Of a DNA stretch of 64,000 nt, positions 1 through 64,000 are shown one piece after another. The notes under the pieces were generated by a model. The model was not told the DNA's origin. It made no database searches and was given only the letters and a program-made list of their open reading frames with translations. Location: the NCBI GenBank assembly GCA_022925895.1, contig JAKSYS010000217.1, forward strand, positions 21,851 to 85,850, in the 5' to 3' direction. The position numbers and the translations under genes are program-made. The DNA is from Fragilaria crotonensis (lineage: Eukaryota > Bacillariophyta > Fragilariophyceae > Fragilariales > Fragilariaceae). Position 1 is the stretch's first letter. Each line of letters starts with the position of its first letter.

Positions 1-1
1 G

Positions 2-3000
2 GCAATCATAGCTGAGAGCTATGAACGTCGAGATCAAGAACGCCAACGAAAAATTGCAGTACTCGAAGCGACTGGGAAGCAAGCGGACAAAGAATCAGCA
101 ACTCGGTTGAGACATATGAAAAAGGCCGAAGATATCAAGCAGTTATTTCGCAAGATTAGTGGCGTACGGAAGAACAAATTAAGACAAGGAGTAACGAGAA
201 TTGAAATCCCCTTGCATCCAGACGACAATCCCAAGATGTGTACTGAATGGCGACAGATAGATGTGCCAACTGAGATTGTTCGGCTATTACAGGAACGCAA
301 CCGGGCTCATTTCGGACAAGCAAAGGGAACACCCTTCACTGTTGCACCACTTCTTGACGACTTAGGCTTTTGTGGGGATCGACCCTCGAGTACGAGGATT
401 TTGGACGGCACATATCAACTCCGGACGAACGATGACGATGACGTGAGTAAAAATGTGAGACTCTTGTTGCAGCACATGACACAGGTTCACGAAATGGCAG
501 CGTCCCCCTCGTTTCCAACCATCTCAATGGACGACTTCATGAGTAAATTGCGCGTCTGGTCGGAATCCACCACCACGTCTCCGTCAGGATTACACCTCGG
601 ACACTATAAGGCCTTGATTGCACGACATTCATACTCATCAGACCTCCCAGATGATGAATTGACCCCAGAGTTCCGAAGAAACCGAGACGAGCTTGACATG
701 ATGCAAAACGACCTGCGGACTTTGCACTTGAATCTGTTGAATTATGCGCTTGAGCGAGGCTATTCGTATAAACGTTGGCAAACAATTGCCAATACAATCC
801 TCTTCAAAGATCCGGATAACGTTCGGTTACATCGTACTCGAGTGATTCACATTTATGAAGCGGACTTTAATCTCGCCTTGGGAATCAAGTGGAGGATTCA
901 GATGTATCAAGCCGAGGCCCTGGCAGCATTAAATGATGGGCAGTATGGGTCTCGACCACGACGAAATGCAACGGATCCAGTGTTCATCGAGGAACTCCAG
1001 TGTGAGATCTCTCGGGCCACTCGACGGTCAGTGGTCTTGATCAATTATGATGCGCTTGCATGTTTCGACCGAATGATTCAAAATGCAGCAATGATTGTTA
1101 GTCGGAAGTTCGGCGTTCCGCTTCCAGTAACTCAGGCCAATGCAGTAACCTTGGAGAGCGGAGTTCAGGGTCCGTACAGAATTAGGCCTCGCTCCAAATG
1201 GTTACGTACATTCGGATAGCAAGCCCATCTATGGCACGGGACAGGGCAGTGCCAACTCCCCAGCGATCTGGTGTTTTCTGTCGAGTTGTCTCATGGATGC
1301 CTATGACACGACTGCAACACCTGCGGTATATTATTCACCGGATGAAAGCACGTCAGCGTCTTTGGGATTAGTAGCTTTTGTGGACGATTGCAATGGGCAG
1401 GCGAACAATTTTTTAGCACCAGGATCTGATGAGACGCTTCGGGATATCTTGGTACGCACGCAGAAGAATGCACAATTGTGGAATGACTTACTCCACTCGA
1501 GTGGTGGCGCACTGGAATTATCAAGTGCTCGTGCCAAGTACTCCATTGGTGGTTTACACAGCAAGGAGCACCATTTTTGGCCCCAAAACAATCTGCTCAC
1601 CAAGAAGTGTTGCGTGTCATAGATCGCGCCACCGGCACGACCCATCAACTACCTTTACTGTCACCGTATGAGGCACATAAGACATTAGGGCACTATAAAG
1701 CACCAGCTGGGAATCAAACCGAACAATTTCGAAAACTCAAATCAAAGAGCGACGAGATAACGACCTTCCTGTGGACATGCCCCCTTACGCGACTCGAAAC
1801 ATGGACTTTTTATTATGCCTGCTACCTCCCAAGTGTTGGTTATCCACTAGCGTGCTCATCCCTTACACGACAACGACTGGATCAGGTACAACGGAAAGCG
1901 ATGGCGATCATTGTCCCACGTTGCGGTTTCAATCGGCATACCAAGGGCGAGATCCTCTACGGTCCTTTGGAGTTGGGTGGGCGAACTTCCGTCATCTCTA
2001 TGTTGAACAAGGCATTGGGCAAGTGTCCCTCTTTATGAGGAATTGGAGATTGAAATCGACAGCGGGGAAACTCCTTCGCATTGCAGTCGGATGGTTCCAA
2101 CACCAAGTCGGTACCTCATATTCAATTCTGGAACGAGTCGACACGGTCCTCCCCCATCTAGAATCCAAGTGGCTGGCCTCGCTACGCGACTTCTTAGCTT
2201 CCATACAATCAAACCTCCAACTTGACAATCCGTGCATTCCTAAGATCCAACGTTACCATGACACACATATTATGGACGCTATATTGACTTCTGCGTGGTT
2301 CTCAGCATCGGAGATTCGACGCCTCAATTATTGCCGCCTTTACCTTCAGGCCCAAACAATTTCCGATCTCACAGAGGTTTCGGGGCGTTATCTGGATCGA
2401 GCGAAGTATGAAGGTCGCTTCTCGCATAATAGTAGCTGCACGCACGGCATGTGGATCCACCAGCAATGCCCGTCGCCTGCGGAGTGGAAATTGTGGCAGC
2501 GAGCGAATTTGTTGTGGAGTGATGAATCTGGGAAGTTACATCAGGCATTGGGTCCATGGTTAGACACCATTGATAATCATCGTCAAACTCACTCAGCCTA
2601 TCAACTGAACACGCGTTTGTGGCTGCGAGAACATCAAGATTACAGACTGTGTAAATTGTCGAACAGGACCGAGGAGGGACAGTACGGTTATTGGAGGACT
2701 GGAACACTGTGCGAATGGCAACAGATTCCTCTCGAGGCGTTTCCTGTGGAGGTTTGTCAAGTTGCCGAGGAAGAATGGACTGTAGTTGAGAGAAGCGTCG
2801 TTCGTGTTCCTCATCATCTGGTACATGCTGCAACGTTTGAACAATACGTTGAAGATCTTGAGCCGTGGGAGTATGACTTATTATCTCGCACGAACCTACC
2901 GACGGATCCCCTTTTCGGTCGGACTCGCCTTATCTCAGGGAGTCCGTGGTGTCAGTGACGGGTCGGTTTGGCTTAAGCAAATGGGTGCGTTCGGATGGAC

Positions 3001-3025
3001 GTTGAGCACAGATTTGGGAGAGCGA
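2..3025 (+). pseudogene. Retroelement reverse transcriptase, N-terminal part plus start of RNase H (broken, open at window edge)
   Basis: The frame is open to the left edge, so the gene begins outside the window. It encodes a non-LTR-type reverse transcriptase. I see the first catalytic aspartate region (NYDALACFD, near 1045-1080), then GTGQGSANSPAIW (about 1235-1275), then the F-x-D-D catalytic box (AFVDDCNGQ, Asp codons at 1383-1388). A thumb/connection region follows, then the start of RNase H with the catalytic Asp in VSDGSV (about 2955). The frame changes near 1195, 1523, 1980 and 2925, so this copy is not translatable as it stands. Two of these changes (1523, 1980) look like one missing base in a run. 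The RNase H domain stops abruptly after LGER at 3025 and resumes at 15290, on the other side of an inserted transposon. The clade is not certain because the 5' part is missing. Confidence 0.8.
3024..3025. repeat. Left copy of 2-bp target-site duplication (GA)
   Basis: GA lies immediately before the left terminal inverted repeat and again immediately after the right one (15288-15289). Two bases alone would be weak. However, deleting 3026-15289 leaves one GA and joins the RNase H codons in frame, which supports both boundaries. Confidence 0.65.
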
Positions 3026-3038
3026 CATCAGAAGGTTG
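3026..3038 (+). repeat. Left terminal inverted repeat of the 12.3-kb transposon
   Basis: CATCAGAAGGTTG matches the reverse complement of 15275-15287 at 12 of 13 positions. It interrupts the RNase H frame of the host retroelement exactly here. Confidence 0.75.
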
Positions 3039-3282
3039 GGGCTTTTACAGTTGGACATAAATGGTACAATTTTGTAGTTTTCAATGGTACATTTCCTACA
3101 AAACTTCACATGTCTACAGTACATGCTGTAAAAAATTGTATCATTTTGAATTTGAATGAATCTTTTTTGTTTGGCGCGTCACAAGTGCTACACATGACAA
3201 ACTAACATCGCGTTTCCGTTACACTTTTCTTCCCTCCCCACCGGCAGTGATTTCCCGCCCCCCCACAGATGTTACGACTATG

Positions 3283-3289
3283 TATAAAA
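3283..3289 (+). promoter_or_regulatory. Possible TATA box of the transposase gene
   Basis: TATAAAA lies about 110 bases upstream of the chosen transposase ATG (3397). The first in-frame ATG overlaps this box, which argues that translation starts further down. This is a motif match only. Confidence 0.35.
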
Positions 3290-3396
3290 TACACTCCAAT
3301 GATAACAATCCACAGTCGTTATTTAAAAAGAATGCACACTACCTACATAACGATCTCACCGCTCACTCCATTGCCTTACTCACAAGATCAGCATCG

Positions 3397-6300
3397 ATGA
3401 ATCCACCAGGCCGCAGGAACACTGACACACATTTGTCTGCTGATGGCAAGAAGCGAAAACACTCTAATCACTCTTGCACCACACTGAAGGAACGCTGTCC
3501 CTCCTGTGGTCGAGAGGTCAAGGTTGGTCAAATGTCACGACACCTTTCCACCAATCAGCAATGCGTTGAGGACTACCCCAGGGATGGTGTCCCTGAATGC
3601 ACCAACACCATTGTTCGTGCAAGTGTTCCAGCAAGAACTGCAATTGAGGGACAATGCCTCCCGGACTCAAACAGGCACACCACCTCTCACTCCATCACAA
3701 ACAGATTTGTGGAACCAGTTGACTCTGTCACACCATTCTTTCCCCGTACCGATGATGATTTTCCAATTGAATCATACAATGATGAGGATGTTCCACCAAG
3801 TGAATATCATGATCGCACCATATCTGAAATCCAGCCCAGCACCACAACACAAGCAGAACAAGTCCACTTCACCACCACCCTAGCAGACGATACCATCCCC
3901 TCTCAACAGGATGGGACCACTGACTGTCACTCTACAGGCCAGGCTGACGACTCCTTGCTTGCCGCATACGAAGGAGCCATCACCAGTATGAATGATGGGG
4001 GCTTGTCACTATCACTTTTTTCTCGTGAAGAACAGGTCCAAATTGACCTCCTGCAGACATTAAACAGACTTGGTGCTCCAATGAAGGCTTATGAGGAGGT
4101 GATGAGATGGGCTACGAGGTCAGTCCAGCAAGGACACAACTTTTGCGATGCACAGTTGACATCACGCAAGACATTAGTTTCGAAACTCAGTGCGCGTCTC
4201 AGTCGAGTTGCCCTTGAGCCCATACGTGCAGACCTGTATCTTCCATATTCAAATGTTACAATAAGCATCGTTTACTTCAACGCTTCAGCTGTGTTCACTG
4301 ACCTACTTTCCTGTCCCCAGTTGAACCGTGATGAGAATTACATCTTCCATGGTGACTTCAACCCTGATCACAGTCCCTTTGCCATCCCCTCTCGAAATGT
4401 TATCGGAGACATCAATACTGGTCGCTCCTATCACTACACTCACAGAAAGCTCTGTCAAAATCCCAACGACATGCTCCTTCCATGCGTCCTTGCAATAGAC
4501 AAGACAACATGTGACATAAGCGGTTCGGGTCGCTTACCCATGGAACCCATTACAATTCAGTACGGTCTCATGAAGCATGACGTCAGAAAGAAACCATTTG
4601 CAATGCGTGTTCTGGGATATATCAATTGTTCAACAACACATTCCCGTTCCAATAGCAATCCAAATAGGGCGACCCCTCTACCAAGGTCTCAAGAAGTTTC
4701 CGATGCAGCCTTGAGACTAAATGAGTACCACATGCAGGTCAAGTTTATCCTGGAACGATCAGGATTTCTTGCTTTGCAAGAACATGGTTTCAAATGGAAC
4801 CTCAAGTATCATGGCAAGAGTTTCCAAACTGTCTTGCATCCCTACGTTCCCTTCATCATCGGCGACACAGAAGGGCATGACACCCTGTGTGGTCACTACA
4901 GGTCGCGTACATCTGGTGTTTCACAGTTGTGTAGGGTGTGTGAATGTCCCACAGAAAAATCTGGCTGGTCCAAAGGCCGCTACTTCACAAGGCGAACACC
5001 AGCAGCTGTCAATGATCTGGTTCACCGTGGGAACCTTGAGGGTCTGAAACTTAAGTCTCAGCACTACCTCTCGAATGCTTTTGACACAGTACGGTTTGGA
5101 CAACATGACAAACGAGGTATATTTGGCGCCTGTCCAGGAGAGATTCTTCACCTTGTCTTGATAGGGTGGTTCAAGTATGTCGTGGAATCCTTCTTTGCTC
5201 AAGCGGGGAAGAATAGCATTGCCGTTCAGAAGTATGTTACCCTCTGTCATGACATAGGCCTTCAACTCGACAGACAGAGTGATCGCAATGTCCCTCGAAC
5301 ATCGTTCAGAGATTTCTCCACTGCATCTAATATCCCTGGCAACGAATACGCTGGCTGCCTGTTCATCATGCTCATATCCATGCACACGTCGCGATATACA
5401 GAGATCTTTGCCAGATCTCGTTTAGCAAAATGTCAGAAGGCTGCCGACAAACACCTAGGTAACCCTAACTTCATGGAAGACTGGAAGGACCTTCTCACAA
5501 GCTTACTGGAATGGCTTGCTTGGTTGAAACAACCTCAGATAACTCGTGTGTCAGCACAACGATCAGTTTTTGCCACCGCACATCTGATGCGCCTTGTAAA
5601 GTTTGTGGCTCCACGATTCAAAGGCATGTCAAATAACACAATCAAGATGCATTTGGTGCTTCACATCCACGAAGACATCATTAACTTCGGTGTCCCAGAG
5701 GTGATGAATTCTGCCTACGCCGAGTCATCCCATCGTCCGATAGCAAAGTTCACCGTCAGGAACACTCAGAAGCGCCACAAATCATTCACATTCCAGGCAG
5801 CAAATCGTTATGTCGAGAACTTGTCCATTGATCAAGGAAGCCAGGTTGTTTCAGATGACAGAAAGAAGAATACATTAACCGCAACAGGAGTGGCAAGAGC
5901 GTGGACTGGTAAGGAGTTCACCATAACATTGGACGACAATAAGGTTCCAATTTGTGAATGGAGATTGGACAAGAAGAAAAAGTCACAAGTTCCAAGTGTC
6001 CGTCCAATCCCTGAAGATCACGTGCTATCGATGATAGCAAACCACTGTCATCCCCATGTCTTCCCACCAGTCATCCACTGTCAAACCGAATTTATCACTG
6101 ACGAGGGTCAAATTTATAGAGCACATCCTTCCTACCAAGATGCTCCATGGTATGACCATGTTCTCCTTGACTGGTCAGAGTGTGACGATCCACTTCCAGC
6201 CCGCATTTGCACTTTCATCAATCTGTTTAACATCAAGGCAAACGCATCTATCTGTTTCCCGGAGTCTGGACAGGAGACAGTCCCATGCCCCCCCGGGCTG

Positions 6301-6723
6301 TACGCTGTGGTGGAATCATACGATCCAATCCCACCATTCACCAGTGATGCAGACGACGAAAGCTTTGATGCCGAAGATGATACCCCTCCCGATCTCTTCC
6401 AACACTACACCAAGACTCTCCTGTCAGACAACATCTCACCCAAGCTATACCTTGTCAATGTCAAGGCTATCGTTGGCCCAACAGTGGTTGTCAGGGATGT
6501 TGTGGGACATCCCTCGGATGTGTCGGTTTCAGATAGGCGGTCCCAAGACACCTATATATTCATGGCAGTGCGTCGTAAGGAATGGGCATCTCGCTGGGAA
6601 CATAAGGTAGACCTTGCATATCAGGAGAAGAATGAGGATGGTGCGGAGTCAACTGAGGATGAGGATGACAGTGCGACCATCAAGGACAGACGGATGTACA
6701 AGAGGATGCATGGCACAGCATAG
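3397..6723 (+). CDS. Transposase, Plavaka/CACTA-like (CMC superfamily)
   Basis: This is a single 1,108-residue frame starting at the ATG of MNPPGRR. The open frame extends 50 codons upstream, but only through a GTG and an ATG overlapping a TATA-like motif. A Cys2-His-Cys finger (C34, C37, H49, C56) near the N-terminus should bind DNA. An acidic, Ser/Thr-rich linker follows. The core has LAIDKTTCDISGSGRLPMEP, a typical first-aspartate region of this family, then IGDTEGHDTLCGHY with a CRVCEC cysteine cluster, then GACPGEILH, and later MNSAYAESSHRP, a candidate position for the catalytic glutamate. The protein would cut and join the element's ends. It is the only gene of the element without a frameshift, so it may still be active. 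The assignment is to the family; I cannot place the exact clade. Confidence 0.75.
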   Translation: MNPPGRRNTDTHLSADGKKRKHSNHSCTTLKERCPSCGREVKVGQMSRHLSTNQQCVEDYPRDGVPECTNTIVRASVPARTAIEGQCLPDSNRHTTSHSITNRFVEPVDSVTPFFPRTDDDFPIESYNDEDVPPSEYHDRTISEIQPSTTTQAEQVHFTTTLADDTIPSQQDGTTDCHSTGQADDSLLAAYEGAITSMNDGGLSLSLFSREEQVQIDLLQTLNRLGAPMKAYEEVMRWATRSVQQGHNFCDAQLTSRKTLVSKLSARLSRVALEPIRADLYLPYSNVTISIVYFNASAVFTDLLSCPQLNRDENYIFHGDFNPDHSPFAIPSRNVIGDINTGRSYHYTHRKLCQNPNDMLLPCVLAIDKTTCDISGSGRLPMEPITIQYGLMKHDVRKKPFAMRVLGYINCSTTHSRSNSNPNRATPLPRSQEVSDAALRLNEYHMQVKFILERSGFLALQEHGFKWNLKYHGKSFQTVLHPYVPFIIGDTEGHDTLCGHYRSRTSGVSQLCRVCECPTEKSGWSKGRYFTRRTPAAVNDLVHRGNLEGLKLKSQHYLSNAFDTVRFGQHDKRGIFGACPGEILHLVLIGWFKYVVESFFAQAGKNSIAVQKYVTLCHDIGLQLDRQSDRNVPRTSFRDFSTASNIPGNEYAGCLFIMLISMHTSRYTEIFARSRLAKCQKAADKHLGNPNFMEDWKDLLTSLLEWLAWLKQPQITRVSAQRSVFATAHLMRLVKFVAPRFKGMSNNTIKMHLVLHIHEDIINFGVPEVMNSAYAESSHRPIAKFTVRNTQKRHKSFTFQAANRYVENLSIDQGSQVVSDDRKKNTLTATGVARAWTGKEFTITLDDNKVPICEWRLDKKKKSQVPSVRPIPEDHVLSMIANHCHPHVFPPVIHCQTEFITDEGQIYRAHPSYQDAPWYDHVLLDWSECDDPLPARICTFINLFNIKANASICFPESGQETVPCPPGLYAVVESYDPIPPFTSDADDESFDAEDDTPPDLFQHYTKTLLSDNISPKLYLVNVKAIVGPTVVVRDVVGHPSDVSVSDRRSQDTYIFMAVRRKEWASRWEHKVDLAYQEKNEDGAESTEDEDDSATIKDRRMYKRMHGTA

Positions 6724-6934
6724 CGTAACACAATTCTACACCCATTAGTGAAAAACAGATGAATCAGATGTCCAACGGCTTTCAGAACTGTCACCACCAT
6801 CAGATTCATATCCCTCCAACCCTGTCGTTTCCGGTTGTGGAACCTTCGCACGGATTACATAAGGTATCGCTTTCGTATCCCTCCCATGGCACCAGGCTGC
6901 TTTGCTCTGACAACCTCCAACTCCACTTCAGGTC

Positions 6935-8798
6935 TCAAGAACTTTTTAACAAAGTCCTCAATAGCTCAGCAAAATCCGGATCATCGAAGACATAAGCATA
7001 ACTGCAAGAAAGCAGCATTGCAGGTTGTAACGTCAAGTGATCAAAACTGACCGCCTGTATCATCGTGAGCGTTTCCAACACTCCCACATCGCCCGTGCTG
7101 TGATTAACATAGCCACTCCCCACATCATGAAGAGTCTCGTACTCCAAGTGTACATCGATTGATGCACCCGCGTTTGAAGGCACTCTCGCCATGAGCTGGC
7201 GTCGGTCATCATCTGTCCAGTATGGCAGCGCTTCTCCATGACGCGTTGATGCCCTTGCAACGTAGTAATGTTGGGTTTCACGTGAAAATGCATGAAACCC
7301 AACAACCACTGTCTCGTATGCACCAACAACATGACCCATCATCACCTGAAAGTATAGCTGTAAGTGCTCGCAAGGAACCACCAACCGTTTCCAGGTTTTC
7401 AGCACCTGTAGCGTCACCTGCCATGGGTAAAGCAGATCTTCCTTCTTTCCCTTCCTTCCTCCAACGACCATCCTGAAGCCCTTCACCCACCCAAGGACAT
7501 GCTCATAATCTTGCTTCGGGTCTCCCGTGCAACCCCTCCCACCGTTACCAAATTTGCTCATAACGTTCTGCTTGGGCACTTTATCTTGAGGCAGACTCGG
7601 CGCTTTTCCATTGCACATTCCCAGTGGATGCGCATGTCTGACATCATACTCCAGCACCTCTGGCATCCAACTTGGGTTTCGTAAACTCCACATCATGTTG
7701 CACGTAGCACTCGCTCCAAATCCAGGCTGCACATCACATAGTCTTGTGGTGTCCTCCGAATACCCAACACCCTGGGAGCATCAGCATTTGTCACGGACGT
7801 TGTGTCTGGCAAACGACGGCGAGGACTAGCCAACATCCGGTCTTCATGCGAACGATCTTGACCAGCGTCCTCATTGGAGCGCTTTTTACCGTGATCCTCA
7901 ACGTCCATGCTCCTCTGGCGCTCCTCATCGTCAAGCGTCACGATTATGTCTCGATTGACAGGCCACCGTATCTCCGTTTCCGAAACCAACCGATCATGCC
8001 ATTTCCGATGAGGAGGTGGTCCACCTGGCATTTTCCTGGGTGTATTCTTTCTCATGCCATGAGAGTATTGTCCTTGACCCGCGTCAACTTTCCCAGAATC
8101 CTGTGTCACATCACGTGGCTTTTGTGAAACCACATGATCGTTGCGGCCATCGTGGAATCCGTCGCGTTCTCTCACATGGGTCTGTTCCACCATCTGATGT
8201 TCTTCCAAGCCCATCAAGTGGCTAGGGGAACTTCCATAATCAGAATGGTAGTATACGGAGTCCACCCTGCTGATACGAAGATGGACAGACGTAGGAGGAT
8301 GTTTCACTTCATCAGCACATCCCGAAGCCGGGTTGACGACCAATTCACCACAACTCCTGGTGAGAAGACCAGTACTGCTGCTGTCTTCCGCCAGCTCATC
8401 ACAACGTGCAGCATGTGGAACAGGAGGCTGCTCTTCACAAACTGCTGCAGGTGCAACAGTTTGTAAAGCTTCGCCTGCAAGGAGTTGCCTCATCAGCCAC
8501 CGACGTCTCAACAGCGACATCATCAGCACCAACCAAATCCACCGGATTGGTGATGTCACCGTCATCGAATGGCTCTACTTCAATTCCAAGGTCGACACTA
8601 CCCTCATCCGAGCAGTCACTGGCGAGGCTGTTGTCCTCCATGATTCCGCGTCATCATCAGGCGCAACACTGACGGATGTTTCATCAACGTCCATCTCCAC
8701 GTCAACCACAGCGCCACCAACACCCACCACTCCCGTCGAAGGACATTCCTTGGCTTGAGCCGCATGCACCACATCATGCGTTGAGGTGCCTCCAGATG
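6935..8798 (-). pseudogene. C-terminal part of the transposon's long minus-strand gene (broken)
   Basis: This region continues the frame chain of the gene that begins at 11094. I read it as one gene because the peptide character carries across each shift: a very acidic stretch (about 8800-8440), then a polar His/Arg-rich linker (8440-7730), then a folded-looking C-terminal block of about 250 residues ending at 6935. That block holds motifs such as LYPWQVTLQVLKTWKRLVVP and VVGAYETVVVGFHAF. Frames change near 8790, 8630, 8500 and 7720. I do not recognise the C-terminal domain. It could also be a separate gene, since there is a Met near the start of the last block. Confidence 0.45.
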
Positions 8799-11094
8799 TC
8801 AACAAGTTCGCCTTCGCATCATCACTGCGATTGCCAACGCACGTTCAGCCTCTGTCAGAAGCTTGTTCAGGTCACGAACAGACCTATCCGCAACACTGAC
8901 TGCCCTCTTCGCTTCCTCTAAGGATGCAACAGCCACATCAAGCTCCCCGCGCAACGTGAGCACCCTCTTGGAAAGTTCACCAACTTCCAACTTTGCAGAA
9001 CATTGGTACGATGCAGCTGCCTTGCGCGTCCCATACCGAACAATAGCAGTCTTTGCAGCAAAGAATGTTCCATACACATGTTTTCCCTCAGCACGCCTCA
9101 TCATTGAAGTGCAGTGCCTGATGAGCCTGCCATCCCAGCTGATCATGACACCATGTTTAAGACGTATAGCCATTCCGTTGTACGTTGGACCCTTCCCATC
9201 TCGTTTTCCGTACACATTCGGGAGAACAAAGTACCAGTCGTCAGTACTTCCAGGATCATCCTCGGTCCAGATGCTAAAACCCTGAGAGGCATCATTAACA
9301 TCATAGTGTGACGCATTGGAAAGGTCGACACTGACATCCATGGTGTTCGTAATGTTAGCAAAACATCCATCTCCAGCCATCCCATGCCTGGGAATGACCC
9401 CACCATCCACTTCCAGATCCTGCATTGTCCTTAACACAGCTGGAATCGAAACAGCTGCAAGATTTGCGGATGCCACCACAGCATCCCTCAGTAACGACTG
9501 GGCACTCTCCTCAGAGGACGTCACATAGCGGGTTCTGTGCACACCATCAAGGCATATCCTAGTACCAATTGGGTGCATGGAACCCAGGTCACCTTTACCG
9601 GCTCTCGCCGAGTTTTGGTTACGTGATCGAACCGTCTGTGCATGTTTCCTGATGTCACCAAGCATCTTATCAGCAGCCGGGCCGAGTGTCGGTAGGTATC
9701 GAATCTGTATGACACTGTCCCGCGATACAGACATCTTCCCGGTTTGCGAACCCGGGTGGTTGACTTGCACCGAAACACACACATCAACGTCACCATCGGA
9801 GGGATCGATCACAAGACTCTCGCGTATGCTGATGACCCGGTGCAGAAATCCAGAGACGTAGTGTCGACAGCCACGTTTCGCCGAAGGGGACGCCTCCAAA
9901 CCAGCGTTGTATGCCCTGCGAAGATAACGCCCCTCGACCATGGCGTAATCCTGACCCTCCACATGGTCAGGAGCAAGACGAGGCCCCTCCTCATCAGGAC
10001 ATTGCCGAGCATACATGACCTTCTTCATTGCCTTAGGGAATGGAAGGAGTCTCGACGTAATTCCCATCGCATCAGAATCCAGAAGGAAATTTGAGGAACC
10101 ACGAGAAATTCTCCACTTCCATATTTTGTCCACGTTGCCATCCCACAAACGGCTAACGTAGCCACCTTTAGCGAAACGATTGATCCTAGATCCATTACGT
10201 ACAATCCGAAGCCAATTCATGTCCATCGGAATGTGAGTGTTCGGAACGCCGACCGACTCGTGTCTTTTCTCACGATGACAATAGTAAACACCAGCCTCTG
10301 GCAGAACAACCACAAGACATCGATATCGCTTGTCATACTTCGCATCGAGGAATTCGGCATCACCCTTAGCTTCACAGGGTGTCCACCACCTCCTTACCCG
10401 TCCTACGCCTAGGAATCCTCACCGTACGTGCGATAACGGCATCCATCATCACAATCTCCAGGTAGTCAGGTCGCGTGACGACGGAATGGATATCAACTCC
10501 ATCATTCATGTGATCGCGCATTGCAAGTGACACATTCGTCAAGCCATACATTTCCAGGAAAGTGCGGTGAATGACCTGAACATTCGTGTTCAACAATTGA
10601 GCACTACCAGGAATCCCAAACACAGGGTCGTCAGGGACAGGCTTCCCCTTCATCGCCGACAACACCGTCTTCCAAGTTTGATGGAATCTGTTGATGTCGG
10701 TGCGAGGCAAACACTTTGCGATGACATTAGCAAACTGAGTCTTCGAAGGATGCCACGCTTTGCGAGACATCGGATCACCACCAGGAGCCTTCCCTTCCAA
10801 GTCACCAAAGACACGTGGATTGGAAGAGCCCGCGATGAGATTACGAGCAGTCTCACCCGGAAGGGTCCTACCACCAAAGAGAACGAGTGGCTGTTCCTTG
10901 AAAGGAACCGATCCACCGGTTCCAACCTTCCCATGCTTGGAGCTCCGATCTACGTCGTACTCGAGGGGCTTCATGTGCGCAGCACCACCGGCCTTCCTTT
11001 TCCTTACTATGTTGGAGGAACTTTCATTATTCACAATAACAGATGGATTATGGCGCAAAGGAGAAGAACCGTCCTTCCGTTGACTCCCCGACAT
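8799..11094 (-). pseudogene. Transposon cargo protein with putative Fe(II)/2-oxoglutarate dioxygenase-like core
   Basis: The start is taken at the ATG of MSGSQRKDG (11094). The N-terminal 240 residues are basic and unrecognised (10372-11094). One frameshift near 10374 separates them from the 520-residue main block, which opens with GDAEFLDAKYDKRYRCLVVV. Near 9308-9114 the block has SNASHYDVNDASQGFSIWTE, then YFVLPNV, then RLKHGVMISWDGRLIRHCTS. The H-x-D pair (codons near 9308-9300), a second His about 62 residues later (IRHCTS) and a basic residue soon after are spaced like the iron and 2-oxoglutarate ligands of a double-stranded beta-helix dioxygenase. A long coiled coil (roughly residues 430-490 of this block) ends it. 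Some fungal transposons carry TET/JBP-type dioxygenases, so a DNA-modifying role is possible, but this is inference from motif spacing. The function is unproven. Confidence 0.5.
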
Positions 11095-11229
11095 GATCTC
11101 GTCACCAAAAAGCCTGACGCAGCACAGTATGAACAGCACACTGATGGTGATGTTGTTCAGGGACAGAACAACCTTAAAACCCGGGAAGAGAATCCGATGG
11201 AACTTGAGGTGACCACTATATGGTGAGTC

Positions 11230-12110
11230 GATCAACAAGTGACCCTTCAGAAATCCGTCGCCAGAGTTGAAACCAAAGGATACTCCAGATGATCACGACA
11301 AGCACCACTTTATGGTGAGTGCTGCCTGTCAAATTACTCAACAATGAGCAAGAAGACCGTGAAAATGGGAACGTATCCAACCACAGCTACTACACTTTCG
11401 CTTTGTGGTGGTTGCTGCCGCCAAAAAAGTCACTCCAAATGGGAGAACGTTCAAATGTATAAAATTAAAGTATAAAATTCTCCAACAGAGTGGGATGGCT
11501 TCCCGTCACGATGCAACGGTTCCGAATTGCTGCCTGAAACTTGGCAATCCTGATGGGACAGCAAGCCGCAGGCTCCTCAGTAACCCGCACTTGTAGAATG
11601 GAAACGCAGAACTCCACAAGTTGCAACTCCAAATGGGAGAGCAAGCTTGACGTTCAAAACGTAAGAATTCTAAATGGAGAACGGAGTGTGCAACCTGATT
11701 ATCAGTGTGGTCGCAGACGGGAGCGCAACGCCAGGAGCCACGTCAAACTGTGTTTTCAACCTTTGTGTTGATGCCGCCTTGATGCGACAAGACAACGCCG
11801 ATCGGCGTGGACGCAAACGGATCAAAGCACAACTGTAGTCACTTGCGACGCGTGGCTGCGAACCGTTCCAAACGCAGCCGCAGTCACTTCCAACGCGTGA
11901 TAGAAAATCCTGTCAATCAGGTGTTCACGTCCGAAAAGACCGACGTCGACACACTCAATTCGCAATCTCGCAACTCCTAATGGGAGAGCTTCAACTGCTT
12001 GCCAGTAACCGATCAAACAAAGTCAACTCCTTGATGGGAGGACAGTGATGATCAAAGAAACCAACTTTTGTGCTGTGATTCGCAGCGCAAAAGCAAGAAA
12101 ACCAAGAGAG
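11230..12110. repeat. Dispersed short repeats, ACTCC(n)TGGGAG type, upstream of the minus-strand cargo gene
   Basis: At least five variants of a small palindrome occur here: ACTCCAAATGGGAGAACG (about 11432), ACTCCAAATGGGAGAGC (about 11626), a degenerate CTAAATGGAGAACG (about 11669), ACTCCTAATGGGAGAGC (about 11975) and ACTCCTTGATGGGAGG (about 12025). CTCC and GGAG can pair around a 5-6 base loop. A second motif, TTTATGGTGAGT, occurs near 11219 and 11311. No gene is seen. These could be transposase-binding or promoter sites. Confidence 0.45.
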
Positions 12111-13363
12111 GGAAACAAGATTAGCACAAGCACTTATTTTTGCAGGCGTGTACTATGCCAAAATAAGTAGCATAAGGATGTGTTGTAGCAAGAATCAGAT
12201 GTGGGACTTCGATTTTTTCCTTAAGTAAAGGAGATAGCAATGTGAATATTAAGTGATTAACTATGTGTGACTTTATTTTGTGCATACTACATACAGTCGT
12301 GCACAAGCTCTGACGGCGTGACGTACTTAAAGTAACAGGTCTTGCACATGATGTTTGTTGATAATTCATCAACAACAAAGACTTAAGTATAATTAATAAA
12401 GCAAAAAATATAACATGTGAATCAGAAAATAGCAATAGAAGAGACTAGTAACACGGTGTTCAACATTGAGTGACATGTATACTCCATCTACCAGTTACAT
12501 GTGTTATTGCAAAACAATGATAGTGACACATATGTATGGGAAATAGGACATGTAGAACGTGCGTACTGACAATAGCGATTCCTCGTACGCATAGTATCAG
12601 ATGTACTAGTTTTAGAAAGTAGGAATATTTGCTTCCGTTGGAGTACACGTAGTAGTAGGTAGCAGTAATAAGCGTACTGTCATTGGTTCAAGCTATATGT
12701 GCTGTACGTAGCAAATGTGTACTACTGTGGTACAGGATAACTACATACGGAATGCGGAGTTGAGTTATTGGTACCTGGTACTGTAGAGTACGTCAAGCAC
12801 TAATAGTACTACCTAGGTAGTATGTGTTTCGATGTTGTTCTGCGACAAACACCAGTACAAAAGACCAAAAACGATAACAGCTTTGGTACAGCGTACCATT
12901 AATTTTTGCTGTTGTGAACCAGCAAAGTATGCGCAGCATTGTTCAAGCGACGTCATAGTTCATAGCACTATATTACTGGCGCAGTTTCAAAATTAAAAAA
13001 TGCGTCATGCAGTAATGAACAAATTAAAACATACAGTGTATGTTCAAAACAGTGACATATACTGTACAAGCAGTATATGCAGCGTGTAGTTAGATGTTTT
13101 GGATTCAAACATGTAGATGTATACTACATGTTTGAAATAATAGTTAATTTAAATAAAATGTGGTACATCTCACTGCTAAGTATTTGAATACTTGAAATAA
13201 ATGACTACAACATGAATAAATATGAAACACAGCTACGTACATTGTCACGTAGGGTATACGTAGTCAAAGCTGAACGACTCGATAGCAATAAAATGCAAAG
13301 CTTAACATAAAAATTCACAACACAAAAGGCACTTAAAACGCATCTTAAACACCATTTTGAACA
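12111..13363. other. AT-rich non-coding spacer inside the transposon
   Basis: No convincing coding frame on either strand. The sequence is AT-rich with many GTAC and TACTG words and scattered short palindromes. It probably holds the promoter of the accessory gene that starts at 13364. Confidence 0.5.
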
Positions 13364-14924
13364 ATGGCAACAGCAAAGGGTAAGAAAGCAAGGGCAAAGA
13401 AAAGGGGAACTCCAATAGTAAGAGGTGTGCTTGTAGCAAACAATGCAAACACAGGAAGCCCTGGTAACAACAGGAGGGTTAGTGGCCATAGAAATGGTGA
13501 AGTTGAGTCACCATCAGTACTGGAACGACTTGGACAAAGTAATTCTCAGGAGGCAAACGATGGGGGCGGTTTGGAAAATGCACGCGGTTCTCCATACAGA
13601 GATGCTGCATTGACCACTCCGTCGTCCACTCCTCCTACGGGAGTGGACGCCCTTCCAATTGGAGGGGTTACCAACGCAGCCGTGAGAGTATTACAGCAAC
13701 AACGTAGTCTTATGGCAGGACCACAGATAGGTGACAGATCGGGAAATGGTGGACGCATTTCTACGTTCAGAGATGCTGCAACAACAACCAATCTGATGGA
13801 ATCGCTCAGACAACAAGTCCAAGTAAGGAGGGAAACGCCCCTAACAACGACAACTACTGGAAACGGCGGACCACTACGAAGGGTTATTGGTGATCAAGCT
13901 TCCCAGAATCGTGATTTTCCATCGGCAACTACTGATGGGTTGATGGAGGAGGTTGATGAGAATACCCCACCTTACATTCATGCTGCGCTTGGTAGGGATG
14001 AAGATGACGATCTGATGGACAACACAGAAACACAACTGTCTGGGAAATCTCTGTCATACAGGAAGGCCAGACATTGTCAACAAACACATGTAACGCATCG
14101 TATACAGAACTTGGTAAAGAAAGTCATCTTCAGAAAACTCAAGTTTGTGACCAACGATGCTCTGTTCTGGAAGGCGATGAAGGTTGTCATTGACGCTGAG
14201 GATCCTGTGGAGCAAAGTCGGTTTGTGAAGATATACAAAACATGTGTCCTTCAGAGTCTGAACACAAAGAGGAGTACATGTGAACAGGCGGGTGCAAAGA
14301 TTGCTAGGGAGCTCCTTATTGCAAAGAATCATCCTATTGGGTCGAGAGCCCCCATACTCAGTGGAGACGCTTTGCAAGTTGAGAAGGTCAAGAACTGATC
14401 ACGAGAGAGGCATTCCACTGGTTTATTGGAGAATTTCTTGAGTGCGTCTCTGGTAGGAGGGTATGGGGAAGGAAAAAGTTTACCCACAAGGTGTCGGATC
14501 CAATGGAAAGGGGAAGTGCAGAGAAAGTTGTGACTGTGTCAGATGAAGCGTTTGCCATTCTTGTTTATGAAAACTACATTGATAAGTGGTTGCGGAAATA
14601 CACCTGTGAGCGACAAGGGGTACAGGGTGAAAACACAAGTGAGATTGAGAAGAGAATTAAAGGAAGATACACTGCAGGAACAACAACACGAGCAGCAAAC
14701 ATAATGTATGGGGGGTGGAGTGATGAGGGCCTCATCCGTTCAATCAGTTGTGCAGATTGGTGGCAATCGACCGACAGAATGAAAATGCAGCGCAGATGGA
14801 GGAACAGGTTCTTCAGAGGCTGAGAGAACAGAGGTATGGAATTGGTGGAATTAATGATGGCACGGAACAACCTGATGAATCAATGCTGCGATGGGAGCCT
14901 GTGGAGGCATTTTGTGAATTGTAG
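13364..14924 (+). pseudogene. Transposon accessory protein (two frameshifts)
   Basis: The ATG at 13364 opens a basic start (MATAKGKKARAKKRG) and a 200-residue low-complexity region rich in Thr, Gly and Asn. A conserved-looking helical part follows (IQNLVKKVIFRKLKFVTNDA onward). The frame breaks near 14391 and again near 14739. Adding one base at each place gives one continuous protein of about 520 residues ending at 14924. The later part contains KGRYTAGTTTRAANIMYGGW, then a coiled-coil-like tail. I associate this YGGWS-containing type with diatom mobile elements, but I cannot give it a function. It may be a DNA-binding partner of the transposase. Confidence 0.6.
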
Positions 14925-15287
14925 AATAGGAGAAACTTCAATGCAAATCTGTCACCGTATAAATATGAATAGTCACTGTTATGTTGTTACACGTAATAAT
15001 TTTAAGTCAGATGGTAAACTGCAATATTACGTGTGAGTAAAAAATGGCGAATTCGAATATAAATGTTACAGAGCTGCACTGGACTCAAAATTTTTTGTTT
15101 CTTTGGGTCGGCAAATGGTACACTTTGGTGCAGAGAAACAAAAAATTGTGAATTGTAAAAAACATACTACAGTGCTCAGACAAAATTATTGAAGTGTACA
15201 AAATAGTTACAGGCGTGTACTGGACTCAAAGAAAAAATGTACAGTGTAAAATTTATTTTACAGTGTAACATCTGCAGCCTTCTGATG
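14925..15287. repeat. Right subterminal region and inverted repeat of the transposon
   Basis: The segment is AT-rich. CTGGACTCAAA occurs twice (near 15079 and 15222), and TACAGTGTAA-type words occur near 15240-15270. The terminal repeat is CAGCCTTCTGATG at 15275-15287. Repeated short words next to the ends are typical of transposase-binding sites in CACTA-like elements. No gene is seen. Confidence 0.5.
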
Positions 15288-15289
15288 GA

Positions 15290-16432
15290 TCGGCTGAAGG
15301 GATGGGCCCAGCCCCAGGAGCAAATCCTAATTCGTATCGGTCTGAAGCGTATGGAATGTTGGCCATGTTGTGTTTTTTGAAACGCCTCGCAGAGTTTACG
15401 TACCAACATGAACCGTGGTGCGGCACACTCGCGACCGATAGTTTGAGTCTGGTGGAGACGGTTCTTGGCATTAAACGGAAACCATCTGTGATGGAGGCCG
15501 CGGTATCGGAACCGGAACCCGTGCAGCTTCCATTGGATCCTCTGAGCCCAGAATGGGACTTGATCGTTAATATCCGTCGGTTGCTTTGCGAAATGCCGGG
15601 GCTAAGCCTGGAACATGTACGAGGTCATCAAGATCGTCGCGGCACCTATCAGCGATTGAGTCTCTTGGCACAACTCAATGTGGATGCCGACGACCTGGCC
15701 AACACTTTCCAGCGTGAGTATGGCGCGATTCGACCGCTTGCCTTGTTGACAGAGGAGGCTGGCGTTCACTTGATTACACCGAAGGGAACCGTCACCACGA
15801 AATATAAAACAGCCATTCGACATCAAGCGACCTATGGTCCATTATTAGCTCATCTTCAAGCACGAAATGGATGGAACGCTAGTGCGACAGAACGGATCAA
15901 TTGGAAAGCGCACGCTGCATGCCTCCACAAGCGCATCAAGCGACGAGATCACTACATCAAGTTAGTTCAAGAAATACTACCGACTAATCACCGGCAGCAT
16001 AGACGGGATCCTAGCCGCAGAGGGTGTCCGGTGTGTCCGTGTGGTGATGAGGATTGGGACCATATTCTGCGATGCGCGCATTCGAGTCGAGCGGCGTGGC
16101 GAGCGAACTTACTCACGGTCATTGGAAAGACTTGTGCCAAATGGGAAGCCAGAGAGAAAAAATGCGGAGCCTTTGCGGAGTATTCTGATTTAGGGAAGGA
16201 ACTTGTCGTGGCTCAGATGGGACAAGCTGAGGCACAGAGGAAATTTTCCGAGGCTGGAAGTCGGTTGGTTCTTGATGACCCCTCCGGTCTGCACAGCACG
16301 CTTATAGAACAGCTGGTTTCAACGGCTGCACGTGTTGCCGAAGTGGTCGTTCATATGGCTACAACGAACATGTTTCAAGTCACAATTTACATTCATCTAA
16401 CAAGTATAAGGCTATCCCGTTCCATGCCGTAA
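15290..16432 (+). pseudogene. Retroelement RNase H remainder and C-terminal zinc-knuckle region
   Basis: This is the continuation of the protein interrupted at 3025. It opens with GPAPGANPNSYRSEAYGML, carrying the RNase H Glu, then LATDSLSLVETV with the second Asp, then LEHVRGHQD and LNVDADDLAN with the His and last Asp of RNase H. About 100 residues later comes CPVCPCGDEDWDHILRCAH, a Cys/His cluster of the kind found at the C-terminus of non-LTR retroelement proteins. The frame is open to 16432 without a break. This half is separated from its N-terminal half by 12.26 kb. Confidence 0.8.
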
Positions 16433-16532
16433 CATACGTCGCATACTAGGCGCCATTGCATGATTTCTGGCGCATCCAGGAAGTAATGTTGATTAGGGTA
16501 CCGGTACCTGCAGCTGAACAGAGAAGTAGCCG

Positions 16533-17517
16533 TTATAACCAGGGAAAAAGGAGGCCGGATACCAATGTTGAGCTCCCCGCGTAATTAATGCCACCAACGA
16601 CCCAGACTTGACAATCGACTACTGTCATGGTGCTGATCGGCATTTTCACCTCCCAGACGCGGTGGCCCGTACCAAACGAATCCATCGCCTCCAAAGTAGT
16701 TGGGATTGAGGACGCAGGAGGGGGACTGGGCATTGATCCGGAAAGCCGAAACTAGCCCGTTCAGGGTCCCAGACTGTCCATCATTACCCCAGTTCGCTTG
16801 GCCTGTCGCTTGCTGGAATTCGACCCCGTTACCCGGGTAGCTATTATCCTCGTTCCAAACACCAAATCCCAAGAGGTTGCCATTCGAAGTAGCCCCCTCT
16901 TGACTTGTCCAGCCGGTGATATCAAATGCCCCATAGATGAAATTGGCATCGGCTTTGAAATAAGCCGTGCCGCCACCGTTGCCGATCGTGGCGGTGGCTG
17001 CGCCGGTCCATTCATTGGGGCTGATTATCCCGTCGATGTTTGGGGGGTCGATTACATTCACAGGAGAGTTCACACATCCAGTGGCAGGGTCGCAGCTGTC
17101 CACCGTACAGGCCTTATTGTCGTTGCAATCACGCTCTTTTGGAGGATTCGTAGGAGCACGCGTTGGAAACTTCGTTGGAGGGCGCGTTGGAGCGCGCGTT
17201 GGATAGCCTTTGCCTCCTTTCAATAGACGCTCCTCCGGATCGATGATGAGGCAAGCGCTCGTTGGAGCGCGGGTCGGAAACGTCGTTGGAGCGCGGGTTG
17301 GAAACTTCGTTGGAGCGCGCGTTGGAGCGCTCGTGCCCTTGCCTTGTTTAAGCAAACGATGCTCGTCTTGATCGATGCTGACGATGCTGTCCTTTTCAAG
17401 CTCGTCGCCAGTGGTGATCGAGTGGGGGGGGATGTTGTTCTGGGCACAGGCAGTGTCACCGAGAATGGCAATGGCCGCGACGAATCCAATGGACAGAGTC
17501 GGAATGGAAAGCTTCAT
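16533..17517 (-). CDS. Secreted PT-rich protein with carbohydrate-binding CBM9-like domain (one frameshift)
   Basis: The start is the ATG of MKLSIPTLS. A hydrophobic signal peptide (about residues 1-25, ending near ACAQ) predicts secretion. Two blocks of APTRAPTKFPTRAPT-type repeats follow, a common linker of diatom extracellular proteins. Next is a short Cys-rich piece (DCNDNKACTVDSCDPATGC), then a domain starting NIDGIISPNEWTGA with AYFKADANFIYGAFDITGW. This resembles family-9 carbohydrate-binding modules (IDG...W...Y...D...LY). Near 16660 the frame shifts by one: the first frame ends in an unlikely tail, while the other gives RVWEVKMPIS...NYAG and ends at 16533, which fits the fold better. 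Probably a cell-wall or mucilage protein. The ligand is unknown. Confidence 0.6.
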
Positions 17518-17829
17518 GGTCACAGTGAATACCTTTCTGTGTTGTGCGTGTTGTGTTGTCAGTGTTGTCAGTCGTCAGAGCAATTAAAGAGAACCCAACT
17601 GAATGGATCTATGCAGCAGCAGAAACAATGTTCCACTCCAGTACTTACGAGTAGATTGGGCTGACGACACGATAACTCGACGGCTTTTTCCCAAGTTATG
17701 AGAAAAGTGGATGCGAAATGAAAGTGGTGGTGTTCTCAATATTTGGATTGAGGATGGTGGCAAACATTTGGGGTTCGGATTTGGTTGACTTGATTGTTCG
17801 CTGGCATCGACACAAACGCTAACGATGGG

Positions 17830-18570
17830 CTAATGTTGTCATCGGTACTCCGAGACAAGATTGAAGTGCAGAAAGATCATCGATGGAAGATGGATAAAAA
17901 AGAACCGAGCAATACACTATAAATGAATTATGCATCAACCGGTACTTGTACCAAAGTTTAACGGGAAGATACAGGAAGCTCTTGGCGTCTTCCTCTAGCA
18001 AAAGCAAGTTGCTCGAAGGAATGAGATCCAGCGTCACTCGAGATTGCGGAGAACTTCAGCTTGCTTTTTGCTAAGGAGACGTCACATAGGCAGCTCTAAA
18101 TAACCATGAGCTAATGTTGTCATCGGTACTCCGAGACAAGATTGAAGTGCAAAGACGGATGAAAAAGAACAGAGCAATACACTATAAATGACTTATGCAT
18201 CAACCGGTACTTGTACCAGGTGTCGTTGCTAATGGGACCAGGCTGGCGAATTAGTAATTAACTCCGCAACATCAACGTCCGTTTGCACAGGTCAAGTGCT
18301 GATACTCGGCACATGTAAATGGCTCATCAAAGTTTAACGGGAAGATACAGGAAGCTCTTGGCGTCTCCCTCTAGCAAAAGCAAGTTGCTCGAAGGAATGA
18401 TATCCAGCGTCACTCGAGATTGCGGAGAACTGCAGCTTGCTTTTGCTAAGGAGACGTCACATAGGCAGCTCTAAATAACCATGAGCTAATGTTGTCATCG
18501 GTACTCGAGACAAGATTGAAGTGCAAAAGATGGATAAAAAGAACAGAGCAATGCACACTATGACATACAA
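17830..18570. repeat. Tandem duplication, two and a bit copies, each with an internal stem
   Basis: Copies begin with CTAATGTTGTCATCGGTACT at 17830, 18111 and 18486. The first is 281 bp, the second 375 bp and the third partial (about 85 bp). The second copy has an extra block of about 110 bp (18220-18330), or the first lost it. Each full copy contains CTAGCAAAAGCAAG paired, after about 50 bases, with CTTGCTTTTGCTA (17995-18008 with 18060-18073 in copy one). No coding frame is conserved between copies. Confidence 0.75.
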
Positions 18571-19545
18571 CTAGCTACCATGTACCCTTGTACTACTGGT
18601 ACCACATAAAAATGGCTTTGAACCAATAGTTTCACAAGAGTTTTGACTTACCAAATCTCGGCAGAAACACATAAATGTTTTACTAACAGTTCGTATCATA
18701 GATCCTTCATTACCCTGTCAACAGCAATGAAGAATGATGAAAGTACTGGAGCAACATCTGAATTAGCTATCGATGATAAACAAGTCTTCGTTTTTGATTT
18801 ACTGGGTCAAAGTCGTGTATAAATTTGTTTTCATGAATGAATAATATTTTATATTCTGGTCTTGATTTATTTCACAAGTGTTCGGTAAATCGAAATGCGT
18901 ATCGGTACAGGGTTTTGAACGAGATGTTTGTACCACAACGTGTGGTACAAACGCCAAGTGGATTTCTCCTCGCAGACGTATGAAAATATCCAGAACTGTA
19001 ATTTATAAAGATTTGGAGGGCATCCTCGGCGTGTGAAAAAGGGTCGTACAGAAATGTTTTGACGTCTCATCTACGGTATGCGTATTTGAAGAACTGAGCA
19101 ATTATATTGCTTTTCTCTCTGCAGAACATACCTCTATTTGTTCACTAAGGAGAGCTTTACAATAGATCACGGTGTGAAATAATGAAAATTGCAGTGTTTT
19201 TGTGTAGAGGTCATTGAATTTCACATGAGATTGGTTCAAAGTCATTTTATTGGGTCGAAGCCATTTTTATGTGGTAGTACGACCTGTCATTCCGGCGTAA
19301 CATTTCGCTCCATTTTCCTTCTGCGCCCATGTCGTCGATGTTCCATCGCGTGCCTGCATCGTACGCTCATACACTAGAGACTACCGGTAGAGACCATTTG
19401 ACCCATTAAGCCGTGTACCGATCCAGCCGGCCTCTCGGTAAAGACCGTTACGACTCCTGTTTTGTATACTTTCCAAAAATGTACTTTATCCCAGAGTCAA
19501 TAACGGTTTTTGCATTATTAATTGAATGCGCAATATCTCATCCGA
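18571..19545. other. Non-coding interval
   Basis: Only short frames occur, without codon-use or family support. I see no gene, repeat or RNA here. Confidence 0.4.
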
Positions 19546-21026
19546 TACTAGTGTCTAAACGCCCGGGGGTTTCTTTAATTAACGACAAAGTTGTCTTTTT
19601 TAAAGATGGCCATTTTCGTACGTTTAGCAAGACGGTCAATGTGCGAAGTGTACCATCAACAACACAAAATTTGGCTTTGACAATGGCCGACCACCGGCAT
19701 CAATATCATCACAGATCAGCCTTAGATTGATAAAGTTGCAATTGAAAGCTATTGATTATTTACTGTAGAAGCTTTGTAGCTTGGTCAGAATGTATAACTT
19801 TCCCTCATGGTGTGGAAAATCAACATTGTCTCATGCACTCCAATGTGCCTTCATACCGTGAGCACCCGAGCAACCAGCAGTCCATTAATGTCAGAGTGTT
19901 CCACCATAGGCTTGTCTGCTTCCTCCATTGAGCCCTTGTAGAAGCAATAGTGCCGGGCATCTATCATGGTTTGTCATCGGTTGTGTAACAAGAGCGAGTT
20001 GCACCAGGCAGGTGGTGTCATCATATTAGTCGCTCTGACTGTCCTGCTGACATGGCTCCCAGAAAGATTACTTCCATTGCAGCTGCTATTGTCCCATGCC
20101 AGCTTCTATTGATAGCAATACTGGATGCTGCGCTGTGATGGCTGTGACAGTGCATGCACAACATGAGCTTGCCATGTGGCAATTCTCACGTTGTAAGAGA
20201 TCACCGAATTGAGTCATCATCGTCCTCCTCGTGTCATGCAGAGCGTTCAACATCCTTGGCACAACTGCAGATGCTTGATCTTCATTGTTTCATCAGCACA
20301 TTTGCAGCGCCACGGGTTTGGTCTTGAAGTCCCTTTAACTGAATCGCAACACACCATCCCGCCGGGGTACAAAGGCCTCTACTGTATTGCGACAAAAACT
20401 GAGCAGGGACAGGTCAAACATCACGATTGCTTCAAGCAATGCACCAAGAGGGAGAGAGTCTTGAGTCAGCATGTTCATGGCATGGTCACTGCAAGCCGTA
20501 CACGGCATAAGATGTAAGAAATGGGGTGTTGATGCGATGGTTGTATTCGAAAAAAACTTGAGAAAAACTCATTCTCACAACTCAAGAAATAACAAAAGTT
20601 AGAGAATCACACCAAGTACATACCTCTTCTTTAAAGAATGTTCAACACCATTGCGCTTGAGTGTTGTGGCTTAATCGAAGTGGAAAGCGATGAACTCAAT
20701 GCGTTTGTTGCAGCCTCGAACGACTTGAGGTTATGTAGCCTGCGTACTTCGCGTACTGTACATCCGGGTATTATCCGAGCAAAAAAACTCGGAAAAATAG
20801 GCTTCAGTTTTGTGTTCCTGAACCTAAGACAGGAACTGTCGCTGACTAAGATGACCTCATTTGGCCCACAAGGCTTGACTCAATGAAGAACACATTGGCC
20901 GTAGTTATTTTGGCAAAAAAGATACAATGACGAAGTTAAGGAAGGGCAAAAATCAATCTTTAATAATTAAAGATTTTACCACTGAGCGATCTTTAATTAA
21001 AGATTTCGGGCGTTTAGACACTAGTA
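19546..21026. mobile_element. Tc1/mariner-style element or large MITE with 20-bp inverted ends at TA
   Basis: TACTAGTGTCTAAACGCCCG at 19546-19565 is repeated in perfect inverse orientation at 21007-21026. Similarity continues inward as CTTTAATTAA at both ends. The outermost TA on each side fits a TA target duplication, leaving an element of 1,477 bp. The right end also has two nested palindromes, AATCTTTAATAATTAAAGATT and ATCTTTAATTAAAGAT (about 20950-21005). Inside I find only short frames and no DDE transposase, so it is non-autonomous or fully decayed. Confidence 0.7.
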
Positions 21027-21289
21027 GAGTACCTTGTACCCCGAAGAACGACGAAGGAGTGCACATGTGTGCTCATTGAGGTGGGAGGTACAGTACAAGT
21101 AGCACAGGGTGCACGGATTCTTCGTTCTTCCGGGTATTGACGGAGTCGATTTGAGGCCTGAAACTGACATGCCACGTGGAAGCACATTGAAAATGTACTG
21201 ATTCCCATGTAGGCTGTACGCGAGAGAAAATTCTGGATCACCGCGAATTTCAAGGTTTTGGTGAAAGATATACTGAAAACACCTTTGAG

Positions 21290-21735
21290 CAGTGGTTGCT
21301 CATTTACGACGATAATGATCCCGGAAAGTGAGAGATGGGACTCCGGAAAGGAAAGTAGGGCGACAACGACGATGACTATGATGGTAAGGGCAAGAGAGGC
21401 AAGGGAGGCAAAGGAGGTGACGACCCTGGAAAGGGCAAGACGGGCGATGTATGGTATGGGCAAGTGAGGCAAAGGATGCGACAACGATGACTCTGGAAAT
21501 GGAAAGGAGGCGGAGACTCTGAAAAGGACAAGAAGGGCGGTGTATGGTAAGGGCAAGGGAGGTAAAGGAGGTGACGACGATGACTCCCGAAAGGAAAAGG
21601 AGGAGACTCCGGAAAGCAGGGCAAGAAGGGTGACGACAACGATGACTATGGTAAGGGCAAGGGAGACAACGAAGGTGACAGTGGAGACTCCGGAAAGGAA
21701 AACAAGGAGGAGACTCTGGAAAGGGCACGCCCTTT
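21290..21735 (+). pseudogene. Low-complexity Gly/Lys/Asp repeat relic
   Basis: An imperfect minisatellite with repeated pieces that read GKGKGGKGGDDDDS in one plus-strand frame or another, for example around 21540-21590. The frame is lost repeatedly and stops intervene. Lys/Gly/Asp/Ser-rich repeats of this type occur in diatom secreted proteins, so this may be a broken copy of one. The long antisense frame over the same DNA is a by-product of base composition. Confidence 0.4.
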
Positions 21736-22208
21736 TTGGGCATAAATACCAGCAGTGTCGATGCAAACCCGACGGAAGCGCTGAGCACCGAAACGGAGAG
21801 CCTTTCCTCGAGTATTGGAATATAATGCATTTCGCCCCTCTTGTTATGCCCAATAATCGTATTAATTTGCATCACCACTCTCATCACTCCGTTATATCCA
21901 CCGATGGACAAGCCCTGACTTGAAACCGTCCTCTGTGCAACGCCCAGCAGAAATGCTCTTTGAACGTTTTCCATGAAGCCTACACATATGCCTGTTTTAC
22001 CTGCAATTGACTACGACTGAAGTCAAAACAAACCTCATTGGTGGTGGGGTTAACCGTGCATTGTATGCACGAGTGTGCATTTGGCTCCATTTTCTCGACA
22101 TGCATCACTGTTCTGCTCCATTGAGCGGACTACTGACTAGTCTACTAGCTAGGTAAGTATTGAAACAGCACATTTATAGCGCGTTGAGTGGCTTTGCAAG
22201 TCTCATAA

Positions 22209-24178
22209 CTAGTCTGCCAGATCTTCACAAAGTCGACCTTCGGCGACAAGCCGACGCAAGTATGCGGTAGCTCCGTCTGAATCCAGTCCATTATGAGCTT
22301 CCAGCAGGTCCACGAATGTGGCCTCCACAGCAGCTCCGAAACTGCGCGCCCCGCCGCAGAGATAGACATGCGCTCCACGGTTTTCGATCCCGTCAATAAT
22401 AGCACTCCCATGCTCTCTCACTGTCTGTGTCACAAGCTGGCACCTCTGATCATCGGAAATGCATTCCTGAGAATAAGAAATGTACGCCGACGAAAGGGCT
22501 CCACATGATAAAGAATGGTCAATCAAGTCTTGATACACTTGGTCCGAGGAGAACGAAAACCCAAGAAGAGCAGTGACTCTCCCATGATGTTAGATTCTGA
22601 CATCGATGCCACTCGATCCTCAAAAACGCACGAATGGGTGCAATTCCACAGCCACCGGCGATCATGATGATGGGAACTTGTGAATCTGACGGGAGTCGAA
22701 ACGATGGATTGCTGCGAATCCCTCCGACAATGTGGCTGCCACTTGTTAGCGTCGACATGTAGCTTGTACACGCCTTCTCGAAAGCTACCTGTAGAGGAAA
22801 CGTATTTGACGGGTCGATACGTGACCACGACCTGATGCGGTGCACCTTCGGAGACGAAGCGATCGAGTAGTATCGCGGCTGCATTTTTGGGAGCATGTGA
22901 AGCAAGTCCTGAAGTGGAGGCGCAGCTCCCGTCTCGTGTATCAAATTCAGTATAGTCCGACGAGGACCAGCAATGTATCCCTTATAATCAATATCGTCCA
23001 CCTGTAAAGGTATCGCGCAAGCGACGGCGAAACAAAGCACCGAGGTCGACACAATGCGTGAGCGTTTCGTAAATACTGATACCAGCAGGATGTGGATAAC
23101 CTGGCCCTCCATCAACAATCACCGAATGTGGACCTGTTGGTTTGTACAGCTGCAGGAGTGCATCAACCATGCATCTGGAATTGCGAGGATATAGAATGAC
23201 ATGGTCTCCGGCCTCATATGTAACGTTGGGCGGCAACTGTAGATATAGTTCGCGCAATCCTTGCTCTCCTCCGTCAAGGGACAATGTGCGGTGAGCGACA
23301 ACTTCCATCCAATCGACATGATCCTGGTAGAAGGGAACATGCATCAAATTCTTATGAATCGACGGCAAAGCGACCGGAGGCCTTAGAAGAAGCGGTTCGT
23401 TCCTGGCTTTGGTTGGAGGAACAATATGCTGAACATTTCGCACGCTCCCCGAGTTGGGCGAGTCCTCAACAGGTGGAGTGTCTTCATCAGTCGCAGCTGT
23501 TCGAATTCGTCTCAATAGCCCCTCCATCCACTGATCAAAGTCATCTTCGATGCAATCACCATCGTCACCAAGTCCCATGGGGTAGACTCTTTGAGCGCCC
23601 AGTTCTTGTAGTTTTGAATCCATGTTCTTGGCTATAACATTGTAGTGCTTCGGATGAGCAATCGAGTTGCCGAGTCCAAATAACGTATATTTGAGATTCA
23701 TGGGCGAATCCCTCGTCATGAGCCAGTCGTAAAAGATGCGAGCGTTGTCCGGTGGCTCCCCCACTCCAGTCACGGACACGAGAATCACGTGGATGTCGTC
23801 AGCATTGGCATTGTGGATGTCGGCGCTCGATTCCATCGTACCCACCACTTCATTGAGCGCACGAATCTCTAGACTATCTTGTTTGTCGCCGTCCTTGGTA
23901 TCGTGGCCTCCACCCCACCGCTCTTCAAGTTCCTGATGCAATTGCATTGCAAACATTTGGGCAGTTCCTCCTTGCGATCCGTAGAGGATTCGCACAACCG
24001 GTGGTCGTTGTTGTTGTGGCGTAGTTGAGGATGAAAAGCATCGAAATCTCAAGGACAATCTTCGACAACTGCTTCCTTTGTCCCATGATAGAGCAGACGA
24101 CCTTCGTAGCAAACCCAAGACACTAGATTGGCCTTTCAAGTTCGGGGTTAGTGTTCGCAGTGCCTGCTGTATTGGCAT
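22209..24178 (-). CDS. NADPH-dependent diflavin reductase (P450-reductase type), probable mitochondrial, four frameshifts
   Basis: Start at MPIQQALRTL (24178); an upstream in-frame ATG at 24229 would bury the presequence. A basic, Ser-rich leader suggests mitochondria. FMN domain: ILYGSQGGTA, VTGVGEPPDNARIFYDW, YTLFGLGNS. FAD domain: YEAGDHVILYPRN, PRYYSIASSPK. NADPH domain: IMIAGGCGIAPIRAF, GAHVYLCGGARSFG, ending RRLVAEGRLCEDLAD without a final aromatic residue. It moves electrons from NADPH through FAD and FMN to a partner protein. A frame change near 23000 could be a short intron with an acceptor at TTTACAG. Four further changes near 22838, 22769, 22620 and 22540 each look like one missing base. 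All sit in the second half, while the FMN half is clean. It is divergent from the hybrid cluster protein gene, which needs such a donor. Confidence 0.7.
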
Positions 24179-24701
24179 TTTGATTATCAATCCATCGATA
24201 AAAATGGGAGATGGGAATGGACAAAACATGACCTTGTGCCATCAGTGCGCCAGCATCGGGCCAACAGACTCGAGTTCTCTGCAACCTTGATGGATCTGTT
24301 CTTGATCAGGTGGTGACGTTGAAGTTTTACATACAGAACAGTTCACAGAATACAGAATACTTCCGGCACTAGCAGGTTTTGGGGCTAGGTTCTACAACGC
24401 AACTGCAGCTACTATTAACATTGGGGCTGTAGCAGGGCATTGTACATATGGATTGTGTCAATGTGGTCGACGGGAATTACATGTAGTAGCTGATGGGATA
24501 ATGACGTACTCTCAGTGAAGAAGTTTGCACCTGAGAACTGCCGTGACGAAAGAGAACCTTCAAGAACCGTAAATTGACGTTAAGTCATACGAAAAAACAT
24601 GAATGCGAACCCGATTGCGCTGTTCCCTTCTCTCGTACACTTTATTCTGCTCACAATCATAGATATTCATCATCATTATCACGACGTAGCAGCAGAATAC
24701 C
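24179..24701. promoter_or_regulatory. Shared divergent intergenic region, reductase and hybrid cluster protein
   Basis: About 520 bases separate the two start codons. It has no gene and must hold the promoters of both. I do not recognise a binding site. A common promoter region would suit co-expression of an oxidoreductase with its electron donor. Confidence 0.35.
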
Positions 24702-26525
24702 ATGTTCATTCGTCGAGCCGCAGCGACTGTATTGACTCGCAGAGTCCCTTTGCAGATGCGTTCCTCTCTAGTCGCGGCTAGTCGAGTCAACGTGCAAGCA
24801 CTATCCAGCGGGCACCGTTTCCTTTCAGCTCAACCAGCGGAAGCGGCACCTGTCGTTGAGACCGCCATGTTTTGCCGTCAGTGCGAACAGACATCGGAAC
24901 ACATTGCTTGTACTACTCTGGGTGTATGCGGCAAGACCCCTGAAACAGCTGCTGTTCAGGATGCACTTGTTGAGGTCATCAAGTCGGTTTCCTCCTGGTG
25001 TGTTGCTGCCCGGGCTGCTGGAGCCACGCCAGAAGAAATGCACAATGCCAACGTGTGGACTCTCTCCGCTGCCTTTTCGACTCTCACAAATGTTAACTTC
25101 TCAGAAGATCGCATTTCTGAATTTATCAAGCAAGGCATGCAGATCAAGAGGATCCTCGAGAAATTGGTTGCTACTAAGGGGGGAGCTGCACCGACCGAAC
25201 CTGTGGCGGCACTACAGGTAGAGGATAATGATGATCTCGAACAATTTGGCAGGTCCGTATCAGTTCCTAATCGTGCGGCTGCCATGGGTGATCAGTCGTG
25301 CTTCTCTCTTAACGAAGTCGGTACTTACGGGCTCAAGGGTGCATGTGCGTATGCAGCTCACTGTTCACAATTGGGATTTATGGACGAAGAAATCATGAAG
25401 AGCATTCACGAAATTTGGACCAAGTTGGCATCCAACGAGCCTGATATGCAAGGGCTACTAGCCACTGCCCTTCGTGTCGGAGCAGTCAACGCGCAAGTTC
25501 TCGCACTCTTGGATCAGTCGCATGCTACCAATTTTGGAGATCCGGTGCCATCTCCAGTCCGACTGACGGCGGTTCAAGGGAAGGCTATTCTGATCTCGGG
25601 CCATGATATGGCGGACTTACATGCTCTGCTCCAACAGACAGAAGGGACTGGTATCAACGTCTTCACACACGGTGAAATGCTTCCCGCCCATTCATATCCT
25701 GAACTTCGGAAATTTGGCCACCTAGCAGGAAATTTCGGCACTGCCTGGCAGGCCCAAAAGATTGAATTTGCCAGCTTCCCCGGCCCAATCGTTGTGACTA
25801 CCAACTGCATCCTCGAACCACGACGCGCGTACAAGAATCGATTGTTCACAATGAATGAAGTCGGTATCGACGGTGTCGAGCATGTCAAAGATCGCGACTT
25901 TAGCAAGGTTATTGAGTCAGCGCGACACGAAAAGGGGTTCCCACGAACTATTGAACCAGCTCGATACCACACAGTGGGCTTTAACCATCGAGTTGTCCTC
26001 CCCATGGTAGATCAGATCATTGATGCTGCCAAGTCTGGTGCTCTTAGCCGGATCTTCTTGATTGGCGGTTGCGATGGAAGCCAGTGGGACAGGAGCTATT
26101 TCACTGAATTGGCGGAAGCCACACCGGCGGACTCCCTCATCTTGACCATGGGCTGTGCAAAGAATAGACTTATTCATTCTCCCAAGCTTCACGGCGAGAC
26201 CCTTGCCAATGGACTTCCTCGTGTGCTTGATATGGGCCAATGCAATGATTCGTATTCTGCCGTCGTCGTTGCACTGGAACTCGCCAAGGCTTTGAATTGT
26301 TCTGTAAACGACTTGCCACTCTCACTGGCGGTCAGCCATTTGGAGCAAAAAGCTGCGGCTGTACTCTTGACCCTGTTAAATCTCGGTGTAAAGAACATTC
26401 GACTTGGACCTAGCTTGCCAGCATACATTGATGAGACTGTCATGAAGGTCCTGGTTGATAATTACAATCTCATGCCCACCGGTGACCCGAACCAGGATAT
26501 GAAGGCCATGATGGAAGGAAACTGA
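24702..26525 (+). CDS. HCP: Hybrid cluster protein (hydroxylamine reductase family), mitochondrial type
   Basis: Single exon of 607 residues; the mature part of about 550 matches the family length. The first 55 residues are basic and hydroxylated (MFIRRAAATVLTRR...), a mitochondrial-type presequence. The N-terminal cluster is C58-x2-C61-x8-C70-x5-C76, the close spacing of class I proteins with a [4Fe-4S] cluster. Hybrid-cluster ligands are all present: His in ISGHDMADL, Glu in HGEMLPAHSYP, Cys in VTTNCILEP, Cys in GGCDG, Cys in TMGCAKNR, Cys in MGQCNDSYS and Glu in SHLEQKAAA. The family reduces hydroxylamine in vitro and handles nitric oxide and S-nitrosylation in bacteria. The algal role is open but probably nitrosative or low-oxygen stress. 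The gene converges on D-2-hydroxyglutarate dehydrogenase, 93 bases away. Confidence 0.95.
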   Translation: MFIRRAAATVLTRRVPLQMRSSLVAASRVNVQALSSGHRFLSAQPAEAAPVVETAMFCRQCEQTSEHIACTTLGVCGKTPETAAVQDALVEVIKSVSSWCVAARAAGATPEEMHNANVWTLSAAFSTLTNVNFSEDRISEFIKQGMQIKRILEKLVATKGGAAPTEPVAALQVEDNDDLEQFGRSVSVPNRAAAMGDQSCFSLNEVGTYGLKGACAYAAHCSQLGFMDEEIMKSIHEIWTKLASNEPDMQGLLATALRVGAVNAQVLALLDQSHATNFGDPVPSPVRLTAVQGKAILISGHDMADLHALLQQTEGTGINVFTHGEMLPAHSYPELRKFGHLAGNFGTAWQAQKIEFASFPGPIVVTTNCILEPRRAYKNRLFTMNEVGIDGVEHVKDRDFSKVIESARHEKGFPRTIEPARYHTVGFNHRVVLPMVDQIIDAAKSGALSRIFLIGGCDGSQWDRSYFTELAEATPADSLILTMGCAKNRLIHSPKLHGETLANGLPRVLDMGQCNDSYSAVVVALELAKALNCSVNDLPLSLAVSHLEQKAAAVLLTLLNLGVKNIRLGPSLPAYIDETVMKVLVDNYNLMPTGDPNQDMKAMMEGN

Positions 26526-26618
26526 ACTCTATTACCTTGCTGCTTGATCATGATGATGAACCAACTGCACATAGATAATACCGTAAAAAGATCGTCACTT
26601 GAAACAGTCTCCCTCAAG

Positions 26619-28258
26619 TTATTCCGCGTCGTTTGGAAAATACTTGCCTGGATTGAGAATGCCCTTGGGATCCAATAGTGCCTTTACTGATTTCATGGTT
26701 TGCACCACCAATGGATCTTTGACCTTGTCCATATATTTGTTCTTTTCTTGTCCCAAACCATGTTCTGCCGATATGGAACCGCCGAGTCCGACCACAACGT
26801 CAATTAGGTAGGGTTCCAGTCGACTTAAAAGACTCTCGTCCTTTTCAAAACTTCCTGGGATTAGTACATTGACGTGAAAATTGCCATCAATAATGTGTCC
26901 CCAATTAACTGACAGAGCATCCGGGTGAGTTTCCGAGAGTCGTTGCTTCAAATCAGCCACAACGGAGGCGAACTGGGATACGGGCAAGGATACATCGTAC
27001 TTGTAGGGCCTTCCATTCGCTGCCACTACAACACCGCAATATTCGCGAATTGCCCACAAATTGTGCACCTGCTGCAAGTCTTGTGCGACAATGCCGTCGA
27101 CAATGATATTCCGTTCCATGGCAGTCTCTAAAAACAGTTGCATTTTGGAGGCATCATGTTCTTCCGACGAACCTTGTGTTTCAATCAAGACACAGTATGG
27201 ATAGTTTGCACCCTGCGCATTCAAAAGTGGAATCGTCTTGTCCTTACCAACAAGGTCAAGAACGGGCTGGTCCATGTACTCGAATGCTGCGAGAATTTCT
27301 CCCAATTGTGATTTTGCCAGGTGCAGTGTCTCAAGAACGTGAGCGTATTCTTCACATGCCACAAAGACGGCCTGACGACTCGAGGGAAGAGTTGGACATT
27401 GCAATACAACTTGTGTAATGACACCAAGTGTCCCCTCGGATCCAATGAATAAGTGTTTGAGATCGTATCCTGTATTGTCTTTCAAATTGGTATTGAGTAG
27501 ATTGAGAACTTGTCCTGATGCGAGTACGACCAACAGACCGAGGACATTGGCGTGCAAACTCCCAAATCGGAAATAATACTGCCCTCCCGCATTGGTGGAG
27601 ACGTTCCCTCCAATGACACAACTCCCCTTGGAACCAATGTCGGTCGGCAATCAAAAACCTCGGTCTTTTGTATACTGTTGCAATTCTTGCAATATACAAC
27701 CCGCATCACATAGTAATATCCCATTCTCGTCTAGAGAATGTATTTGATTCATTGATTTCAACGACAAAATGACTTCGTTGTGTATCGGCACACCGCCACC
27801 GACCAATCCAGTATTTCCACCCTGAGGGACGACCTTGATGTTATGGGTGTTGCAATACTTGAGAATCGACGAGACTTCGTCAGTAGAATGCGGTCGCAAG
27901 ACCATGGGAGAGTCACCTTTCCACCGTTTCTGCGGAAACAAAAAAGAGTGATCCAGTGAGATCAAGCATCCAACGTTTTCAGAGTAGAGTTGTATTTTAG
28001 TTTGTTCACACGTACACTCCAATCTTGATTATACGACTCCAAATCTTCCGTGAGAACACTACCAGTGCGATGATTCATGACGGAACGAAATGCCTCAGCA
28101 TCCTTTTCGCCAGCGACAATTGAAGTCCTACAAGGACTGGTCCCTGGAATCCAAGTTCCCAAACATCTACAACATCCCGTTGACGATGTTGTTGATGCTG
28201 TTGTAAGTGCTCGATTTGGTTTGAACGATTGCAAGGTGCAAAGTCTCCGAGCCCACAT
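26619..28258 (-). CDS. D2HGDH: D-2-hydroxyglutarate dehydrogenase, two exons, one in-frame TGA
   Basis: FAD-dependent mitochondrial enzyme oxidising D-2-hydroxyglutarate to 2-oxoglutarate. Exon 1 runs 28258-28016, then an 86-nt GT-AG intron (28015-27930), then exon 2 to 26619. The total is about 517 codons, near the usual length. Seen: a Ser/Thr-rich leader, LESYNQDWS, the FAD-binding PQGGNTGLVGGGVP, GSKGSCVIGGNVSTNAGG, DNTGYDLKHLFIGSEGTLG, NWGHIIDGNFHVNV with metal-site His residues, and SISAEHGLGQEKN. A TGA at 27653-27651 lies in frame between DRGF and LPTDIG, where relatives have a hydrophobic residue. The rest of the frame is clean on both sides. Either this copy is knocked out, or the base is wrong, or the stop is read through. 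Confidence 0.85.
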
Positions 28259-29168
28259 TCGAACAAGTGTTTTGTCGTATGTTGTGATGATTGATGACGA
28301 GACTGATTATAGATGATCGTGTTGGTCACACTACGATTGGTGCATAGGGTATAACTCACTCAGATCGTGACTGTAATACAGAATTACAGTATTGATTCGA
28401 TGTACTGTACCCTGTACTGTAGTGTACCCGGTACTGGAGAACTTTAGTACTGTACGGTTTAATACAGTACTCCGAGGACACAAAGACATGGAAAAATGCA
28501 TATTCCTTGATGTGTTGAAATTTTGCATTGGACATATATTCAAACTTTACTATGGTACCTGGTGCGTTCGACTTGGAATTCAATGATACAACTGACGTTA
28601 CACGTTTCATATTTAATTTAAAGAATGTGTCCTGAAGTTTACCTTTTTGCGTCATGTTCATGCAACCAGCAACACACAACATCAGCCTTGACCTCCAAGC
28701 TCAAAGAAACAAGACACAATGATGATAGAAAATTGAGAAGTATGAATACAATGTCCAGCTACAGCGTAGACCAGTACGCAATATGTAAACTTCAAAGTAT
28801 GTTTCATCGTCCAGTACAAGCATAGAGTGCTTTCATGCTAGTAGTATCATAGCTGTTCGAGTATTCAACTCTCTTACTAACTGGCACTACGTACTACTAC
28901 TAGTACGTTGTACGAGGTGGAATAGCGAGACACAATTTCTTGTCGTGGAGTATGCAGTGTACAGTCTATAAACTGTAGTGGTACAAATGCATGTACCAAC
29001 TTGTTTTACGACGTAGACCCCTAGTGGAGGAGCACTACCCACTACAGACACGGAAGTTGGAGTTCGTTTTCTGGCATTTGGAACCAGCACATTAGCATCC
29101 ATCATTTTGATGCCATCACTACATCTCGTCGTTCCTCAAACACATTGCCCATTATTATTATCAGCAAC
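28259..29168. other. Intergenic spacer rich in GTAC/TACTG words
   Basis: No gene seen. Stretches at about 28380-28480 and 28880-29000 are crowded with GTACTG, TACTGTA and CCGGTACT words, giving many small palindromes. The promoter of the ATPase gene at 29169 must lie here. Confidence 0.4.
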
Positions 29169-32100
29169 ATGGTGGAACAGGGACAATTGGACCTTAATGC
29201 CAAGCATTGGTGGCTTGTCGGACGAGAACAGGAGGTGACAGTTCTCGAACAAGTCGTGGAACGGGCCAAACTAGGGAGCCGAGAATTGGTATTTATTGAA
29301 GGGCCGTCGGGTGCTGGCAAAGCCAGTATCGTGCAATACCTGAGTCATGGTCACAAGTCATTGTTTGGTAGTGGCAAGTTTGGTGCCAATCCGAATTCTC
29401 CTTTTGCCGCCATTGTCAGTGCATGCGTCGATTTTGTTCGATGTATCTGTCGAAACAAGACCATGAAAGAAGAAGTATCGAATAGCATATCGAGTTCACA
29501 CGAAATGAATGACACTGATGTTTCTACCTTATTAACTGTTATTCCAACATTTCAAAATCTTATTGTCAAGGATGAAATCCGAACGCCCCGAAGCTCATCA
29601 CCCACATCCCGTGCCGAATCCAGTATGGACGATCGAAAGGATTTGCTCACCAAAATCAAGTTTGCAATTCGTGCATTCCTACGCATCGTTGCAAAACACT
29701 CCACCTTACCCGTCATACTGTACCTACAAGACCTGCAATGGGCCGATGATGCTAGTTTGGATATTTTGGAATTTATTGCCAGTGATCGTGATCAGACGAA
29801 TTTTATCGTCGCCGTCACCATTTCTCTCAGTGACGACGGCGACGCGACGGATGTGCTGGGTCAACGTGTCAGTCTATGGAAAGAACGTGTCTCCAAATCC
29901 AAGACTCAGTCCAAGGCAATGACTGTTATACATGTGGAACATTTGACCTTGGAACAATTCAATACGTTCCTCTCTGTCGTGATGAGAATGAGGGAGGCAG
30001 ATACATTGAATCTTGCGACACATTTAATGACCAAGACAGCCGGGAACTTGTTTGCGGCACTCCACATTTTGGAAGAGTGGAGGAATCAAAACACGCTCGT
30101 TTATGATAGTTCCACATCTCGATGGCATTGGGATTTGGAAAAGATTCGAAATACACCAGTGCCGGAACAACTTGTAGACCTGGTATCGAATCGGATTAAG
30201 CGCCTTCCTTCGAATGTTCAACGTGTTCTGTTTCTCAGTGCATGTCTTGGCGACGTTTTCGAACCAATGTTACTCCATGTGATACAGGAGGCACTACCTG
30301 GAGAACGACTCAATGTGGATAAAATTCTTAAAATTTGCTTTGACGAGAGCTTGCTGGAACTGCAACCCGATGGGCATGTCATGTTCCTTCAGGACACCAT
30401 TCACGAAGCGTGCCTGTTACACCTGCCACAAGGTGATGACTTGGCAAAGCTACATCTACGGATCGGTCTGCTGATTTGGAATCACCTCAAGGGCATACCG
30501 ACGCCCCAAGATTCGTTGCTTTTCTTATGCGCTGACCATTTGGTCATGGGGTTGATCCATATTGATGAGGATGCGATGATGCTGGAAGTGGCTACATTAT
30601 GCAATACTGTGGGGAAAAAGGCCATTGAATTGTCGGCATTTGTCGTCGCTGCCAACTATTTCGCAAAAGGCATTGAGCTCTTGAACAAGATCTCTGGTAG
30701 CAAGTGGTCGGATCATCATGAATTGACACAGTCCATGTTTGTCAGTCTCGCCGAAGTTCAATACTATAATGGCAAGTTCGATGCCAGCGTTGAGGCAATC
30801 GAAGAGGTCCTGTCCAACAATCCCTCAGAGCCCGCTTTCGTCCGCGCTAATCTCACGCGCCTGGAGATCTTGAAAGCCGAGTGTAAACTCAAGGAATTTG
30901 TAACCTCGTCACTGGCATTCTTGCAGGAACTCGGGGTCGATTTTCCGTCGCAGTTCGTAAAGTGGCATGCTCATGTGCAGCGTTGCAGAGTGATGGAAAA
31001 GTTGAATGGAATGGACGACGCAGCGATTTTGAATCTACCGAGAGTCAAAGAATTGAACGTAATTGCCATCCTCAAGGTACTGAACCTAATGACGATCCCA
31101 GTTGAGACTCTTGGTATGGTCCATCTCAGTTCTTTGATCTTGCTCAAAGCTGTCCATTTCAATATCGTTCATGGTGTAACGGAATTGAGCCCTGAAGCCT
31201 TTGTCATTCTTGGCACGTACCTAATCAGCGAGAGAGGCATGCTCGCCGAGGGATATCGACTGGGGCAGCTTGCATTGAGCATGTCTGAGAGACTTAACCC
31301 TTCCACATTGGATGGTCGTGTTGTCTTCTGGGCGTACAGCATGACAAGTCCCTGGCAAGGAACGCCTCTGCTTGATTGCATCCCTCCCATGCTTTTGGGC
31401 CACGCATCAGCTTTGACGCAGGGTGATCCCTTTACAGCATTCATGCTGATAAACAATTACTTCAGCATGTCTTATTACTGCGCAAAGGAACTTCCTCTGC
31501 TTTTGCGGGATATCGAGAAGTTCTCCAGTCAAATGTTGGAATACGGCCAGAAGACGATTTTTCTCCAAATCCTACCCATCTGGCAATGCGTGCTGAACTT
31601 GTCTGGTCTGAGCAACGACCCGTGTGACATGGATTCCGGTGAAGCGATGAACAAGCAGCATTTGGTGGGAAACGAGAATGTCGTTGGAGAGCAGGCGCGA
31701 TGGTCGTATTTGATGCAGATATCGTTCTACGTCGGTGACTTTGACTTGGCCTCTAAAATGTCGGCAAAACTCCGATCCCTAACATTGGCTTCATGAAGGC
31801 GCATGTTCTTTACCAGGTGCGCGTGTTTTTCTTTGGATTGATCGCCATTGAAAACGCTCGACATACGGGAAAACGGAAGTACTTTAAGGAGGCCGCCAAA
31901 CATATTTCCGTCATGCGAAGTTGGGTCGAAAAGAAGGCCGTGAACCTCGAGCATAAGCTTTCGATCCTCGAAGCAGAGTATGAGAGCTTGACGGTGAAGA
32001 ATGGTCAGCTCTTACGATCGAAGTACGATGATGCCATCCAGATGTCGATCAAGGCCAAATTCATGCAAGATGCTGCACTTGCGACTCAGTTGGCAAGCAG

Positions 32101-32350
32101 GGCAATGCTTCGGTCCGACGATGGAATGACCTACGCTGAAGCTTACATCATTAGCGCGTATGATATGTGGGTGTCTTGGGGTGCGTTGGCTGTGGCTCGA
32201 TGTCTTGAAGAAAATTCGAGACTTTACTTCCCGGGTATATCTCTTGACCTATCGCTATTCGAATCTGATAAAAGCAGCAAATTCCGCAATTTCGTGGGAA
32301 ATGGAAGAGAAGTGGCGCAACTGGAGATGCCAATGAAGGGATCAGTATAG
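29169..32350 (+). CDS. STAND-type ATPase with long helical repeat tail (one frameshift)
   Basis: The start is the ATG of MVEQGQLDL; the first 24 in-frame bases upstream lack an ATG. WWLVGREQEV begins a predicted-ATPase (AAA_16-like) domain. Walker A is GPSGAGKA (residues 45-52), with Ala where Ser or Thr is normal. Walker B is VILYLQDLQWADD (Asp188). After residue 330 or so comes an all-helical region of TPR or ARM type continuing for about 500 residues. At about 31777 the frame shifts by one (GATCCCTAAC, possibly one C missing). The tail then runs on as NIGFMKAHVLYQV... to 32350, about 1,060 residues in total. Proteins of this plan in algae often carry extra kinase or cyclase domains; none is seen here. 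Probably a nucleotide-switched signalling scaffold; the partner is unknown. Confidence 0.7.
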
Positions 32351-33026
32351 GATACAGGGTTGACCTAGACACTAGAAATGGTTTTTAGTCTTCTACTCGA
32401 GCAACGTTCACAAAAAATGAGAAGAGAGGAATCTAGATGGTACCCCAGTAAATTGCTCCGGCTTGTCGTGGAGCTAGACTCTAGCTCTACTTGTACGCTA
32501 GATGTACAGCAAGCAACTCTCCGAAGTGTATTCCGACGAAATGTTACTCTGTATGCATAGTCTCGGAGCTTGGAGCATATGACTAATGACTAATGACAAC
32601 AGCCCACGGTATGTCTGCACGCTTTCGGGTTCGGGTTTCTTTTGTCATGTTCTCCACTGTACGAAGTATTTTCACATGTATCTTGGTACTACGGTACAGT
32701 ATTGGTATCCCAGTTCGCAAAATGTTCGACGTGGTCCGGCACACACATCTCGGAAACTGCCGACGATCCATCGTCATCGTCATTGAGACAACGCCCACCA
32801 ACAATTTTCGGCGTGTCATCGCGTTCCAAGGTCGAAATCGTACATTTGTACTGCAGTTTGGCTCTTGGAGCTTGTCACATTTCTCATCTATACAATCCTG
32901 CTTCATTGCTCTCGAGGTCCTCTTCTCACCTGGCAGCACATAAAAGCAGCATTGTCAATAAACCCGACTTTCAAATCGACAAGCTACAAATTCTACTTCT
33001 ATTCATACAAACAAACATTAAATAAT
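32351..33026. other. Intergenic spacer
   Basis: Short overlapping frames on both strands, none with family support. It probably contains the ATPase 3' end and the promoter of the TLC gene. Confidence 0.4.
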
Positions 33027-34114
33027 ATGCGCGAGTCTAATGCAATGACGAGGAAACATCCTCTATTCATGACAAGCACCAAGGATTGTGGGTCGACAGT
33101 TCCTCCCGTGTCATCAACGTTGGCAACGGCTTCTGTCATGATTCTCGCATTGGCTGTCACGGAGCACTTGACTCGAGCGTTGTTGCTTTCGTTCAAGGTA
33201 CGGTGTCTTTGTTAACGTGTGTCATGTTGTACATTGGCTTCAATTCGGTACCGTACCTCGAGTACTGAATATGAACGTCACGCAGACACCTACACATTTT
33301 GACAGTAATTACTCTGTACACGAGGTTATACCAATGCAGTGCCCAACACATCAAATCATAACTAACGTATTCAATTCACCTACAGGATTCTCACGACATT
33401 TTACAAAATGAAACGAATCGTTTCATTCTAGCCCGTCATTTGGGCGTTGACACGTTGAGTTGTTTCATCTGTGCCTACATGGGATGGGCCAATCGGAGTC
33501 CATTCTTGACCAATGTTCTCAAGGCTGCTATGGGAGATGCAAAGGCATTCCCGGCGAGTGCTGCCGAACACAGAGGCTACTCCTACGTTCCATCCTCATT
33601 CTACCTGTCCACTTTCTTCTTGGCCTATCAGCTCAAGAATATGGTGGATACGATTGTTTGGAATGATGGACCAGAATACATCTTTCATCACGTTCTTAGT
33701 TTGTCCGTCTGTTGGGGAGCGCTTTATCCTGGCTTTTGTTTAGAATACGCAACATTCTTCTTTGGCATTTCCGAAGTTTCTACTGGCATTCTGTGCATCT
33801 TGGCCAATTTCGATGACGATCACGGTGTTGTGGGATTGGGCGATGCATTCCCCATCACCAAGGTGGTGATTGGGGTCGTTTTTGTCATTTTCTTTATCAT
33901 TTGTCGTGCCATTTTGTGGCCCATTTTGAGTTATTACTTTGCGCGTGATGCTCTGGCGTGTTTGAAAGGAAACAATCCAGAAGTGGAGAAACGAAGATTT
34001 GTCATTAAAATGCATGGGTTTTGTTTGGTGGGATTGTCGGCTCTTCAACTCAGTTGGTTGGTCTTGATTTATTTCATGGCAATTAAGGAATTCAAGGCGA
34101 TTGGGCTGCTTTAG
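33027..34114 (+). CDS. TLC-domain multi-pass membrane protein, two exons
   Basis: Exon 1 (33027-33197, 57 codons) begins MRESNAMTRK and includes a membrane segment (ASVMILALAVTEHL). A 188-nt GT-AG intron follows (33198-33385, donor AAG|GTACGG, acceptor CTACAG|GAT, phase 0), then exon 2 to 34114; 299 residues. I count about five to six hydrophobic spans. FHHVLSLSVCWGALYPGF matches the paired-His core of TRAM-LAG1-CLN8 proteins. Some TLC proteins are ceramide synthases, others are lipid sensors or carriers. The Lag1 catalytic motif is not clearly present, so I do not call it a ceramide synthase. It likely sits in the ER or another inner membrane. Confidence 0.7.
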
Positions 34115-34383
34115 TTTACCACAAGGGAAGTGCATGATTCTTTGAGAATTAGATCGGAGACATTATTTTACTGAAATATACTGAAGACGCACACGACGCT
34201 ACGATAGAGTGCATTCATGGTGATTGTTATCATTGTTACGGTAGTTGCTGAGACTGCCCTCTTAACTTAACTTTTGCCATTTTCGTCCATTGAATTGAAA
34301 TGCAGATTTCTTTTATTTAGTCTTACTCATACTCCATTACTCTACCCCGTTTATGTGGTGCATGAGAGCATAGGTTGTTACAC

Positions 34384-35184
34384 CTAGTAAATAGGATGAA
34401 TGAAGTTATCCGACACGAAACTGTCCATGAAAGGAGTTGGCGTTGGAACGTAGTACTTGGCCTTTTCTGCCAAGAAATCCAAGATTTCGTACTTATCTTT
34501 AAAGCCAATGTCGCTTTGCTTTTGGACCAGTTCGTACGGTGTTTCAAGATCCAATGGTGTCATGGCAACAACGGCATCAGGGTTGACTGCATTCAAGGCT
34601 TGTATCGTTCTAAAATTGGATTTGTAATGACACGCGACATGGAGTGGCAACCACCCCTGTCCATCTCGTGCCGTCGTGGCCTCGGGGTACGACTCCAGTA
34701 ACTCGTGCAAGGCTCGTTCACCCACATTGGCATCATTGGCGGCCGCATAGTGAAGCGGCGTTCGAAGGAGACGATCTCGTTCCATGGCAGCATCCGGGTA
34801 GGCGTGAAGGAGGAATAGAATCAAATGGTTGCACCCACCGATTCCCAGCATGTAGTCCTCGTGAAGGCATGCCAGATGGAGGGGAGTCCGGGCGAGAGAC
34901 GATTCCTTACATTCCAAGGCATGAGGGTGGAGTTTAGCTACAGCCTCGACGGCTTGCAGGCTTTCCTTGCTGCCATCAGCCATGATGACGATGTAGTGAA
35001 GAGGTAGCATGATGACACATGCGGACTTCTCACCAGTCAGCTTGATTCGACACCATTGTTTCGCCATTTGGGCAGAATGGCTGTGCTCTGATTGAGATTC
35101 ACATATCTCGATTATTTCATTCCAGCTTCGATTGCGAATGGCTTCAACAAGCAGGTTTGATTTACAAGCGTAGAAGATTATCAT
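34384..35184 (-). CDS. Ankyrin-repeat protein
   Basis: 266 residues from the ATG at 35184, no intron needed. Repeats are visible as ARTPLHLACLHEDY, LRTPLHYAAANDANVG and GWLPLHVACHYKS, with a degenerate one near MLPLHYIVIMADGSKE. Spacing is 38-50 residues because inserts such as LHAYPDAAMERDRL lie between them, a pattern usual in diatom ankyrin proteins. No signal peptide, no catalytic domain. A protein-binding role is all the sequence supports. It converges on the TLC gene with 270 bases between the stops. Confidence 0.75.
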   Translation of the reverse strand: MIIFYACKSNLLVEAIRNRSWNEIIEICESQSEHSHSAQMAKQWCRIKLTGEKSACVIMLPLHYIVIMADGSKESLQAVEAVAKLHPHALECKESSLARTPLHLACLHEDYMLGIGGCNHLILFLLHAYPDAAMERDRLLRTPLHYAAANDANVGERALHELLESYPEATTARDGQGWLPLHVACHYKSNFRTIQALNAVNPDAVVAMTPLDLETPYELVQKQSDIGFKDKYEILDFLAEKAKYYVPTPTPFMDSFVSDNFIHPIY

Positions 35185-35728
35185 GGAGACGGTTGCTTTA
35201 TGCGATACGCGTTGTGCTTTGTATTCGTTGAGTTGTCGTGTCTCTTTTCTGAAGATTTGTGTGAATATGTTCTTGTACCAGGTACTTTTAGCATACTACT
35301 AGAACCCGAATACAAGTATTTTACGCCATAATGCTGTTCTACAAACTGTGTTCGAAGAGAGTGACGGGCCTATCAAACGGGTGATGTGATGATCGAGGTG
35401 TTCGGGTTCTAAAATGTGACATGGGAATGAACAAGTGGAACAAACCAAAAATGAGAACCGCTATTTCATCTTTCATCAATGCGTCACTGGCACAAGAATT
35501 CACGGGACACAAGTTGACGCGGGACATGGGACATGGGACAGGTCGAAAACCCCGAAAATCGAAACCATACAGTACGACGCTAGCACGAGTATGATGGTAT
35601 GATACAGCTGGTTTTCGCCTTGAACATCCCTTGCGCACAATATCTGGTATTATTTTACAGGTACATTATCCCTGAAATACCACTACAATGGTATTTTCTC
35701 GTGGCCAGGTGTACAAGCGTCGTATGCG
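35185..35728. other. Intergenic spacer upstream of the LTR element
   Basis: No supported gene. GGGACATGGGACATGGGACA (about 35519) is a short direct repeat. Nothing else notable. Confidence 0.4.
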
Positions 35729-35734
35729 TACTTT

Positions 35735-36117
35735 TGTCAAGATGTACTGTGCTACAAGTGCTGCTCAAGATGTGTCGAGTAATACTGTGTCATCCGGACA
35801 CTACTCGAACAACGACAGTACACCAGTATCTAGTATCTGTTCCGGTGATCACGGCAGTGTTGATGGTTGGACTGTAATCCAGGTCAAGGCTAAAGCAAAG
35901 AAGACTAAAGAAGCTCCACACAGAAGGAAGACTGAAGAGTCTATTATTGGTGTGAATGGGATTCACAAGGTGGTGAATGGGAATGCAATTGCAGCTGATG
36001 GGATTGGAGTCTAGAAATAGAGACTAACAGTAAAGCTCACAATACAGATAAAGGAAATTCAATACGGTTGTAATATCGTACTGGCTAGTGTTATACTGTA
36101 TCAAGGATTATTTAACA
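35735..36117 (+). repeat. 5' LTR of the Copia-derived element
   Basis: Starts TGTCAAGATGTACTGTGC, ends TTATTTAACA. It contains a 90-codon frame (starting KMYCATSAAQD, ending at GIGV) that is also open in the other LTR, so the LTR carries coding sequence in both copies. A primer-binding site is not obvious after it. Confidence 0.85.
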
Positions 36118-36150
36118 CGTTTATAAACGGTCAGTTTATATCAAGGCAAG

Positions 36151-37423
36151 ATGGTGGACGAAACGGCTGAATCCGGGACAGGGTTTGGAACTACGGTCCG
36201 CGCATTTGCGTTCGACGGCGACGAAGCTAGATACCGCTCATGGGAGGTAAGACCCTTGCGCTCGCCAGCTCGAAAGGATTTTTGCTCGCACTAACCAGAG
36301 AGAGTACCGGAACGGCACTAACGGTTGAACAGTTCGAGTATGGAGAGGTCGAAGTCACGCCAGCGACGGCGGCTACTACGGGCGGCACGGCTGCCGCTAC
36401 AGTCATGCGTCCGACGACAACGGCAGAGAACCGGAAGTACCTGGCAAAGGCAGCAGCGTGGACATATTTGGTCGCGAGTTGCACCGACAAGGCCTATGCA
36501 CTTATTGAACGGTGCGAAGGGGATCCGTACAAGGCATGGTCTATACTACAAGAGAAATACTGTGCAACGGACGCGGAAGAGAATTACCCGAGCTGGATCA
36601 GGCATTTAGCGATTGCAAGCTTGTTGGGACGAAGAAGGACCCAGAACTCTGGTTCAATGACTTGGACCACTTGAATATGAGGCTCGCAAGGATCAACTTG
36701 AAGTATGAGAAGGACGATCTGCAAATGAAGAGTCACATGATGACAGCTATGTCGAAGGACTATGACAGCGTCATCGTCAAGTTCCGTGGAGACCTAAGCG
36801 AGACGCCTCTTGCGAAATTGCAAAAGGAAGTGGTACTCCAATTCAAGACCCTTGTCAAGGATGGTAGTGGAAGGAGCTCGGAATCGGTACTCAGCTCCAG
36901 CAACACATTTAAGGGAACATGCAGGAATTGCGGCAAGATTGGCCATAAGGCACATGAGTGCAGGTCAGCCAAGGTCGAATCTACGGAGGGTCCCACGAAG
37001 GAAGCCAGTACTGCCGACGACGTCGATAAGTCAAATGTGACATGCTATAATTGTCAAGGGAAGGGGCATTATGCGAACGAGTGTGCGAGCGCAAAGAACT
37101 TCAAGTCTGACCCTACAGCTGATATGGCAATGTTTGTCGGAGCGTCATGCGTGGATACTATGCCCGTCTACAAGGGCTATGACTATTGTGCGGATGTGGG
37201 AGACAGCTTCTTCGACAACATGTCCGATTCAGTGGCTTTTGGCGAGGTTGATGACACTTTGTTTGGTCATTTGATCCTGGCCGGTGGTACTTGTACTAAG
37301 AACGATACTAAAACTGCACGCATTGAGGACACTGCGGCGGAGACTGAACCAGTTGCCATTGAGGTTGAGTTGGTTGAAGAACAGGAATCAAATGTGACTT
37401 GGACGTTCTTGCAACTGACATGA
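36151..37423 (+). pseudogene. gag: Copia gag with two CCHC zinc knuckles (two frameshifts)
   Basis: The ATG at 36151 opens MVDETAESGTGF..FAFDGDEARYRSW, a normal Copia gag start. The frame shifts near 36246 and 36590; each is explained by one missing base. The middle has DPELWFNDLDHLNMRL and LSETPLAKLQKEV. Two RNA-binding knuckles follow: CRNCGKIGHKAHEC and CYNCQGKGHYANEC (both C-x2-C-x4-H-x4-C). The frame ends at 37423 and the next continues from about 37400 in another frame. Confidence 0.8.
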
Positions 37424-38301
37424 ACACCCCTATCATGGCTACCAATGAAACTACGGACAAAAATGATAAAGTCATTGTCATGCCAAGCGCTTGTGTCGGA
37501 TCAGCAGTTACGCTAGGACTTGCGGAGGAATGGCTACTTGATGATGGCGGCGCTACTGGTGGCGTCGCATACGACAACAAACATACGACAGATTTGACGG
37601 ATTCGAATCGTGACGTCACTATCGGAAATGGTGGCGAAGTTCCAGAAACCATGTTGAAGGACCTACCGGATGACAAGTTGACATTGGAAATGCCTGGACT
37701 TGTTGAGATCGCGGAGGATGTCCCTGCTACTATGGCTGTTACTGGTGTTGCACCGTTGGTCGCAACGATGGAGTCATTTTCTAAAATTCTGAAGTCACTT
37801 GGGCTTATTCGCCAATGCAAGACCGATCCATGCCTTTTCTACCTATTTGACAGGTACGGAAATTTACAGGCAATCGTGGTTGCGTGCTGCGATGACTGCA
37901 TTGCTGTTTTTACTGGACACGAGAAATGGTGGGTCACGAAGCTCAAGACTGGAATATCGGGAGGAATGACCATGCCGGAAGGAATTTCGGACATTTTGTA
38001 TGATCCCCAGAACACGGAGGATGTCAAGATGTACTGTGCTACAAGTGCTGCTCAAGATGTGTCGAGTAATACTGTGTCATCCGGACACTACTCGAACAAC
38101 GACAGTACACCAGTATCTAGTATCTGTTCCGGTGATCACGGCAGTGTTGATGGTTGGACTGTAATCCAGGTCAAGGCTAAAGCAAAGAAGACTAAAGAAG
38201 CTCCACACAGAAGGAAGACTGAAGAGTCTATTATTGGTGTGAATGGGATTCACAAGGTGGTGAATGGGAATGCAATTGCAGCTGATGGGATTGGAGTCTA
38301 G
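37399..38301 (+). pseudogene. Deleted Copia pol remnant running into the 3' LTR
   Basis: EEWLLDDGGATGGVAYDN is a degraded Copia protease site (normal form LLDSGA). SNRDVTIGNGGEVPE follows as in intact elements. Then integrase and most of reverse transcriptase are absent and the frame jumps to FSKILKSLGLIRQCKTDPCL, with IVVACCDDCIAVF where a working enzyme has YVDD. It then crosses into the 3' LTR and stops at 38301. It is not a functional enzyme. Confidence 0.75.
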
Positions 38302-38404
38302 AAATAGAGACTAACAGTAAAGCTCACAATACAGATAAAGGAAATTCAATACGGTTGTAATATCGTACTGGCTAGTGTTATACTGTATCAAGGATTATTT
38401 AACA
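38022..38404 (+). repeat. 3' LTR of the Copia-derived element
   Basis: Same 383-bp sequence as 35735-36117. The purine-rich CACGGAGGA just before it is a plausible polypurine tract. TACTTT follows it. Confidence 0.85.
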
Positions 38405-38696
38405 TACTTTCAGCATACGTTTGGCATACCATTTCAAAATGTAGGGTATTTTGCAGTAGGTCACGTGGTTTTATACTAACACTTGAATTAGGTATCTTGT
38501 ACCACTAAGTGGTACCCTTGGTAGAGTTTCACAGCCCCTTAGTACCACTTGTACCACTCTTTAAGATGAGGCAGAGAGGTGCGCAGTACGTGGTAAACGC
38601 ATGTATGCCATATGGTATCCACAAGCACCAGCAGACTGTGTGTCGGAATTTGCATTTCTTCGTACAAGATCAGAGAACACGAGTCGATCACAAAAA

Positions 38697-40844
38697 ATGG
38701 TGTCCTACGCTGACGATGACGAACTCGCTGCGAGCACCGTGCCACCCCTTCAGGGTGTGGCACTGGATTACAAGTCCTCCCTTGACAGCTTGATGTCATT
38801 TTTCCACGGAGTTGATTATGGGAAGGAACGCCAGTACACAAAGGGTGAATTGCGAGCTCTGACACCTGATGATGTAGTTGCTTGGATGAATGTGAAAACC
38901 TTCGATGACCCTGACCCTCCTTTAGATGCAAACCCAACAGAGTGCCGTAGTAGTTCCCTTGAGTTTTGGAAGAAGGCCCTTTCATTCTTTATGCCTGATC
39001 GTTTGACTGCATGGGTGTCGGGCCGTAACGAAGGGAATCCTACACGATCGATTGAGTGAACAGTCTTATCAGGCGTGTGAAGAAAAGGAGGTCCGGAAGC
39101 AGGGTAAGGCTTCAAAGGTCAAACGTCCACTAACACGAGAAGAGTTTCAGAAGATGCAGCATATATTTCAGAGCAACGATAGCTTTCTATGGAAGTATGG
39201 TTTGAGCTGTCTAACAAAATTTCAGTTTCACATGATTGGCCGCATCGACGATACGACACAGGTGTTGATTGAAAATATCAGGTTCACGATTTTTATCCCA
39301 ATGCTTTGAAGACTCGTATGAATTGGTCGAAAAATGTATCCGAGGAACGAGATGCTCCGTGGCAGATTGTGTTGGGTGCAATGGATACGACATATTGTGT
39401 ACTCACTTGTCTCTCTTTGTGGTTGGAGTTACATGCTCGATCGAATCCAAATGCTTTGCTTTCCCCCTATGTTTTTGCTTTTACTAGCGACAACACTGTA
39501 CCTGCTGGAGGTAAGAAATCAAAAGAGATTGCAGGCACTGCTTTTACTAAAATATTCAGAATGGACGAATTCGCTGGTGGTGTTGTCGACGATAAATTGG
39601 GAAGTCATTCAATTCGTAAGTTCGCGTCAACGCATGTGCGACGGTCTGGAATTAACAAGGATGATAAGGACATTCGCGGGCGCTGGAAGTTGGCAAAGCG
39701 GGTTTCAGATGTTTACGATGATGTCGAATTGCCCTTTCCTGACGCGAAGGTTGCTGATAAGTTGTGTATTGGCGGTCCGTGCTATTACCTATTCCCTGAT
39801 GAGTTGTTGGCGACGACTACTGGTGTTGGTGCTGGCGCTGGAGACGCCGGGTTGACACCTGTGCTTAAGACTTTCATCCTCAGCAACGTCGTTCCAAATA
39901 TTCGAAAGGTGTTGTCAGAGGATGCGTCGCTTGTGCTTGGTAAGGCAATGCTTTGGATGATTTACTCACCTTATGATGCGGCAAACGAGATCGTTCCAAC
40001 GGTCATTAAGGATCAGATTCGACTTGAGTGGAATGAAATCGTATCGGCTTTGCATCCTGGAATTGATTGCAACAGTCCTTTTTACAATCCTATAAAGAGA
40101 GTGCCAGTGGTGATTACGGGCGACGAGGGTTGTGTGAATATTGATATCATTCCTTCTCTTGATGAAAATGGAAGTGTTGTGGATGGAATGGGAGGAGTCG
40201 TTGGTATTGCAAACGGTGGCACTGGCGGAAGAGGGGTAGGAGGTATGGCATCAACAGCTGGCGGATTAGCAGCGCAGTTGTTGGCGGTTCAGTCATTGGC
40301 GAGTCAGATTCGTCGCGAGATTCAAGAGTTGCGATCAAACCAAATGGCTGATAGGGTCGAAACGCGCAAAGGCTTTACTATGGTGAATACAAACATCAGG
40401 AGGATCGCGTTGCAACCAGGTTTACGGGGTCCCGTGGGTACAGTGGCACAGGGAGGGACGAGGGCGACGGGCGGCAATGATGACGACATGGCTGTCGATG
40501 CGGTCGCCACACTCAATGGAGTGGGCGCAGCTCCAGCAGTTCTGAGCCCAACTCCTCGCAATTTGTTCGAACTGTGGCAGGAGTACCAAGTCGGAATTGG
40601 AGGGAGGAAGGCAGCTCGGTTGTTTACTAGCAGGGAAAGGGGTGGAAAGAGCAAGTACAAGTACCACCGCCGACTCGTGATTTGGCGGATTATTTCGGGT
40701 TTAGTGCGTGGTGGAATGACTGCAGATGCAGCAATTGATAGCATTTATGCTATCTATGGACACCAGACAAGTGTCACAATAATCATCAACAGAATCAGAA
40801 AGCAAAAGAACGATGGGACCCTGAATCCCAATCTCAGAATTTAG
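38697..40844 (+). pseudogene. Crypton tyrosine-recombinase element gene (three frameshifts)
   Basis: The start is the ATG of MVSYADDDEL. The N-terminal part resembles Crypton proteins (NEGNPTRS, later EVRKQGKASKVKRPLT). Frames shift near 39056, 39086 and 39282; in each case one extra base in a short run (G, A, G) would restore it. The recombinase domain has HSIRKFASTH with the catalytic HxxR, DIRGRWKLAKR, and the nucleophile Tyr in RVSDVYDDVELPF (about 39714). After a Gly/Ala-rich linker, the C-terminal part (LWQEYQVGIGGRKAARLFTS...RRLVIWRII) looks like the GCR1_C-type DNA-binding domain found in Cryptons. Cryptons insert by recombination and lack terminal repeats, so the element's outer limits cannot be read. 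The gene lies only 290 bases after the Copia element. Confidence 0.75.
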
Positions 40845-42831
40845 TTTTAAATTTTTACATGATGTTGGAAGCGACATGACATGTGATCCGCATGGATCTG
40901 TATACACATGTCTGTACTTGTCGAACATTATACTAGCGAAAAACATGACAGTAAACAACTCAGCGTATTCTAGCAAGCGAATCTCGTGTAAATTACATGT
41001 ACAGCACTCATTACCGCCTCCCTACGTGGTGGTATAAAGTATTGCATTAAAAACCCATACTTTCACAGTACTCTGGATCGAAAAAATGTGATTATGACGT
41101 CACGAAATGATCATTGTATCACCACTGCGGCGAGCGCTCCTCCGCAATGGGTTAACAGAGTTCCAATTGCAGCACATGCACCCTTTGGCAAGTTCCTGAC
41201 CCTAACACTTCTCTACCTAATTGCATCGTCAGGAACAAGGGTGTATGAGTAAGCAGGACTGTTGGAATGGAAGGCACAACCGGAATTTTGGTAAGTTCGT
41301 CATGACTGGCTGGTGGCTACCTTGGATCAGCAGGCAAGAATACTGCCTCCGTGCAATAAGTGAAGATTGGCAACAGCATCAGTTGTAGCTTTGGAATAGT
41401 CTCACATCTTTCAGTAACAAATTGGTCATGTTGATGTCAAGAAGCATGATCCCAAAGTTGCTGCCACTATGCATCCTTCATCAAAAAAGGTGGCTCCCAC
41501 CATTACTGCTGGTTCCCACCAATAAGCAATTGAGCAATCTGGGACTTCTCTTTTCTTTGATAGTGACAGCAGAGTAAGCACTGTCCCTACCTTCTTCAGC
41601 CTCATGCTGGGAATGTGGAGATTTGAAAAGCTTTTACTTCAATGACATTGTATTGCATGGACTGCAATGTGCAGAAAGTTATTCTTGGTGATCGGATAGA
41701 GAAGCAAGCGGAAAGCAAGTCAATTGTTTTGCAGCAAATCGGAGGGAACTAGTGGATGGTTGTGGTCAAGATGATCTGTGTTCTGAACACAACATTTTGT
41801 TCACTATTCATCACTGGAGAATGTATCTTGCCTGTGCAAAGTTGTGATGATCATCAGCGTAGTCCAAGCATTTCTTATTATGATTATTGATGTTTGACAC
41901 ACAGCCAGCGTCACGACGTGCTGTGCCAGTTACAGCTTTCCCACTCTCACAGTTCCAGAAAGCACAAGAATTAAGGCATTCATGGCCTTGTTTGTCCAGG
42001 CTTGTACAGTGCCTCAGTGCACTTGTGAAAAACCACCGATCCCGATTTTTGCTGAGGTGGATTAAAAAAGCACCAAATAACATTAAAAAACACTTGTGTT
42101 TTACTTGGTCGGGCCTTTCATTCTACATTCATCTTATTTGATGTTGGACCCAATATTCTACATTGGATGCTTGCAATAACACCAAGTCAATTGTTCTTTA
42201 ACATATATTTACATCCTAATCCAAACTTTTTTGTTGTTTGCAACTGCATATCTGAATGTGGAGAAGTTTGATACTCCTGTAGACTGTAGTATTGTTAAGT
42301 CATACAGTAACAAGTTGTTTACAGTGGAAGGCAGTCCACAGTCCACAGTACTTTGTATATGCTACGATTTCTTTGAAAAACACCTTTTAAGCTTGAAACA
42401 AAAGCCACCGCCACCCAAAGCGAGGGTGGATTTTGAATAAAACCAGAGAGCCAAAAAAAAAGAAATTGCGTTAATGATCAAAATTGAGGAATCGGTTCAA
42501 AACGAGAATTCACGAAGTGAAAAATTCGTTCAGTACACAATAGCAACCAAAGAGCAAAATGACCTCATCAATGCCTTGACCATTTTGCAGATGACCTTTT
42601 ATTCAGGTAACTGTATTTGAAACTATCAGCATGTCATATTTCACGACTTCTAAAGTACTTCTTAAGTATCAGGCGGATTTGATTAAAAACGTTCTGAAAC
42701 CCCTTTTTTCTATGTATACTATGTTGTAGCATTTTTTAACGGTTCCAGATTTTTCATCGTTGCTGCAACAAGGTCAGCCAGATACCTGGAACCATTGACG
42801 CCAACGTCGACAGCTGGTACACTGGATTAGC
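40845..42831. other. Non-coding or decayed DNA
   Basis: Only short frames, with many stops. Parts read like old mobile-element coding sequence, but I cannot align them to anything. Nothing to name. Confidence 0.35.
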
Positions 42832-43227
42832 ATGCAAGCGAGCATGGCAGCAGAAGCTCAAGCCGCAGCAGCACCAGACCCTCGATCAAGCACTCCGTGG
42901 GATCAGGCCGAACCTGCTGTTGGTGAAGGGGTGTCATGTTATTCACAGACACTAAAGGCTGATCTTCTCCCGGGAACGTTTATTCTTCTGGTGGGTAGAA
43001 GTCCTAGTACTTCGCCATTGGAAAAGGACCGGGACAATTTTGTTGCAAGAATTGTTGCTGTGACCAACAGCCCGTCATCATCAGTCAGCGTCAATATCTT
43101 CAGGCATATGAAGGAGGCCCAGCAAACAGAGGGCTTTGTGCATCTCGACATGAAGATTGAAAACCATCTGAGGCAATTGACTGAGATTGTCCTGAGCTAC
43201 GTGTCATCCCAACTGTTGACATCGTGA
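42832..43227 (+). CDS. Hypothetical protein, possibly mobile-element derived
   Basis: 131 residues from an ATG. Ala-rich start, then LLPGTFILLVGRSPS and FVARIVAVTNSPSSSVSVNIFRHMKEA, which looks like a folded beta-rich domain. No signal peptide, no motif I recognise. The neighbours are decayed mobile DNA, so this may be an orphan exon of an element rather than a host gene. Confidence 0.3.
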   Translation: MQASMAAEAQAAAAPDPRSSTPWDQAEPAVGEGVSCYSQTLKADLLPGTFILLVGRSPSTSPLEKDRDNFVARIVAVTNSPSSSVSVNIFRHMKEAQQTEGFVHLDMKIENHLRQLTEIVLSYVSSQLLTS

Positions 43228-44035
43228 ACTTGTCGTTTGTGGTTCACTATGGCATCCCTAAGGGATCCATCAAATCTTTTCTTAACCTGCCAACAAGGAA
43301 TGATTTTGGCATTCATATTGCAATATAGACTCCTTGTTCCGAATGGTGGCGGAAGTTCTCTACCACTACAACCATCACTTGAGGAGGTGCCAGATGGCTA
43401 TTGCTGTCTTCCATTTCCATCTTGTTACAAGAATGCATGATACCATGATTGCTTTGCTCGTCGCATTTGGCACAATATCATCTCCATCAAAATGGAGATT
43501 ACAAAGCTATTGGGCCAATACTTGCAACAACAAGGTCTGTTTGGCCGTGAATGAGTTCGTTTGACAAATGTAACATCAGAGACTGGAGTTTTTTGAACAG
43601 GCAATTTGCAAACTTGTTTGGTGATTCTGGCTCTGGATTGTCCACCAGGGTTCGTGTTTATTGAGTGACCGAAAGTGGCCTGGTGGTGAAGGCTGCTCGG
43701 ATCAAGAAGACCTGCATTGTCTGGCGATTCAAAACAGTGGCCCATCTACGGCAACTATGCGGCATTTTTGGAGAGTCAGTCACTGCAGGACAGCGATGTT
43801 GCCTTCCAAAGGTATCACTACCCAAAACCCTTTGGAAGAACAGCATTTTCAACGTGGTGTGGGGGAATGATGAGAGCAAACCTATCTACAACTCAAGGAC
43901 CGAGCGTGATGGTATAGAGGACCTCGAGTATGATGGATCTGCTGAGTTGTTTATCATTATTCGATATCGTCGTTATGCATACGCTTGTAGTCTCCAAGGG
44001 TGTGATCCCTTGCTTGCATCCTTAATTTGAAGTGA
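43228..44035. other. Probably decayed continuation of mobile-element coding DNA
   Basis: Several short overlapping plus-strand frames suggest one older coding region that has lost its frame, but no domain is recognisable. Confidence 0.3.
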
Positions 44036-45000
44036 GTTAGAGGTTGCTGACGGATGCCTCTACCGACTCATAGGCATGACTGATTCGCAACGGGTTCTTG
44101 CCCAGTGCTGCCACCCATGTCAGAACAACGAGCGTGTTGGGAAAGAAAATATCCGACGTTCACTTAGCAAAGGAGTTAATCCAACATTCTTGCCTTAATG
44201 GAAAGCTTATCATATACATCATCCTCTTCAGATATTGCCTGTGCTTGATAGTTTTGTGGCATCTTGTTTTCTAGTGCAAATTGGCAAATGTCATCTTCGA
44301 GAACTCTGCAGAGGAAGATATGCCGTCATTGGAGCCATCTTGCTATCGGTATCAGTCGTGACTTCTTGCTTACACCCTTAACTCCACCACCGTGACTCGT
44401 ACGTTGAAAGAAAAAGGTCATAATCAAGGAATTCATCGCTTCCCATCCTTGTTGATGTGAGAAGCGATACAAATTCTTCCTCATGTGAAGGTAGTTTGTA
44501 ACTCCTTCTTTCTGCCACAGCCTAATCCATGCCTGGTAGAACTTATCGGCATGGTTCTGATAAGTGGCAATTGTTTCGTTGGTAAAATTATCTCGCTTTC
44601 TGTAAGAGCATCATTGCAATGCGGTTGTTGTTGAGTGAGGTTGTCCACAATGTTTCTGAACTCCGGTCACACAGATATCAATCATGGTATCAAGGGAATC
44701 AATCACACGACAAGTTCGTACATTGTCCATTGTAATGGGACAGAGCTCCTTTTTGTTTGCATCATACGGACACATCCACTGACAAGGGTCACCGACAATT
44801 CCAAGGATTGATGTATTAATTAGTTGTTCAATATCTGAAATATATTGCGATACTCGTCTCCCTTCAGCATTCATGCAGGTTTACAGATGTTTCTTCTTTG
44901 CGTTTGAAAGAAGCCCTTCAATGATCAGCATCGCCAGAAGTTTTATTCCAAAGGAGGTATGCTCCTTCTTGTACCTCGTCATGGGAAATTTCACTCGATA
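44036..45000 (-). pseudogene. Decayed mobile-element protein gene (YLHM...GWEAMNS family)
   Basis: On the minus strand, 44600-44340 is stop-free and reads HADKFYQAWIRLWQKEGVTN, then NLYRFSHQQGWEAMNSLI, then FFFQRT and KKSRLIPIARWLQ. I know this pattern as a recurrent coding module of algal and other eukaryotic mobile elements, but not its enzymatic role. Flanking minus-strand pieces (for example 44874-44611 and 45000-44880) are broken by stops and shifts. No intact gene remains. Confidence 0.45.
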
Positions 45001-45629
45001 GCCGATTGATAGTTGATTCTGCTCTCAATGCATCTAACAGTTGTGCTCGGCGGGTTTCCAAGTTCCCATTTACTTCAAGCCCTCGCAGAATCAGCTCATT
45101 TTGTCACCAGCCTGGAAAAAGATGACCTTTGAATTGCATTTGTTGGACAGTAGTGAATGGATTGGGGATCACATGTTGAGCCTTGCGAGGGTATGGTGAT
45201 TTCAACATCCGAGCGAGTTATCTGGGATTCAGCTTGTAGTATCTCATCTAGTGGCTGCCCCCTTCCACATCAGAAGGTGCTATATGTTAACTAAATTTTC
45301 ACATGTTAAGGGTTACCGGATAATGGCCTACGACTTGTGCATTTGGACAATGTAAATATTTTTGTTAACAAATATGTTAAGTACACAATAAACGGTTACT
45401 TTAAACCATATCATAAACATGTGGGGTGTTAAACAAAACATTTATAGTTACAGACGCTAACGTTTTGTTATCACCTAATACATTTGTATGATGCTGATAA
45501 GCCATTGGTGTTGACTATCCTGTTGTGTAATGACTATATATGTTGATAAGTCTGTTTCATAGGAACTATATATGTGGTCTTCTCTGTTGCAAAGTAACTA
45601 TATATGGTGAACCTTCATTCTGATATAAT

Positions 45630-46410
45630 CTTGAAAATTGAAATGGTGAGAAGACGTTGCCACCAAATTCCGAGGAGGCCGTTACATTTGCCTGCGTGTG
45701 GAGTTTTCAAAACACTTTGAAATTCCATGAACGGTCATGAGGGCGCCGAGATAGTCAACAAAATGTGTCGGCCAAAATGCACCTGGTTCCAGTCATCCAA
45801 CTTGAAAATCGAAATCGCAAGACGACGTTGCCACCGAATTCCGAGGAAGCCGTCGCATTAACCGGAGTGCGGCGTTTCGTGTCGGCCAACATGCATCTGG
45901 TTCCAGGCATCCAACTTGAAAATCGAAATCGCAAGAAGACGTCGCCACCGAATTCCGAGGAAGCCATCGCAATTGCCTGAGTGCGGCGTTTCCAAAACAC
46001 TTCAAAATTCCATGAACAGTCATGAGGTCGTCGAGATAGCCAACAAAATGTGTTGGCCAACATGCATCTGGTTCCAGGCTTCCAACTTGAAAATCGAAAT
46101 CGCGAGAACACGTCGCCGCCGAATTCCGAGGAGGTCGTCGCAATCACCTGAGTGCGGCGTTTCCAAAACACTTCGAAATTCCATGAATGGTCATGAGGGC
46201 TCCCGAGATAGTCAACAAAATGTGTTGACCAAAATGCATCTGGTTCCAGTCATCCAACTTGCAAATCGAAATCGCGAGAAGACGTCGCCACCAAATTCTG
46301 AGGAGGCCGTCGCATTTGCCTGAGTGCAGAGTTTCCAAAACACTTTGAAATTTGAAGAACATACAAAAGGTAGTTGAGATAGCCAACAAAATGTGTTGGC
46401 CAAAATGGAT
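45630..46410. repeat. 171-bp tandem repeat, five copies
   Basis: Units start with CTTGAAAATCGAAATCGC or a variant at 45630, 45801, 45915, 46086 and 46258. Unit lengths are 171, 114, 171, 172 and about 153 bp. The 114-bp copy lacks an internal 57-bp piece. Each unit contains CCACCGAATTCCGAGGA and CATCTGGTTCCAG. Long frames stay open on both strands because the unit and the deletion are multiples of three. The repeats differ by scattered substitutions, so the array is not very recent. Confidence 0.85.
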
Positions 46411-48490
46411 CAAGCAAATCAAGCAGCATTCAGATTTCTGCGTGGTGGATTCGCTGTAGCTTCCTGGCTACTACAATTCAACACCTTGCATTCCTCCCTA
46501 GCCATTGCTTCTCCTGTATTTGCGTCACAGATGTTCCATCACCTTTCATCACCGCTCTCATCTGATGAAGACGACAACATGCTTGCAGTGTAATTTATGG
46601 CAATTTGTTTTGTGGTACTTGGTGCGTTTGAATGAAAAGAATCGTGCAATTTTCAAGCAATACGAGTGAGTACTGCCGTTGCTTGTTTTATTATTCAGCC
46701 ATGTACATGATTCAAAATTTATTCTCTATATTGCAAAATGAATACGTGCATTACATTGATATTCTTCATTCTTGGATGTTACATTCCTGTCGTTGCAACA
46801 AGACTTGCATCAAGTTTCGTGACCGGTTTTGGTTTGCAATTTGAGGTGCTTTTTGTCGACATGAGCAACGCATCAAGATGATGCAAATGCTACCATTACA
46901 CTTGAAAGTACCCGTTAAGTTGATAGAGACTTTGACTAGACTAAGTTACTGTATCGTAGTATTGGTAGATTCGCAAAGTTTTCAGACAATTTCCGTCAAA
47001 ATTGCTTGATCTTTTGAACTGTTTGTAGTTCTTCATCAGGTCAATCCCCATTGACATCGTTGTCAGCATCCTGCATTCATCTGGGCCGAGTCATCACAAA
47101 GATGTAGACTTTAATGGCTTCCACAAGATGAAGAAGAAGACCTCAAATTCTGCCGGCAATGGAGAGAAGCCGACATTCTTGTTGATTGAGATCATAGAGC
47201 GCTGACAAGTGATGAGAAAAAACACAATTGTTTGATCATGTCAAATGATTTTTTGATCACAGTCAGAGATGGTTGGTTCAGAATACACTTGTCACAACCA
47301 ACAACATAAATGTGATGATAACAAAAACCCATAGGCAAAAAAGTATGGACATTAGATGAATGGTATACAATAAACAACATAAAGGACACGACATGACAAT
47401 TCAGATTTTGCAATGATGATGCAGACAACAAATATGGCATCAATGAACAACATATACTTCAATGGAACCATATCAAAATTTCACATGTGGTACCTTGGCC
47501 AAATTTAATCGACTATTGCATATGGTTACCAAATATGTTTTGACTTACAATGATAAAATTGAACATGTTGAGCAGGTAACATGCACAAACGTAACATTTG
47601 AATTTAAATTGTGACGTAAAAACAATATATTTAACGTTAGGCAATATCACGTTTACTAATGCCAATATATATATAACTATTTACAATATATGTATCACCA
47701 CTCACAAAAACGTTAACATATAATGACATAGTTAACATTCTGCACCTTCTGATGCAATGTTTCAAGAAGCTCCTTGACCTCAACCTGCATCGATGCAACT
47801 CTTTCTGGCATCGCCATCGGTTTATGGAAACACATTCAGTCAGGATTGTTTGAGTGGTGGTGGCACCATCGGATGCATAGAGTAGCATTCGGAGTGGCCA
47901 GTGAGTTCGACTCGGTTGCACATCCAGTGCATGGTAAACAAGTGTGCACCTTGGCAGGACCGCCCTTGCAAAGTCCCTTCCAATGTGCCGATAAATCACA
48001 GTTAGTCATACAAGAAAGGGTTTGAAGCCCTCCATCTCCTTCGGCATTAATGCCTTCTTGTCAGAGGGGTCATCAAGAAATTAAAAGAGAGTGCCGAATT
48101 CTTTAAATGTCTAGTTCGTCTCGCGACCCATCATAATCTTTAGTGGAATACACAAATTCCGCGATTGAGCACTCATTGTTGCTGGATTATCAAGAAGGGG
48201 GCGCTTGGTCAAAGGGCATCGAGCTGCAAGGTCGGTGATCTTGACCCCACCAGCAATTATGGAGAGGTTTTTACTAGAGAGTGAAGCACCGTCGATTGAT
48301 GAGGCAACAGATATGCTCTCGTCTTGCCAATGTCATCAAGATAAAATGCTCTGGTTATGCAGAGCATTGCCTGAGCATAGTTAAACCTATTTGCCTCGCC
48401 CTTTGTTGTTACTTTTACACTGTACGGACAATACTTCTGAGCAAACCATTCAACAGTTGCAGGTTGCAGCAGTTCATTTGATCTCCGACT
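46411..48490. other. Non-coding or unrecognised DNA
   Basis: A 63-codon frame from the ATG at 46405 (MDQANQAAFRFLRGG) abuts the tandem array but has no other support. The remainder is AT-rich with short frames only, and TATATATA-like stretches near 47640-47730. Confidence 0.35.
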
Positions 48491-49720
48491 TCAACGGAAT
48501 AATGGAGCCTCTGAACCGCTCGACTCCACAAGTCTCCACTCGCCTGAAAACATCAATAGCTTCATAAAAAAAGGGTTCCTCCAGCCACGTCCATCTCTGG
48601 AAGTATGCTGAATGGTGTAAAGATGGTCACTCACAAATGCTTGCGGGCTAGCTTTAACAAATGTGGTTGGAATAGGTTTAACAAATGTGGTTGGAATACG
48701 AGATGATTCCATATTACTTTGGCAAGCAACTTGAGCACCAGTCCAATATGCACTCCATCTTCGATTGGGCCGTTCAGTGACACTATTGATGGCACCTAAC
48801 AATTCATGGTGATACGACGCAGCTGCAGCTTGTGAGGCTTTCTTTTTCTCCTCCTCCTCATCAGCTTGTCAGATTCCATTCTTGAAGGATGCCTATCTTC
48901 TCCTTCAGTAGTTGAATCACTTGATACTTTGCTGTTAAGTTATTGCTTACCGACATCGCACCTGTCCTTGTGTTGTGAGCAGCAGTGTCATCTCTGTCGA
49001 CAACGTTGGTTGAAGTTAGTAGAAGTATAGTGCTAGTAGTAGTGTCATTATCAGCTACATTGCAATCACGGATAGGAGCAACAAGAATATCATCATCACC
49101 TTCATTGTTGTTTCCATTTCCTTTGTCATCTTCGATGTCAGTTGCAGCAGTAGAGCTGCCGCTGCTACTATCCAAGCTGCTATCCGAGTCGTTGTTTATT
49201 GCGACAACAGACATTATAGGTCCCCTCCTACAATACTCCTTGCATAACTTTGTCGGATGCGAGAGAGACGAATGGCTTGCCGTACAAACCAGTCTTGTTC
49301 ATGCTCTTGAAGACTTTATACACCGGTCTGGTGGAAGAGAATCCCACACATTGCAAGCGTGACAAAAAAAGAATCCATCTCCCTTGAATGAAAAATGGCG
49401 GGAAATCCCATAGTCTGAACAGGTTGGGAGTCTTCCTCTCAACATTCGCTCAACCTAACTTGGAGGGGTAGCTCCCACACGGCGTAGAGCACTGGGAAGC
49501 GTGGCCAAATCTTCTTCTCATTGAATCTGACATCTCGTTCTTCTCCTCGGTGGAGTGGCAGTTCTGCTTATGGTGGCTTCTCCTTGCACCGAAGTTGTGT
49601 TTGATAACTTTCTCTTTTGCCGTTGTCGTGACGTTTCCTCCCGAGCTGCGCGTCCATATGATGCTTCTGTGTAGAAGACATCATGCCCCGAGCGCGTTTT
49701 GACCATGCCACCAACAACAA
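48491..49720 (-). pseudogene. Hypothetical protein region, probably mobile-element derived
   Basis: Three minus-strand frames in order could be parts of one gene. The first, near 49710-49518, is basic (MVKTRSGHDVFYTEASYGRA...KRKLSN). The second, 49214-48861, is a Ser/Asp/Asn-rich low-complexity piece ending in a coiled-coil-like YQVIQLLKEKIGILQ. The third, ending at 48491, reads LLGAINSVTERPNRRWSAYW. A 20-base direct repeat near 48657-48697 duplicates the codons for PTTFVK. No intron borders are clear and I recognise no domain. Confidence 0.3.
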
Positions 49721-49984
49721 GAGAAGCAAAGAAAAGCTTTTGTTGAGAGGACACGACGAGGTTGCACAACCGAATATGCGAATCATCGATCAAACGAGAT
49801 CTTTTGTATACTAGGCATGCACGTAGACTATGCTGTAGAATTATCTGCCGTTGTTTTCTACACCCACCGAATGATATTTTCCTGAATGACCAATACGTGT
49901 ATGATAGATTGAAAGCAACATTTTGAGGAAACCCGGATTTATAAAAAAATTAATCTTGACCGACCGCCCTTCAAGTCAGAACGT

Positions 49985-50065
49985 ACTTTTGCACCCAGCC
50001 AAGTTGTGCGTTAGCCCGTGTAATGGTGGTACGGGCAAACGCACAACTCGGCTGAGTGCAAAAGT
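49985..50065. repeat. 81-nt near-perfect hairpin
   Basis: Arms 49985-50019 and 50031-50065 (35 bases each) pair with about four mismatches around an 11-base loop. Left arm begins ACTTTTGCACCCAGCC; right arm ends GGCTGAGTGCAAAAGT. It lies outside any gene. Either a tiny foldback element or a small-RNA precursor. Confidence 0.7.
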
Positions 50066-50639
50066 AGAGCGGGGTAAAGTTACTTAGGAAAATGATTTAT
50101 TTAGAGGTGTTCGCGACCGTTACGGCGAGGGAATTTTGGGTCATCCACCCTTGGGTCGCTATTGATTATTTGAATATCGTCCTGGCGGTTTTGGGAGATT
50201 TTGTCTTCGAGATGAAAACAGGGTAGGACAAAAATCGTCATCCTTCAGACAAAGATACCGCATAATGTCATCTACAGCGTGTATCTCCACTAATTTTATC
50301 AACAAGAAACGTTGGAAAGATATGTTTTAATTACAAAGCCATTCATCCAAGAGGAATACGTTCACTTGCGTTTTTCTCAAAGAATTTGAAACCGGACGCT
50401 ATTGTGTACCGCCAAAAACTTGTCCTCGTTTGTGTCCTAAATATTTTTCCATGTGGGTTGCACGTAGCGGTACCCATCTATCCCTCGTGCAACTTCCTAC
50501 TTACTTTAAACGGAGTAATAATTGAGAACTCAGAATACTCGGGAGTTCAAGCAATCCGATTGCAACTTGATATTGGATTGCCAGTTACCTGTCCTTGTAA
50601 TTAGGAGCAGGCTTAGGGAAAAATATACCGGTACGAATG

Positions 50640-51240
50640 GTATACTAGTATACCAGTATATTATACTGGTATACTACAGCTCTGATGCAGTACATAATAT
50701 GTACTGCAGCTCCGACCCTGATAAATATTACAAGATACTGCAGCTATCACAATAAACTGCCGGTGTACTGCAGCTCCAATACTGCTACTGCAGCTCCAAA
50801 AACAATACCGCGGTATTCCTGGTATACTCAAATAATGGCAATACTGTAGTACATAACACCATACAGATGGTGTATTGTAGTTTGTGTAGGTACACGTACT
50901 CGGATTATTGAGTACTCCAGTACTGTGATGACTAATACTACTATCTACTGTCTTCTACTACTACGATCTACTGTCTTCTACTACTACAGGACTGAATACT
51001 CCAGTACTTTGCTTCTGCATCCTACAGTACCTGCCGCCTGCGGTACTTTTCGAGCAGCGGTACATACTGCAAATACTGGTATATTACTACAGCTCGAAAA
51101 AGGTATCCAGTATCGCAAACAGTATACTGCTGCTCAACAGTATTTCTGTCAGTATATTTCAGCTCTTTCACAGTACTGGTAGATGTACTGGTGCACCCTA
51201 GGAAGGCCGGTATGGTATTTGGTAATATTTTCCCTAAGCC
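50640..51240. repeat. TACTGCAGCT-rich tract with a 27-bp palindrome
   Basis: TACTGCAGCT or a close variant recurs many times, mixed with GTATACTGG and CTACTACTAC runs. At 50648-50674 two 13-base arms (GTATACCAGTATA) pair around one T. No gene is seen. It is simple-sequence expansion, with possible structure-forming capacity. Confidence 0.6.
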
Positions 51241-51776
51241 TGATTAGGAGTATGATGATTGGGGCCAGGAACCAGGAACTCACAGATTCATAGGTCCTAC
51301 TACGTCCTATGCATTTTACGCATTCGCATTATTGCACCTGCACTTATCTTTACCTGGAGCGGCAGGGCTTGGAACGCGCATGCACTTCTCAGAGAATCTC
51401 GCATACAGCTAGAATTTTGTGTTAGGATTAGACCTTCTCATATCACAGAGAAATCCAAACTACGTGGAACGATCCCAAAACCTCAAACACCTATAATTTT
51501 CAGGTACCAAATACCCAAATCATCTTTTTTTTTGGCGGGATGCGATTTTTTTCAATTCTTCGCGCCAGAAATGGGCGACAGTCAAATCCCCAAAAACACA
51601 AATTCTTGTCAAACTCAAATTGAGGTTGACCAGAATTTGGTCATGATACCCAGAACCTCAAATTTCCGTTCACGTTCAAGTCTACGGACAAAAACATACC
51701 AGCTTCTTTCGAAACGCACAGAGCTCTCAACACAAGAATCAGAAGTTTTTCACACTGCAATTCATCGCATCCTCTC
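51241..51776. other. Unassigned sequence upstream of the Myb-like gene
   Basis: An open frame runs from 51259 through the next gene in a different register, but its residues look random and it has no start context. It is probably the promoter and 5' leader. Confidence 0.35.
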
Positions 51777-52058
51777 ATGCCTCCCAGGAAGAAGAGAGGC
51801 CCGGGCTTCTCCCAAACGGAGCTGGACTCCCTCCTTGATGTCATTGAAGAGATTCTACCCATTGGAATGGGAGAATGGGATGATGTTGAAAGGCAGCATC
51901 ACAGTATGTACCCTGACCGTGATAGGAGCCGAGATGCCTTGCGCCGAAAGTTTGCAAAGCTTTATCTTGAGAAGACTCAACTGGAGACCCAAACTGTCCT
52001 CCAGATGTGAGAAGAGCGAAGAGAATCTACGAATTGATTAAAAACAAGACAGACTGTT
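51777..52058 (+). CDS. Small Myb/SANT-like protein (one frameshift)
   Basis: ATG at 51777. The protein is about 94 residues: MPPRKKRGPGFSQTELDSLL, then EEILPIGMGEWDDVERQH, then RSRDALRRKFAKLYLEKT. Near 51977 the frame moves by one, giving DPNCPPDVRRAKRIYELIKN and a stop at 52058. The tryptophan-spaced helices (FSQTELDSLL..W..V...LRRKF) match a Myb/SANT-type or DUF6818-like DNA-binding module common in stramenopile repeats. Such small proteins often accompany transposases. A mobile-element origin is likely but not shown. Confidence 0.5.
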
Positions 52059-52375
52059 GACTGAATGGCCCGCATCCCCCACTCGGCAGATTGCCGCATA
52101 GCAGTTGCTTCCCTGTTCATTCTAACACCTCTGGCAAACTCAGCAACATTATTGGCAGCAGGATCCTGTTGACTCCCTAATAACTGCCTGATAAGTTCTG
52201 ATATTTTCAATGCTGGGAATCCCGATGGCTGAAAGTGGCTCATTTTAAGAACCTCAACTAAAATTCGTCGACCGAACCGAAGGTGAGGCTGACGGACGTT
52301 GCAGTCATCCCAAAGATAGTAATCTGCAGCACCATACTTGAGCCCTTGTCCTGGTCCATGCAAGACACATACCAA
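51977..52375 (-). pseudogene. Possible transposase C-terminal fragment
   Basis: A minus-strand frame of 132 codons reads YYLWDDCNVRQPHLRFGRRI and later MRQSAEWGMRAIQSTVCLVF. AEWGMRAIQS resembles the end of DDE proteins of the PIF/Harbinger type, where such a helix follows the last catalytic residue. The rest is not convincing. It overlaps the Myb-like gene tail by about 80 bases on the other strand. Harbinger elements do pair a DDE protein with a Myb-like one, which is the only extra support. Confidence 0.3.
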
Positions 52376-53032
52376 GGCAGTCTGTTGCTTTCATCATTGG
52401 TCGTCCTCCTCGGTTGATCACCTGATCATTGTAGTTGCAAATGATTGAACCATCAGCGGAACCAAAGGTGAATGCGTATCATACAACTCACTCAGCAGGC
52501 AACAACCAATTGAATACTTCAAAGGTTAAGCCTGTCAGGTAATTAACGCCTGATCATTACCTGAGTTGAACAGCGTTTTCCACGCACTTTGAAGCGTCTT
52601 GAAGCGAAACACGAGAATACGACGTTGGCGCAATCGGCGCTGCAGTGACCAGAGATTCTTTAGGAACTTCCGATACCTTGAATGGACTTGAAATGAATTC
52701 TTCTTGGTTTCTCTGCGGTAGAGAGGAAAGCAGCATCATGTCAATGTCATCCACATGGTGGAGATGAGGTACTAACAGCAGCGGAGCACAGGTGCGGTGG
52801 ATTGTCTGGTGTTCTTGGATGGTAAAATTAATACTCGTGTTTGAGTTTTAGGATTCTACGTATGATATCACACCATTTCCTCAAAACACTGTTTTTCATT
52901 TTACATGTGTTAGTGTAACATGTATTGCATGTCGTACACATGGAAAACATGACTTCAATACATGTACAACGGAAGAAATGGCTATTTGAGAATTTGAGGT
53001 TTTGGGATTACTACACCTAGAAAAGCTTTCCA
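52376..53032. other. Non-coding interval
   Basis: Short frames only; ACATGTGTTAGTGTAACATGT (52903) and neighbouring ACATGT words form small palindromes. No gene is seen. Confidence 0.35.
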
Positions 53033-53968
53033 ATGAAAACTCTCTTTGCGACCATTCAACTCCTCGCCATGCTCCTGTGGACTGCAGAAGCTGGTAGCAG
53101 TGTTCAGTCGACCACCTTTCCCCGCATAAAGCTCACGCCAACTAACGAAGTGGATCCTTTCAAAGGCGTGGCTTTTGCCAGCGGCAAGGTCGACGTGACG
53201 TGATTGCAACGACTCGTCGTTCCAATGGCAGGTTTGTATCAAGGCCAGTGTGGAAGGCTTTATTCTGGTCTTCTCCATCTCCATACTGGCACGATCTCCG
53301 AGAACGGAAGTGTCGTTGTCGACTTCAGCAGCATGCTAAGCAGCACTTCTCAGATTTCAATGGCTGTGTTACGGTTGCCAAGCTGTCTTCGATAGCATCA
53401 AACTCAATCCGGTGAGAATGTACCGCGGCGTTGAAGTCTTTGTCATTAATTCAACTCTCGCTTGCTAACCCTATATGTGCTCGATATCTCAGGACCGCTT
53501 TTATGTGAATGCCCACGTTGCCAGCGCGCCAGTCAGATTGAAGAACCTCGCGATTCGCGGGCAGCTCCTTCAGGAATTCAAGACCACGGTCGTCCTTCCG
53601 AGGAAGTCTCCCGTTTGTGGGAAAGGAGGGCATCGGGCGTGGCGACTATCAAATTTGAATCCGCCGGTACCGTTATTTGCGTTGACGCCACTATTCAGGG
53701 CTTCGACCCAGTTCTTGGCCATCTTCACAATGCCCAATCTGGTGTGAACGGTCCAGTCGTTGTGAACTTTTCTAGCACAAAGGTTGCGCCTGGTCGATTC
53801 CTGGGATGCATCACCGTTGCTAACCCACCCGTGGCTGGCCAGCCTTCGGTCCAGACCGTTTTGGACATTCTCGATGACCCATCGGACTACTATTTCAATT
53901 TCCACGCTGGTGCCCCGCAGACTCCCGATTTCAATGTTGCGATTCGCGGTCAATTGGACGAGATCTAA
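53033..53968 (+). CDS. Secreted protein with two CHRD domains, one intron (frameshifted)
   Basis: The ATG at 53033 gives the signal peptide MKTLFATIQLLAMLLWTAEA. CHRD domains are named after chordin; their role in algae is unknown. The first domain shows HLHTGTISENGSVVVDFSS and ends AIRGQL after an 81-nt intron (53412-53492, CCG|GTGAGA ... TCTCAG|GAC) that leads to DRFYVNAHVASAP. The second domain shows HLHNAQSGVNGPVVVNFSS, GCITVANPP, YYFNFHAG and AIRGQLDEI, then stops. Frames change about four times (near 53195, 53225, 53340, 53580), so the printed DNA does not give one frame even though the domain order is intact. Probably extracellular. It may be a recent pseudogene or contain sequence errors. 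Confidence 0.6.
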
Positions 53969-54984
53969 AACAAGCAGCAGTGATGAAACGTGTGGGTCAT
54001 TTTGTAAACTGTCAGTGCATGAGTAAGACTAGCGTATTAAAAAACAACTACGTGAAGCAGTAGTTTTACAGTGCTGTTGCAATTTGGTTCATATACCAGT
54101 AGGGTGTCGAAACACAACTGGAAATCACTTTGTTGAATCATCACGATCTTTTTGGTTTTGACGCTGCTGATTGTTGCGACGACAAAGCCTCCGCGAGACA
54201 CAGGGAATGAAGCTTATTGTACCCTGCACAATCAAGGCTTTCCCATCCAGTGAAATAAGACAGATATTGCGGTCTCCGTCTACCCTCGTTCTGAGCCGAT
54301 GACAATAAAGAGGTTGATTACACCAGCGTTTTTCCAGCGCGCGAAGACGTCGATATTCTGATTTCTGATGCTAGAACAATTTCTAAAGTTAATACGTAGT
54401 AGTCATTTGTGTCCCTTTCCTACGTGTAGTGTCATATGAACGACAATACAGAGTTTGGGAGTTGGGAGTTGGGAACATCGCCGGTGACGATATCGATACG
54501 CTCCAAGATTCGCTGTGGAAAATGTCAATCTCGATTTTGGCGGCAAAACTACCTCGAACGCCTCAAGTAAGTTGACGATATAAACGGATAGTATGAATAA
54601 AAGACACCGTATATATCAGCACTGTACTCCGAGTACTCCACACTTGAGTAGCATTCCACTGTTCCTTCGGCGGCAAATCAGCATTTGAAAGTGATAATCT
54701 TGACTCGAAAGCGAAATAAATGTTTCAAAACAAGGATTATACTTATCGTGGCAGTTAAAATGCTGCGCCTGACACGTTGTCCCAACGTAGTATGTCATAC
54801 AATATCGACCTTGTGATCGCACATCCAGACGCCTGATGGTCCGACTTCCTTTATCGTTGTTGTTGTTGAATCAAAATCGCCAGGTTGTGAACAACACCTC
54901 AACTCTTACGCGTTTCAAAGAATAGCAGCAGGATCCCCTCACTTTTGTACCACTTCAATAGAACTAACTCACACTCTGAGTAGC
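53969..54984. other. Intergenic spacer
   Basis: No supported gene. AACTAACTCACACT lies close before the next ATG. Nothing else seen. Confidence 0.4.
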
Positions 54985-55752
54985 ATGAATCTCCTTTGTT
55001 GCTACGATTCGGCATTTCGGATGCAATGGGATTCGGAGGACGAGGATTCGATCCTTCTGTATCAACAAAAACAGGTGGAGCAGGATCATTCGAATCATGT
55101 TGATTTCGCTCTTAAAGATCGATCCGCCTTGTTGGGATTGGCAGACAGCACGACATGCTATTCGTTTGGATATGACAGTGACTTTTTATTAGCCGACGAC
55201 ACTGTCGACGAATATCTCGAATACGTGGGCGTGGATGATGACGTTGATGACGAGAGAAGTATCGAGCCCCCAATCCGACTGATTTCATTTGAAATTAATG
55301 ATGATCGTGATGATGCTGCAGGTCAGAATCCCACCACCGCAGACAAGACCTGGAAAGGCATGACGGACTATGTTCCTTACAAATATTCTCCAGAGGAAGA
55401 GATTCCTAAAATTCTGATTGAACCCCTCACTCACGATGAGAGACTCGCCATGAACAAATTGTTAATGCTAGTGCCGAATAACCAAGACTCGTCATCCGTC
55501 ACAGACTCGTCCAACAAGAAGAACGGTATTACAGCAACAGAAGCAACGGATTCAAATATTCATCATTTACATTGCAAGGAATCGCAATTCAAAATGGTGG
55601 AAATATACAAGGATCCCTTGACTGGTCGGAACATTACAAAGGTGCATCACATTGTTGGCGTTAAAGAAACGAAACGATCGCGGTTGTTGCAAAAAATGGA
55701 CCGCCTGTCGTCGTTGCTGCGAGTCCGAAAGCAACAAGTTGCGGATACCTAA
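54985..55752 (+). CDS. Hypothetical acidic protein
   Basis: 255 codons from ATG to stop without interruption, in a region where other frames are closed. N-terminal two thirds are strongly acidic (EDEDSILLY, VDEYLEYVGVDDDVDDERS). The C-terminal 60 residues are basic with a possible helix (RSRLLQKMDRLSSLLRVRKQ). No signal peptide, membrane span or known domain. Length and composition bias argue for a real gene. The function is unknown. Confidence 0.55.
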   Translation: MNLLCCYDSAFRMQWDSEDEDSILLYQQKQVEQDHSNHVDFALKDRSALLGLADSTTCYSFGYDSDFLLADDTVDEYLEYVGVDDDVDDERSIEPPIRLISFEINDDRDDAAGQNPTTADKTWKGMTDYVPYKYSPEEEIPKILIEPLTHDERLAMNKLLMLVPNNQDSSSVTDSSNKKNGITATEATDSNIHHLHCKESQFKMVEIYKDPLTGRNITKVHHIVGVKETKRSRLLQKMDRLSSLLRVRKQQVADT

Positions 55753-56606
55753 GGCAAGCCAGGGTTTCTGACATGAATGGATGCAAATGTGTGTGTGAAT
55801 GCTTGCATATGTGTGCATGCCTACAGGATTGGACGCCGACGAGGACAGCATGCACACATGCACACACACTTTCAGGTGAGACCTTGGCAATAGATTTGAC
55901 ACAATGTGCATGATTTGGATGATAGAGTTCCTTCTTCCTGCAGCTAGGATATGCGAGGCCCAGGCTGGCTGTTCTCACTATGGGGAGATGGGTCACTTGT
56001 ACAATAGCAAAAGAAATGGGGAACGGATAATCTCGTTCCCGGAGTATCGATTAATGGGAAAATTAGTGATTGGTGTTGGAAAACTAGTTTTTTCATGCTT
56101 AAAAATGACCTTCGTTGACGATGTGCAGATCAATTTTCGGCCAGATCATGTTCGGTTTTACCGCAAAGAACCGAGCACTTTGTTGCAAATGTCGACTCCG
56201 ATGCTAATTCGCCGTACTGGCCAAACCACTTACCACCTGGGACTGACAAGATTGGCATGATGGACTCCAACATGGGAGTTTGCGAGCCTGAATACAAGTT
56301 TGCAGGATTCAAAGAAGTCGTTTCATAATGTAATAAATATTGATCCTATCATCAGTTACATCACAGTAAATCGACCAGACGATAAGTTAGCTAAATAGCA
56401 GATATTCATGAATTTCATCCAAAGATGAAGGGTAGGAAGGCGATTCCCAAGAGCAGCGGTGACAGTGCGTGGTCATGCTACGTTTTGCACAGAAGGTCCG
56501 GAATGAAAGTCACTTGTTGACACTGTGAGGATCATGAATGGGGCTACAGCAGAGCGGAGTTGTGGCGTGTTCGCAATGACTCCGCACACCCTGTAATACA
56601 GCCTGA
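55753..56606. other. Intergenic spacer
   Basis: GTGTGTGAATGCTTGCATATGTGTGCATGC (55788 on) and ATGCACACATGCACACACAC (about 55850) form a GT/CA-rich inverted pair of simple repeats. No supported gene. Confidence 0.4.
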
Positions 56607-59600
56607 TCAAAAACCATACCAGTATCGGAGAGACGCTTCTCCAGTTCCATTCCAAGACTTGACGACTTTTCCGCGAACACTGACTTGCAGTTTCCAAGGA
56701 TCTGAAGCATCTCCGTTTGTTTCGTAGGGATCGACTTCGATTCCGTAACGTCCTGTCAGTGCTCTGCGCGAGATACCAAAATATATGGATTCCAAATGAC
56801 TCGTGCCCGTCGGGGTAGTATCGTCCTGCAATCTGCCGCCAGATCGTGAGTCAACCTGATTCCACCAGTCCACTCTGTTTCCTATAGGAGGAGAAACAGA
56901 TAGATCAAGATCGTCGTCGCCATCCCAAGTCAAGGTGAAGCGAGGCGTCCCATCAACGACGCAGCGGGTATTAATGCATACTTGGCCTTGGCGACAGTGC
57001 TGGGTTGCCTGGCACTCTGGAGCAATGTACTCAAACACTTTCGAATATCCGTATCCTGACTCGAGAACGACCGATTGCCCGAATTCGATGACTTCCAAAC
57101 TCCATTCGTCCGCAGCTCCGAGCTGGGCAATGGCATCGACATAAAACACGTACTGTCCTCCTGGATAACCTCCAGGAAAGTAAATATTTTCAGTGTGCGA
57201 AGTACGGCTGACTATATCACCGTTATTGTCGGATTCGAAGACAGCACCGGAGAAGGGATCGAAAGGTGAATCGTCGGAGATCCTTCCTCCCTTCGGTGTT
57301 AGCACCGTGAGGGTGTGGTCGTCGTCTAGAGATTTCGGGTGAGATTCAATTGTTGTAAAAAAAAATGAAATATCAGAATCCTCAAGACTTACTGCCTGAC
57401 CACGTTAGCGTGAAAGTTCGAGCTGCAGTTGTGACGCACTGTCTGTTGGCACATCGCTGGTTGCTTCCGTCGCAGTCGGTGTCAAAGCAGCACTCCGTCC
57501 TGATGTTGCTGGTGGAGCAAATGTCATCCTTCACAGACACGCCAGCCTCCCCAAAGTCAAAGAGAATATCATCCCTATTCCCCGTTCCAGTAGTAACAAA
57601 GACCGGCACAGTGCTGCTGGCTGCCGTAAACACCTCGACCTTCCAAGCATCGGCTGATCCCCTTTCTTCCCAGGAATAGACCTCAATGTTGTATGTCCCG
57701 GGAGGTGCACCCTTCATGGGGAAGTAGATGCTCTCGACGTGAGGGGCAGACGTTTCCTGGGAAAAGAAAGTATCAAAGGAGCCGCCAGTATCTTCGTCAA
57801 AGTCATTATCGTAATAAATGCGTACCCCGTCCGGATGTACAGCAAGGTCAAGTCATCATCACCAGTCCATGTGAGAGTGACTCTGGGGTTTCCAGCATGG
57901 ATGCAAGAAAAGTTGACACACAATTCTCCCTTGTCAGCGTTGACACAGTCCGCATTGGCTGTGCACTCCTGACGAGATGAGTAGTCGTCACCGCCAGTGC
58001 CCTCTTCGTTGACAGTGGTAACAACGTATTCTGCGCCAAGTTGTGGTGTCAAGCTAGAAAGTTCCCCGTTGTAGCCTACCAGGAATTCACGTTCGGTGGG
58101 TGCTGAATTGGCAACATTTGCAACAGCACAGAAACACTGGTCCTCGCTATTAATCCTTCGATAGTTTGGCTTGTTCGCAGTGTTGTCTGAGAGCATTCTC
58201 CTTCCTGCAACTTGGAGCCTTCGTGCGCCGTCATTCTTGTAGGGAAGGAAAAAAAGGTTAGCAACACACATACAGAAAGGAATCCAACCAATAACAGACA
58301 AACAAAGCAAAACTTACGACAAAGAGTTTTCTCGTCGTTCCCTTACATCCGCGGCACGTCCCAAGCACATTCACCCTGACGGTCGCGGTAAACTTGGTTG
58401 CCGTTTTCACTTGCAATGATCTGTCACGTCTGGTTGGGACGACTGTTTGATTCGCAATTTCGGCGGATGCCACCTCACGAAAGTACGGATCACAGTATCG
58501 AGCCTGCAAGGAATTGTAGGAAAGAAGAAAGTTGGCAACAAAGGCGGCAACCGCTTCTTGTGGGATAGTACCATCCTCGGATTCGAATTCGTAATCCACA
58601 TCAACAGATGTTTCAAACGTTTCCACGTCAGGATCGCAAGGAATTGGAATAATCTCGACAACATCTAGAACAGTGAGCGATGTGGAACGCGAGATTGAGG
58701 GGGCAAAGGCTGCCGTCATTTCATCCTCTGTTGCGGCACGGTAGGCAGTATCCAGAGGGCACTGGCAATCACCTCCGTCATTAAGGAATCGCTCGGCTTG
58801 TTCCTCCCAATCACCTTGATGACCTTGACTGCTGTCCCAATACTCATATGGGGCAGAGTCGCTTTGGTCAGGAGCAGTCTTCAAGTTCCGATCAGAATCA
58901 TTTCCAGAGTCATCGTCATATTCGTGGTCACCATCGGCTTGCAAAAAGTTGACGGCGTCAAGTTCGTCAAACAATGTGATCTTGGAAAGGTCGCAGTTTC
59001 GGCAACTGGCAGTAATTTCGAATCTCACTTCAAAGTACTCGTCGCACGTCGCGTTGGTTGAAGTTGTTGTTTGCAAGGAGCGTGTATAGGCACTACTACC
59101 GGTAGCAGCAGTCGTAAGAGCCATGAATTCAGGAGATTCCAACAGTTCACGACCACGGCGATTGGTCAGATCGGATGGAACGTCGGTAACATTTCCTCCA
59201 ACAAGAACTGGAATGGCGGACTCGATTCTTCGGAAGAATGGATCGCACAATCTTGCATTCTCTCCATTGATGCGATTGTAGACTTCAACGAATTTGTCAC
59301 CAATATCATAAAACTGCCATTCTTCCACTTGACTTGGACATCCATAAAGACAATGGCAACACTGGATGTTGAAAAGGTTTGGGAACTTTGACAAGTGGGA
59401 GTAGCTTGAAGCTCGAGACTTGTTCCAATCCAAGAATGTTGCCAGCTGTCAGTTTATTAACAATCATGAGTTCGATACGTTGTTTCAATAGAACTCGAAA
59501 GCTAAATATGGATGGCCCTTGACATGGACAAGGATCCGCTGTATTCGGTCCGGTCGTTGGACTGTTGCGTTGCACGTAGGTAAACAACTGAGCAATACCA

Positions 59601-60031
59601 TTGCTGGCAACCGTACATCCTTTGCATGTTCCTCGAATCTCATAATTGAGAGAAAAAATGGCTTCACCAACATCCTCAAATGAAACAGACTGCACTTGAA
59701 CCGATGTAATCTGACGATACGGTCCACCTGTGCCGCAACTGACAAGTTCATTGTGCGCATCCATGATGGCATTCCCGACTCTCCTCTTTTCTCTCCAATT
59801 AATCAGACCAGGATAACCGCGGATATCTACCACAATGTTGGCTTTGAATGAAGCACTTGTAGAATTATTACATTGTGATGATGATTGTTGAAGAGACCTG
59901 TCGTTTTGTTCCAGATTCGCATTCAGAGCTGACTCTTGATTTCCAACATTCACAGTAGCAGCAAACGCAACAGGAGCGACTAGCAGCTGAAGGAGAAGGA
60001 GAGCAATGAGCTTTCTGGTCATGATTATCAT
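56607..60031 (-). CDS. Large secreted modular protein, Cys-motif and DUF2135-like domains, several exons
   Basis: Starts near MIIMTRKLIALLLL (60031) with a clear signal peptide ending AFAATV. The first half has three related blocks, each with a C-(K/R)-x-C motif (TCKGC, SCRNC, TCRGC) and a later CxC (CPCQG, CQCPLD, CFCAV). The second half has three copies of a short Cys-rich piece (for example CQATQHCRQGQVCINTRC) followed by a beta domain with LTWxGxDD and HVESIYFP..G.Y, like DUF2135. Two introns are clear: 58317-58236 (82 nt, GTAAGT...CTACAAG) and 57392-57326 (67 nt, GTAAGT...TCTAG). Frame shifts near 59410, 59325 and 57835 remain unexplained by introns. Secreted or surface-exposed, perhaps for adhesion. 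The exact exon set is uncertain. Confidence 0.6.
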
Positions 60032-61500
60032 TGTAATAATGATGAGAACAATTAGTTGTAGTTGTAGTTGTAATAACAATAGCAATAGGAGCACCTCTGA
60101 TTCATGCAAACGGCCGAGACGGCATAAATGGTGCTGATGAGCGTGTGGACTATGAGACAGCAGGCGTATTATGAATCTTTTTTATATTTGCTTGCGTAAC
60201 CACAATTAGCACAATCCCGGTCATTGCAAATAAGACCAACTCCGTCGATAAACCTCTTTGGAGTTGTCGTCTCCCGTAGGATCCATGTAGACTCCAGTAT
60301 CTACTTTTCTAACCACGACTTCCACTGGGTGGCCGATCCCTCAAATGCCTCACTCACTATGGTCATTCAAGCGACTATCATTCGAACTGAAACGCACGAG
60401 CATAATAAATAATTAGCACGACAAACTTAAAGGTCATATGCCCACATGGTTTTTGCTATTGATATTCTTACTAGGAACATATGGAAGTAATTTATCCGAT
60501 TCCCAAGTGGTTTTTCTTTTTCGAAGTGCGACAATGTTCTGCTCAAGAATCAGTTTCAAGAGGCATGGCCTTTTTAAAGGCAATTATTGCCTGGTGTGCT
60601 GGCAAAGGTCCGCAACCTTCCAAATTTGTCGTCCTAGTGACGCTTTGTCGCGGAGGATTGAGATATAAATGTTTGTGTCATATCTACAACAGAAATGTAA
60701 CAAATACGAACTCGAGTCGCATCAAACGTAACGTCATTCTCCGGTTTCACAATAGTCGGTATTGACTTCAATATGTATAATTATAGCCGTCGGGGTCTTG
60801 CATCTCCGTTTGTGTACCAGGTACAATTACTCTGGTACTCTCATTTCATTTCCCTTCATCGAGGGTCAAGGGCACGCGACGTGCTCTACGCTACGATAGT
60901 AAGGAAATCCGTGGAACTTATGGGATACTCGATCATCGGAGTACAATGCTACTGGCTACTGGCGCTCCCACTGGTGTCCTACTCCAACCACATACCGCGG
61001 AGTTTTGCATTTTCGGTTTGTCTGTGCTACTCCGAGAACAGATGTACTTGCAAAATACTGCCGTTACATAGGTGCGTATGCATGCCATTGGGTGCTTTCG
61101 CAACGTACGAGAATACCGTTTCGGAACTTGTAACTCGAACAGTTCTGGAGGTCGGATTTATAACCGGTATTTAGGTTCGGTTATTGTTGGACTTTGGACG
61201 GGTATGTAAGGACACCAGCACTGGAGTACAGTTGGCTAGTAGCTAACATACCGGTAGGGACACGAACATTCAGATTTACTGTCATTCAATAAGTACTGGA
61301 GTACTTGTACTCGAGTACTACCCAAAAATCCCTGTCGACAGACGTTTCCATTTGAAATGACCTACTCTCCTCCCACCCTCCCAGGTTTTCAAGATTGCTT
61401 TCCTCCTTTGGACTTCTCATTCGCAAAAAACGCCTCCGCTTTCAATCTTGACATTATCAAGCTAGTAGTAGGTTTGAGATTCAAAATGCATCAGGAGCAT
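60032..61500. other. Intergenic DNA
   Basis: A few short plus-strand frames (for example 60773-61174) have no family support. GTACTGGAGTACTTGTACTCGAGTAC-type palindromes lie near 61290-61320. Nothing I can name. Confidence 0.35.
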
Positions 61501-64000
61501 TATGAAACAGGTGAAGAAGTCAAGATATGATTTTTAGAACAAAAGGCAGAGACTGAATTTTGGCCATTAGGTTTTGTTGGTATGCCAAGAAGCAAATGGC
61601 TGTGCCATTGTGGGTCTGAACAAAATCTCCACGACCGCCTACAAGAAGATGCTTCACCCAAGGGCCACCATTTGTTTGAAAACAAGGTAGTATCGTCCAA
61701 TTGCAACAAAGAATAATGTGCTGGGCAACCCTCTTCTTGTCATTGCACAGGAGGAGAAACTTGTTGCCAAGTGTTGGCAGGCAGGTTGATGATGCAACAT
61801 GACAGTTTGACAATGGTCAAATCCTTCATGCTATTGTCCAGTCAAATGATTGGTGTTCAATCTTACTATCCCAACAGCTGTGGGTGTTTAAGGTCGTGGT
61901 GAAGAATCCTTCCAGAGCATGAAATACTGTCTATGGTGAACTAAAATGTTCGAATTTCTCAACGTTTTTCAGTTGACAAGCAACAATAGCAATGAGACAC
62001 TGCAGATGATGGGATGCAAAAGAGGGGAGTGAATTCTTGTTTGCAAGAAGGTGTTTGGTGCCAAAGATGTGCAGCTAGTATCGATCATTAGTAGGTGCCA
62101 ATGCACAGTCTGGGCAGGTTTATTATCCTCAAGGCAAGTGACAAATAAAACACTTTCAGTTTCCTTGACATGGGATGAGTTTCAATGATTCATTTTCATT
62201 CTTTTGTTCTTCTTTGCAACATCTCAGGGAGGCAGTGTCATGATGCATGGTTTGGTTGAATGACCAACCGGACCTTTTGTGGAGCACCATTTTGATCAGA
62301 TGGCTGCATACTTGAACACTTAAACTTCACAACAAAAACGACCCCCTGCCTGCATTCAGCAGTTTAATGCGTCATTCAAGTCGTGTGTTGGCCGTGCATG
62401 GATGAGTACAGCCATGCCATGGCTATCCGTGCTGTGGACAAATATGTGGACTTGTTATTCATGGTGGCACTTAGGCACTGGCAGCTTCCCTGCTAGTAAC
62501 CCACCATTGTTGATGGATTTTGAAGTAGTAGACAATGGGAAATCCTTGTTGAGATTCCCTCGGTTCAACAAGTTGATCATCAAGTTTTCTTGGCATCAAG
62601 GGCTATTTCAACGGGTCACAAAATCAGAAGGACTGCATCTTGGCAATGGTGTTTGAGGAAGAAGACGTTCTTGAGGACAAAGCAGGATTCTCTTTGCCAA
62701 AAAAGAGCGGGATTTGGATTTACTGCCTTACTATTGTCATGGAAAATGATGGTGGCATTGCTACTAGTTGGATCCCCGTAGAAAAGGCATGACACACGCA
62801 ATAAAGAACCTTGATGTTGAGGAGTGCTACTACTTAAGTCCTAACCACTAATTTCTAGGTTAATGTCAAGAAGTTTGAACTCCTGCATGTACAAAACTTG
62901 GTACCCAACCAGTGGGTCAAGGATTTATGGGTTGGTCTGTCATATGCTGGCCGGTCGTTCTGGAAAGTACTAGTAGGACCATGTCATGCATTGATGGGTC
63001 GTGTTTCGAAGTGAGCGTGACCATATTGTCGTTCAACGTGGAAATTTGTGAATCATTCGCCGAAGAGGTCGAGGTCGAAGTTCAATGTTATGGAAAAGTT
63101 TATGTTGACAAGGGGGTTTGAGGAATGCCGCCTGTGTTTTGCCCTACTCTTTGTAGCCACCGATGTTATGCCATAGGTCTGCTTGAAGGGAGGCATTGGA
63201 GACAAGTTATCTGAGTACAGTAGTGTTGTTGGTCAGAGTGCTGGGTAATCAGATTGGGAATGGAATAGTAGTGCCTTACGATGGTGAATCCACCGGCGTA
63301 TATGAGCATGCTGTCAGTTGTTCTTATCTGGTTTGACACAGTGTCTTGAGAACAATATCCTGATGCCTGTAATGCTTTCTGACAGCAAGACTTTATTTCC
63401 AAATGGCTTGGATCCATCGATACCAGGTGCAGCCGCGATTTCATTGATTGCATCCTCTACCAGCGATGTCTCCACATGGGCATGGTATTTTGGGTTTGTA
63501 AAGATGATTGGAATGGTCAATTATGAAGATATTGTTCCAGACAAGAGTTTGTTACTAGACTGCTTGAATGTTTTTCTTTGAGAATCGTGGCGGAAGCCAG
63601 AAGCACCTTGATCGCTTTTTGGCGGGACAGCTTAGACAGACAGTGGAGCAACTGGTGCCTTTTTGGTGCAACGTTTGTCCAGATTGTTATTGTCTTTATG
63701 GCCAAGAAGCGTGATATTTCTATCTCCAAGAGGAAGCTGGTAAGTATGGACAAGGTTTAGGTGAGCAGAATGCAGTCGGATTGGAATGCTTTTTGCGTGT
63801 CATCTTAATGCTGTCATGTCGCTCAATGCTGCTTTCCCATGCGCTGTCCAATTATTTGTGCCATTCCTGGCTGGCTGTATATCATGTCCGCAAAGGTTTC
63901 TGCCATTAATGTGCTGGAACAATCATCACAGATTCTTATCTTTTTCCAAATCTTGTATTGAGCATGGAAATGTTAATTGTGGTTGAATGGACCTATATGA
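61501..64000. other. Probably decayed mobile DNA to the window edge
   Basis: Base use and the density of broken short frames resemble 41-44 kb. Frames such as 62402-62656 and 63318-63581 carry no recognisable domain. No terminal repeats found. No gene is reported. Confidence 0.3.

Follow-up and report, generated by a model that had tools for sequence, protein, structure and literature searches.

A 12,262-bp transposon, very probably of the Plavaka type, inserted in a retroelement of the diatom Fragilaria crotonensis

We analysed a window of 64,000 nucleotides from Fragilaria crotonensis (assembly GCA_022925895.1, contig JAKSYS010000217.1, positions 21,851 to 85,850) and found within it an interval of 12,262 bp that is very probably an entire Plavaka-type cut-and-paste transposon that moved recently and has ends like those of PlavakaB. 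The element belongs to a large family with three genes (T, D and W, with the roles proposed below) and is inserted in a copy of a retroelement (Table 1). A first-pass annotation made from the letters of the window had read it as a large transposon with exact ends lying in an older retroelement, and two further full copies and three exact empty sites in the same genome bear this out.

Table 1. Features of the transposon and its host retroelement, in window coordinates.
Feature	Position	Strand	Basis
Host retroelement up to the insertion, with a reverse-transcriptase region and the first part of an RNase-H-like region, frame-broken	2..3025	+	Empty-copy matches; RVT_1 below cut-off
Left target-site duplication, GA	3024..3025	.	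Sequence; one GA where the flanks meet in three empty sites
Transposon, 12,262 bp	3026..15287	+	Three copies share the ends (GA, CA, CT); site empty in three retroelements
Left terminal inverted repeat, CATCAGAAGGTTG	3026..3038	+	C340 and C161 start alike; inverted repeat I1
Left subterminal region, AT-rich, with TTTACAGT/GGTACA-like words	3026..3225	+	6-mer counts, ends against interior
Gene T, probable Plavaka-type transposase, 1108 aa from ATG 3397	3397..6723	+	Open frame 3160-6723; PF18759 matches of relatives; dN/dS
Gene D (ends approximate), convergent to T, split here into four or more frames	6742..11094	-	Open frames 6935-7780, 7693-8574, 8799-10418, 10372-11292; C160 frame; relatives
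Candidate dioxygenase core of D, residues 335-469 of a 539-aa frame	9012..9416	-	HxD (H371, D373), distal His H435, SWDGRxxRHxTS
Gene W, third conserved gene, frame broken near 14390	13364..14924	+	Open frames; C340 and C160 frames; dN/dS
Right subterminal region, same kind of word repeats	14938..15287	+	6-mer counts; direct repeats D5 at 15065 and 15206
Right terminal inverted repeat, CAGCCTTCTGATG	15275..15287	+	C340, C161, C599 and C160 end alike
Right target-site duplication, GA	15288..15289	.	Sequence; empty sites
Host retroelement after the insertion, breaking off near 16147	15290..16147	+	858 bases match empty copies, then divergence

Read directly, the letters at the two borders show GA on either side of the element and, inside it, 13-bp ends that match as an inverted repeat at 12 of 13 positions, in agreement with the repeats and the GA duplication first proposed; the inverted similarity goes on at 72% over 43 nt. 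A search for other copies recovered two full ones, C340 and C161, whose first and last bases are identical to those of the window element (identity 99.3% and 99.6/98.7%, respectively). Their flanks differ from those of the window copy and show 2-bp duplications of their own, CA and CT, so that end positions and 2-bp duplications are seen in all three full copies. Since C340 and C161 have the same ends with these other duplications, CAT..ATG is part of the element and the duplication is of 2 bp. A different parsing, with an AT duplication and ends starting CAGAAGG, was rejected because all copies have CAT..ATG, whereas the two bases beyond it differ from copy to copy and yet match. The right end stops at the same base in C599 and C160 too. 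Across 62.1 Mb, the 13-mer end occurs 13 times, eight of them being ends of five family copies, against four occurrences of the reversed pattern that served as a control. In C829, which represents a distant family with a T protein 49% identical, both CATCA..TGATG ends and a TA/TA duplication enclose a span of ~11.75 kb, and left ends of the form CATCAGAAG or CATCACAAG lie upstream of T in seven of the 11 distant loci examined. The TTTACAGT/GGTACA-like words near both ends are possible binding sites for the transposase.

The three genes show a recurrent arrangement and dN/dS values well below 1. Gene T (dN/dS 0.12) has relatives in 40 clusters scored in the genome; another in-frame ATG lies upstream of the one at 3397 within its open frame. 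Among these 40 clusters, T and D are convergent in all 22 linked pairs, and W lies downstream of T on the same strand in all 27. A scored D within 12 kb is absent from 18 of the 40 and a scored W from 13, only part of the candidates having been scored; L030, L032, L037 and L038, and thus at least four of those 18 clusters, do hold D-like sequence. W, which had no match in Pfam, is a stop-to-stop frame in C340 (559 aa) and in C160 (525 aa), and its dN/dS against C160 is 0.36 for the window piece and 0.20 for C340. The identities of T and D are correlated over 21 elements (rho 0.50, p 0.02); by this crude measure, no co-divergence was detected among the 18 distant elements outside the near-identical subfamily (rho 0.20, p 0.42). 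Both D and W are frame-broken in the window copy as assembled. The flanking retroelement shows indels without substitutions, which suggests that these frame breaks may be assembly errors.

D has relatives in 76 clusters of the genome and forms a single open frame of 1099 aa in the C160 relative; its dN/dS is 0.14 and 0.18 for two pieces. It displays, as a sequence pattern, the HxD and distal His that make up the iron-binding triad of dioxygenases, with about 60 residues between them and the context ...GxxISWDGRxxRHxTS, which we take to resemble that of 2-oxoglutarate/Fe(II) dioxygenases. None of the three residues varies among the 10 D proteins that were aligned. Tentatively, this pattern points to D as a 2-oxoglutarate/Fe(II) dioxygenase, which may oxidise methylated bases and thereby aid escape from silencing, as has been proposed for TET-bearing fungal transposons. 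It is also quite possible that D has no enzymatic activity and instead assists the transposase by binding DNA or in a structural role, in which case the HxD...H pattern is coincidental; En/Spm elements have a second protein of comparable role. No sequence method used returned a dioxygenase match: no dioxygenase family was found in Pfam, the sole match among PDB chains up to E 10 was an antibody (E 1.3), and the hhalign score against TET2 was 9.1, lower than the 18.4 that the best of 100 shuffles reached, though both HxD motifs were aligned. The C-terminal part beyond the candidate core is likewise constrained, the dN/dS of 0.18 being that of C160 against the window. A non-enzymatic D sits less easily with the retention of H371 and D373 in all 20, and of H435 in 20 of the 21, loci that were fetched and cover these residues (the distal His being absent in L030), though the aligned proteins are mostly just 36-55% identical to the window D, and with the spacing and dioxygenase-like context of the triad. 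An AlphaFold model of D, computed from the single sequence without an alignment, had a mean pLDDT of 31, too low to inform on a double-stranded beta-helix fold. Searches of IMG/VR yielded no confirmed relatives of D or of T, and none of the eight pattern stretches found for D in GTDB genomes was confirmed.

As to the class of the element, its assignment to Plavaka (CMC/CMCT superfamily) rests on the Pfam matches of relatives, and its probable placing in PlavakaB on termini and duplications. The Pfam Plavaka model (PF18759) matches nine of the 11 aligned transposases at E<=1 (best 8.2e-9), and the L026 relative scanned alone reaches 31.8 bits against the curated cut-off of 26.3. The window transposase itself had no Pfam Plavaka match, and the assignment is thus made through its relatives. 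PlavakaB elements of fungi are described as having 2-3 bp duplications and CATCA..TGATG termini (Kojima 2025, PMC12730594); these termini were found in all three full copies and at both ends of C829, and the duplications are GA, CA and CT, with TA in C829. An ordinary CACTA/EnSpm or KDZ (Kyakuja-Dileera-Zisupton) element is an improbable alternative: giant algal EnSpm and KDZ elements are also described as exceeding 10 kb and carrying accessory genes, and Kojima groups Plavaka with EnSpm in one superfamily (PMC12730594), but the ends here are CATCA rather than the CAC..GTG of CACTA/EnSpm, the duplications are of 2 bp rather than 3 (EnSpm) or 7 or 8 (KDZ), and Plavaka was the sole transposase model matched in the Pfam scans. 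The first-pass view of a little-described type thus stands only in part, given that the type can be named as Plavaka and, by its termini, as PlavakaB, for which a fungal description dates from 2025 (PMC12730594).

The frame of the host retroelement reads ...WTLSTDLGER up to 3025 and TCG GCT GAA GGG from 15290, exactly where the first-pass annotation had placed its stop and resumption. Base-level placement of the ends is possible because the genome has further copies of the retroelement that lack the interruption. Both flanks are matched on nine contigs besides that of the window, with 0 to 16 bases between the two matches, and these include the five non-window loci (L056-L060) that form the empty-site comparison. 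The 200-base joint (window 2926-3025 + 15290-15389) is uninterrupted at 200/200 in L056 (C515), L057 (C75) and L058 (C197), and uninterrupted with 91.0% identity over 199 bases in L059 and 89.5% in L060. L056 has a single open frame of 1125 aa, reading ...LGERSAEGMGPAPG..., so that this intact relative is without an extra segment; removal of the element with one GA joins the frame in phase, as had been proposed. An assembly artefact, with unrelated contigs joined so as to mimic an insertion, is very hard to credit, fragmented (881 contigs) and indel-rich as the assembly is: each border coincides to the base with an end shared by two other copies, a matching GA flanks the element left and right, exact empty sites exist elsewhere, and a misjoin would yield neither a 2-bp duplication nor a restored reading frame. 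The retroelement is older than the transposon insertion, the order originally read, and yet both are young: no substitution separates the window retroelement from two empty copies (2,222 and 2,220 bases aligned), and the transposon shows 25 substitutions in 12,229 aligned bases against C340 and 20 in 12,234 against another copy. The RNase H label was not confirmed, as no Pfam RNase H model matched in the host retroelement and the RNase-H-like region was read by eye; the reverse-transcriptase match lies below the cut-off (RVT_1, 23.3 bits against 29.6).

The closest parallels are in the PlavakaB elements of Agaricomycetes, some of which are described as carrying a TET/JBP dioxygenase (Kojima 2025, PMC12730594) and which share with the element studied here the Plavaka transposase, the CATCA..TGATG ends, the 2-bp duplications and, in D, a candidate Fe/2-oxoglutarate dioxygenase gene inside the element. 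As far as that description goes, the present element differs in its diatom host, in the order T>, <D, W> and in having two further genes family-wide. Further, D had no detectable relation to TET/JBP in the sequence tests made, and has HxD where the PE-type TET, named for Plavaka in the same paper, has HxE. The giant EnSpm/KDZ elements of the brown alga Ectocarpus (PMC12477816) are likewise DNA transposons of large size, have accessory genes and come from a stramenopile; unlike ours, they are classed as EnSpm/KDZ/Sola, the parts of that paper drawn on here describe no Plavaka-type ends for them, and the word "dioxygenase" is absent from its main text. Outside fungi, Plavaka transposases with repeated accessory genes are also described from the giant repeats of the protist Amoebidium (PMC11244446), where they lie in clusters that reach 50 kb and hold numerous tyrosine recombinases, in contrast to the compact 12-kb element with D and W seen here. 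Potentially active EnSpm-Plavaka transposons are described from an alga too, the green alga Auxenochlorella (PMC12633428). In the papers searched, mostly by title or abstract start, no description of Plavaka in diatoms was found.

By analogy with its transposase family, T would bind the inverted ends, excise the element and insert it where the two strands of the target are cut two bases apart. More tentatively, W would act as an accessory transposition protein. The low dN/dS of D and W and their fixed place beside T suggest that both may be retained because they are useful to the element. The genome codes for C5-DNA-methylase domains, with 13 PF00145 matches on nine contigs. Silicon transporters are also encoded in the host genome, as fits a diatom.

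The filled site, the empty sites and the near-identical copies together provide a base-exact natural experiment within one genome, and the range of elements with PlavakaB-type ends is extended to a diatom. If D is a dioxygenase, the family would offer a testable case of transposons of distant eukaryotes undoing host DNA methylation alike, in a genome that encodes methylases. It is conceivable, if somewhat doubtful, that diatoms host a PlavakaB-type lineage of their own in which a DNA-base dioxygenase, too divergent to be recognised from its sequence, belongs to the regular gene set and is not just captured now and then; were this true, transposon-borne anti-methylation enzymes would reach from fungi to stramenopiles.

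The retroelement frame in the window reads ...LGER up to position 3025 and resumes at 15290. Between these points lies an element whose first bases, from 3026, are CATCAGAAGGTTG and whose last bases, up to 15287, are CAGCCTTCTGATG, with GA on its left and on its right. These features bear out the borders of the 12.3-kb transposon that the first-pass annotation had described as splitting an RNase H domain; the finding is real and its placement exact. The 13-bp ends match at 12 of 13 positions, and their inverted similarity extends further inward (72% over 43 nt).

The empty site that this annotation had proposed to look for was found as the exact joint 3025|15290 in retroelement copies on three contigs (C515, C75 and C197; separate loci or partly alleles), with 200 of 200 bases identical. 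Two more copies are uninterrupted across the joint at 91.0% and 89.5% identity, and, judged by coordinates, both flanks are matched at a spacing of 0 to 16 bases on nine contigs besides that of the window, the five compared copies included. On C515, a single 1125-aa frame runs unbroken through the joint, without the extra segment that the annotation had named as evidence against an insertion. The host retroelement breaks off a second time at window position 16147, where other copies go on with a common 3′ part; past this point the window holds a repeat of about 285 bp that also occurs at C134:14808-15089 (99%) and on C722 (100%).

We searched the genome (62.1 Mb in 881 contigs) for other copies of the element, as had likewise been proposed. 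Counting the window's own, the left 377 bases gave three matches and the right 393 bases five. Two further copies are full-length: the C340 copy has 99.3% identity across 12,289 aligned positions, and that on C161 consists of two pieces (99.6% and 98.7% identical) separated by a 3.56-kb insertion. The flanks of all three copies differ (60 bases compared per side), and the 2-bp duplications are GA in the window, CA on C340 and CT on C161. The copies on C160 (about 92–94% identity) and C599 (about 90–93%) are incomplete and more diverged. Of 13 genomic occurrences of the 13-bp end, eight are ends of these five copies, compared to four occurrences of the reversed pattern used as a control; thus, the exact 13-mer is largely confined to this subfamily. 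The insertion in the C161 copy, at element position 9749, lies between 4-bp GTAC duplications, has inverted ends of 10 bp (AGCTGGTTTT) and is another DNA transposon.

The transposase was aligned with ten relatives 41–50% identical to it. Pfam Plavaka was matched by nine of these 11 proteins at E ≤ 1, a threshold at which the window's own transposase had no Plavaka match; that of locus L026, scanned alone, exceeds the curated cut-off. Genome-wide, the model gave 80 matches, which by eye fall mostly into two profile-range groups (about 39–170 and about 72–318), which points to a second lineage of Plavaka there. The element shares both terminal features, CATCA..TGATG ends and a 2-bp duplication, with PlavakaB, for which Kojima (2025, PMC12730594) gives these ends with 2- or 3-bp duplications, and which includes, by the same account, all TET-bearing Plavaka. 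Among 11 distant loci, CATCAGAAG or CATCACAAG left ends were found upstream of the transposase gene in seven; L021 is a doubtful case, and none was seen at L025, L028 or L046. Right ends were looked for at two loci. On C829, where the transposase is 49% identical to that of the window, the element is complete at both ends, carries a TA/TA duplication and measures about 11.75 kb; on C1, no such right end was seen.

Conserved genes of the element (neighbouring matches merged into clusters; counts are minimum values from the part of the candidates scored)
Gene	Window position	Strand	Clusters of relatives
T (Plavaka-type transposase)	3397-6723	+	at least 40
D (candidate dioxygenase)	about 6742-11094	-	at least 76
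W (third conserved gene)	about 13364-14924	+	at least 73

The three genes keep a fixed arrangement. Within 12 kb of the 40 T clusters, D was found near 22, convergent and downstream every time, W near 27, on the same strand and downstream every time, and both together near 19. Of the 18 T clusters lacking a scored D, at least four (L030, L032, L037 and L038) nevertheless contain D-like sequence. Starting from D, W lies no more than 9 kb away in 32 of 76 clusters, and 31 of these show the arrangement just described. W is without a match in Pfam. In comparisons of the window or C340 copy with that on C160, T has a dN/dS of 0.12, two pieces of D give 0.14 and 0.18, and W gives 0.36 and 0.20; by these ratios, all three genes look to be maintained by selection.

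Over window positions 800–3025, the retroelement shows no substitutions in 2,222 and 2,220 bases aligned with the empty copies on C515 and C75, against 6 and 9 gaps, respectively. Over 12,229 bases aligned between the element and the C340 copy there are 25 substitutions and 45 gaps, with 34 one-base gaps, 23 of them in runs of at least three; from the C161 copy the element differs by 8 substitutions in 9,739 bases and 12 in 2,495. This excess of indels over substitutions suggests many false indels in the assembly, which, if so, would break genes in silico; hence, the broken frames of these two genes, D and W, are not to be taken as decay of the window copy.

Elsewhere in the window, an open frame on the minus strand (16585-17574) carries PTRAPT-like repeats of a kind known from diatom surface proteins, and open frames at 36509-38301, in which CCHC zinc knuckles and a copia-like piece can be read by eye, are probably a broken LTR retroelement. 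The silicon-transporter family PF03842 has 19 matches in the genome, 18 above the cut-off (best E 4e-193), whereas of 14 control genomes a single one gave a match, under the cut-off; one 1456-aa open frame (C97:29749-33762) holds three such domains. On this basis, the host is very probably a diatom.

The HxD motif with a distal histidine is the usual appearance of the iron site of 2-oxoglutarate dioxygenases. All 10 aligned D proteins share H371, D373 and H435, in contexts such as SHYDVNDASQG and ISWDGRxxRHxTS. Across all retrieved loci that cover these sites, three of which (L004, L006 and L015) are copies of the window element or closely related to it, H371 and D373 are each present in 20 of 20, and H435 is present in 20 of 21; K456, which may contact 2-oxoglutarate, is retained in 19 of 20. 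By eye, the spacing D-x5-HxD-x2-[ND]-x3-G is similar to that of TET2. Against this reading, D matched no dioxygenase family among Pfam profiles, and a PDB profile search returned an antibody alone (E 1.3). With hhalign, the HxD motifs of D and TET2 did align with each other, but at a score of 9.1, below the best of 100 shuffles (18.4). These negative profile tests are not decisive, since some fungal PE-type transposon dioxygenases were, as Kojima (2025, PMC12730594) reports, likewise nearly invisible by sequence (HHpred E 1.4 and 19) and were recognised via predicted structure. We put forward the dioxygenase identity of D as a hypothesis.

This class of transposon is already known from fungi; what is new is its occurrence in a probable diatom, the constant set of three genes and the candidate dioxygenase. 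C5-methylase domains are encoded on nine contigs of the genome (13 matches), so DNA methylation for the element to escape is plausible.
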